Positions 1 through 37,242 of a stretch of DNA of 37,242 bases are shown piece by piece. The notes below the pieces were generated by a model. That model was given only the letters and a program-made list of their open reading frames with translations, made no database searches and had not been told where the DNA came from. The DNA lies in contig NZ_BOOA01000079.1 of assembly GCF_016862995.1 (NCBI RefSeq), positions 1 through 37,242 on the forward strand, written 5' to 3'. Positions within the stretch are counted from its first letter, which is position 1. Each line of letters opens with the position of its first letter. A program made the position numbers and the translations under genes. The DNA comes from Acrocarpospora phusangensis (lineage in GTDB: Bacteria; Actinomycetota; Actinomycetes; Streptosporangiales; Streptosporangiaceae).

Positions 1-951
<951 letters not shown>

Positions 952-971
952 TCCCGGCCTAGCCCGATACC

Positions 972-1006
972 GCGCCGGTCCAGACGATTCCCGTCTGGAC
1001 CGGCGC
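972..1006. terminator. Rho-independent-type hairpin, probably bidirectional
   Basis: Perfect 15-bp stem (972-986 with 992-1006) and a 5-nt loop. It lies between the convergent xylanase (stop 951) and the DUF11 protein gene (stop 1011-1013), so it can end transcripts from both sides. There is no long T tract, which is usual in high-GC actinomycetes. Confidence 0.8.
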
Positions 1007-1010
1007 TGGT

Positions 1011-2564
1011 TCATTTGACGAGCAACGCGTGCGGTCTGCCGCGCAGCAGGGTGCCCAGAACGCTGTGCTGCGGCGTGCAGTACGGGCAGGTGGGTGCCGG
1101 ATCGACGCAGACCCTGACGCTGTCGCTGTTGTCGGACGGGTCGAGGTCCAGTTCCGTGGCGCTCGCGGTGGCGGTGTTGACCGTTTCGGCAACTGTGGTC
1201 GCCTTGGCCCGAACGGTCAGCGTGGCCGTGGCGCCGGCGGGGAGCGTGCCGACCGTCCAGGTGTCCTCGGCGTACGTGCCGGTGGTGGACGTGGCCGACA
1301 GGAGGGCGAGCCCGGCCGGCAGCGGGTCCTCGACCACGACGCCGGTGGCGTCGTTCGGCCCGGCGTTGCGGACGGCCACGTGGTAGATGATCATTCCGCC
1401 GGCGGCGACCCGGGTCCGCTCGGCGGTCTTGACCACGCTCAGGTCGACGGCCGGGTTGACCTCGGTGACGGTGTCGCCGCTGGTGGAGGTCAGCGGTTCG
1501 GGTTCGGCGCCGAGCCGGTTCTCATAGGTGACCGTGCCCTGGTTGGCGACCTGCTTGCCCGCGGCGGCCAGGCCGACCTTGACCCGGAACTCGACCGTGG
1601 TGCCGTCGGGCAGGGCGTCACTGTCGGGCAGCCGCCCCCCGTCCCCCAGCATGAAGGTGATCTTGCCGGTGGCGGGGTCGAACTCGGCCTGGTCGTCGCC
1701 GGCCTGGTCGGTCTTGGCGCCGCTGCCGGGGCCGTCGACGATCTGGAGCGAGCCGGGCACGAAGGCGGTCCCCGCCGGGACGGTGTCGGTGAGGCGGACG
1801 TCGCCCGCCGCGTCGCCGCCCCTGTTGACGGCGGTCAGCCGGTAGGTGATCTCCTCGCCGACGTTCACCGGCCCCCGCGGGCTGGCGGTCTTGTTCACGA
1901 CCACGCACGGCGCGGTGCCGAAGAAGACGTCGTCGAGGAAGTTGCCGTACGTGGGGTTCCCCCCGGTGGCGGAGACGGAACGGAAGGCGAACCGGGTGGT
2001 CGTCATCCCGGCGGGCACGGTGTAGGTGCCGGTGTACGTGCCCCACTTCGTGGTGCCGTCGGAGGCGATCGCCTGCTGGGCCGGGCCCGCGGGATCACCG
2101 ATGTCCAGCGCCAGCGTGTCGGTCCCGAGACGGCCGCGGTGGGACAGCCGCCAGTACAGCTTCTGCCCCGGCGTGGTCGGCCGATCCTGGTACAGGGTCG
2201 CGACCTGGGTGGCGTTCAACTCGGCGAACTGGTTGCCCTCGACGGGCGGGACGCCCATCCGGGTGCTCCAGATCTCGATCAGATGATCGGTGGAGGTCGT
2301 CCGCCAGCCCGGCACCGCGTTCGGGCGGCTCTGCGAGGCATCGGGGAACGAAGCCCACGCCCCGCCGGTGACGACGGGCTGTTCGAAGCCGCCGTTGACC
2401 AGCGCCACTCGCTCCGGACATGTGGCCGGATCCGGTAGCCGGGCCGGGCCGGCGTACGCCTGGGCCGGCGCGGTGCCGGCCAGCACCACATCGGGCAGCG
2501 TCAGCGGCAGGGCCGTCGCCGCCAGGGCGGCAACCGGGTAGAGCATCCTGCGGATGTGCTTCAT
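1011..2564 (-). CDS. Secreted DUF11 repeat surface protein
   Basis: Exported protein of 517 residues. The ATG at 2564 is chosen because AGAGGA sits 8 nt upstream; an in-frame start further upstream lacks such a site. Residues 1 to about 35 are a signal peptide (MKHIRRM, hydrophobic Ala/Leu core, Ala-rich cleavage region). A jelly-roll-like region follows with NGGFEQP, PGW and EGNQFAELN, the pattern of carbohydrate- or surface-binding modules in secreted bacterial proteins. After that come two DUF11 repeats, one starting VVNKTASP and one starting DLSVVKTA, each with the T/EDxxPAG signature. The C-terminus has a CxxC pair (CPYC) and no LPXTG or membrane anchor. DUF11 domains are Ig-like stalk modules of cell-surface proteins; no enzymatic activity is evident. 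Ligand unknown. Confidence 0.85.
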   Translation of the reverse strand: MKHIRRMLYPVAALAATALPLTLPDVVLAGTAPAQAYAGPARLPDPATCPERVALVNGGFEQPVVTGGAWASFPDASQSRPNAVPGWRTTSTDHLIEIWSTRMGVPPVEGNQFAELNATQVATLYQDRPTTPGQKLYWRLSHRGRLGTDTLALDIGDPAGPAQQAIASDGTTKWGTYTGTYTVPAGMTTTRFAFRSVSATGGNPTYGNFLDDVFFGTAPCVVVNKTASPRGPVNVGEEITYRLTAVNRGGDAAGDVRLTDTVPAGTAFVPGSLQIVDGPGSGAKTDQAGDDQAEFDPATGKITFMLGDGGRLPDSDALPDGTTVEFRVKVGLAAAGKQVANQGTVTYENRLGAEPEPLTSTSGDTVTEVNPAVDLSVVKTAERTRVAAGGMIIYHVAVRNAGPNDATGVVVEDPLPAGLALLSATSTTGTYAEDTWTVGTLPAGATATLTVRAKATTVAETVNTATASATELDLDPSDNSDSVRVCVDPAPTCPYCTPQHSVLGTLLRGRPHALLVK

Positions 2565-2725
2565 GATGATGTTCCTCTCGATGGGCGGACTTCGTCCGTC
2601 CACCAGCGCCGGAGGATCGGCGCTGGCACCACACCGCAGGTTCGCGTGAGTGGATCACCAGAGGGGATGTGACACGTACCGCGCTGCCAATACTTGGCAC
2701 GATCTTGTTTGTAGGCGGCGCGGGA

Positions 2726-2821
2726 TCACAGCCAGCCGTGCTCGTGGGCGATCCGTACGGCCTCGGCCCTGGTGGGAACGCCCAGCTTGGTCATCGCGGC
2801 CGCCAGATAGTTGCGTACGCC
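2726..2821 (-). pseudogene. Remnant of a LuxR/NarL-type response regulator (C-terminal HTH only)
   Basis: The last 31 codons before the TGA at 2726 encode a typical end of an actinobacterial NarL-family HTH: VRNYLAAAMTKLG, then RAEAVRIAHEHGWL. Just upstream in the same frame the expected first HTH helices (TNxEIAxxLxLSEGT) are missing, replaced by an acidic unrelated stretch, and they are not found in the other two frames nearby. No receiver domain is visible. I read it as the 3' scar of a deleted regulator gene. The alternative, a short unrelated protein ending by chance in this motif, is unlikely. Confidence 0.6.
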
Positions 2822-3185
2822 GAATGGTGCGGCGTGATCGACGGCGTCATCGGACTCACCATTCTCTTCCTGCTGCCGTGAAGGATCTACGCTCATTCGG
2901 TGTTCCTTGACGACTGGCACGAACAGGACGACCTCCTCGGCGAAGGCCAGCGCATTGTGCTCGCCCGGCTCGAATCGCATCCGGTACGCCGAGGACTTGA
3001 CCTGTGGATGGAGACCACCGGCGACGGGGCCGCTCCCGATCGCAGCGTGAGGCCCTCATCGCGGCCGGGTATGTGCGCGGGCGAGGATGGATCCGAACGG
3101 AGGGCCTTGGAACGCCGGATCGCGTGATTCGCGTACGCGGCGAGGGAGCCCAAGGACGCTAACAATCTTGCTGTGAATGCGTCAT

Positions 3186-3225
3186 GTGGGTCTGAACGGC
3201 GGCGCTTCAGGTTGTTCGGACCCAC
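3186..3225. terminator. Hairpin downstream of chrA
   Basis: Twelve-bp stem (3186-3197 with 3214-3225, one G-T pair) and a 16-nt loop, about 55 nt beyond the chrA stop. On the plus strand it is followed by TTTCTT. It could end the minus-strand chrA transcript, though the loop is long. Confidence 0.45.
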
Positions 3226-3279
3226 TTTCTTGTCCCCGTGTTCCTGGCTTTACCGGGCGTCGGTTGTTGTTACCTGCTC

Positions 3280-4455
3280 TCAGGTGAGCAAGGTGTGGGC
3301 CAGGCCGATGGCGGCTCCCGCGGCGATGTACCAGGCGTTGTTGAGCTTGGTCTTCCACAGCAGCGCCAGGGTGACCAGCGCGATCGCCCCGGTGAGGGGG
3401 TCGATGATCGCCGTTGTGCCGAGTTGGTAGGACACGCCGGCCATGAGGGCCAGGGCGGCGGCGTTGAGGCCGTCCAGCAGGGCGGAGGTCCAGTCGCTGG
3501 CGCGGAGTCTGTCGGTGAGTCTGGTGAGCAGGCCGACGAACAGGAAGGACGGCAGGAAGATCGCCACGGTGGCCAGGAACGCGCCGAGGGGCCCGGCGAC
3601 GAGGTAGCCGAGGAAGGTGGCGGTGGTGAAGACGGGGCCGGGGGTGACCTGGCCGATGGAGACCGCGTCGATCAGTTGCTGGTTGGTGATCCAGCCGAGG
3701 CGTTCCACGAAGTCGCCGCGCAGGAAGGCGAGGAGCACGTAGCCGCTGCCGTACAGGACGGAGCCGATTTTCAGCATGGTCAGGAACAGCTGGGTGAGCT
3801 GGGCGCCGGTCGGGTCGGGGAAGACGGGGGAGCCGCCGGTCAGCTGGCCGAGGAGGGGGAGGGCGAGGAGGGCCTGGGGTCGGTCGGTCCGCAGGCGGTG
3901 GGCGAGTTGGGCGGCGGCGGCCAGCAGGGCGCCGGCGGCCAGGATCAGCAGTTCGTTGACGCCCAGCAGGTAGGCGGCGAGTGCGGCGACCGCCAGCACG
4001 GCGAGCCAGATGCTCTTGATGGCGGTACGGAGCAGGCCGAACAGCGCGTGGACGATGATCGCGATGACGGCGGGGACGACGCCGTACAAAATGCCCTCGA
4101 CCTCGGGCGTGCTGCCGTAGGTCACGTACGCCCACGCCAGGGCGGTCACCATGAGCGCGGCCGGGACGATGAAGCAGACCCCGGCGATGATCAGGCCGCG
4201 CCAGCGGGCCCGGTCGTAGCCCAGGTGAATGGCCAGTTCGGTGGAGTTGGGGCCGGGGATGAGGTTGGTGGCGCCCATCAGGTCGACGAATCGCTGGTCG
4301 CTCACCCAGCCGCGGCGGCGTACCAGTTCGTCGCGCATCATCGCGGTGTGCGCGGCCGGGCCGCCGAAGGCGATGACGCCCAATTTGAGGAAGACCAGCG
4401 TCACCTCGCGCAGACGGCGACGGTCCATCACCGGGTCGGGCTGGTCCTGGCTCAC
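3280..4455 (-). CDS. chrA: Chromate/anion transporter of the CHR family
   Basis: Inner-membrane CHR (ChrA) permease of 391 residues, the usual size for a two-domain ChrA; the family expels chromate, often giving resistance. The GTG at 4455 is preceded by GAAGGGA at good spacing, and codons further upstream are non-conserved. The N-terminal CHR domain has FGGPAAHTAMM and NLIPGPNSTELA; the C-terminal domain repeats the pattern with VTPGPVFTTATFLGY. About ten hydrophobic segments are visible. A palindromic element (4493-4512) lies about 40 nt upstream of the start, and a related palindrome lies upstream of the padR gene at 4934-5254, suggesting PadR control. Substrate is by family only; sulfate or other oxyanions are possible. 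Confidence 0.93.
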   Translation of the reverse strand: MSQDQPDPVMDRRRLREVTLVFLKLGVIAFGGPAAHTAMMRDELVRRRGWVSDQRFVDLMGATNLIPGPNSTELAIHLGYDRARWRGLIIAGVCFIVPAALMVTALAWAYVTYGSTPEVEGILYGVVPAVIAIIVHALFGLLRTAIKSIWLAVLAVAALAAYLLGVNELLILAAGALLAAAAQLAHRLRTDRPQALLALPLLGQLTGGSPVFPDPTGAQLTQLFLTMLKIGSVLYGSGYVLLAFLRGDFVERLGWITNQQLIDAVSIGQVTPGPVFTTATFLGYLVAGPLGAFLATVAIFLPSFLFVGLLTRLTDRLRASDWTSALLDGLNAAALALMAGVSYQLGTTAIIDPLTGAIALVTLALLWKTKLNNAWYIAAGAAIGLAHTLLT

Positions 4456-4492
4456 GGTGGTCCCTTCGGGGGCTCGGCCCTCCCTCTCGTGG

Positions 4493-4512
4493 GCCGATAT
4501 CGACCGACGATA
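4493..4512. promoter_or_regulatory. Candidate operator of the nearby PadR regulator, upstream of chrA
   Basis: GCCGATATCGAC (4493-4504) contains the palindrome CGATATCG. It overlaps a second inverted repeat, TATCG-N5-CGATA (4498-4512). A near-identical 12-mer, GCCGATATCGGC, lies upstream of the PadR gene at 5303-5314. Shared sites in front of a regulator and a neighbouring transporter suggest one regulon; this is inference. Confidence 0.5.
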
Positions 4513-4704
4513 GCAGTGGGGAGTTCCCTGCGGCCGGGACAGTGGCATGGCGACACCGCGCCTTTTCGGATTGTTCATCCTAATTGTCGTGAGGTAGTTG
4601 AATGGGTGCAGAGCGTGGTGAGTGGGGCGGGGCTGACTGCCGCGGCGACACCACCGCGTACCGGGCGGCCTACACGAAGTGGATCTCGGCGGGGCGCCAG
4701 ACCG

Positions 4705-4932
4705 GTCCTGAAGGGCGAGGTGATCCCGCTGGAGTCCCACGAGCAGGGCTGGCTGGACGCCACGGTGGCCATGCCCGACATGGTCACCCGAATCGTCCTC
4801 CAGTTCGGCTTACCCGGGCCATTTCCGGCATTCCGGGTACGGCTAGCGCCTTCCCCGCCACGTCAATCCAGCACTGCCACATGCTGGAACACGAGGACAA
4901 CGAGATGATGCGCCCCTGGCAGATCGTCTCTG
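4705..4932 (+). pseudogene. Frameshifted 3' remnant of a multicopper oxidase
   Basis: Two neighbouring frames together give the C-terminal end of a bilirubin-oxidase/CotA-like multicopper oxidase. From about 4711 one frame reads GEVIPLESHEQGWLDATV and then MVTRIVLQFGLPG, matching the family's GWxDTV...RI..F pattern. From about 4866 another frame reads HCHMLEHEDNEMMRP, the copper-ligand motif HCHxxxH...M (type 1 and type 3 ligands). The shift between them breaks the gene, no natural stop follows, and the three upstream cupredoxin domains are absent. It ends against the 3' end of the convergent padR gene. Probably the scar of a lost copper oxidase gene; a sequencing frameshift would not explain the missing upstream domains. 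Confidence 0.75.
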
Positions 4933-4933
4933 G

Positions 4934-5254
4934 TCAGGCCGGGCTCGGCGGCCTTTCGCCCTCGGGTAGCAGTTCGCGGGCCAGTTCCGACAACGCCGCA
5001 CGATCCTGCTCCAGCGCAGTACGGCCCGCCTCAGTCGCCCGATAAACCCGACGCGTGCGGCTTTCGACGACCTCCTGCCGCGAGACCAGCAGCCCATCGG
5101 CCTCCAGTCGGTGCAACGTCGGATACAGCGTGCCGGGGCTGATCGCGTACCCGTGCCGTTTGAGCTCCTCGGTCATCCACGCGCCGTGGATGTCCTGCTC
5201 GGCGGCGTGGTGCAGGATGTGCAGCCGCACCGCCCCGCGCATGAACTCCCGCAT
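4934..5254 (-). CDS. PadR-family transcriptional regulator
   Basis: Cytosolic winged-helix repressor of 106 residues, the typical size of a short PadR. ATG 5254 begins MREFMRGAVRLHIL; the core has HGAWMTEELKRHGYAISPGTLYPTLHRLEADGLL, which holds the PadR recognition helix pattern PGTLYPxLHRLExxGLL. A C-terminal helix follows (ALEQDRAALSELAREL). GGGGAAGG is almost adjacent to the ATG, so the second Met (5242, GGGAG upstream) is also possible. A perfect palindrome sits about 50 nt upstream and is echoed in front of chrA. PadR proteins usually respond to small phenolics, drugs or metals and control a nearby efflux gene; here chrA is the obvious candidate target. Confidence 0.9.
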   Translation of the reverse strand: MREFMRGAVRLHILHHAAEQDIHGAWMTEELKRHGYAISPGTLYPTLHRLEADGLLVSRQEVVESRTRRVYRATEAGRTALEQDRAALSELARELLPEGERPPSPA

Positions 5255-5942
5255 CCTTCCCCACCCGCTCCTGACTCGACGCGACCTCCAGTTTATGACG
5301 AAGCCGATATCGGCCGCCGATGCCCGATGCGCGCAGACGTGACAGGCATCGGGATCGCCGCGCTGGGGCTGCCCGGGTCCCGGTTGACCGCCTGGTGCGC
5401 GCGGCTCGGTTCGCTGTGGTCCACGCTGGTGTCGGTCGCTTTCGCTGATGAGCCTTGTAGCTTGACGGGGCCGTGGACGTTCCTGGCGATGCTCGGGGGT
5501 GTCGCTCATCGCCGCCGCCGAGTGGGAGCCGCCGGGTTCCACGTAGCCGTTGACGGCGCGCTCATCCGCCAAGAGCGGTCGCATTGTGCCGGGACTTCCA
5601 GACCAGGTAGGCGGCGAACAGCGACCCAGCCGTACCTACCGCGACGCCCGTGAGCGAGAAACCGCTGGCATGAACGCGGACCAGTCCATGCGCTCATCGT
5701 CAGCGGCTCATCTTGTTCGAGCAATATGCCGAACCGATATCGCCTCCCGGTTGCGCGTGACATTGACGAACACCGCCTTCGACGGCTCGCCTCTGAATAG
5801 TGAGGGCGGGAACCTGCCCAAATATTGACGAGCCTGAACAAGGGCGCGTCCTGCGTGATCAACGACCGGCAGCGAGCCGGTCGGCCTCGTGCTGGGCCAG
5901 CTACTCGCGCTCGGACGCTCCATGCAGACCTGAGCCAGATCG
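5255..5942. other. Gene-poor 690-bp stretch with two CGATATCG palindromes
   Basis: I support no gene here. It contains GCCGATATCGGC at 5303-5314 and another CGATATCG at 5735-5742. On the minus strand one frame around 5572-5680 encodes a plausible membrane helix (FSLTGVAVGTAGSLFAAYLVW) ending at a stop, but it has no start codon after the preceding stop, so it may be the end of a decayed gene. Other open frames are Arg-rich and featureless. Confidence 0.5.
5303..5314. promoter_or_regulatory. Candidate PadR autoregulatory operator
   Basis: Perfect 12-bp palindrome GCCGATATCGGC, about 50 nt upstream of the padR start. The AT-containing CGATATCG core is uncommon at this GC content yet occurs three times within 1.3 kb (4495-4502, 5305-5312, 5735-5742). 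Confidence 0.55.
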
Positions 5943-6347
5943 CTAGGCGGGCCGGCTGACGATCCCATTCCGATACTCCTGGAAGGCATGCCAACCAGCT
6001 GTGTCTCCCGCGTGCAGGAACCTCTCGGTAGTGATATCGAATGCTCGGCAGCCGAGCATCTCAGCCATCTCCGTGATGACCGGCACCACATCATCGCCGG
6101 TACCTCGGACATGGAGCATCACCGACTTCACCGGATCGTCATCGCCGACGTTCAGCTCGATCGACCATGTCGCCGCCTCTAAATGGCCCCATTCCGGATC
6201 TGACAGATCGACCCCAGGCAACTGTTCCCGCAGCCGATCGAGCACCTCTGGCAACGGACCGATCGCGTCCAGAACGTCGTCCTCGGGCAACTCGTCGACG
6301 GTGAAGGCCTCGCCCGAGATCTTCAGCACCAGCACATCCCAGCTCAC
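5943..6347 (-). CDS. Conserved hypothetical actinobacterial protein
   Basis: Soluble protein of 134 residues starting MSWDVLVLK. The GTG at 6347 is chosen because GGAGG lies exactly 6 nt upstream; a TTG two codons earlier would be adjacent to that site. There is no signal peptide or membrane segment. Conserved-looking blocks are the N-terminal beta strand, DLSDPEWGHLE, WSIELNVGDDDPVKSVMLHV, and the end ITTERFLHAGD...AFQEYRNG. From memory, similar stand-alone proteins starting MSWDVL occur in many streptomycetes without a known function. Acidic and probably alpha/beta. Solitary gene. I do not assign a function. Confidence 0.8.
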   Translation of the reverse strand: MSWDVLVLKISGEAFTVDELPEDDVLDAIGPLPEVLDRLREQLPGVDLSDPEWGHLEAATWSIELNVGDDDPVKSVMLHVRGTGDDVVPVITEMAEMLGCRAFDITTERFLHAGDTAGWHAFQEYRNGIVSRPA

Positions 6348-6488
6348 AATCAACCTCCATGACGGTGGCCCGTAACTTCAGAGGCAAGCTACAACCCGGC
6401 ACCGACAATCTGATCGAGCCTTAGCTCAGGCAGGTCAGGATTCCGCCCAAGCGCTCCTCACTGGCGCTTGGAGATCAAGGGCGCAGGC

Positions 6489-7199
6489 TTACGTCGAGGA
6501 ATGCTTCGTGGACGTCGATGCGGGTCTATCTGCGGATTCTGAGCGTCGGCGTCGCGTCGCGAAGAGGTAGTGGACCACGACGATGCCGATGCTGACGGCG
6601 GCCGCCGTCCATACGACGGTCTGTCCGATGACCCTGACCACCTCGTTCCTGCCGGGCGGGAGAAGGATCATCTGAACGGTGGCCCCGACCGGCACGGTCA
6701 ATCGCGCGAGCAAGCCGAGTACGCCCGGTTGCCTGGCGCAAGCCCCGACGGCCCCCAGGGGTCCTCCCAAGATCACGCTACTAATCCACCACACAATCGC
6801 TTCGGGCAGGTACCAGGCGATAGGTGCGTCGTTACGAATGATGTCCACGGCGCCGTAGACGGCTACGGCCGCGATCAGGGCCAACACGCCAGCGGCAGCA
6901 CCGTGCGTCAGCGCCGCGGCCCCACGCTCACCGGGGCGTGTGACCAGCCACCCCACTGCCACCGCCAAGCCCGCCCACGCCCAGCCGGAGTCGAGCAGGA
7001 CGCTCATGATCTCCGCGACTGACCACCCGCTGGTGGTGTACGCACTGCTTTCCAGGTCGGCGTAGGAGTGGGAGATGGCGTTGACAAGAGAGGTCGCAGC
7101 GCCGAACCCCGCTCCGGCCGCCAGAGAACTCAACAAGATCTTCATGGGCCGGGAAATATGAACTCCCCGTCGACGGTCATGTCGCAGATCGCCAGTCAC
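6489..7199 (-). CDS. Polytopic membrane protein of unknown function
   Basis: Protein of 236 residues. The GTG at 7199 has AGGAAAG about 5 nt upstream; an internal ATG (MKILLSS, residue 19) lacks a binding site. Five to six hydrophobic segments are visible: around residues 20-42, 65-85, 98-118, 127-150, 155-178 and 190-212. The C-terminus is basic, then Ser/Thr-rich (RRRRSESADRPAS). No catalytic motif or family signature is recognised. It stands alone, divergent from the region leading to the secreted protein gene at 7604. Confidence 0.75.
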   Translation of the reverse strand: MTGDLRHDRRRGVHISRPMKILLSSLAAGAGFGAATSLVNAISHSYADLESSAYTTSGWSVAEIMSVLLDSGWAWAGLAVAVGWLVTRPGERGAAALTHGAAAGVLALIAAVAVYGAVDIIRNDAPIAWYLPEAIVWWISSVILGGPLGAVGACARQPGVLGLLARLTVPVGATVQMILLPPGRNEVVRVIGQTVVWTAAAVSIGIVVVHYLFATRRRRSESADRPASTSTKHSST

Positions 7200-7603
7200 G
7201 GTGCTTTCCTACCGCACAAATCATGATGTGCGGCATAAAAGTTCACCCAAAAGAAGGGGCGGACCAAGGGCTGCCGAAGGCGGAAACCATCGCTCACACG
7301 CGGCTCTCCAGAAGACTAATGCTCCGCCTGCCGAAGAGACCGAAACGCCCCTGGATGGGTTCGTGAGAGGGCGCGTCACCCCGCAAGTCGTCCACTTGGA
7401 GGCGAGAAACTCGCCTATTGCAAAGAGGTAGGAGCGGAGTTACGTTGTGCGCAACAACATTCAAATGGCCGTATGTGCTGATCTCGTAACCGGACGTACT
7501 GGTGCGAGGGGCCGCAGTCGCATACGGCATCGCCGTAGGCCGAAAGGTCGCGGTGATGCCGTTATCGGTCGCCCCTGTCCCGTACGTCGAAGAGGAGATT
7601 CGC
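7200..7603. other. 400-bp intergenic region with a small hairpin
   Basis: No gene supported. A perfect 7-bp hairpin, AGGCGAG (7400-7406), loop AAA, CTCGCCT (7410-7416), lies about 190 nt upstream of the secreted-protein start at 7604. It could be a weak terminator or a leader structure. The open frames here have no SD or recognisable product. Confidence 0.4.
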
Positions 7604-8446
7604 ATGAGGCTGTCATCGTTACGCTGGATCGCCCGCGCAGCCATCGCCGTCACCGTGATGGCGCTGCTCCCGGCTCTGGCCGCATCCCCCGCACAAGCCG
7701 CGCTCGTCAACACGGTCACGGGATCCGGGGGCGTCGTGCAGATCGCTCCGGGTGCCTCCGGGCATGGAGTCGCCACGTGCCCGAGTGGGAAAACGGCTGT
7801 GGGAGGCGGCTACGACAAGCAGGACAGCAGCATTCTCGTCGATGTGTCCCGTCCGGACGGAAACGGATGGCGGGTGCACGCGTGGAACACCGGCAGCATC
7901 GCGCTCCACATCTACCCGTGGGTCGTGTGCGCCACCGTCACGGGTCGCGTGATCGCGAACGCCGCCGCGAGTGTCCCCGCCGGCATCAGCGCGAGCGCGA
8001 CCGCGGCCTGTCCCTCCGGGCGTCGCCTCACGGGTGGCGGCTTCGCGTTCGACACCGCCAACGGCATGGCCAGCGCGAACCCGAACATCACCCCCGTCAT
8101 GAACGGCCCGTCAGGCCAGGGCTGGAAGGCGGACGCCTTCAACGTCACCGGCGTCACGCGAACCATCCGCTCGTACGCGGTCTGCGCCACCCTGCCCAGC
8201 AACACGATCATCGGCGCGCCCGGCACCATCGCGCCGGGACAGTCGCCCAGCATCAAGGCGAACTGCCCGGCCGGCCAGGTGGCCACCGGCGGCGGATTCG
8301 CGTACGGCGGCGCGAACGTGCGCCTCGAATGGTTCTCCGTCCCTGGGGCGACGACCAGCCCGAACAACTGGTGGGTGTTCTTCAAGAACACTTCCCCCAT
8401 CACATTCGGCGTCGTCGTGTACGCGGTCTGCACACCCGGCACCTGA
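7604..8446 (+). CDS. Secreted protein with three internal repeats
   Basis: Exported protein of 280 residues, function unknown. ATG 7604 is chosen over earlier in-frame starts because GGAG lies 6 nt upstream and the signal peptide (MRLSSLRW, Ala/Val/Leu core, ASPAQA cleavage site) begins there. The mature protein is a triplicated module of about 80-90 residues. Each copy has a Cys-Pro-[SA]-Gly motif followed by [TV]GGG[FY] (CPSGKTAVGGGY, CPSGRRLTGGGF, CPAGQVATGGGF), a central Trp, and a closing strand with Cys (WVVCATV, YAVCATL, YAVCTPGT). So each repeat carries two Cys, probably one disulfide. No known enzyme motif. Two hairpins follow the gene. It could be an adhesive, inhibitory or structural exoprotein. 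Confidence 0.85.
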   Translation: MRLSSLRWIARAAIAVTVMALLPALAASPAQAALVNTVTGSGGVVQIAPGASGHGVATCPSGKTAVGGGYDKQDSSILVDVSRPDGNGWRVHAWNTGSIALHIYPWVVCATVTGRVIANAAASVPAGISASATAACPSGRRLTGGGFAFDTANGMASANPNITPVMNGPSGQGWKADAFNVTGVTRTIRSYAVCATLPSNTIIGAPGTIAPGQSPSIKANCPAGQVATGGGFAYGGANVRLEWFSVPGATTSPNNWWVFFKNTSPITFGVVVYAVCTPGT

Positions 8447-8465
8447 CCTTCACATAGCCCAGTAC

Positions 8466-8483
8466 GCCGGGCTTCGGCTCGGC
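8466..8483 (+). terminator. UUCG-loop hairpin after the triple-repeat protein gene
   Basis: Seven-bp stem (8466-8472 with 8477-8483, one G-T pair) closed by a TTCG tetraloop, 20 nt after the stop at 8446. Confidence 0.5.
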
Positions 8484-8565
8484 GGCATCCAGTTCAAAGC
8501 GCCTGTGCCTCCCCCAGCAGGCTCACTGCCGGGGGTGGGGCTGAAAGTCCGTGTTCATTTGATCG

Positions 8566-8602
8566 CCTTCCGAGCCCGTCAGGCGCTGGCGGGCTCGGAA
8601 GG
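8566..8602 (+). terminator. Strong hairpin terminator candidate
   Basis: Perfect 13-bp stem (8566-8578 with 8590-8602) and an 11-nt loop, followed by GTTAATTA. Probably the main end of the transcript from 7604-8446. Confidence 0.65.
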
Positions 8603-8731
8603 GTTAATTAGGGCGGACATCAATTCCTGCGAGCTGCCAGAATTGGGACTGGGGTCCCCGCACATTCGCGAAGCCATGTCCATCCCTCCGAGTGCTGCGC
8701 CACCGAGGTTTGGGAGGTCACCAAACACGTG

Positions 8732-8787
8732 TTATGGACTAACATCCCGACTTAAAATAAGTTACATATTTGTCCATAAGTGGTAAC
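8732..8787. promoter_or_regulatory. AT-rich nested inverted repeats upstream of a secreted protein gene
   Basis: TTATGGAC (8732-8739) is matched by GTCCATAA (8772-8779) across 32 nt, and GTTAC (8761-8765) by GTAAC (8783-8787). The block is AT-rich and ends about 60 nt before the GTG at 8847, so it may combine a promoter with a regulator site. No known operator is recognised. Confidence 0.4.
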
Positions 8788-8846
8788 TGGACAGCCCGAA
8801 AGCCCACCAAAATAATCGCCTCAAAGCGCTATCCATCGGAGAAAGG

Positions 8847-9314
8847 GTGAAATTGGTGGCACGTTTTTCACGGCTCCTCACGATTGCTCTGATGGCGGTC
8901 GCCGCCCTCGTGGTGCCCGTCGCCCCGGCGCACGCCACGTACGGATCCGACATGACGGTCAACATCGACGTATGGGGTCAAGGCGTCAAGCTGTCCGGGG
9001 CGTACGGAACGATCGCGTTCGACGACGGCAACGCCAAGTACCGCTACTCGATCGCGATGTGCTGGCAGTCCAGCTACACCCGTCCCAACCTGTTCGCGTC
9101 CGTCAACGGCGGCGCGCGAACCTACCTGTACCTGGGCGGCGGAACCCAGGTGACGATCCCCCAATGCCAGAACCCGGCCTACCTCATCAGCGGTGAGGTG
9201 ACACCCGGCGGCACCGTCAACAACGTGACACTCACGGTCGACGGAGTGCGCTTCAACCCTCCGAACAGCACGTACCACACCAATTCCGCCTTCTACGACA
9301 ACCCCTTCAACTGA
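8847..9314 (+). CDS. Small secreted protein of unknown function
   Basis: Exported protein of 155 residues. GTG 8847 follows GGAG (8838-8841) by 5 nt. The signal peptide runs to about residue 31 (basic start, Ala/Val core, APAHA cleavage site). The mature part is a short beta-rich domain with two Cys (AMCWQSSY and IPQCQNP), likely one disulfide, and frequent Tyr, Asn and Gly. It resembles no enzyme I can name; the fold could be a small beta sandwich. Preceded by an AT-rich block with inverted repeats and followed by a strong terminator, so it is probably a single-gene unit. Neighbouring secreted protein 7604-8446 is unrelated in sequence. Confidence 0.8.
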   Translation: MKLVARFSRLLTIALMAVAALVVPVAPAHATYGSDMTVNIDVWGQGVKLSGAYGTIAFDDGNAKYRYSIAMCWQSSYTRPNLFASVNGGARTYLYLGGGTQVTIPQCQNPAYLISGEVTPGGTVNNVTLTVDGVRFNPPNSTYHTNSAFYDNPFN

Positions 9315-9328
9315 GGCACGTCGATCAC

Positions 9329-9363
9329 CGGAAGCCCTGCCGGGTCACCTGGCGGGGCTTCCG
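9329..9363. terminator. Bidirectional hairpin terminator
   Basis: Thirteen-bp stem (9329-9341 with 9351-9363, one G-T pair) and a 9-nt loop between the convergent secreted protein gene (stop 9314) and PIN toxin gene (stop 9368-9370). Confidence 0.75.
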
Positions 9364-9367
9364 CCAT

Positions 9368-9781
9368 CTACGTCAGTGGCGGCGGGTAGCGGTGGATTTC
9401 GGCTCGGTGGCCGGTTGAGCCGGCGAATTTGGCGTCGTCGGTGAGGAGCGGTACTCCCAGTAGTTCGGCCAGGGCCACGTACATGCCGTCGTAGGCGGTG
9501 AGGTTGTTTCGCAGTTCCAGGACGCGTGATTGGAGCGGCTGCATGGGATGGCGGACGATTTTGAGTTGGGAGTACCGCTCCAGCATGATCTGAGCGCGCT
9601 TCTCGGAGATGTGGACCTCGGGTTTGCTGGTGATCACATGGCCGCGGACAACCGAGGCGATCTCGACATCTATCAACGCCGGAGCGTGCACCTTACGGGC
9701 GAGCCTGTGACGGAGAAGGTCATCGCCTTTCACGTTCGCCAGGAGGCGGAAGACGATCGAGGTGTCGACGACCAGACTCAC
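9368..9781 (-). CDS. PIN-domain toxin (VapC/FitB-like), module 1
   Basis: Predicted metal-dependent ribonuclease toxin of 137 residues. The four acidic PIN positions are present: Asp6 (VVDTSI), Glu40 (DVEIAS), Asp98 (TAYDGMYVALAE) and Asp115/116 (LLTDDAKF). The GTG start overlaps the antitoxin stop by 4 nt (GTGA), the typical coupled toxin-antitoxin arrangement. VapC-type toxins cut tRNA or rRNA when the antitoxin is degraded; the target here cannot be told. Convergent with the secreted protein upstream of it and separated by a terminator. Confidence 0.92.
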   Translation of the reverse strand: MSLVVDTSIVFRLLANVKGDDLLRHRLARKVHAPALIDVEIASVVRGHVITSKPEVHISEKRAQIMLERYSQLKIVRHPMQPLQSRVLELRNNLTAYDGMYVALAELLGVPLLTDDAKFAGSTGHRAEIHRYPPPLT

Positions 9782-10002
9782 CGACGCCCCTCGCGCATCG
9801 TCTCGCGAACGAAGTCGGGGTCATACGGCACCGGCTCGTCGGCGGCGATCTTGGCCATCACCTCGTCCAGCGCCGGAGTGGCCGCCTCCTCGTTGAGGAG
9901 ATCACGCACGTAGGCCGCCAGTGACTTCCCTTCTCGCTCGGCCCGCGCCTTCAAGATCCGCTCTGTTCCGTCCGGGACATCCCGAATCTGTATGGTTCCC
10001 AT
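9778..10002 (-). CDS. Ribbon-helix-helix antitoxin (FitA-like), module 1
   Basis: Antitoxin of 74 residues that should bind the PIN toxin and repress the operon. The start MGTIQIRDVP at 10002 is preferred: it begins the RHH strand, and a TATAGT box lies 6 nt upstream with no SD, which suggests a leaderless transcript. Residues 1-45 form the RHH domain (IQIRDVPDGTERILKARAEREGKS...AYVRDLL). The tail (DEPVPYDPDFVRETMREGRR) is the likely toxin-binding part. A perfect inverted repeat lies directly upstream of the -10 box. It overlaps the toxin gene by 4 nt. Confidence 0.9.
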   Translation of the reverse strand: MGTIQIRDVPDGTERILKARAEREGKSLAAYVRDLLNEEAATPALDEVMAKIAADEPVPYDPDFVRETMREGRR

Positions 10003-10008
10003 GCATCC

Positions 10009-10031
10009 ACTATAGCATGCAGTCTGCATGC
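10009..10031 (-). promoter_or_regulatory. Leaderless promoter with antitoxin operator, module 1
   Basis: On the minus strand the -10-like TATAGT (10014 to 10009) is preceded by the perfect inverted repeat GCATGCAG-T-CTGCATGC (10015-10031). The 17-nt repeat has the length of a -35/-10 spacer, so a bound antitoxin would cover the core promoter. No clear -35 hexamer is seen. Confidence 0.6.
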
Positions 10032-10047
10032 ACTCGTGAATGCGTGT

Positions 10048-10081
10048 GGCCCCGGCCAGCGGCGCCGCGCTGGCCGGGGCC
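10048..10081 (-). terminator. Hairpin terminator of the GH16 gene
   Basis: Perfect 13-bp GC stem (10048-10060 with 10069-10081) and an 8-nt loop, just after the GH16 stop (10090-10092) and upstream of the co-directional toxin-antitoxin promoter. It separates the two units. Confidence 0.75.
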
Positions 10082-10089
10082 GTCGGGGG

Positions 10090-11475
10090 TCAGTTCGCGA
10101 AGGTGAGCCAGTTGAGGTTGACGAAGTCGGCCGGTTGGCCGCTGCTGAAGGTCAGGTAGACCGTGTGGGTGCCGGTCACGCCGCTGATGTTGGCGGGGAT
10201 CGTCTTCCAGGTTTGCCAGCCGCCCGTGTTGCCGACCGACAGGTCACCGACGGGGGTGGCGGTGGGGCTGTCGAGGCGTACCTGGATGAGGCCGCTGATG
10301 CCGCCCGTCGCGCCGGAGGCGACTCTCGCCTTGAATTGGCGGGCGGCTGTGGTGCCGAAGTTGACGTTGTCGAAGCGCAGGTAGTCGCCGTTGGAGATGT
10401 AGGCGACGTTCTGGCCGCCGCCGCTGTCGGTGGTCGTCTCCAGCTGGGTGCCGCTCTGCGCCTGGTACGCCTCGGCCTGGATCGTCGATCGGGCGTTGAC
10501 GCCGCTGCCCCCGGTCGGGGTGGGAGTCGGGGTCGGGCTGGGGTTGGTCGTGCCGCCGCCGCTGTGCCAGACCGCCACGTAGTCGACCAGCATCGGCTTG
10601 CCGGAGACAGTGGATGAGGTGGGGGTGCCGTACCCCGCCACGCCGTTGGGGAAGGCGCCGCCGATGGCCACGTTGAGCAGCAGGAAGTACCCGTTGTGGG
10701 ACGTCATGTTCGACCAGGTCGTGGAGTCGAACTGGTTCTGGGTGACGCTGAAGAACTGGATGCCGTCGACGTACCAGCGGATCTGGTTCGGGGAGATGCT
10801 GGTGTCCCATTCGAGCCGGTACGTGTGGAACGCCGACTGGCAGCTCGAGTTCGGGCAGGCCCGGCTGGCGCCCAGGCCGTTGGTCTCGTTGCAGGGACCG
10901 CCGGGGTTGACGCCGCAGTGCAGGGTGCCCCAGACGGCGTTGACGCCGTTGACGTTCTCCATGATGTCGAGCTCGCCGATACCGGGCCAGTTCCAGTAAT
11001 TTCCCCGGTACGGCGCGCCGAGCGACCAGAACGCCGGCCAGTAGCCCATCGCGGAGGCGCCGGTCACGTTGGGCATCTGGATGCGGCCCTCGATGCGCAG
11101 GATGCCGCCGGGGGAGGGCTTGAAGTCGGCGCGGCGGGTCTCGATGCGTCCGGAGGTCCAGGCGCCCGAGCTGCTCTTGATCGGGGTGATGCGCAGGTTG
11201 CCGCTGCCGTCGAGGCTCAGGTTCTGGGTGCTGGAGGTGTACTGCTGGATCTCGCCGGTGCCCCAGTTGGAGGGGCCGCCCGAGTAGCCGTACCCGGTGT
11301 CGATGATCCAGTTGCTCGACGACGGCAACGACCCCGCGGAGCCGGTGAAGTCGTCGGCCCAGACCAGCGACCAGCCTGAAGGCGTGGACGGGACCGACGC
11401 GGCGGCCGGGACGCCGAACAGCGCCGTGGCCGCCACGACTGCGGCGACGAGTAATCGCCGGCGGACGGTGAACAT
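10090..11475 (-). CDS. Secreted GH16 beta-1,3(4)-glucanase with CBM6-like domain
   Basis: Exported endoglucanase of 461 residues. ATG 11475 (MFTVRRRLL) is chosen because GAGGG lies 5 nt upstream and the signal peptide begins there (cleavage near GVPAAAS). The GH16 domain, about residues 30-315, has the catalytic motif ELDIMEN with Glu168, Asp170 and Glu173; this ExDxxE form is typical of laminarinases. A Pro/Thr linker follows, then a CBM6-like beta-sandwich of about 125 residues (IQAEAYQAQSG, VAYISNGDYLRFDNVNFG, VNLNWLTF). Likely substrates are beta-1,3-glucans of fungal walls or algae. A GAGAGCGCTCTC palindrome lies about 180 nt upstream, next to a LacI-type gene without its DNA-binding domain, so control by a LacI protein is likely but not by that one as it stands. 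Confidence 0.93.
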   Translation of the reverse strand: MFTVRRRLLVAAVVAATALFGVPAAASVPSTPSGWSLVWADDFTGSAGSLPSSSNWIIDTGYGYSGGPSNWGTGEIQQYTSSTQNLSLDGSGNLRITPIKSSSGAWTSGRIETRRADFKPSPGGILRIEGRIQMPNVTGASAMGYWPAFWSLGAPYRGNYWNWPGIGELDIMENVNGVNAVWGTLHCGVNPGGPCNETNGLGASRACPNSSCQSAFHTYRLEWDTSISPNQIRWYVDGIQFFSVTQNQFDSTTWSNMTSHNGYFLLLNVAIGGAFPNGVAGYGTPTSSTVSGKPMLVDYVAVWHSGGGTTNPSPTPTPTPTGGSGVNARSTIQAEAYQAQSGTQLETTTDSGGGQNVAYISNGDYLRFDNVNFGTTAARQFKARVASGATGGISGLIQVRLDSPTATPVGDLSVGNTGGWQTWKTIPANISGVTGTHTVYLTFSSGQPADFVNLNWLTFAN

Positions 11476-11657
11476 GATGACCCTCATCTCTGATCCGCTG
11501 CCTGGCGGCGCCGGTGACGGATCCCGGGCAGCCTCGCGGAGAGGCCGCTGGAGACGGCCCCTGACGGGGTGGGGATGACGCCGCCCTCGGCGGATCGATC
11601 TGGCCGACACTGTGCTCCGCGGGTCTAACAATGGTCAATAGGTTCGGTGCAAATTTT

Positions 11658-11669
11658 GAGAGCGCTCTC
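11658..11669. promoter_or_regulatory. LacI-family (CebR-like) operator between GH16 and the LacI remnant
   Basis: Perfect 12-bp palindrome GAGAGCGCTCTC with flanking near-symmetry (TTTTG on the left, TCAAA on the right). It has the core GAGCGCTC of the known streptomycete CebR operator TGGGAGCGCTCCCA. It lies between the divergent GH16 and LacI-type genes. The factor that binds it is inferred only as a LacI-family protein. Confidence 0.7.
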
Positions 11670-11771
11670 TCAAACGTACTGGTCGGCAAAATGGGGCCTT
11701 GACTTACCGAGGCAGACGGGCAAACCTGTGCAGGAAATCGCTCTCTGGAGAGTCTCGGGAAGGTGGCCGGC

Positions 11772-12590
11772 GTGCGTGGATCCGTGGCGCTGGTGGTGTG
11801 TGAGCCGTTGTCGCGGGTTTTCTCCGAAGACCCGCTGTTCTCCCTGGTGAGCCGGTCGGTCAGCCGGGAACTCGGCGACGTCGACCGGCACGTCGTGCTG
11901 ATGCTCGCCAACGGCGCCGGCAGCGCCGCCCGCATCGAACGGTACGTCGCCGGCGGCCACGTCGAGGGCGTCATGCTCGTCTCGATGCACGACGACGATC
12001 CGCTGCCGGGAGCCATCGACCGGATCGGCGTGCCCGTCGTGTCGTACGGCAGGCCCGCGGTTTCCGTTCCCCTCGCGTACGCCGACAACGACAACCCCGC
12101 CGGAGCCCGGCTCGCCGTCAACCACCTGATCAACCGGGGTCGCAGACGGGTCGCCACCATCGCCGGCCCGCAGGACATGATCGCCGGTCAGGACCGCTTA
12201 GCCGGATACCACCGCGCCGTCGCGGACGCCGGGCACCGCCCCATCGTGATCTACGGCGACTTCTCCCGCCGCTCCGGCGCCGACGCCATGACCCGCCTGC
12301 TCCGCGAGGAACCCGCCGTCGACGCCGTCTTCGCCGCCAACGACCTCATGGCCATCGGCGCCCTCCAGGCCCTGCGCCAGGCAGGCCGCCGCGTCCCCGA
12401 CGACGTCGCGATCGCCGGCTACGACGACTTCGAAGCGGCCCAGTTCACCAACCCACCCCTCACGACCGTACGCCACCCGGTGGCCGAGCAGGTCAACGCC
12501 ATGACCCGCCTACTCGTCGAACGCATGGGCGGCGGACCACTCGCCTCCATCGTCCTCCCAGCCGAACTCGTCATCCGGGCGTCGTCCTGA
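11772..12590 (+). pseudogene. LacI-family regulator lacking its DNA-binding domain
   Basis: The product begins at the boundary where a LacI protein's ligand-binding domain starts (GSVALVVCEP) and runs to a normal end (PAELVIRASS). Sugar-binding landmarks are present: EGVMLVSMHDDDPL, DNDNPAGARLAVNHL, VDAVFAANDLMAIGALQALRQAGRRVPDDVAIAGYDDF. The N-terminal HTH of about 60 residues (VARLAGVSxxTVSRV type) is missing, and I do not find it in any frame in 11580-11770. GTG 11772 has GGGAAG about 8 nt upstream; GTG 11763 is too close to it. So this is either a decaying gene or a truncated effector-binding protein that can no longer bind DNA alone. A conserved operator still lies upstream. Confidence 0.8.
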
Positions 12591-12608
12591 ATCGCACCCG
12601 GGATGGGC

Positions 12609-13010
12609 TCAGCTGATCCAGCGCGTCGGATGATCGCTCAGGCGGGAGATGGTGTCGAAGTCGTTGTCCGCATGGAGGACGGTGAGTCTGTGATGCCGGG
12701 CCGTTACCGCGATGAGCAGATCGACAGGAGAGGCGCATTGGTGCCATCCCTTGTCGGCGAGTTCGCGCTGCAGTCCGCTGGTCTCTTCCCACGCCGAATC
12801 GGGGATGGCGTAATACGGAAAGGTTTCCTGGAGCAGGCTGTCGGCTTCGTAGAAGGCCGGCCGGCCGCCGGCCGCTCGGAGATACTCCTGTCTGACCGGC
12901 TCGCAGATGCCGACGAGCCCGGCAGCGACTGTCTGATCCCATTCCGAACCGACCTGGCCGCGGTAGAAGCGGATCAGGGCGCTGGTGTCGATCAGATAGC
13001 GTTCCGTCAC
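12609..13010 (-). CDS. PIN-domain toxin (VapC-like), module 2
   Basis: Predicted ribonuclease toxin of 133 residues. PIN acidic residues are visible: Asp8 (YLIDTSALIRFYRG), Glu42 (VRQEYLRAAGG), Asp97 (CASPVDLLIAVTA) and Asp115/117 (LHADNDFD). Its GTG start overlaps the upstream antitoxin stop by 4 nt. It converges on the LacI remnant gene with only 18 nt between stops. It is not closely similar to the PIN toxin at 9368-9781, so the two modules are independent rather than a recent duplication. Confidence 0.92.
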   Translation of the reverse strand: MTERYLIDTSALIRFYRGQVGSEWDQTVAAGLVGICEPVRQEYLRAAGGRPAFYEADSLLQETFPYYAIPDSAWEETSGLQRELADKGWHQCASPVDLLIAVTARHHRLTVLHADNDFDTISRLSDHPTRWIS

Positions 13011-13231
13011 GCGACGGCCTGGTGCGCGCCGTCACCCTTCTCGATGGCTGAGAAGTCGATCTCTCCCTGGGTCGCCATCTCACGCATGCGGGCTATGGCG
13101 GCGGCCCGTCGGCGCCGGTCGACGATCTCGCGCAGGGCGGCGTTGACGGTGTCCTTCTTGGACGAGGTGCCGAGCAGTTTCGCGGCCTCGGCCAGAGCTT
13201 CGTCATCGAGGTCGATCAGGGTCTTTGTCAC
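13007..13231 (-). CDS. VapB-type ribbon-helix-helix antitoxin, module 2
   Basis: Antitoxin of 74 residues. GTG 13231 has a run of six G about 5 nt upstream. The N-terminal part is an RHH domain of VapB type (TKTLIDLDDEALAEAAKLLG, then KKDTVNAALREIVDRRRR), which should bind the operator. The C-terminal part (MREMATQGEIDFSAIEKG) is the likely toxin clamp. Overlaps the toxin gene by 4 nt. The upstream region is very AT-rich, with GTATATAC (13245-13252) and ATTAATATAT (13261-13270), suiting a -10 box and an autoregulatory operator. Confidence 0.9.
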   Translation of the reverse strand: MTKTLIDLDDEALAEAAKLLGTSSKKDTVNAALREIVDRRRRAAAIARMREMATQGEIDFSAIEKGDGAHQAVA

Positions 13232-13242
13232 GGCGGCCCCCC

Positions 13243-13272
13243 TTGTATATACGAACTCAGATTAATATATCA
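13243..13272 (-). promoter_or_regulatory. AT-rich promoter/operator of toxin-antitoxin module 2
   Basis: TTGTATATACGAACTC and ATTAATATATCA follow each other just upstream of the antitoxin SD. The palindrome GTATATAC and the repeat around AATATAT are candidate RHH half-sites, and TATATT is a candidate -10. Exact site boundaries are not visible. Confidence 0.45.
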
Positions 13273-13322
13273 GGGGTTCGGTCGGCCAGGTGCTGTGGTT
13301 GCGGTCTCGGCTGGCAGAGCCG

Positions 13323-14255
13323 TCAGATGGATTTGTGGTAGATGACGACGCGTTGGTTGGTGGCGAAGCCGACCTTGGTGTAGATGCCGCTCGCGCCGGT
13401 GGGGTTGTCGGCGTCGGTGTCGAGTGTGGCGTGGGTGTAGCCGGCCTGGTGGGCCGCGCTCAGGATGTCGGAGAGTAATGCGCTCGCGATGCCCCGGCGG
13501 CGCCAGGATCCGGAGGTGCCGACCTGCCCGATGTAGAGCTTGCCGGGCAGGCTGGCGTACGTGAGGACGTAGCCGATGATCGTGTTGTCGGAGAATGCCA
13601 GCCGGGACAGTTCGGGGAGAAAAGCCTCTGATCGTACGGTCAGCGCCGCCCAAGGCTCGAAGCCGCGTTCCTGATGCCCCCAGAGCTCCCGGAACGCCGC
13701 CATGTGCACGGCATGCACCTCGCGCTCCTGGTCGTGATGGTAAGGCGCGATCCGTACGCCATCGGCGGGTGTCACGACCTGCGGGGACGCGGTGGGAGCG
13801 GTCATCTGCAGGAAGTATCGCCCCACGGTCAGCCCGAAGCGATCGAACAGCCGGATCGCGGAGGTGTCGTCGGCGCCGACGGCGACCTGGGCGGACCATT
13901 CCATGTCGGGCGCGACCTTGGCGTGGTGTGCCGCGGCCCGGTCGAACTGCCAGGTCAGGAGTTCCCGGCCGATCCCCGATCCGCGCCGGTCAGGGTGCAC
14001 CCCGCCGATCAGCTCGATCCGATCGCCGCCCTCGGGCGGGTGCGGCACCAGCGCGACGGCCACCAGCCGCCCTTCCGCGTCGATGACCACGCGCGTGTCC
14101 GCGACAAGGTCCTTGACCTCGTTGTTCAGCGCGTCCTCGACTTCGGCGGCCACGTGCCCGCCATGCGCGCCGCCCGCTTCCAGGACGACGTTGATCAGAT
14201 CGGCTACGGCCGCCGCGTCCTCGATACGGCACGGGCGCACGTGGAGATTCTCCAT
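13323..14255 (-). CDS. Tandem-GNAT acetyltransferase
   Basis: Cytosolic protein of 310 residues with two GNAT domains. The N-terminal domain has the acetyl-CoA loop VHPDRRGSGIGRELL (near residue 90). The C-terminal domain has TSGSWRRRGIASALLSDI (near residue 250) followed by the late GNAT pattern NPTGASGIYTKVGF. Length and layout resemble mycothiol synthase MshD, which is also a tandem GNAT, but many actinobacterial tandem GNATs of this size have other or unknown acceptors. I therefore keep it general. ATG 14255 gives MENLHVRPCRIEDAAAV, a normal GNAT start. It stands alone; the divergent neighbour is pirin. Confidence 0.88.
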   Translation of the reverse strand: MENLHVRPCRIEDAAAVADLINVVLEAGGAHGGHVAAEVEDALNNEVKDLVADTRVVIDAEGRLVAVALVPHPPEGGDRIELIGGVHPDRRGSGIGRELLTWQFDRAAAHHAKVAPDMEWSAQVAVGADDTSAIRLFDRFGLTVGRYFLQMTAPTASPQVVTPADGVRIAPYHHDQEREVHAVHMAAFRELWGHQERGFEPWAALTVRSEAFLPELSRLAFSDNTIIGYVLTYASLPGKLYIGQVGTSGSWRRRGIASALLSDILSAAHQAGYTHATLDTDADNPTGASGIYTKVGFATNQRVVIYHKSI

Positions 14256-14375
14256 CCATCCACCGTAAGAGGCCTCGCAACCGAATTATCGTGACTCCAT
14301 AGGCTGACCAGGACATTCGCGCCGTACGCCCTGCGGGAATGCCCGGCTGCCCCCGGTCGTTCCACGGGGCAGTAT

Positions 14376-14387
14376 TTGAAATTTCAA
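14376..14387. promoter_or_regulatory. Palindrome TTGAAATTTCAA in front of the pirin gene
   Basis: Perfect 12-bp AT-rich palindrome ending 4 nt before the SD sequence (AGGAGGGG) of the pirin gene. The size and composition resemble MarR-family operators. A bound protein would block transcription start or elongation. No MarR gene is visible in the window. Confidence 0.55.
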
Positions 14388-14402
14388 CTAGGAGGGGTAG
14401 CC

Positions 14403-15392
14403 ATGCCCGCCGTCACCGCCGACACCCTGACGCTGCCACGTGTTCCCGTACCGGACCCGGCCGTCGCCGCACCGCGCCCCGTGCGCTCGGTGACGACGGC
14501 CCCCAGCGGCTTCGAGGGCGAGGGCTTCCCCGTGCGCCGCGCCTTCGCCGGTGTACCGCAGGCCATGCTGGACCCCTTCATCCACATGGACCAGATGGGC
14601 GAGGTCGAGTACGCCCCCGGCGAGCCCAAGGGCACCTCCTGGCACCCGCACCGCGGGTTCGAGACCGTCACGTACATCATCGACGGGATCTTCGAGCACC
14701 AGGACTCGCACGGCGGAGGCGGCACGATCTCCGACGGCGACACCCAGTGGATGACCGCCGGATCAGGGCTGCTCCACATCGAGAAGCCGCCGGAGCACCT
14801 GGTCGTCTCGGGCGGCCTGTTCCACGGCATCCAGCTCTGGGTCAACCTGCCCCGTGCGCACAAGTTCCACCTGCCCCGCTACCAGGACATCCGCGCCCGC
14901 GCCGCGTCGCTGCTCACCTCGGACGACGGCGGCTCGCTGCTGCGGGTGATCGCCGGCGACCTGGACGGGCACGCCGGACCGGGCATCACGTTCACGCCGA
15001 TCACGCTGGTGCACGCCACGATCAGCCCCGGCGCCCGGCTTGAGCTGCCGTGGAACCCCGGATTCAACGCCCTCGCGTACGTGCTGGCAGGACAGGGCTC
15101 GGTGGGCGCCGAGCGGCGGCCGGTGCGGAAGGGCCAGCTGGCCGTCTTCGGCGCGGGCGGGTCGCTGACCCTCGCCGCGGACACGTCCCAGCCGCTGGCC
15201 GAGCCCAACCTGGAGGTGCTGCTGCTCGGCGGCCAGCCGATCCGCGAGCCGGTCGTGCACTACGGCCCCTTCGTGATGAACACGCGCGCCGAGATCATCC
15301 AGGCGATGGAGGACTACCAGGCCGGCCGCCTGGGCGTCATCCCCGACGAGCGGGTCCCGCACGCCGACGGACCTCTCCCCGGAAAGGAGTGA
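14403..15392 (+). CDS. Pirin family protein
   Basis: Bicupin of 329 residues. ATG 14403 follows AGGAGGGG at 5 nt; an upstream in-frame ATG overlaps the palindrome and has no SD. The N-terminal cupin has the pirin metal site: His81 and His83 in HPHRGFETVTY, and His125 and Glu127 in AGSGLLHIEKP, normally holding Fe or another divalent metal. The C-terminal pirin domain (about residues 190-300) includes PGARLELPWNPGFNALAYVLAG. Bacterial pirins act as quercetinase-like dioxygenases or redox-linked regulators; which applies here is not visible. The TPR protein gene starts 1 nt after its stop, so they form an operon. Confidence 0.93.
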   Translation: MPAVTADTLTLPRVPVPDPAVAAPRPVRSVTTAPSGFEGEGFPVRRAFAGVPQAMLDPFIHMDQMGEVEYAPGEPKGTSWHPHRGFETVTYIIDGIFEHQDSHGGGGTISDGDTQWMTAGSGLLHIEKPPEHLVVSGGLFHGIQLWVNLPRAHKFHLPRYQDIRARAASLLTSDDGGSLLRVIAGDLDGHAGPGITFTPITLVHATISPGARLELPWNPGFNALAYVLAGQGSVGAERRPVRKGQLAVFGAGGSLTLAADTSQPLAEPNLEVLLLGGQPIREPVVHYGPFVMNTRAEIIQAMEDYQAGRLGVIPDERVPHADGPLPGKE

Positions 15393-15393
15393 C

Positions 15394-15708
15394 ATGAACC
15401 TGGCCGCGGAGTACGAGCGCGGACGCCTGTTCTTCGAGCTCAAGGACTACATCGGAGCCGCGGGCATCCTGGCGGAGGTCGTGGCCGAGGCTCCGGGCGA
15501 CCTGGCGGCCCGGCTGCTGCTGGCCCGCGCCTACTACCACTCGGCCCAGCTCGGCCGGGCCGAGTCCGAACTCCGCCTCATCCTGGAGCGCGACCCGGTC
15601 GAGGAGTACGCCTACCTGCTGCTCGGCCGGACCCTGGAGCGTCAGGGCCGACCCGCGGAAGCCGCGCCCTACCTGCGGCTTCACGCGGTGATGACCGGAA
15701 CGTCCTGA
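15394..15708 (+). CDS. Small TPR-repeat protein
   Basis: Soluble protein of 104 residues. ATG 15394 has AAAGGAG 4 nt upstream, inside the end of the pirin gene. It forms about two and a half TPR helical hairpins: GRLFFELKDYIGAAGILAEV, LARAYYHSAQLGRAESELRL and LLGRTLERQGRPAEAAPYLR, each with the Gly/Ala/Tyr spacing of TPRs. TPR proteins bind other proteins; the partner may be pirin, since the two genes are coupled. It converges with the aldo/keto reductase gene with 7 nt between them. Confidence 0.88.
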   Translation: MNLAAEYERGRLFFELKDYIGAAGILAEVVAEAPGDLAARLLLARAYYHSAQLGRAESELRLILERDPVEEYAYLLLGRTLERQGRPAEAAPYLRLHAVMTGTS

Positions 15709-15715
15709 CCTGGTT

Positions 15716-16699
15716 CTACCAGCGGTCGCCGATCTGGGGGGCGATCAGGGAGTCGTAGATGTGGTGGATGGCGTTCAGCGTGTCGTCCGACAGCGGGGAG
15801 AGGGCGGCCGCGGCGGCGTTGTCGCGGGCCTGCTGGGGGTTGCGGGCGCCGGGGATGACCACGCTGACGCCGGGCTGGTCGAGGATCCAGCGGAGTGCGA
15901 ACTGGGCCATGGTGGCCTCGGCGGGGACGAGGGGCGCCAGTTCGCGTACCGCGGCCAGGCCGGTGGCGAAGTCGACGCCGGAGAAGGTCTCGCCGACGTC
16001 GAAGGCCGCGCCGGTCCGGTTGTAGTTGCGGTGGTCGTTCTCGGGGAACTCGGTGTGCTCGTCGTACTTGCCGGAGAGCAGGCCGCTGGCGAGCGGGACC
16101 CGCGCGATGATGCCCACGCCGGCCTTCTGGGCGGCGGGCAGCACGTCCTTGAGCGGGCCGAGCCGCAGCATGTTGAGGATGATCTGCACGCTGGCCACGC
16201 CCGGCCTGGCGATGGCGGTCAGCGCCTCCTCCCGGGTCTCGACGCTGACGCCGTAGGCGGCGATGCGGCCCTCTTCGACGAGGGTGTCCAGCGCGTCGAA
16301 GACCTCGTCGGTGGAGTACACGATCGTGGGCGGGCAGTGGAGCTGCACCAGGTCGAGGGTGTCGACGCCCAGGTTGGCCCGGGACCGGTCGGTCCACGCG
16401 CGGAAGTTCTCCAGCGTGTAGAACTCGGGACGCTGGGGGACGCGGCGGCCCATCTTGGTGGCGACCGTGACTCCCTCGGGCGACCGCGACTTGAGGAACG
16501 ATCCGATCAGCTGCTCGCTGCGCCCGTCGCCGTACACGTCGGCGGTGTCGAAGAAGGTCACACCGGTTTCAAGCCCCGCGTCGAGTACGGCCAGGGCGGT
16601 GTCGTCCGCCACCTCACCCCAGTCGGCGCCCAGCTGCCACGTCCCGAGCCCGATGACGGACACGTCCTGGTTCATCCTGCCGAACGATCGGTGTTCCAA
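15716..16699 (-). CDS. Aldo/keto reductase
   Basis: NADPH-dependent oxidoreductase of 327 residues. The TTG at 16699 is taken as start: GGAGG lies 6 nt upstream and the product MEHRSFGRMNQDVSVIGLG begins as the family does. The catalytic tetrad is complete: Asp51 and Tyr56 (FFDTADVYGDG), Lys82 (VATKMGR) and His121 (DLVQLHCPP). The cofactor end has WILDQPGVSVVIPGARNPQQ. It belongs to the group of general aldo/keto reductases common in actinomycetes; substrate unknown. Single gene; convergent with the pirin/TPR operon. Confidence 0.93.
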   Translation of the reverse strand: MEHRSFGRMNQDVSVIGLGTWQLGADWGEVADDTALAVLDAGLETGVTFFDTADVYGDGRSEQLIGSFLKSRSPEGVTVATKMGRRVPQRPEFYTLENFRAWTDRSRANLGVDTLDLVQLHCPPTIVYSTDEVFDALDTLVEEGRIAAYGVSVETREEALTAIARPGVASVQIILNMLRLGPLKDVLPAAQKAGVGIIARVPLASGLLSGKYDEHTEFPENDHRNYNRTGAAFDVGETFSGVDFATGLAAVRELAPLVPAEATMAQFALRWILDQPGVSVVIPGARNPQQARDNAAAAALSPLSDDTLNAIHHIYDSLIAPQIGDRW

Positions 16700-17016
16700 C
16701 GTCTTCCTCCGAAGTAGGCCGGCGCACAACAAAAGGCACCTTCCTGAAGCATGTCACCACGCCAGAGTCCGTACGGCCGCGGGGCGGCCACCTGCGCCCA
16801 GACAACAACGTAACTTCCCCATCCGACGCGGAGGACTTCCACCTTGCTCTCATGCCTGGCCATTCGCGACCTGGTATCCCGGCGCCTGCCGTACCGGTCC
16901 TTCTGGGAGTTGATGCAGGAGGAATTCCGCGGTCTCCTGTCGTGAGCAGGTGGATCCGCACATTATCTGCACATCGCGCACACACCGGGCGCTCGATCGG
17001 TCGCTAAGGTGCTGCC
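16700..17016. other. 316-bp intergenic region, possible 33-codon ORF
   Basis: Between the divergent aldo/keto reductase and membrane protein genes. The only candidate is 16844-16945 (+): a TTG with GGAGG 9 nt upstream, encoding 33 residues ending RLPYRSFWELMQEEFRGLLS. The composition looks protein-like but it has no homologue I recognise, so I do not call it a gene. Confidence 0.3.
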
Positions 17017-17883
17017 ATGCGGCCAGCCTGGAGCCGAATAGCCCTGCACGGGGTATTCATCGGCGCGATAGCGGCGTTCCTCGTCCTCCTGCTTCTGTAT
17101 CCGTTCCTCCCGGGAGCGTACGACTCGCTGGCGATGCCGCTGTCGATGATGGTGCAGATTTTCGGCGGAGTCGGAATTCTTGTCGTCATCACCGCCATCC
17201 CGTGGCTGATCTACGAGGTGTGGAACAAGAGAAAGCGGAAGAGTCACTATTTCGCGATCGTGTCGATGGGCACGTCCACGATCGTCGCCCTCGCCGTCTC
17301 GCTGGCCGCCGCCGCCCAATTCGGGCTCTCCCTCGGCGTCCTCTCCTTCACCCTCTGGATCGTGGCGCTCATGCGCTGGGCCCGCCGCATGACGCTCCTG
17401 AAGACGGCGGAGACCCGGAGATTCAACCCCGCCCCGGTTTACCTTGTTCTCCTGCCCCTCATCGCCCTGGCGGGCCAGATACTGCTCGCGGCTCCCCTGA
17501 CGACCTCCAGCAGGGATCATGCGATCGCCAACGCCGCCGAACTCGTCCGGGATATCGAGCGGCACCGCGCGGAGTTCGGCAGCTATCCCGAATCGTTGCT
17601 GGCCGTCTGGCCGGACTATCTCCCAGCCGTGACCGGCATAGAGAAATACAACTATGCCAAGAGCGGTGAGTCCTACAATGTATCCTTCGAGCAGCCCAGG
17701 TTCTTCTTCGATATCTTCGGCACCAGGGAATTCGTGATGTACAACCCGCGTGACGAGCAGCTCATGCCCAGCCACGCCTCATGGATCCTGATCTGGCCGG
17801 CCGAACGAATCAGGACCACGCAGGGATGGTACGCGAGCGGCGACACCGGAACTCCGCACTGGAAATACTTCCGTTTCGACTGA
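17017..17883 (+). CDS. Membrane protein with extracytoplasmic C-terminal domain, function unknown
   Basis: Protein of 288 residues. ATG 17017 has AAGG about 8 nt upstream. Five hydrophobic segments lie in the first 165 residues (near 12-32, 42-66, 82-102, 103-120 and 140-162) with a basic loop WNKRKRKSH. The rest, about 120 residues, is hydrophilic: DIERHRAEFGSYPESLLAVW, then an aromatic stretch FEQPRFFFDIFGTREFVMYN and the ending WYASGDTGTPHWKYFRFD. The D.E.YR...G.YP pattern resembles pilin-like or secreted domains with a short helix and beta sheet; this is only a resemblance. No family is assigned. Single gene. Confidence 0.75.
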   Translation: MRPAWSRIALHGVFIGAIAAFLVLLLLYPFLPGAYDSLAMPLSMMVQIFGGVGILVVITAIPWLIYEVWNKRKRKSHYFAIVSMGTSTIVALAVSLAAAAQFGLSLGVLSFTLWIVALMRWARRMTLLKTAETRRFNPAPVYLVLLPLIALAGQILLAAPLTTSSRDHAIANAAELVRDIERHRAEFGSYPESLLAVWPDYLPAVTGIEKYNYAKSGESYNVSFEQPRFFFDIFGTREFVMYNPRDEQLMPSHASWILIWPAERIRTTQGWYASGDTGTPHWKYFRFD

Positions 17884-17970
17884 GGCTCAGCGAACTCCCA
17901 GCCTGCCGAGGTTGCGAACGTGATCTAGTGACGAGATCTTGTGGGTAGCCGATTTCCCTCAGGAGACGAC

Positions 17971-19134
17971 ATGTTGCCCCTCCATATGCGCCGCCAGGAG
18001 TTCCACCCCGATCCGGAGCTGGCCACCGCCCGCGAACAGCCCGGCCTCCAGCGTGTCCCCACGCCGTACGGGCCGCAGGCCTGGCTGGTCACCCGGTACG
18101 ACGACGTGCGCCACGTGCTCAGGAACGCCGAGCTGTTCAGCTACTCGCACGGCATCAACCTGCCGCCCATGAGCGAGGAACAGGCCAAACGCCTCCGCGC
18201 GGGCGCCCTGCTCATGATGGATCCACCCGACCACACGCGCTTGCGCCGCATGCTCACGCCCGAGTTCACGATGCGCCGCATCCGCCGGCTGGAGCCCCGG
18301 GTCCGTGAGATCGTCGCCGACCATCTGGACGCGATGGAACGCACCGGCTCACCGGCCGACCTCGTCTCCCAGTTCGCCACCCCGATTCCTTCGCTGGTCA
18401 TCTGCGAACTGCTCGGCGTGCCGTACGAGGACAGGGACGCCTTCCAGGCCAGGACCGGGGTCATTCTCGACTTCAACCGCCCGGCCGAGGAGCGGGGCAA
18501 GGCGCAGATGGAGTCGATGGCGTACATGAGGGAGCTGGTCGGGCGGGCCCGGGTGGAGCCGGGTGAGGACCTGATCGGCATGCTGGTGCGCGAGCACGGC
18601 GACGACCTCACCACCGACGAACTGGTCGGCATCGGCGGGCTGCTGCTGGTGGCCGGGCACGAGACGACGGCCAGCATGATCGGCCTGGGCACGCTGGCGC
18701 TGCTGCGCCACCCCGAGCAGCTCGACCTGTTCCGGAAGGACCCGGAGAAGGTCGACGGCATGGTCGAGGAACTGCTGCGCTGGCTGACGATCATCCACGC
18801 GGGCGCGACCAAGGTGGCCACGGCCGACACCGAGATCTCGGGAGTGCCGATCGCGAAGGGCGACGTCGTGGTGGTCTCACTGCCGGCCGCCAACCGCGAC
18901 CCCGCCCTGGCCGAGGACCCCGACCGCTTCGACATCGAACGCCCCGACCTGGCCCACGTCGCCTTCGGCTACGGCGCCCACCACTGCATCGGCGCCCCAC
19001 TGGCCCGCATGGAGATGCGCATCGCCTTCCCCGCCCTGTTCGAGCGCTTCCCCGCCCTGCGCGAGGCCGGCGACCCGGAATTCCGCTCCTTCAACGTCGT
19101 GTACGGCCTGTCGGCCTTCCCCGTCGCCTGGTGA
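17971..19134 (+). CDS. Cytochrome P450
   Basis: Soluble bacterial P450 of 387 residues. ATG 17971 is chosen because AGGAG lies 5 nt upstream; a GTG 30 nt earlier has a weaker site. The I-helix oxygen motif is AGHETT (228-233), the K-helix ExxR is EELLR (Glu267, Arg270), and the heme loop is FGYGAHHCIG with Cys339 as iron ligand. MMDPPDHTRLRRML is the usual C-helix region. This is the CYP105/CYP107-like class that takes electrons from a ferredoxin and ferredoxin reductase; neither gene is next to it, nor is any biosynthetic cluster. Substrate unknown. Ends with a bidirectional terminator. Confidence 0.95.
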   Translation: MLPLHMRRQEFHPDPELATAREQPGLQRVPTPYGPQAWLVTRYDDVRHVLRNAELFSYSHGINLPPMSEEQAKRLRAGALLMMDPPDHTRLRRMLTPEFTMRRIRRLEPRVREIVADHLDAMERTGSPADLVSQFATPIPSLVICELLGVPYEDRDAFQARTGVILDFNRPAEERGKAQMESMAYMRELVGRARVEPGEDLIGMLVREHGDDLTTDELVGIGGLLLVAGHETTASMIGLGTLALLRHPEQLDLFRKDPEKVDGMVEELLRWLTIIHAGATKVATADTEISGVPIAKGDVVVVSLPAANRDPALAEDPDRFDIERPDLAHVAFGYGAHHCIGAPLARMEMRIAFPALFERFPALREAGDPEFRSFNVVYGLSAFPVAW

Positions 19135-19140
19135 TCCACG

Positions 19141-19174
19141 CTCGCCCGGGCGCCGGTGAAGGCGTCCGGGCGAG
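19141..19174. terminator. Bidirectional hairpin terminator
   Basis: Fourteen-bp GC stem (19141-19154 with 19161-19174, one G-T pair) and a 6-nt loop between the convergent P450 gene (stop 19134) and the membrane protein gene whose stop is at 19176. Confidence 0.75.
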
Positions 19175-19175
19175 C

Positions 19176-20717
19176 TCACCAGGCGAGTGCGGCCGGGGGC
19201 TGGGGGCCACGCCAGACGACCTGGCTGGGGAGGCGGAGGTCGCCGCGGGCGTCGGGGGAGGAGAGGAGCGGGCGCAGGTCGAGGCGGACGATCTGGAAGT
19301 CGTTGTCGGAGGGCTGCTCGTCGTAGGGGGTCTGGTTGTCGAGGCCCACGAGGAGGGCCGTGCCGGTGGCGTCCATGGACATGGACAGGATCTTCTCGTT
19401 GGGGGCGGTGAACGCCGTGGCCACGGCTCGGACGCCCTGGTGGACGCGGATGGTGGCCGGGGAGCCGATGACGGTGTTGTCCTCCATGAGGAAGCGGCCG
19501 TCGGGCAGCATCAGCGCGATGCCGCCGGAGGTCTGGGAGTCGAGCGGGAACTTGCCCGGTTCGCCGTTGGTGACGTCCAGGCTGTTCTTCCACGAGGGCG
19601 ACGGCCCGGCGGGGGTCATCACGCCGCCGCCGATGGTCCCGTACGGGAGGACCAGGGTGGTCGGGGACGTCCAGGCGAGTCCGTGCGGGGTCTCGCTCGG
19701 CCATTCCTCGTCCGGGGCGAGGACACCCGTGAAGTAGGAGTACTTGTCGCTCTTGTCGACGGCCCGGCCGTACGCGACGCGGCCTTCGGGGGAGACGTCC
19801 AGGGCGACGACGATGCCGTCCAGCCGGGGGGAGACGGGCTCGCGCAGCATGGCGGCGCCTTTGTCGTCCACGGTGAGGCGGAAGATCTGGGAGACGCGGC
19901 CGCGTGGGCTGGTGGCGGCGGCGAGGTAGTGGCCGGGTTCGCGGCCCTGGGCGACGGCGGTGTACGCGCCGAACTTCTCGGGCAGGGTCACGGAGTCCAC
20001 GATGTCGCCCTTGGCCAGGTCGAGGACGTACAGGCCGCTGCTGCCGTCGCTCCAGTTCGTCATCCGGGCGTACGAGCTGAGCAGCGTGTACCGGTGGGTG
20101 CCGTCGGCGGTCAGGGCGGGGCCGAGGTAGATCTGCGACACGCGGTCCGCGACGACCGGCACCGCGGCGAATCCGACGAGCACCGCCACGAGCGCCGCGA
20201 GCAGGCTCCAGGTCGGGCATGCCCGGATCGCGACGGCGCCCGCGACGAGGATCGCCACCGGCGCGGATAAGGCATGCTCCAACGCCAGCGCCAGGTAGTC
20301 GGGGTCCGTCCGCAGGCCTAGGCACTCCTCCAGCGGTGAAGGCGTGAGCACCTCTTCCAGGCGGAACAGCGGCTCGGCCAGGAGCACCACGACGAAAGCC
20401 CAGCGTGCCGCCCGCAGATGCGACTCCGGCCCGTGCTCGCGCAGGGCCAGAGCCAGCATCAGCAGCAACAAGGGCGCCGTCAGGTACAGCGTGACGCCCA
20501 TGTCCTCGGCCACGTCGCCGATCGCGTACTGCCAGTCCGGATAGGCGGGTTCCATCGGACCGCAGAAGCCGTACGCGAACCGGCGGGTCTTGGGCGCGAG
20601 GTAGTCATCCAGCGGGACGCGGAGGAACGGCCACGCGGCGAGTCCGACGGCGGCCCACCACCAGAACATCGGCGGGCGCCTTCTCAGGGACGAATCCACG
20701 TTGATGCCGCTCAACAT
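19176..20717 (-). CDS. Membrane-anchored protein with propeller-like outer domain
   Basis: Protein of 513 residues. ATG 20717 has AAGG 7 nt upstream; Met17 (MFWWWAAVG) is an alternative start. The N-terminal 200 residues hold about five hydrophobic segments (near 18-34, 74-93, 104-120, 150-163 and 168-190). The rest, about 310 residues, is beta-rich with repeated motifs such as GLYVLDLAKGDIVDSVTLP, VVALDVSPEGRVAYGRAV and SMSMDATGTALLVGLDN, like WD40/YVTN blades. So a domain outside the membrane, probably a beta-propeller, is tethered by a multi-pass anchor. Function unknown; a sensor or binding role is possible. Single gene. Confidence 0.75.
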   Translation of the reverse strand: MLSGINVDSSLRRRPPMFWWWAAVGLAAWPFLRVPLDDYLAPKTRRFAYGFCGPMEPAYPDWQYAIGDVAEDMGVTLYLTAPLLLLMLALALREHGPESHLRAARWAFVVVLLAEPLFRLEEVLTPSPLEECLGLRTDPDYLALALEHALSAPVAILVAGAVAIRACPTWSLLAALVAVLVGFAAVPVVADRVSQIYLGPALTADGTHRYTLLSSYARMTNWSDGSSGLYVLDLAKGDIVDSVTLPEKFGAYTAVAQGREPGHYLAAATSPRGRVSQIFRLTVDDKGAAMLREPVSPRLDGIVVALDVSPEGRVAYGRAVDKSDKYSYFTGVLAPDEEWPSETPHGLAWTSPTTLVLPYGTIGGGVMTPAGPSPSWKNSLDVTNGEPGKFPLDSQTSGGIALMLPDGRFLMEDNTVIGSPATIRVHQGVRAVATAFTAPNEKILSMSMDATGTALLVGLDNQTPYDEQPSDNDFQIVRLDLRPLLSSPDARGDLRLPSQVVWRGPQPPAALAW

Positions 20718-20747
20718 GGACGTACCTTATCGATCTTGCTGAATGCC

Positions 20748-21854
20748 TCAGACCAGCGTGCGGTAGAAGTCCCGGAGGTCCTGCACGAGCAGGTCCGTCT
20801 CCAGATGCGCCGCGTAGTGCCCGCCGGGCGCGTCGTAGGCGTGCCACGACCGGATGTTGATGTGATCGCGCTCGGCGAAGGTACGCATCGACACGAAGTC
20901 GCCCTTGAACATCGCCAGCCCGAGCGGCACCGTCGTCGGCCCGTCCGGCTTGTCCGCCTTCGCGTCCTCGTAGTAGAAGCGCGTCGCCGAGGTGGCCGTT
21001 CCGGTCAGCCAGTAGAACATCACGTTGGTGAGGACGAAGTCCGGGTCCAGATCCTCACCCATGAGCTGGAGGTTCCAGCCCAGCAGCCCCACCGGGGAGT
21101 CGACGATCGCGTGCGACAGGGTCTGCGGCTGCTGCGAGTGCAGCATGTTGAACGACATCTTGTTCTCGTAGAACCACTGGAGGACCTTGAGCCCTTCCTG
21201 CTCCTCCGGAGTGATCTTCTCGAACTCGGCCGGGTCGCCGGAGGGGAAGGAGAAGACCTGCGTGACGTGCACGCCCACCACGTGCTCCGGGTCGATCCTG
21301 CCCTGTTCCGGTGCGACGAAGGAGCCGCCGTCGTTGCCGGCCGTGCCGTACCGGTCGTAGCCGAGGCGCCGCATGAGTTCGGCCCAGGCCTTCGCGGTGC
21401 GGAAGCGGCTCCAGCCGCGCTCCTTGGTCGGGCCGCTGAAGCCGAAGCCGGGCAGCGAGGGGATCACGAGGTGGAAGGCCTGCTGGCCGGCGGGCGGGTT
21501 GGTGAGCGGCTCGATCGCCTTCAGGTACTCCACGACGGAGCCCGGCCAGCCGTGGGTGAGCATCAGCGGCAGCGCGTCCTCCCGCGGCGAGCGGACGTGG
21601 AGGAAGTGCACGTTCTGCCCGTCGATCTCGGTCGTGAACTGCGGGTAGGCGTTCAGCTTCGCCTCCCACGCGCGCCAGTCGTACTGGTCGCGCCAGTAGT
21701 CGGCCAGCCGCTTCACATAGGCCACCGGCACCCCGTAGTCCCAGTCGGTGTCCGGGATCTGGTCCGCCCAGCGGGTGTTGTCCAGCCGCGCGTGCAGATC
21801 GTCGAGGTCGGACTGGGGGACGTTGATGCGGAAGGGAGTGATTTCTTCGCTCAT
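20748..21854 (-). CDS. Epoxide hydrolase (alpha/beta hydrolase)
   Basis: Soluble hydrolase of 368 residues that should open epoxides to diols through an ester intermediate. ATG 21854 gives MSEEITPFRINVPQSDLDDL, the start of the epoxide hydrolase N-terminal domain; WDYGVPVAYVKRLADYW is typical of it. The oxyanion motif is HGWPGS (101-106). The nucleophile elbow reads GNDGGS with Asp175, where many relatives have GGDWGS, so the residue after Asp differs. A catalytic His is in PGGHYAAH near the end. A divergent WYL regulator gene starts 63 bp away with an inverted repeat between them, suggesting control by that regulator. Substrate unknown. Confidence 0.93.
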   Translation of the reverse strand: MSEEITPFRINVPQSDLDDLHARLDNTRWADQIPDTDWDYGVPVAYVKRLADYWRDQYDWRAWEAKLNAYPQFTTEIDGQNVHFLHVRSPREDALPLMLTHGWPGSVVEYLKAIEPLTNPPAGQQAFHLVIPSLPGFGFSGPTKERGWSRFRTAKAWAELMRRLGYDRYGTAGNDGGSFVAPEQGRIDPEHVVGVHVTQVFSFPSGDPAEFEKITPEEQEGLKVLQWFYENKMSFNMLHSQQPQTLSHAIVDSPVGLLGWNLQLMGEDLDPDFVLTNVMFYWLTGTATSATRFYYEDAKADKPDGPTTVPLGLAMFKGDFVSMRTFAERDHINIRSWHAYDAPGGHYAAHLETDLLVQDLRDFYRTLV

Positions 21855-21870
21855 GACTGCAACGTTACGG

Positions 21871-21900
21871 ACCCTTCCGGTCAGGTTCTGTCCGGAAGGT
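21871..21900. promoter_or_regulatory. Operator candidate between epoxide hydrolase and WYL regulator genes
   Basis: CCTTCCGG (21873-21880) and CCGGAAGG (21892-21899) form an 8-bp inverted repeat around TCAGGTTCTGT. Its position in the 63-bp divergent intergenic region suits shared regulation by the WYL protein. The inner TCAGGTTCTGTC resembles sites of YafY-type regulators as I remember them. Confidence 0.6.
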
Positions 21901-21917
21901 CTGGCAATCTGGCGTAC

Positions 21918-22889
21918 ATGTTGGAAACCTCGGCACGGCTGCTGCGCCTGCTGTCCCTGCTGCAGGCCCGCCGCGACTGGTCGGGCCGTGAGCTGGCCGA
22001 ACGCCTCGACGTCAGCGAGCGCACGGTCCGCCGCGACGTCGACCGCCTGCGTGAGCTGGGCTATCCCGTGCACGCCAGCCGCGGCACCGACGGCGGCTAC
22101 CGTCTCGGCGCCGGTACGTCCATGCCTCCGCTCCTGCTCGACGACGAGGAGGCGGTCGCCGTCGCGGTCGGCTTGCGTACGGCCGCCGGCGGCACGGTCA
22201 CCGGCATCGAGGAGACCTCCGTACGGGCGCTCACCAAGCTCGAACAGGTGCTTCCGGCCCGCCTCCGCTACCGGGTGGACGCGCTGCGGGCCTACACCGA
22301 GCCGGTGCCCGCCTACGGGCAGGACCTCCCGACGGTCGATCCCGAGGTGCTGACCACGCTCGCGACCGCCTGCCGGGCCCGCGAGCGCCTGCGGTTCGAC
22401 TACCGGGCCCACGGCGGATCGAGCACCGTACGCACTGTGGAGCCGCATCGTGTCGTGTCGTGGGGCCGTCGCTGGTACCTCGTCGCCTGGGACGTGGACC
22501 GGCAGGCCTGGCGAACCTTCCGGGCAGACCGCCTCACTCCGCGCATTCCGACCGGCCCTCGTTTCCCGCCGCGCGACCCGCCCGAGGGCGGCGCCGCCGC
22601 GTACGTGGCGCGGGGCGTCTCCTCGTCCGCCTGGCGTCACCACGCGCGCGTCGTCGTACACGCGCCGGCGGAGGAGGTCGCCCGGCGGATCAACCCGGCG
22701 GTCGGCGTGGTCGAGGCGATCGACGAGCACACCTGCGTGCTGGACACGGGCGCCGACAGCGTGCAGACGCTCGCCGTGCACCTCAGCCTGCTCGACCTCG
22801 ACTTCGACGTCTCCGAGCCGCCCGAACTGGTGGAACGCCTGCGGATGCTGGCCGCCCGCTACGCGCGCTCCACCGCGGCCGCTACGTGA
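21918..22889 (+). CDS. WYL-domain transcriptional regulator (YafY type)
   Basis: Regulator of 323 residues. An N-terminal DeoR/HTH_11-type winged helix (residues 5-60) reads RLLRLLSLLQARRDWSGREL, then VSERTVRRDVDRLRELGYPV, then GTDGGYRLG. The WYL domain (about 140-220) has RLRFDYRAHGG, VEPHRVVSWGRRWYLVAWD and WRTFRADRL; the C-terminal WCX extension follows. WYL domains sense nucleotides or other ligands. ATG 21918 is the only start consistent with the HTH; no strong SD is visible. It is divergent from the epoxide hydrolase gene, its probable target. Confidence 0.93.
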   Translation: MLETSARLLRLLSLLQARRDWSGRELAERLDVSERTVRRDVDRLRELGYPVHASRGTDGGYRLGAGTSMPPLLLDDEEAVAVAVGLRTAAGGTVTGIEETSVRALTKLEQVLPARLRYRVDALRAYTEPVPAYGQDLPTVDPEVLTTLATACRARERLRFDYRAHGGSSTVRTVEPHRVVSWGRRWYLVAWDVDRQAWRTFRADRLTPRIPTGPRFPPRDPPEGGAAAYVARGVSSSAWRHHARVVVHAPAEEVARRINPAVGVVEAIDEHTCVLDTGADSVQTLAVHLSLLDLDFDVSEPPELVERLRMLAARYARSTAAAT

Positions 22890-23042
22890 GGAGTTCGCCA
22901 GGCCGCGAGCCGCACCAGACCCACATCCGTCACATCGGCCCAGGGCCCCGAGAAGGGCGCTGTGAACGCTGTGAACAAGGAATCAGTGCGGGCTGTGGGG
23001 GTAGGCGGAACGGCTTCCGTCGCGAAGAAGGGACTCGCCGCT

Positions 23043-23513
23043 GTGTCTGTCATCACCAGCCCGCTGGGCGACGCCGAAAGGAAGACCACCGGGGACGCGC
23101 TGCAGGGGACGCTGATCGACCTGATCGACCTCTCCCTGACGGCCAAGCAGTATCACTGGAACCTGGTCGGTCCCCGCTTCCGCTCGATCCACCTGCAACT
23201 CGACGAGGTCGTCGCGTCCGCGCGTACGCACGCGGACACGGTGGCGGAACGCGCCGCCGCGATCGGCGTCAGCCCCGACGGCCGGGCGCAGACGGTCGCC
23301 GCCGGAGCCGCGGCGCCCAGCGAGCCCGCGTGGGTCGCCGACACCGCCGTCGTCGACGGGGTCGTGCGCCTGCTGCGCGATATCGGGGGACGGCTGCGCG
23401 GGCACATCGACGCCGTCGCGGAGGCCGACCCCGTGAGCCAGGACATCCTCATCGCTGTCGCCCGCGACCTGGAGAAGCAGGCGTGGATGTTCGAGGCCCA
23501 GGCGGCGCACTGA
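23043..23513 (+). CDS. dps: Dps-like ferritin, DNA protection during starvation
   Basis: Cytosolic mini-ferritin of 156 residues that stores iron and uses up peroxide; it forms dodecamers in its family. GTG 23043 (MSVITSPLGDAER) fits where actinobacterial Dps proteins start, with AAGGGA 9 nt upstream. An earlier GTG at 22962, also with an SD-like AAGGG, would add 27 residues without family similarity; I cannot exclude it as a DNA-binding tail. Ferroxidase residues are in place: His38 (YHWN), His50 and Asp54 (SIHLQLDEV), Asp65 and Glu69 (HADTVAER). AIGVSPDGRAQTVA is typical. A terminator follows. Confidence 0.93.
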   Translation: MSVITSPLGDAERKTTGDALQGTLIDLIDLSLTAKQYHWNLVGPRFRSIHLQLDEVVASARTHADTVAERAAAIGVSPDGRAQTVAAGAAAPSEPAWVADTAVVDGVVRLLRDIGGRLRGHIDAVAEADPVSQDILIAVARDLEKQAWMFEAQAAH

Positions 23514-23532
23514 TCGTCCTCGCCGAGCGTCA

Positions 23533-23567
23533 CCGGCGGCCAGGGGTGGCGATGCCCTGGCCGCCGG
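23533..23567 (+). terminator. Hairpin terminator after dps
   Basis: Perfect 13-bp stem (23533-23545 with 23555-23567) and a 9-nt loop, 20 nt after the Dps stop. Confidence 0.75.
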
Positions 23568-23742
23568 GACGAATCCGGCTTTCGATGGACGGAAGAGTTG
23601 GGGCCTTTGTCACCTTAAAGACGAGCCTGGTTCACATTACCGATCAGTATGCTTTCTCGTTTTTGTCATGATTTCAAACTGAGACCTGAATGTTTGAATC
23701 CTTAACCATTTGGATCTCTTGTCCCCGCTACGCTCGGGCGTC

Positions 23743-24654
23743 GTGATTGATCAGGGGATAGTTGCAGAACAAAACTCTAATTCGGCTGCGGCGGTAAGCA
23801 GCCCGGCCGAAGAGGACGGGGAGCGCGGCAGTGTCATCGCCCTGCTGGAACGCGTCGCGTCGGTCGTCCTTCCGATAGGCGTCGCGCTTTACGCGGTGCT
23901 CTACCTCGGCGTCGAGGAGATCTACTCGACCTTCGGCATCAACCCGCAGCAGGCGGGCATCGACCAGTCCGTCCTGTTCAGCCGGCTCATGAGCACGCTG
24001 ATCCTGGTGCTGCTGCTCGGCATCCCGACCCTCGGCCTGGTCATCGGCCTGGGCTGGCTGATCGACAAGATCAGCTTCGGCACCGCCGGCCGCGTGGTCC
24101 GGGGAATCCGGGAGCGGCCCTGGGTGGCCGCGCTGTTCGCCGCGCTCTGGTGCGGCGCCACCTACTGGGGTTTCTACAACTTCTTCGCCGACCTCGACCT
24201 CACCGTCATGGTCGTCACCGCCGTCGGCCTGGGCGTGCTGACCTTCCTCATCCCGTTCCGGCTGCTGCGCCGCAAGCCCGTCGGCCGGGCCGGACTCAAG
24301 GTGATCGTCGGCGGCCTCACCGGCCTGGGCCTGGGCTTCCTGCTCATCCTCAACCTCGCCTCCGCCGCCGTCGAGGTGCAGGAGACCGGCCAGGCCAACC
24401 TGCTGCTCAGCACCGTCGGATTCCAGGACCAGTGGACCGTCCTGACCAACGCCGAGGACGACAAGCCGCTCTACGACGGCCGCTGGATGATGCTGCTGGG
24501 CGAGAGCGACGGCACCTACATCTTCTACGACTGCGACAAGCTGGAGACCTTCCGCCGTCCGATGGAGACCACCAACCTGACCCAGCTCCAGCTCGACCCC
24601 GAGCGCGAGTCGGGCTTCGCCTGCGGCGCCCTCGCGAACCAGGAAGCCTCCTGA
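23743..24654 (+). CDS. Polytopic membrane protein of unknown function
   Basis: Protein of 303 residues from GTG 23743. This start lies 8 nt after TACGCT, a possible -10, and has no SD, so translation may be leaderless; a TTG at 23710 is the alternative. After a hydrophilic Ser/Glu-rich lead, four to five hydrophobic segments follow: VVLPIGVALYAVLYLG, LILVLLLGIPTLGLVIGLG, VAALFAALWCGATYWGFY, VMVVTAVGLGVLTFLIPF and LGLGFLLILNLASAA. The last 100 residues are probably outside the membrane and end with DCDKLETFRRP and two Cys (DCDK, FACGAL). No family recognised. Convergent with the GH68 gene; no terminator seen in the 21-nt gap. Confidence 0.75.
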   Translation: MIDQGIVAEQNSNSAAAVSSPAEEDGERGSVIALLERVASVVLPIGVALYAVLYLGVEEIYSTFGINPQQAGIDQSVLFSRLMSTLILVLLLGIPTLGLVIGLGWLIDKISFGTAGRVVRGIRERPWVAALFAALWCGATYWGFYNFFADLDLTVMVVTAVGLGVLTFLIPFRLLRRKPVGRAGLKVIVGGLTGLGLGFLLILNLASAAVEVQETGQANLLLSTVGFQDQWTVLTNAEDDKPLYDGRWMMLLGESDGTYIFYDCDKLETFRRPMETTNLTQLQLDPERESGFACGALANQEAS

Positions 24655-24675
24655 CGATCCCGGGCACCGAGACCG

Positions 24676-25779
24676 TCACACCACCTCGACCCGCGACTTC
24701 GCCCCGTCGAGCGTGAGCCGGAGAACCGGCGCGATGGTCCCGCCGAAGGCGGCCCGCGCCGTCTTCTCGGGACCGTCGTTCCGGTAGTTCAGGAAACTCA
24801 CCGCCCGGAGATCGTCCAGCACCACCCAGGCGTACGCCTGATCAGGCTGGCCGGCGGGGTTCCCGATGACCAGCCCCGAACCGTTGACCGGCTCGTACGG
24901 CCCGGCCAGCCGGGGCGCCACGAACCCGTACAGGCCGGTGGGCGCCGCCCCCACCGGCTCGAACGACTGGCGCTGGGTGCAGAAGAACAGGTAGTACGAC
25001 GAGTCGTGGAAGACGATGTGCGGCCGTTCGATCTCCCGGTTGACGCCGTCCGCCGTCAGCAGCGGCGCACGAAGCGACCAGCCCTCGCCGTCTTCGCCGG
25101 CCAGCGCGACCGCGCCCATGTAACGGTCACCCCACGGCACCGAGGCGGCGATCAGCAGATGAGCGCGGCCGTCGGCGGGGTCCCGGAACCAGGCGGGATC
25201 ACGCCAGGCCCGGATCTGCCCGGGTCCTCCCCGGATCTCGTCGGCCGGCACGTACGTGTGCCCGTCCGGACGTACGAGCTCCCGATGTCCGGAGGTCTCT
25301 TCGAGCGCGACCCGGTCACCGTCGGCCACCAGCGCCATCCGGCTTTCGACGACACGCTGGAGGAAGGTCCGCGGCTCCTCGCCGCGTGATCCCGCGGCCG
25401 TGTAGAACACCAAGATCGTGCCGTCCTGCCGCCGGATCGCCGATCCCGACCACTCGCGGCTGCCCGGGGAGACTCCGTCGGCGAAGACGTTCCCCAGGTC
25501 GCGCCAGCCCGTGCCGGTCTTCGCCATCAGCCGGATTCTGGCCACATCGTGCCGTTCCTCCGGATGCCCGACGGCGGGAGCGGTCAGGCCCATCCACACC
25601 TCGTCGCCGAGGATCACCGACGTCGAGCCGTCCTCCTCCTGGATCGGCCACATGTCCCAGACGTCCAGGTCCAGGAGCCGTTCGGGCGTGCCCAGGATGA
25701 GCGGCGCGGTGGTGGCGGGGTCGTCGGCGATGAGATCGAGGTGGTGCCGGGTCCAGCGGGCAGGCTGGGCTTGCGTCAT
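24676..25779 (-). CDS. GH68 beta-fructofuranosidase, apparently cytosolic
   Basis: Enzyme of 367 residues with the GH68 (levansucrase/invertase) active site. The nucleophile is Asp42 in DVWDMWP, followed by EWSGSA (109-114), the transition-state-stabilising Asp194 in WRDPAWF, and acid/base Glu251 in NREIERPHI. GH68 enzymes cleave the fructosyl bond of sucrose and transfer fructose to water or to a growing fructan. Most are secreted, but here the protein starts MTQAQPARWTRHHLDL with no signal peptide. It ends an ABC-transporter operon and overlaps the ROK kinase gene by 4 nt (ATGA). The likely role is therefore intracellular hydrolysis of imported sucrose or short fructosides. It is shorter than typical levansucrases. 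Hydrolase rather than polymerase is inferred. Confidence 0.88.
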   Translation of the reverse strand: MTQAQPARWTRHHLDLIADDPATTAPLILGTPERLLDLDVWDMWPIQEEDGSTSVILGDEVWMGLTAPAVGHPEERHDVARIRLMAKTGTGWRDLGNVFADGVSPGSREWSGSAIRRQDGTILVFYTAAGSRGEEPRTFLQRVVESRMALVADGDRVALEETSGHRELVRPDGHTYVPADEIRGGPGQIRAWRDPAWFRDPADGRAHLLIAASVPWGDRYMGAVALAGEDGEGWSLRAPLLTADGVNREIERPHIVFHDSSYYLFFCTQRQSFEPVGAAPTGLYGFVAPRLAGPYEPVNGSGLVIGNPAGQPDQAYAWVVLDDLRAVSFLNYRNDGPEKTARAAFGGTIAPVLRLTLDGAKSRVEVV

Positions 25780-26669
25780 GGTCGGTGCGCTCGCTTCGTT
25801 CGTTCCAGGGCCTCGCGGGCCAGTTCCACGGCTCCCGTGACCCCGGACAGGTCACCGAGAGCCGGCGTTACGAGGTATTCGTCCATGGCGGGCAGGTCAC
25901 CCGGGTACCCACCGGCCAGGTCGAGCAGGCGGGCCCGTACCAGGTCGAGCAGGGAGGGCCGCTTGGCCACACCCCCACCGATGATCACACGCTGCGGCGA
26001 AAGCGTATAAGTCAGGTTGAGTACGGCCAGAGCCAGATACTCGGCCTCAAGCTCCCAAGCCGCGGCATCGTCCACCTGCTCGGCCGGCCGGCCCCACCGC
26101 TTCCGCATGGCGCTCCCGGAGGCGAGCCCTTCCAGGCAGTCTCCGTGGAAGGGGCACGACCCCGCGAACGGGTCACGACCCAGGTCATGCGGAATGCGCA
26201 TATGTCCGGCTTCGGGGTGGGTGAGGCCGTGCAGCGGACGACCGTGCACGACGGCTCCCATGCCGATGCCCGTGCCCACGGTGATGTAGACGACCGTGTC
26301 CAGACCCTGGCCCGCGCCGTACCGCCATTCGCCGAGCGCGGCCCCGTTCACGTCGGTGTCGAACCCGACCGGGATCCCCAGAGCCTCACGCAGCGGCGTG
26401 ACCGTGTCGGTGTTCGCCCACCCCGGCTTCGGCGTAGTCGTGATATATCCGTACGTCGCCGAGCCGCGATTCAGATCCACCGGCCCGAAACTGGCCACCC
26501 CGACCGCCACCGGCGCCTCGCCCCGCTGGAAGAACCGTACGGCGGCGGGAATGGTCTCCGCCGGGGTGGTAGTCGCGATGACCTCGGTCGTCAGTACTTG
26601 TCCGGTCTCGTCGGCGAGGGCGCACACCCATTTCGTGCCCCCCGCCTCGACAGCTCCGTAGATCGGCAC
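25776..26669 (-). CDS. ROK-family fructokinase
   Basis: Sugar kinase of 297 residues, most like the fructokinases of the ROK family. GTG 26669 begins MPIYGAVEAGGTKWVCAL, the usual fructokinase start with its ATP-binding loop. FDTDVNGAALGEW and VVYITVGTGIGMG contribute to sugar and phosphate binding. The zinc motif CPFHGDCLEGLASG is complete with an upstream His in GHMRIP. It should phosphorylate the fructose freed by the GH68 enzyme, whose gene overlaps it by 4 nt. The preceding permease stop lies only 6 nt upstream. Glucose or mannose as substrate cannot be ruled out. Confidence 0.93.
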   Translation of the reverse strand: MPIYGAVEAGGTKWVCALADETGQVLTTEVIATTTPAETIPAAVRFFQRGEAPVAVGVASFGPVDLNRGSATYGYITTTPKPGWANTDTVTPLREALGIPVGFDTDVNGAALGEWRYGAGQGLDTVVYITVGTGIGMGAVVHGRPLHGLTHPEAGHMRIPHDLGRDPFAGSCPFHGDCLEGLASGSAMRKRWGRPAEQVDDAAAWELEAEYLALAVLNLTYTLSPQRVIIGGGVAKRPSLLDLVRARLLDLAGGYPGDLPAMDEYLVTPALGDLSGVTGAVELAREALERTKRAHRP

Positions 26670-26675
26670 CGCGTA

Positions 26676-27500
26676 TCAGCCCTTCAGTGAACCCTGAAGC
26701 AACGCCGTCACGAAGCGCCGCTGAAAGATCAGGAAGATCACCAGGGTAGGCCCCAGAATGAGCAGCGACCCAGCGCACAGCAGCGGAATGTTGGTTCCCC
26801 ACTGCCCCTGGAAGGCCCCCAGCGCACCGGACATGGTGCGATTCAGGGGATCGTCCACCAGCACGATCGCCAGCAGGAACTGGTTCCACGTCCACAGGAA
26901 CAGCAGGATGGCCAGCGACGAGGTCGCCGGGACGGCCAGCGGCACGTGCACCTTCCAGAACAGCTGCCACACGTTCGCGCCGTCCATCCGGGCGCTCTCG
27001 GAGAGTTCCTCTGGCATGTTCACGAAATGCGCCCGCATCCAGAACACCGAGAACGGCATGAACAGCCCCACCAGCGGCAGGATGATCGCCCATCGCGTGT
27101 TGAGGATCCCCATGTCGCGCACCAGGTAGTACAGCGGCGTGATGATCCCCTCGAACGGCAGGGTCAGGCCGAGCACAAACGCCAGGAAGGCGATCTGCCG
27201 TCCCGCCATCCGCAGATGGCCGATGGCGAAGCCCGCCATGGTGGCCACGACCAGCGAGATGGGCACCACACCGAGCACGATGAGCGCGCTGGACTTCAGC
27301 AGTTCGCCCATGCGCGCCGCGGTGAAGGCGTCCGCGAAGTTGCCCCACTGCGGGTCGCTGGGCCAGTCCAGCCCCAGCGGGTACGTGCCCGACGGATGCA
27401 GGGCCGTGACGAACAGGCTGACGAAGGGCATCAGGGTGACCGCCATCAGCAGGACGAGCAGCACCCGTCCCGTCCAGGCCTCCCGGCGTGCGAAGATCAT
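26676..27500 (-). CDS. ABC sugar transporter permease (second subunit, MalG type)
   Basis: Membrane subunit of a carbohydrate ABC importer, 274 residues, six predicted membrane segments. ATG 27500 overlaps the upstream permease stop by 4 nt (ATGA), which fixes the start. The EAA loop that contacts the ATPase reads EELSESARMDGANVWQLF. It ends VTALLQGSLKG, the common MalG-type ending. No ATPase gene lies in the operon; actinomycete carbohydrate importers often use a shared MsiK-type ATPase encoded elsewhere. Substrate inferred from the neighbouring GH68 and fructokinase genes: sucrose or a small fructoside. Confidence 0.94.
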   Translation of the reverse strand: MIFARREAWTGRVLLVLLMAVTLMPFVSLFVTALHPSGTYPLGLDWPSDPQWGNFADAFTAARMGELLKSSALIVLGVVPISLVVATMAGFAIGHLRMAGRQIAFLAFVLGLTLPFEGIITPLYYLVRDMGILNTRWAIILPLVGLFMPFSVFWMRAHFVNMPEELSESARMDGANVWQLFWKVHVPLAVPATSSLAILLFLWTWNQFLLAIVLVDDPLNRTMSGALGAFQGQWGTNIPLLCAGSLLILGPTLVIFLIFQRRFVTALLQGSLKG

Positions 27501-28435
27501 GAGGTCCTGTCCCTGGTGAGCCACTGGATGGGCAGCGCGCACGCGATCACGAGCACGGTCAGGATCACGGCCAGCGCCGAGGCCAGCCCGACCTGGCGTT
27601 CAGAGAAGGCCAGGTAGTAGATCTCCAGCCCGGGCACCATGGTCGAGTTGCCCGGCCCGCCCTGGGTGGCGATGTAGACGATGTCGAAGCTGGCCAGCGC
27701 CGCGATCACGGTGACCGTCACGCAGACCCCGATCTCCTGGCGCAGGCTCGGCAGGGTGATCGAGAAGAACTCGCGGAACGAGCCGGCCCCGTCGAGCCTG
27801 GCCGCCTCGTACAGCGCCGGGTCGATCTTGCTCATGCCGGCCAGCAGGAGCAGCGTGCACAGGCCGAGCAGCACCCACGCGCCGATCACGCCGACGGCCG
27901 GCAGCGCCGTCGAGAAGTCGCCCAGCCAGGCCCGGATCACCCCGTCCAGTCCCACGTACGACATCAACTGGTTGATCAGGCCGTTCGACGAGAGCAGCCA
28001 GCTCCAGGTGATGCCCGCCGCGACCAGCGGAATGACCTGCGGCAGGAAGATCACCGTACGGGCGACGAGCGCGAGCCGGCTGGCGGCGATCCGCCGGATC
28101 GTGCTGGCGATGGCCAGGCCCAGGACGACCGGGATGGCGCTGAAGAACACGATCAGCTTGAACGCGTTGACGATCGAGGCGAACAGGTCGGGATCGGTGA
28201 AGACCTTGAGGTAGTTCTGCGTGCCCGCCCACGTGGAGGCCCCGATGCCGTCCCACCTGTACAGCGAGTACTGCACGGTGAGGGCCAGCGGCTGGAGCAC
28301 GAAGACCGCGTAGAACGCGAAAGCGGGGAGGACGAAGAGCCAGCCGACCCAGCTCGGCCCGCGGAGCCCCTTCCGGCGGAAGGGGCTCCGTGCCGTCGCC
28401 GCGGCTGCCGTGGTGTCGGTAGTCGGCCGCGTCAT
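27497..28435 (-). CDS. ABC sugar transporter permease (first subunit, MalF type)
   Basis: Membrane subunit of the same importer, 312 residues, six membrane segments after a Thr/Ala-rich cytosolic lead (MTRPTTDTTAAAATARS). The EAA loop reads DPALYEAARLDGAGSFREFF. ASFDIVYIATQGGPGNST is the usual pre-terminal signature of MalF-type sugar permeases. Its ATG is 5 nt after the binding-protein stop. It pairs with the permease encoded at 26676-27500, with which it overlaps by 4 nt. Confidence 0.94.
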   Translation of the reverse strand: MTRPTTDTTAAAATARSPFRRKGLRGPSWVGWLFVLPAFAFYAVFVLQPLALTVQYSLYRWDGIGASTWAGTQNYLKVFTDPDLFASIVNAFKLIVFFSAIPVVLGLAIASTIRRIAASRLALVARTVIFLPQVIPLVAAGITWSWLLSSNGLINQLMSYVGLDGVIRAWLGDFSTALPAVGVIGAWVLLGLCTLLLLAGMSKIDPALYEAARLDGAGSFREFFSITLPSLRQEIGVCVTVTVIAALASFDIVYIATQGGPGNSTMVPGLEIYYLAFSERQVGLASALAVILTVLVIACALPIQWLTRDRTS

Positions 28436-28440
28436 CGGGG

Positions 28441-29802
28441 TCAGTTCCCCCCGACCTGGCTCACGTAGTCGGACTGGACGGACTTCAGCAGCCCTTCGGG
28501 CGTCTGCTCCCCGGCCACCAGCTTCTGCAGGTTCGGCGTCCAGCTCTTGGCGTAGATCGCGCCGGTGGCGTTGGCGATGAAGTCCATCGCGCCGTTGTCC
28601 TTGGCGATCTGCGCGCCCGCGGCCAGCGTGCTCTCGGTCACGGTGCCGGGCGCGATGGCGGGCATGGGCGCGTCGGCCGGGCCCATCGGGTGCGACCCGC
28701 CGACCTCGACGCCGATCTTGCGGGCTTCGGCGTTGGTGGCGACCCAGTTGAGGAAGGCGGCGGCGCAGTCGGCGTTGGCCGCCCGCGCGCTGATGCCGAA
28801 GGTGAGCGGAGCGGACATGGCGGCCCTGGCGCCGTCCTGTCGCACCGGCGGCATCAGGAAGAAGCCCGCGTTCCCGGCCATCTGCTTGTCCAGGTTGCCG
28901 GACTCCCAGTCGCCGTTGAACATGAACAGGCCGTCGCCCTCGATGAAGCGGCTCATCATCGTGGCGTAGTCGACGGCGTTGACGTCCTTCCAGAAGTAGC
29001 CGGCCTTGATCCAGCGCTCCAGGTGCTGGGTGGCCTGCAGGTTGGCCGGGGTGTCGATCGAGGAGCCGGGCTTCTGGAAGATCCAGTCGTTGACCGGTCC
29101 GGGCGGGCCGTACGCGGCCATGAGGTCCTGTAGCGGGAAGGCCAGGCCGCCGGTCGCGCCGCCGTTGAACTGGGCGATCGGGGTGACGCCCGCCTCCTTG
29201 GCCTTGGCCAGGGCGTCGTCGAGCTCGGCCAGGGTCGCGGGGGCCGCGGCCATGCCGATCTGCTCGGCGAGCTTCTTGTTGTAGAAGACGCCGGTCATGC
29301 TGAAGTTGAGGCCCATCGCGTACAGCGAGCCCTCACCGCGGACCGCGCCGCCTGGCGCGAGACGCATCTGCTCCAGCTGGGAGGGGGGCCACTGGTCCCA
29401 CCCGAAGAGCTTCGCGTACTCGTCCAGGTTCTTCAGCAGGTTGTTCTTGACGAGTTCGGAGACCTGGGGGAGCCGCATGAGGTCCGGCGGGTCGTCCGCC
29501 AGCACGCGCGGCGCGTTCTGGGTGATCACCGCGAACTGGTCCTCGCGGATGTCCCAGGTGACGTTCGGGAACTGCTTGGTGAACTCGGTGGTGAGCGACT
29601 TCGGCACCGGGAACCCGGTCTCGAAGTACGCCTTGAGCGTGACCGGCGCCGTGCCGCAGGTCGGGGCCGCCGTCAGGGCGGAACCGGTGGCCTGCGGCTG
29701 CGGTTCGCCGCTTCCGGGCGCGCCGCATGCGGCGGCCAACGTCCCCCCCAGGACGGCCGCGAGCACGGGGCGGTGCCAGCGGGACTGAACTCGACGAGAC
29801 AT
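28441..29802 (-). CDS. Extracellular solute-binding lipoprotein for sugars
   Basis: Periplasm-side binding protein of the ABC importer, 453 residues. ATG 29802 has GGAGGAG 7 nt upstream. The signal peptide ends in a lipobox-like LAAACGAPGSG, so it should be lipid-anchored at Cys. Family 1 solute-binding features follow: VTLKAYFETGFPV, FPNVTWDIREDQF, DDPPDLMRLP, GVFYNKKLAEQIG, and an aromatic-rich ligand region with MFNGDWESGN. First gene of the fructoside operon; a palindromic operator lies about 55 nt upstream and the regulator is divergent. Confidence 0.94.
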   Translation of the reverse strand: MSRRVQSRWHRPVLAAVLGGTLAAACGAPGSGEPQPQATGSALTAAPTCGTAPVTLKAYFETGFPVPKSLTTEFTKQFPNVTWDIREDQFAVITQNAPRVLADDPPDLMRLPQVSELVKNNLLKNLDEYAKLFGWDQWPPSQLEQMRLAPGGAVRGEGSLYAMGLNFSMTGVFYNKKLAEQIGMAAAPATLAELDDALAKAKEAGVTPIAQFNGGATGGLAFPLQDLMAAYGPPGPVNDWIFQKPGSSIDTPANLQATQHLERWIKAGYFWKDVNAVDYATMMSRFIEGDGLFMFNGDWESGNLDKQMAGNAGFFLMPPVRQDGARAAMSAPLTFGISARAANADCAAAFLNWVATNAEARKIGVEVGGSHPMGPADAPMPAIAPGTVTESTLAAGAQIAKDNGAMDFIANATGAIYAKSWTPNLQKLVAGEQTPEGLLKSVQSDYVSQVGGN

Positions 29803-29856
29803 GGTGCGTCTCCTCCGGTTAATCGGGACTGTGGCGTGCGCCATCCCGGGACCACT

Positions 29857-29876
29857 TTGCTAATACGGTTTAGCAA
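29857..29876. promoter_or_regulatory. LacI-type operator of the fructoside operon
   Basis: Inverted repeat TTGCTAA-N6-TTAGCAA, 7-bp perfect arms, in the 147-bp divergent region between the binding-protein gene (start 29802) and the LacI gene (start 29950). Its size and symmetry are right for a LacI dimer, and it could control both directions. Confidence 0.75.
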
Positions 29877-29949
29877 TGCGATAGTCTCACCGTGCGTATC
29901 CGGTGGTGTCAAGGTCCAGAAACATGGATCGCAGCGGGGAGGTCTCTCG

Positions 29950-31008
29950 GTGAGCGCACGACGGGTCACGCTGGCGGATGTGGCCCAGGCCGCCGGCGTG
30001 TCCAGGACCACCGCCTCGCTGGTGCTGACCGGGCGCGGGCGTGAGCTGCGCATTTCCCTGGACGTGGAGCAGCGGGTGCTGCGCGCCGCCGACGAGCTCC
30101 GCTACCGGCCCAACGCCGTCTCGGTCGGGCTGCGTACCGGCACGACCCGCACGATCGGCTTCGTGTCCGACACCGTCGCGACCTCGCGGCTGGCCGGCGA
30201 CATGATCAAGGGTGCGCTGGAGGCCGCGCGGGAACGCGGCGTGATGCTGTTCATCGGTGAGACCGAGGGCGATCCCGACCTCGAGGGCGGCCTGCTCCAC
30301 GCCATGCAGGACCGGCAGGTGGACGGGATCATCCTGGCCGCCATGTACACCAGGACGATCAAGGTTCCCAAGGACATCGCGGCCTCGCCCGCCGTTCTGC
30401 TCAACGCCCTGCCCAAGCAGCCGTCGCCGCTGCCGTCGATCCTGCCCGACGAGGTCGAAGCCGGCCGGGCCGCCGCCCGGGTGCTGCTGAAGGCCGGCCA
30501 TCGGGAGGGCATCCACCTGATCGGCGTGGGGCCCGGCACACGGAATGTGCCGCCGCAGAGCGTCGCGGCCGTGGAACGTCTGACGGGCATCCGCGAGGTT
30601 TTCCGGGAGGCCGGAGTCAAGATCGCCAGCGGGCGGGTCTGCCGCGACTGGCAGCCGGAGGAAGGTCTGCTCGCCACCCGGGAGATGCTGGCGAGCTTCC
30701 GTCCCCGTGCCCTGATCTGCCTGAACGACCGGATCGCGTTCGGGGCGTACCAGGCGTTGAGCGACGCCGGGCTGAGCGTTCCCATGGACGTGTCCGTCGT
30801 CTCGTTCGACGATCATCCGCTCGCGTCGTGGATGCGGCCCAAGCTGACCAGCGTGGCCCTGCCCCACTACGAACTGGGCCGCAAAGCCGTGGACGTGCTG
30901 TTCACCGAGATGGGCCGGGACGGAGTCGCCGAAGGCCACCGCGGCGAGGTGCACCGCGTCCCCATGCCGGTACGCGACCGCGAGTCGGTAGCGCCACCAG
31001 CTGAATGA
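29950..31008 (+). CDS. LacI-family regulator of the fructoside operon
   Basis: Repressor of 352 residues. GTG 29950 has GGGGAGG 7 nt upstream. The HTH is complete: VTLADVAQAAGVSRTTASLVL, with the hinge region ending near YRPNAVSVGLRTG. The sugar-binding domain follows (TIGFVSDTVATSRL, VDGIILAAMYTR, PRALICLNDRIAFGAYQAL, VVSFDDHPLASWMRPKLTSV). It is divergent from the importer genes and should repress them until an imported sugar or its product binds. The effector is inferred to be sucrose, fructose or a fructose phosphate. Confidence 0.94.
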   Translation: MSARRVTLADVAQAAGVSRTTASLVLTGRGRELRISLDVEQRVLRAADELRYRPNAVSVGLRTGTTRTIGFVSDTVATSRLAGDMIKGALEAARERGVMLFIGETEGDPDLEGGLLHAMQDRQVDGIILAAMYTRTIKVPKDIAASPAVLLNALPKQPSPLPSILPDEVEAGRAAARVLLKAGHREGIHLIGVGPGTRNVPPQSVAAVERLTGIREVFREAGVKIASGRVCRDWQPEEGLLATREMLASFRPRALICLNDRIAFGAYQALSDAGLSVPMDVSVVSFDDHPLASWMRPKLTSVALPHYELGRKAVDVLFTEMGRDGVAEGHRGEVHRVPMPVRDRESVAPPAE

Positions 31009-31062
31009 ACCCGGTCTTCACGCTCCTCCACGATTCGGCTCTGATGTGTTCGCCGCGTGAAA

Positions 31063-31097
31063 CCGAGGTGCGGCGGAGGGGTCCCGCCGCACCTCGG
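31063..31097. terminator. Bidirectional hairpin terminator
   Basis: Perfect 14-bp stem (31063-31076 with 31084-31097) and a 7-nt loop, between the convergent LacI gene (stop 31008) and xylanase gene (stop 31137-31139). Confidence 0.8.
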
Positions 31098-31136
31098 GTC
31101 CTTCTCACCGGGAGCGGGTGAGTCGACGGGCGCCGG

Positions 31137-32687
<1,551 letters not shown>

Positions 32688-33148
32688 TTTGAGGTTTCAA
32701 GCCCTCTGCGGTCGGGAGGGCTTATGTGTCGCGGAGTACATCGAATGGATGCACCCGGCGTCAACGAGGCGTCGTCCACGCCTGTCGCGCGGCCGCGCGC
32801 CATGTTTCCCGGCTTGGCCTTTTGCCCGGTGAAGGACAGGTCACCGAGCGCGAAGCGGTGTAAGTTTCACAGAAGTCCCCTTGTCGTGCGCCATAGATTT
32901 CGGGCTCCGGCCGCGAAACTTCACTACGGATATCGCCGATGCCGCTGGAGGGACTTCTTCGCTGACGGGATCACTGTTTCGCCACTGATGGGCCTGTGGG
33001 CGTTCTCAAGGGGGAAGCCGGAGTCTGAGCGAAACGGTGAGCGGCGGGTCGGCGCGGATGTAGCCGGAGGTCGCGGGGGTGCGGGAGCTGTGCTCTCGGC
33101 TGATGCGGCTCTGGGGTTCGTTCGGTCCGCCCACTCCGGGATCGGCCG

Positions 33149-33163
33149 TCCGAAAGTTTCGGA
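33149..33163. promoter_or_regulatory. CGAAAGTTTCG-type operator upstream of LacI gene
   Basis: Perfect 15-nt inverted repeat TCCGAAA-G-TTTCGGA, about 125 nt before the LacI gene. The core CGAAAnTTTCG is the pattern reported at xylanolytic genes of streptomycetes (BxlR/XlnR-type LacI sites). Autoregulation is the simplest reading. Confidence 0.65.
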
Positions 33164-33288
33164 AGGTATTCCGACATTTTCTAGACGGCAATACCGGAGT
33201 CGCTTTCGGCTTATCTGCCGATATCACAGTTCAGACAGCATAAACGCGCATGATCGGATGCCGAAAGAGTTGCGGGTAGACTGCGCCC

Positions 33289-34329
33289 ATGACCGCGACT
33301 GAGGAACCGTACGTCGGCGACTCCGTACCCTCACAGCCGCTGACGCTGGCTCAGCTCGCGGCACTGGCCGGTGTGTCCACGGCGACCGTCTCCAAGGTGG
33401 TCAACGGCCGTTCCGAGGTGGGCCCCGAGACCAGGGTCCTGATCGAGGGTCTCATCCGCGAGCACGGCTACCGGAGGCAGCGGCGCGTCAAGGCGGCCGG
33501 GCTGATCGAGCTGGTCTTCCACGAGCTGGCGGGGGACTATCCGATAGAGGTGGTCAAGGGCGTACAGCAGGTGGCTCGGCCGCATGGCCTCGCGGTGGCG
33601 CTCTCCGAGCTGGGCGGCAGGCACACGCCGGGGCACAACTGGATCGAGGACGTGCTCAGTCGTCGCCCGAGTGGTGTGATCACCGTGTTCTCGGGGCCGA
33701 CCGAGGAGCAGCGCGCCCAACTGGCCACGCGTGAGGTCCCCCTGGTGGTGCTGGATCCGGCCGGCGAGCCGGGGATCGGTGTGCCGTCGGTGGGCGCGGC
33801 CAACTGGAGCGGCGGCCTGGTGGCCACCCGTCATCTGCTGGAGCTTGGCCATCGCCGGATCGCGGTGATCACCGGCCCGGATTTCGCGCTCTCCAGCCGG
33901 GCCCGCCTGGACGGATACCGCGCGGCGCTCGACACCGCCGGCGTCCCGATCGATCCCGACCTGATCTGCCCGGGCACCTTCATGATCGAGGACGGTCTGA
34001 CCCACCTGCCCCGGCTGATGGAGCTGCCCGACCCGCCGACCGCGGTCTTCACCTGCAACGACGGTCAGGCGATGGGCGTCTACCACGCGGCCCACGAGCT
34101 GCGGCTGCGCATTCCCGACGATCTGAGCGTGATCGGCTTCGACGACATGCCCGCGTGGCGGTGGGCCATCCCGCCGCTGACGACGATCCGTCAGCCGCTG
34201 ACGGAGATGGGGACCATGGCGGCCGCCATGCTGATCACCCTGGCCCAGGGGGAGCCGTTGCAGCAGAACCGCGTCGAACTGGGCACCGAACTCGTCGTCC
34301 GGGGCAGCACGGCACCTCTCGTACGGTAG
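33289..34329 (+). CDS. LacI-family regulator, probably of xylan use
   Basis: Repressor of 346 residues. ATG 33289 has no SD; TAGACT lies 7 nt upstream, so a leaderless transcript is likely. The HTH is complete (LTLAQLAALAGVSTATVSKVV, GPETRVLIEGLIREHGY). The sugar-binding domain has IELVFHELAGDYPIEVVKG, RPSGVITVFSG, SVGAANWSGGLVATRHLLELG, TAVFTCNDGQAMGVYHAA and VIGFDDMPAWRWAIPPLTTI. Proteins with this YPIEVVKG and ANWSGG pattern are, in my recollection, often near xylan or arabinan genes. The nearest enzymes are the divergent xylanase and the CE15 esterase downstream, with similar GAAA/TTTC elements upstream of both; that link is inferred. Confidence 0.94.
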   Translation: MTATEEPYVGDSVPSQPLTLAQLAALAGVSTATVSKVVNGRSEVGPETRVLIEGLIREHGYRRQRRVKAAGLIELVFHELAGDYPIEVVKGVQQVARPHGLAVALSELGGRHTPGHNWIEDVLSRRPSGVITVFSGPTEEQRAQLATREVPLVVLDPAGEPGIGVPSVGAANWSGGLVATRHLLELGHRRIAVITGPDFALSSRARLDGYRAALDTAGVPIDPDLICPGTFMIEDGLTHLPRLMELPDPPTAVFTCNDGQAMGVYHAAHELRLRIPDDLSVIGFDDMPAWRWAIPPLTTIRQPLTEMGTMAAAMLITLAQGEPLQQNRVELGTELVVRGSTAPLVR

Positions 34330-34431
34330 CCCGATATCCGGGGACAGTCGGGCGGGCTGGCCATTAACGAAATCTCCCGATCGATTTCTACTTTCGGCTT
34401 GTGGCACCTCCCGACTTTGGAACCGCAAAGG

Positions 34432-34467
34432 CGAACGCCTCGCCCCTTCGTCAGGGCGAGGCGTTCG
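34432..34467. terminator. Bidirectional hairpin terminator
   Basis: Perfect 14-bp stem (34432-34445 with 34454-34467) and an 8-nt loop. It closes the LacI gene (stop 34329) on the plus strand and lies 9 nt past the stop of the 39-residue peptide gene on the minus strand, which supports that tiny gene being transcribed. Confidence 0.8.
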
Positions 34468-34476
34468 TGTGTCGGG

Positions 34477-34596
34477 CTATTCCCGGCGTTTCAGGTTGGC
34501 GATGAGGTCGCGGAGCCGGTGCCGTACGGAGGGGAAGGTGAGGGCGATCAGTGCCAGCATGACTAGGCCGAGGCCGATTTCCACGGATCTAGACAT
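34477..34596 (-). CDS. 39-residue single-pass membrane peptide
   Basis: Very small gene, not characterised as far as I know. ATG 34596 overlaps the stop of the upstream 70-residue gene (ATGTCTAG), suggesting coupled translation. The product starts MSRSVEIG, has one membrane helix (GLGLVMLALIALTFPSV, about residues 8-24), and ends in a basic amphipathic helix (RHRLRDLIANLKRRE). The stop is followed within 9 nt by a perfect hairpin terminator. The layout, a short helix with a positive tail, is like small membrane regulators or type I-like toxins, and also like small actinobacterial proteins of no known role. No SD strong enough for independent initiation. Confidence 0.65.
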   Translation of the reverse strand: MSRSVEIGLGLVMLALIALTFPSVRHRLRDLIANLKRRE

Positions 34597-34801
34597 AGGC
34601 GCCGGGGCTCTCGAGGAGGACTTCGTTGGGAGCGTTGTGCATGGTTTTCCTCGTGAGGCGGATGGTTATCGAGGCATTGTTCCCGCTCTTCTCACCCGTG
34701 GCGATAGTTTTCGGAACTCCGACGACGAAAGGTGAGGAAACGCCGTTGCAGGGGTCGCCTGGGCAGTTTTGAAATACCGGCGAGTCGTGTTTCGCGATCA
34801 T
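34589..34801 (-). CDS. Small 70-residue protein, first gene of a two-gene unit
   Basis: Unrecognised protein. ATG 34801 has AGAGGG 7 nt upstream, a good SD. It is hydrophilic, without signal peptide, with a CPGDPC pair near residues 13-18, a beta-like stretch PFVVGVPKTIATGE, then NNASITIRLTRK. An internal ATG (34642) with GAGG 6 nt upstream could also start a 17-residue peptide in the same frame (MHNAPNEVLLESPGAYV), which would be the size of a leaderless small peptide or RiPP-like precursor; no RiPP enzyme is near. Translationally coupled to the 39-residue membrane peptide. Divergent from the secreted repeat-protein pair with 52 bp between the starts. Confidence 0.6.
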   Translation of the reverse strand: MIAKHDSPVFQNCPGDPCNGVSSPFVVGVPKTIATGEKSGNNASITIRLTRKTMHNAPNEVLLESPGAYV

Positions 34802-34853
34802 TCAATTACCCTCTGTTACGATCGGCCCGGGGTCGTAGACGGAGGGGGCAGCA

Positions 34854-35258
34854 GTGAGGGCATGGGTACGGGCGGTTGTCGTCGCCACCGCCGGATGGGG
34901 AGCGTTCCTGAGCGCTCCCGCCGTGTGGGCCGACTCCCCGGCCAGCGAGCGTTCGCAGCTTGCCCGTCTCCTCGGGGCCGACCTCGGCAACGTGTTCGAG
35001 GCGCTGCCCGCCGTCCTGTGCGGCAACCGGCTGATCAGTTACAACTCGCCGACGAGCAACTCGCCGGTCACCTGCGTCAACGGCCCCGCCAACAGCGGCA
35101 ACTCGACCGACAGCGGCAACTACTCCAGCCGTGGCAACCCCGTGAACAGTGGAAACTTCTCCAACACCAACGGGTCCCACGGGAGCAGCAACTCGTCGAA
35201 CGCCGACAACCTCGCGAACGGCCCGCAGGAGACGTCCATCAAGCAGGCCATTCGATGA
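34854..35258 (+). CDS. Secreted Asn/Ser/Gly 12-residue-repeat protein A
   Basis: Exported protein of 134 residues. GTG 34854 has GGAGGGG 6 nt upstream. The signal peptide ends near SAPAVWA (residue 26). A short globular part follows (SQLARLLGADLGNVFEALPAV) with Cys pair VLCGN and VTCVNG, then a low-complexity tail with a 12-residue period: TDSGNYSSRGNP, VNSGNFSNTNGS, HGSSNSSNADNL, ending ANGPQETSIKQAIR. The Cys-Gly-Asn ... Thr-Cys-Val-Asn spacing recalls chaplins only loosely. The regular Asn/Gly/Ser turns suggest a beta-solenoid or amyloid-like stack; a cell-surface role is inferred. It overlaps gene B by 4 nt. Confidence 0.75.
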   Translation: MRAWVRAVVVATAGWGAFLSAPAVWADSPASERSQLARLLGADLGNVFEALPAVLCGNRLISYNSPTSNSPVTCVNGPANSGNSTDSGNYSSRGNPVNSGNFSNTNGSHGSSNSSNADNLANGPQETSIKQAIR

Positions 35259-35551
35259 TGATCCTGTATGTCGCCGCCCTGGCCTTCGCTTCGGTCGCCG
35301 CTCCCGTGGCGGGCGATCCGACCTGCTGTGTGGTCAACCACGGCCATTCGCATCACATGGGCAACCATCGCAACAGCGGCAATTACCACAGCGATACGAA
35401 CAATATCAACAGCGGCAACTACTCGAACACCGACGGTTCGATCAACAGCGGTAACTCCTCCATCAGCTCCAACAACGCCGACGGCCCGCAGCGCATCATC
35501 ATCACCGACCGCTTCGTCAAGAGGAGATGCGTCCTCAAGCGGAGCTGCTGA
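35255..35551 (+). CDS. Secreted Asn/Ser/Gly 12-residue-repeat protein B
   Basis: Exported protein of 98 residues, coupled to gene A by an ATGA overlap. The signal peptide (MMILYVAALAFASVAAPVAG) is followed by a Cys pair (PTCCVV) and a His-rich stretch (NHGHSHHMGNHR) that could bind a metal. Then three 12-residue repeats: RNSGNYHSDTNN, INSGNYSNTDGS, INSGNSSISSNN. It ends with the same closing as gene A (NADGPQ) and a basic Cys-containing tail (FVKRRCVLKRSC). The match in period and ending shows A and B are related. Function unknown; probably a paired structural or surface component. Confidence 0.75.
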   Translation: MMILYVAALAFASVAAPVAGDPTCCVVNHGHSHHMGNHRNSGNYHSDTNNINSGNYSNTDGSINSGNSSISSNNADGPQRIIITDRFVKRRCVLKRSC

Positions 35552-35955
35552 GCTCTCCGGCCGGAAGAGCTTCATGATCGGCTGGGATTGTCGGAGCGGT
35601 GGGATACGGTCTCTCCATCACGACACGCTCGGCTGCGGCATTCGAGCAAGGTGCTTCGGTGTGAGATAACCGGTCCGGCATAGTCCCTGAAGGCCGGTGT
35701 GGTGGCGACGTGTGCGCGCGGGAGTGGGCGCCCATCCCGGCGGTAGTGAAACTTTTCGGAGCGCTGGGGGTGGCTGGGGAAACCCTGCCTACTATTCAGC
35801 TAGTTTCCGAAACGTTCTGTGCCGGTATGGCGGTATGCCCAGCTCAACCCGGCAATTCGAGATCATTCTTTGAAAGTTTTCGACGTCCGCGTTGACGGCT
35901 TTCGAACGGATTCACACACTGAGCGCCTACACCCCACCGGGAAGGGAGAGCCCTA
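35552..35955. other. 400-bp intergenic region with GAAA/TTTC elements
   Basis: No gene supported. A weak 6-bp hairpin follows gene B (35551-35571). Three GAAA/TTTC symmetric elements lie upstream of the CE15 gene: GAAACTTTTC (35748-35757), GTTTC-C-GAAAC (35803-35813, perfect) and GAAAGTTTTC (35872-35881). They resemble the LacI-type operator at 33149-33163. Confidence 0.5.
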
Positions 35956-37242
35956 GTGATCATCAGCTTGGGCCGTTCTAGGATCCGTTCGAGGGTCATC
36001 GCGCTGACGACAGCGGTGACGCTCTCGTTCGCTGGAGCGGTGACGATAGCTTCCACCGAAGCCGCCGCGGCCATTGGAGTTGAAAACGAGGGCGCCGACT
36101 GTGCCGTGCCCACCCTGCCCGACGCAGGGTCTTTGCCCACGAATACCAGGCTCCCTGACCCCTTCAGGAAGATGAACAATACGCGCATCACCGCCAAGTC
36201 CGAGTGGCGATGCCGGCGGGAAGAGATCAAGAGGCTGGCGGAGCGCTTCGTCTACGGGGAGAAGCCGCCGAAGCCGACGACCGTCACGGGCACCGTGTCG
36301 AACACCAGCATCTCGGTGAGCGTGAACCACAACGGCAGAAGCTCCAGCTTCTCGGCGAGCGTCTCCCTGCCGAGCGGCACCGGGCCTTTCCCGGCCGTCA
36401 TCGTCTATGGCGGATTCGGCGCGAACACGAACGCCATTCGAGCCGCCGGCGCCGCCGTGATCAACTACGACCCCTATGTGGTGGGGCGTGAGGGCACGCC
36501 GCGGAACAACAAGCAGGGCGCGTTCTACACCATCTACGGCAATACCAGCGCGACCGGACTCCTGCAGGCCTGGGGCTGGGGCGTGAGCCGGATCATCGAC
36601 GTCATCGAGCAGTCGGGCGGCAACATCCTGAAGCCGGACGCGACCGGCGTCACGGGCTGCTCCCGGTTCGGCAAGGGCGCCTTCGTCGCCGGCGCGTTCG
36701 ACCAGCGAGTCGCGCTGACCATGCCGATCGAGTCGGGGACCGCCGGCGTACCGATCTTCCGCGGGATTCCCGGGGAGGGCGCCCAGAGCCTGAGCAGCGC
36801 GTACGGCGAGCAGCCGTGGTTCGGCGACGCGTTCGGCACCTTCACCGGCAGCCCGACCAGGCTCCCGGTGGACACCCACATGACCGTGGCGATGATCGCG
36901 CCGCGTGGCCTGTTCATCATGGACAACCCGCACATCGCCAACCTGGGTCCCCGGTCCGCGAGCGTGGCGGCTCTGGGTGGGCAAGAGGTCTACCGGGCGC
37001 TCGGCGCGGGTGACAACATCACCTACTGGTCCGACGTCGCGGACGGCACCCACTGCGCCAACAGGTCCGAGTGGGCGACCCCGCTCACGCAGAACATCCA
37101 GAAGCACCTGACCAAGACGGGCAACGCCGCCGGCACCATGCGGATCTCGTCGCGGGCCTCCGGCAACCTGGCCGAGTGGCGCGACTGGACCACGCCGACC
37201 CTCACCGACGGCAGCCCGAGTCCGACCGACACCACCCCGCCC
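35956..37242 (+). CDS. CE15 glucuronoyl esterase, 3' end outside the window
   Basis: Secreted esterase that splits ester bonds between lignin alcohols and 4-O-methyl-glucuronic acid on xylan. GTG 35956 has GGGAG about 8 nt upstream. A signal peptide ends near STEAAAA (residue 39). The catalytic domain carries the CE15 serine motif GVTGCSRFGKGA with Ser236, the acidic residue Glu259 in MPIESG, and His366 in DGTHCANRSEW; all three are visible. The frame is still open at the window end in a Pro/Ser/Thr linker (TDGSPSPTDTTPP), so a binding module probably follows. It complements the two GH10 xylanases in opening glucuronoxylan attached to lignin. Confidence 0.94.
   Translation, partial: MIISLGRSRIRSRVIALTTAVTLSFAGAVTIASTEAAAAIGVENEGADCAVPTLPDAGSLPTNTRLPDPFRKMNNTRITAKSEWRCRREEIKRLAERFVYGEKPPKPTTVTGTVSNTSISVSVNHNGRSSSFSASVSLPSGTGPFPAVIVYGGFGANTNAIRAAGAAVINYDPYVVGREGTPRNNKQGAFYTIYGNTSATGLLQAWGWGVSRIIDVIEQSGGNILKPDATGVTGCSRFGKGAFVAGAFDQRVALTMPIESGTAGVPIFRGIPGEGAQSLSSAYGEQPWFGDAFGTFTGSPTRLPVDTHMTVAMIAPRGLFIMDNPHIANLGPRSASVAALGGQEVYRALGAGDNITYWSDVADGTHCANRSEWATPLTQNIQKHLTKTGNAAGTMRISSRASGNLAEWRDWTTPTLTDGSPSPTDTTPP

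Follow-up and report, generated by a model that had tools for sequence, protein, structure and literature searches.

Introduction

What is known of surface assembly on aerial hyphae comes mainly from Streptomyces. The rodlins RdlA and RdlB, of 131 and 133 residues, are described as a homologous, secreted and non-redundant pair, both members of which are needed for rodlets; in solution both are disordered, and RdlB converts to fibrils (PMC5314377). According to the same account, the amyloid region of RdlB, residues 17-42, is polar and includes QYFGNSMTTGNMS (PMC5314377). In a review, obvious rodlins are reported from streptomycetes only (PMC4255298).

Here, two overlapping genes of Acrocarpospora phusangensis, designated A and B, are compared with these systems. 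They form a conserved pair that is homologous through a module of hexad repeats and differentiated at the ends, A carrying a two-Cys loop and B a hydrophobic stretch with a basic tail. The A/B family and its hexad module appear to be new; the kind to which they would belong is a known one, namely small surface proteins secreted by sporulating actinomycetes. For sporulating actinomycetes other than Streptomyces (Nonomuraea, Herbidospora, Acrocarpospora and relatives), the pair offers a small, deletable surface-layer candidate, and the seven-hexad unit a compact test case for the assembly of asparagine-rich sequences.

Organization of the locus

The window, that is, the whole stretch of 37,242 nucleotides analysed, belongs to the 9.1-Mb genome of A. 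phusangensis. Features of the A/B region were as follows.

34432-34445 and 34454-34467: perfect inverted repeat (14-bp arms, 8-base loop) that separates the LacI gene from the divergent ORFs, 3′ of the 39-residue ORF; possibly a terminator, without a long T run
34477-34596, minus strand: divergent ORF of 39 residues, judged to lie outside the system
34589-34801, minus strand: divergent ORF of 70 residues, judged to lie outside the system; starts 2 bp from the conserved block of A
34804-34823, plus strand: 20-bp block AATTACCCTCTGTTACGATC, a probable promoter element, 30 bp from the start codon of A
34854-35258, plus strand: gene A, 134 residues (signal peptide, Cys-loop region, hexad module and short tail)
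34854-34931, plus strand: putative signal peptide of A, MRAWVRAVVVATAGWGAFLSAPAVWA, assigned by eye, as is its probable cleavage site
35019-35075, plus strand: Cys loop of A, CGNRLISYNSPTSNSPVTC (C56-C74), with a possible disulphide
35097-35222, plus strand: repeat module of A, seven hexads, consensus G-N-[SFY]-x-N-S
35255-35551, plus strand: gene B, 98 residues, ATG start at 35255, overlapping A as ATGA
35255-35314, plus strand: putative signal peptide of B, MMILYVAALAFASVAAPVAG, assigned by eye, without a basic n-region
35360-35485, plus strand: repeat module of B, seven hexads in register with those of A
35492-35548, plus strand: tail of B, RIIITDRFVKRRCVLKRSC, a hydrophobic stretch followed by basic residues

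Gene A starts with GTG at 34854 and is preceded by a Shine-Dalgarno (SD) sequence, GGAGGGGG, at 34841-34848. The sizes and ATGA overlap of A and B that had been read from the sequence were found in the window, and A and B are probably translationally coupled via this overlap. A second operon, A′B′, is located on a different contig of the same genome and shows the ATGA overlap too.

A and B are small coding genes, with GC3 values of 0.88 and 0.85, respectively. pN/pS was calculated for the window and 14 of the 31 loci described below. For A, the means were 0.53 in Acrocarpospora, 0.40 in Herbidospora and 0.37 in one Nonomuraea clade; for B, they were 0.80, 0.45 and 0.59, with values from 0.54 to 1.12 across Acrocarpospora pairs, some exceeding 1. 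A is under clear purifying selection and B under weaker purifying selection.

Seven aligned Acrocarpospora sequences show the 20-bp block to be conserved ahead of A and of its paralogue A′, where it is close to GAYTACTCTCTGTTACGATC and lies 27-30 bp 5′ of the gene. Searching five Acrocarpospora genomes with three mismatches allowed yielded eight sites, seven of which precede A genes, compared with one site for the backward control; as the pattern was derived from those same sites, all that this search adds is the near absence of the block elsewhere in the five genomes. The remaining site (L149) precedes an unrelated ORF of 199 residues. The block is not apparent in Herbidospora or in the other upstream alignments, and a sigma-70 scan of the upstream region found no promoter.

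Two divergent ORFs opposite A had been grouped with A and B. Both ORFs exist; their membership was not supported. In 40 relatives and the own genome, the 70-residue ORF gave weak matches only, in seven other genomes (best E 0.0069 at 35% identity), and no match was obtained for the 39-residue ORF at E ≤ 0.1. Neither was found beside other A loci by tblastn (E ≤ 0.1 in one search, E ≤ 1e-3 in another). Their GC3 values were 0.73 (70 residues) and 0.80 (39 residues), below the range of 0.85-0.90 covered by A, B and their two neighbours. The divergent ORFs look lineage-specific or spurious. As to the terminator assigned to them, the 14-bp inverted repeat does follow the 39-residue ORF, but the terminator scan, which requires at least 5 T, lists no terminator at 34432-34467.

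Positions 24676-37242 of the window correspond to a plant-polysaccharide locus, encoding a GH68-like protein, a sugar ABC transporter (solute-binding protein and two permeases), a GH10-CBM2 protein, a LacI regulator and a glucuronyl-esterase-like protein (PF22244) that runs off the contig end. In relatives, A/B loci have neighbours other than plant-polysaccharide genes. Elsewhere in the window (1011-2603, minus strand), an ORF of 530 residues contains two DUF11 stretches and possibly encodes another surface protein.

The hexad repeat module

A and B have in common a block of 42 residues, consisting of seven hexads each, roughly G-N-[S/F/Y]-x-N-S, and followed by a conserved x-Q. The hexads are GNSTDS, GNYSSR, GNPVNS, GNFSNT, NGSHGS, SNSSNA and DNLANG in A, and GNHRNS, GNYHSD, TNNINS, GNYSNT, DGSINS, GNSSIS and SNNADG in B. 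Without gaps, 24 of the 42 module positions are identical; when B was shuffled 20,000 times, the number of identities averaged 7.1 and never exceeded 16. By profile comparison (hhalign), A and B are homologous with a probability of 99.6%.

Autocorrelation was calculated for lags 2-19, with p values uncorrected for the 18 lags. Peaks were obtained in A at lags 3 (p = 0.018), 6 (p = 0.031) and 12 (p = 0.007), and in B at lag 12 (p = 0.0002), lag 6 giving p = 0.087. Among the 196 hexads of 28 A proteins, G occupies position 1 in 136, N position 2 in 158, N position 5 in 136 and S position 6 in 103. The 12-residue repeat of the sequence-only reading is present in A and B, but the unit is more aptly described as a hexad, a 12-mer being two hexads. 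The ending that A and B were said to share is kept as N/D-G-x-Q in most members. Over 31 A proteins, the module is composed of 21-38% N, 10-26% S and 14-26% G, and of the 18 columns that are invariant among these proteins, 14 fall inside it.

Outside the module, the two proteins differ. In A, the signal peptide is followed by the stretch LxRLxGADLGxV, the two-Cys loop and the repeat. In B, a short signal peptide is followed by the repeat and the hydrophobic-basic tail. As to the Cys-bearing domain noted in the window A, two Cys precede the module in 30 of the 31 A proteins, the remaining one having a single Cys. Of the characters ascribed to B, the basic tail was retained (24 of the 27 B rows carry a net charge of at least +2), whereas a His-rich stretch, defined as three or more His within the 15 residues before the module, was found in one of the 27 rows, the window's own, and a tail Cys in nine.

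Family and structure searches

The window A and B gave no Pfam match at E ≤ 1. In NCBIfam, A matched GIVxVP (E 0.0018, 18.2 of the 35 bits required) and B gave two matches (E 0.07-0.1), all below the curated cut-offs. In PHROGs, a collection without cut-offs, the window B weakly matched phrog_13161, a phage family of unknown function (E 0.0033, 18.1 bits). Running Pfam against every row gave eight families for A (best E 0.016) and four for B (best E 0.026), each in one or two rows. At E ≤ 1, none of the 31 A rows or 27 B rows matched a left-handed beta-helix hexapeptide or pentapeptide repeat family in Pfam. A had no match in plasmids, the A alignment none in viral contigs and B none in phage records. 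In solved structures, a single match was obtained (E 1.1), at profile positions 15-51, outside the repeat. A limited search of the literature on Streptosporangiaceae surface proteins and on NSGN or asparagine-rich repeats gave no description of the A/B family. Thus, for the family libraries and literature searched, the earlier statement that the repeat pair matches no described family was borne out.

AlphaFold2 (AF2) models had a mean pLDDT of 49.5 for A and 46.7 for B, with no strand assigned and no confident fold. Helices were placed in A at residues 3-18, in the signal peptide, 35-55 and 128-133; B had no element. Over the repeat, block pLDDT was 37-48 for A (31-row alignment) and 43-45 for B (27-row alignment). 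The beta-solenoid suggested by the regular repeat is thus unsupported, and the A and B monomers are likely disordered.

Distribution and pairing

A/B profiles matched 19 of 200 sampled Streptosporangiaceae genomes, or 18 after one doubtful match had been dropped (G090, E 5e-4, with an internal stop; this genome was then counted with the 182 others). In a sample of the order, 26 of 297 genomes matched A, all of them Streptosporangiaceae; in a sample of the class, this was the case for 5 of 394, one of which (G674) lies outside the family. A scan of species genomes yielded 31 A loci: 28 in Streptosporangiaceae (Nonomuraea 14, Herbidospora 7, Acrocarpospora 5, Microtetraspora 1 and Thermocatellispora 1) and three in Streptomycetaceae (Actinacidiphila, Streptacidiphilus and Streptomyces, one each).

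A profile search for co-occurrence had been proposed for A, B and the divergent ORFs together; it linked A with B, and the divergent ORFs were absent beside other A loci. Of the 28 Streptosporangiaceae loci, 26 have B next to A: 25 as a separate ORF (14 with the 4-base overlap) and one, in Thermocatellispora (L059), as an A-B fusion of 214 residues. No B neighbours the A of Nonomuraea maritima (L051), and the B of N. thailandensis (L052) looks broken. Outside the family, a partner with the same module is situated downstream in tandem in L072 and convergently in L071 (both Streptomycetaceae) and in G674, while in Streptomyces humicola (L073) a short A-like ORF stands by itself. In the partners of L072, L071 and G674, the repeat is preceded by a Cys...Cys-[V/A]-NGP element like that of A. 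This suggests that B descends from an A-like gene and that its Cys loop was lost.

A tree of the modules was built from 44 columns, a small number for its 60 rows. In this tree, the 26 B modules from Streptosporangiaceae fall on one side of a branch with support of 80/88, below the firm-support mark of the tool, and the sub-groups of B resemble those of A. Together, these patterns are suggestive of one old duplication and joint inheritance since. The fused locus L059 was omitted from alignments A3 and A4, the latter also being without L051, L052, L071 and L073.

Gene context was compared over 33 loci. Apart from A/B (33 of 33) and an antisense shadow (23), no ORF cluster was common to more than 12 of them; smaller shared clusters came mostly from the seven Herbidospora. 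Since there is neither an accepted family match nor another gene travelling with A and B, no enzyme, toxin-immunity pair or transporter is suggested.

One genome, G130, has two additional B-like ORFs (L141, 3274-3711, plus strand; L142, 3444-4022, minus strand), whose long basic tails are of the RRVIVRRVIARRVINKR type. A pattern scan found no A-like ORF beside either.

Proposed explanation and alternatives

By analogy with RdlA and RdlB, A and B may be secreted, disordered and self-associating surface proteins that act as a pair, a reading to which we give an even chance. Both proteins would be exported by Sec and the monomers would stay largely disordered. On the cell surface, the hexad modules would self- and co-associate, by a polar ladder or by amyloid-like stacking; amyloid-like polymerisation is plausible and compatible with the composition and with the lack of a predicted fold. 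The basic tail of B could hold the assembly to the anionic envelope, and the Cys loop of A could serve as a second interface. A more specific version is put forward tentatively and carries a lower probability: a two-component polymer forming an ordered layer on the aerial hyphae or spores of those Streptosporangiaceae that carry the genes, B acting as nucleator and anchor.

The paired surface reading draws on the position of B beside A in the Streptosporangiaceae loci, including the fusion, on the partners with the same module in L072, L071 and G674, and on the A/B profile match together with the grouping of B in the module tree. An upstream block nearly private to A/B operons in Acrocarpospora also argues for a system of A and B. 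The lack of a confident AF2 fold is compatible with disorder, and the rodlins are described as disordered with RdlB forming fibrils (PMC5314377). Against this reading, a low-confidence AF2 model says little on assembly, and in Acrocarpospora B has the high mean pN/pS given above, while the signal peptide of the window B has no basic n-region. The pairing is weakened by L051, L052 and L073, in which B is missing, broken-looking and missing, respectively.

Instead of assembling into fibres, A and B could be a hydrophilic matrix or protectant, that is, disordered Asn/Ser/Gly proteins, soluble or bound to wall or polysaccharide, that retain water or protect against desiccation. The very polar module, the absence of a confident fold and a basic tail on B that could bind the wall would fit this. 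However, the register and the Asn, Gly and Ser positions are kept more tightly than a mere hydrophilic linker needs, as seen from the concentration of invariant columns in the module, and the pairing with a differentiated homologue also speaks against such a role. We regard this explanation as unlikely.

A folded beta-solenoid, of the hexapeptide type or with two sheets, acting as a surface or adhesive protein, agrees with the periodicity of 3, 6 and 12 residues and with the Asn residues that recur, ladder-like, at positions 2 and 5 of the hexads. Left-handed beta-helix hexapeptides have an aliphatic core position and 18 residues per coil. The A/B module lacks such a core position, its 42 residues amount to little more than two coils, and the models show low pLDDT over the repeat and no strand, which makes this fold improbable. 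We give a similarly low probability to a secreted antimicrobial or signalling peptide pair, such as a two-peptide bacteriocin or pheromone precursors. A and B are indeed small, probably exported, co-directional and overlapping, but no other ORF cluster travels with them in the 33 loci, and their sequences are strongly conserved across genera, where diversification would be expected.

Metal binding by the pair, through the His-rich stretch and Cys tail of B, was considered in view of the motifs HGHSHH, CC and CVLKRSC in the window B; with the former restricted to this one row and the latter to a third of the B rows, it is very improbable. That A and B are not genes at all and represent repetitive non-coding DNA read as ORFs, as the low complexity of the repeat and the B pN/pS values in Acrocarpospora might suggest, is the least probable explanation and hardly tenable for A, given protein-level conservation in two families, GC3, the mean pN/pS of A, the SD and upstream block, and the paralogous operon A′B′.

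Comparison with known systems

Judged by sequence, A and B are neither rodlins nor chaplins. No PF03777 match was obtained at E ≤ 1 in the 31 A or 27 B rows. Chaplins (PF03777, ChpA-C) resemble A and B in being secreted actinomycete surface proteins and in the CGN...C element; the A/B module differs in being hydrophilic. Chaplin domains were detected in 159 of the 200 sampled Streptosporangiaceae genomes, namely in 18 of the 18 A/B genomes versus 141 of the 182 others (one-sided Fisher p = 0.013, uncorrected for phylogeny). As 141 of the 159 chaplin-bearing genomes have no A/B match, A and B are not generally needed beside chaplins. In the own genome, a 654-codon open frame (L035, G000:C50:19153-20460) contains eight chaplin-domain matches in a row above the cut-off, separated by G/N-rich linkers. 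This frame differs from what Streptomyces has, which is short and two-domain chaplins.

No curlin family was matched in Pfam at E ≤ 1 by any of the 31 A rows or 27 B rows. CsgB has repeats in common with CsgA, and its end is basic. In curli, CsgA is described as the major subunit and CsgB as its nucleator partner (PMC7766987). The likeness of A and B to curli is conceptual only.

Rodlins were compared using 40 listed ORFs; 38 of these, 121-159 residues long, entered the hhalign comparison and 21 the search profile. No homology was detectable, the hhalign probabilities against the 38 rodlins being 2.7% for A and 13.7% for B, which counts against rodlin likeness in the strict sense and leaves a resemblance of kind. 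In rodlins, the GN region precedes Cys...Cys, whereas in A the order is reversed, the Cys loop preceding the GN hexads. Rodlins also lack the seven-hexad module, and in the loci examined their genes are divergent or tandem, whereas A and B are co-directional and often overlapping. The rodlin profile, which recovered eight of eight Streptomycetaceae known to have rodlins and held out of the profile, found none in the 200 Streptosporangiaceae genomes, the own genome included (at most 21 candidates scored per genome among the matches listed), nor in the genomes of L071 and L072, both carrying A and a partner. Two genomes outside the family, G674 and S. humicola, carry A together with rodlins, so that A/B is no simple swap for rodlins.

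The likenesses are nevertheless several. A and B are likewise two homologous small proteins encoded close together, A is close to RdlA and RdlB in length, and rodlins have two conserved Cys, as does A. In the polar region published for RdlB (PMC5314377), QYFGNSMTTGNMS repeats GN after six residues, the same GN-x4-GN spacing as in the A/B hexads. This hexad-like spacing, as well as the presence of chaplins in all A/B genomes of a family in which no rodlin was detected, is in favour of a rodlin-like reading. In such genomes, with chaplins present and rodlins undetected in the family, the role of A and B on aerial hyphae or spores would resemble that of RdlA and RdlB beside the chaplins.
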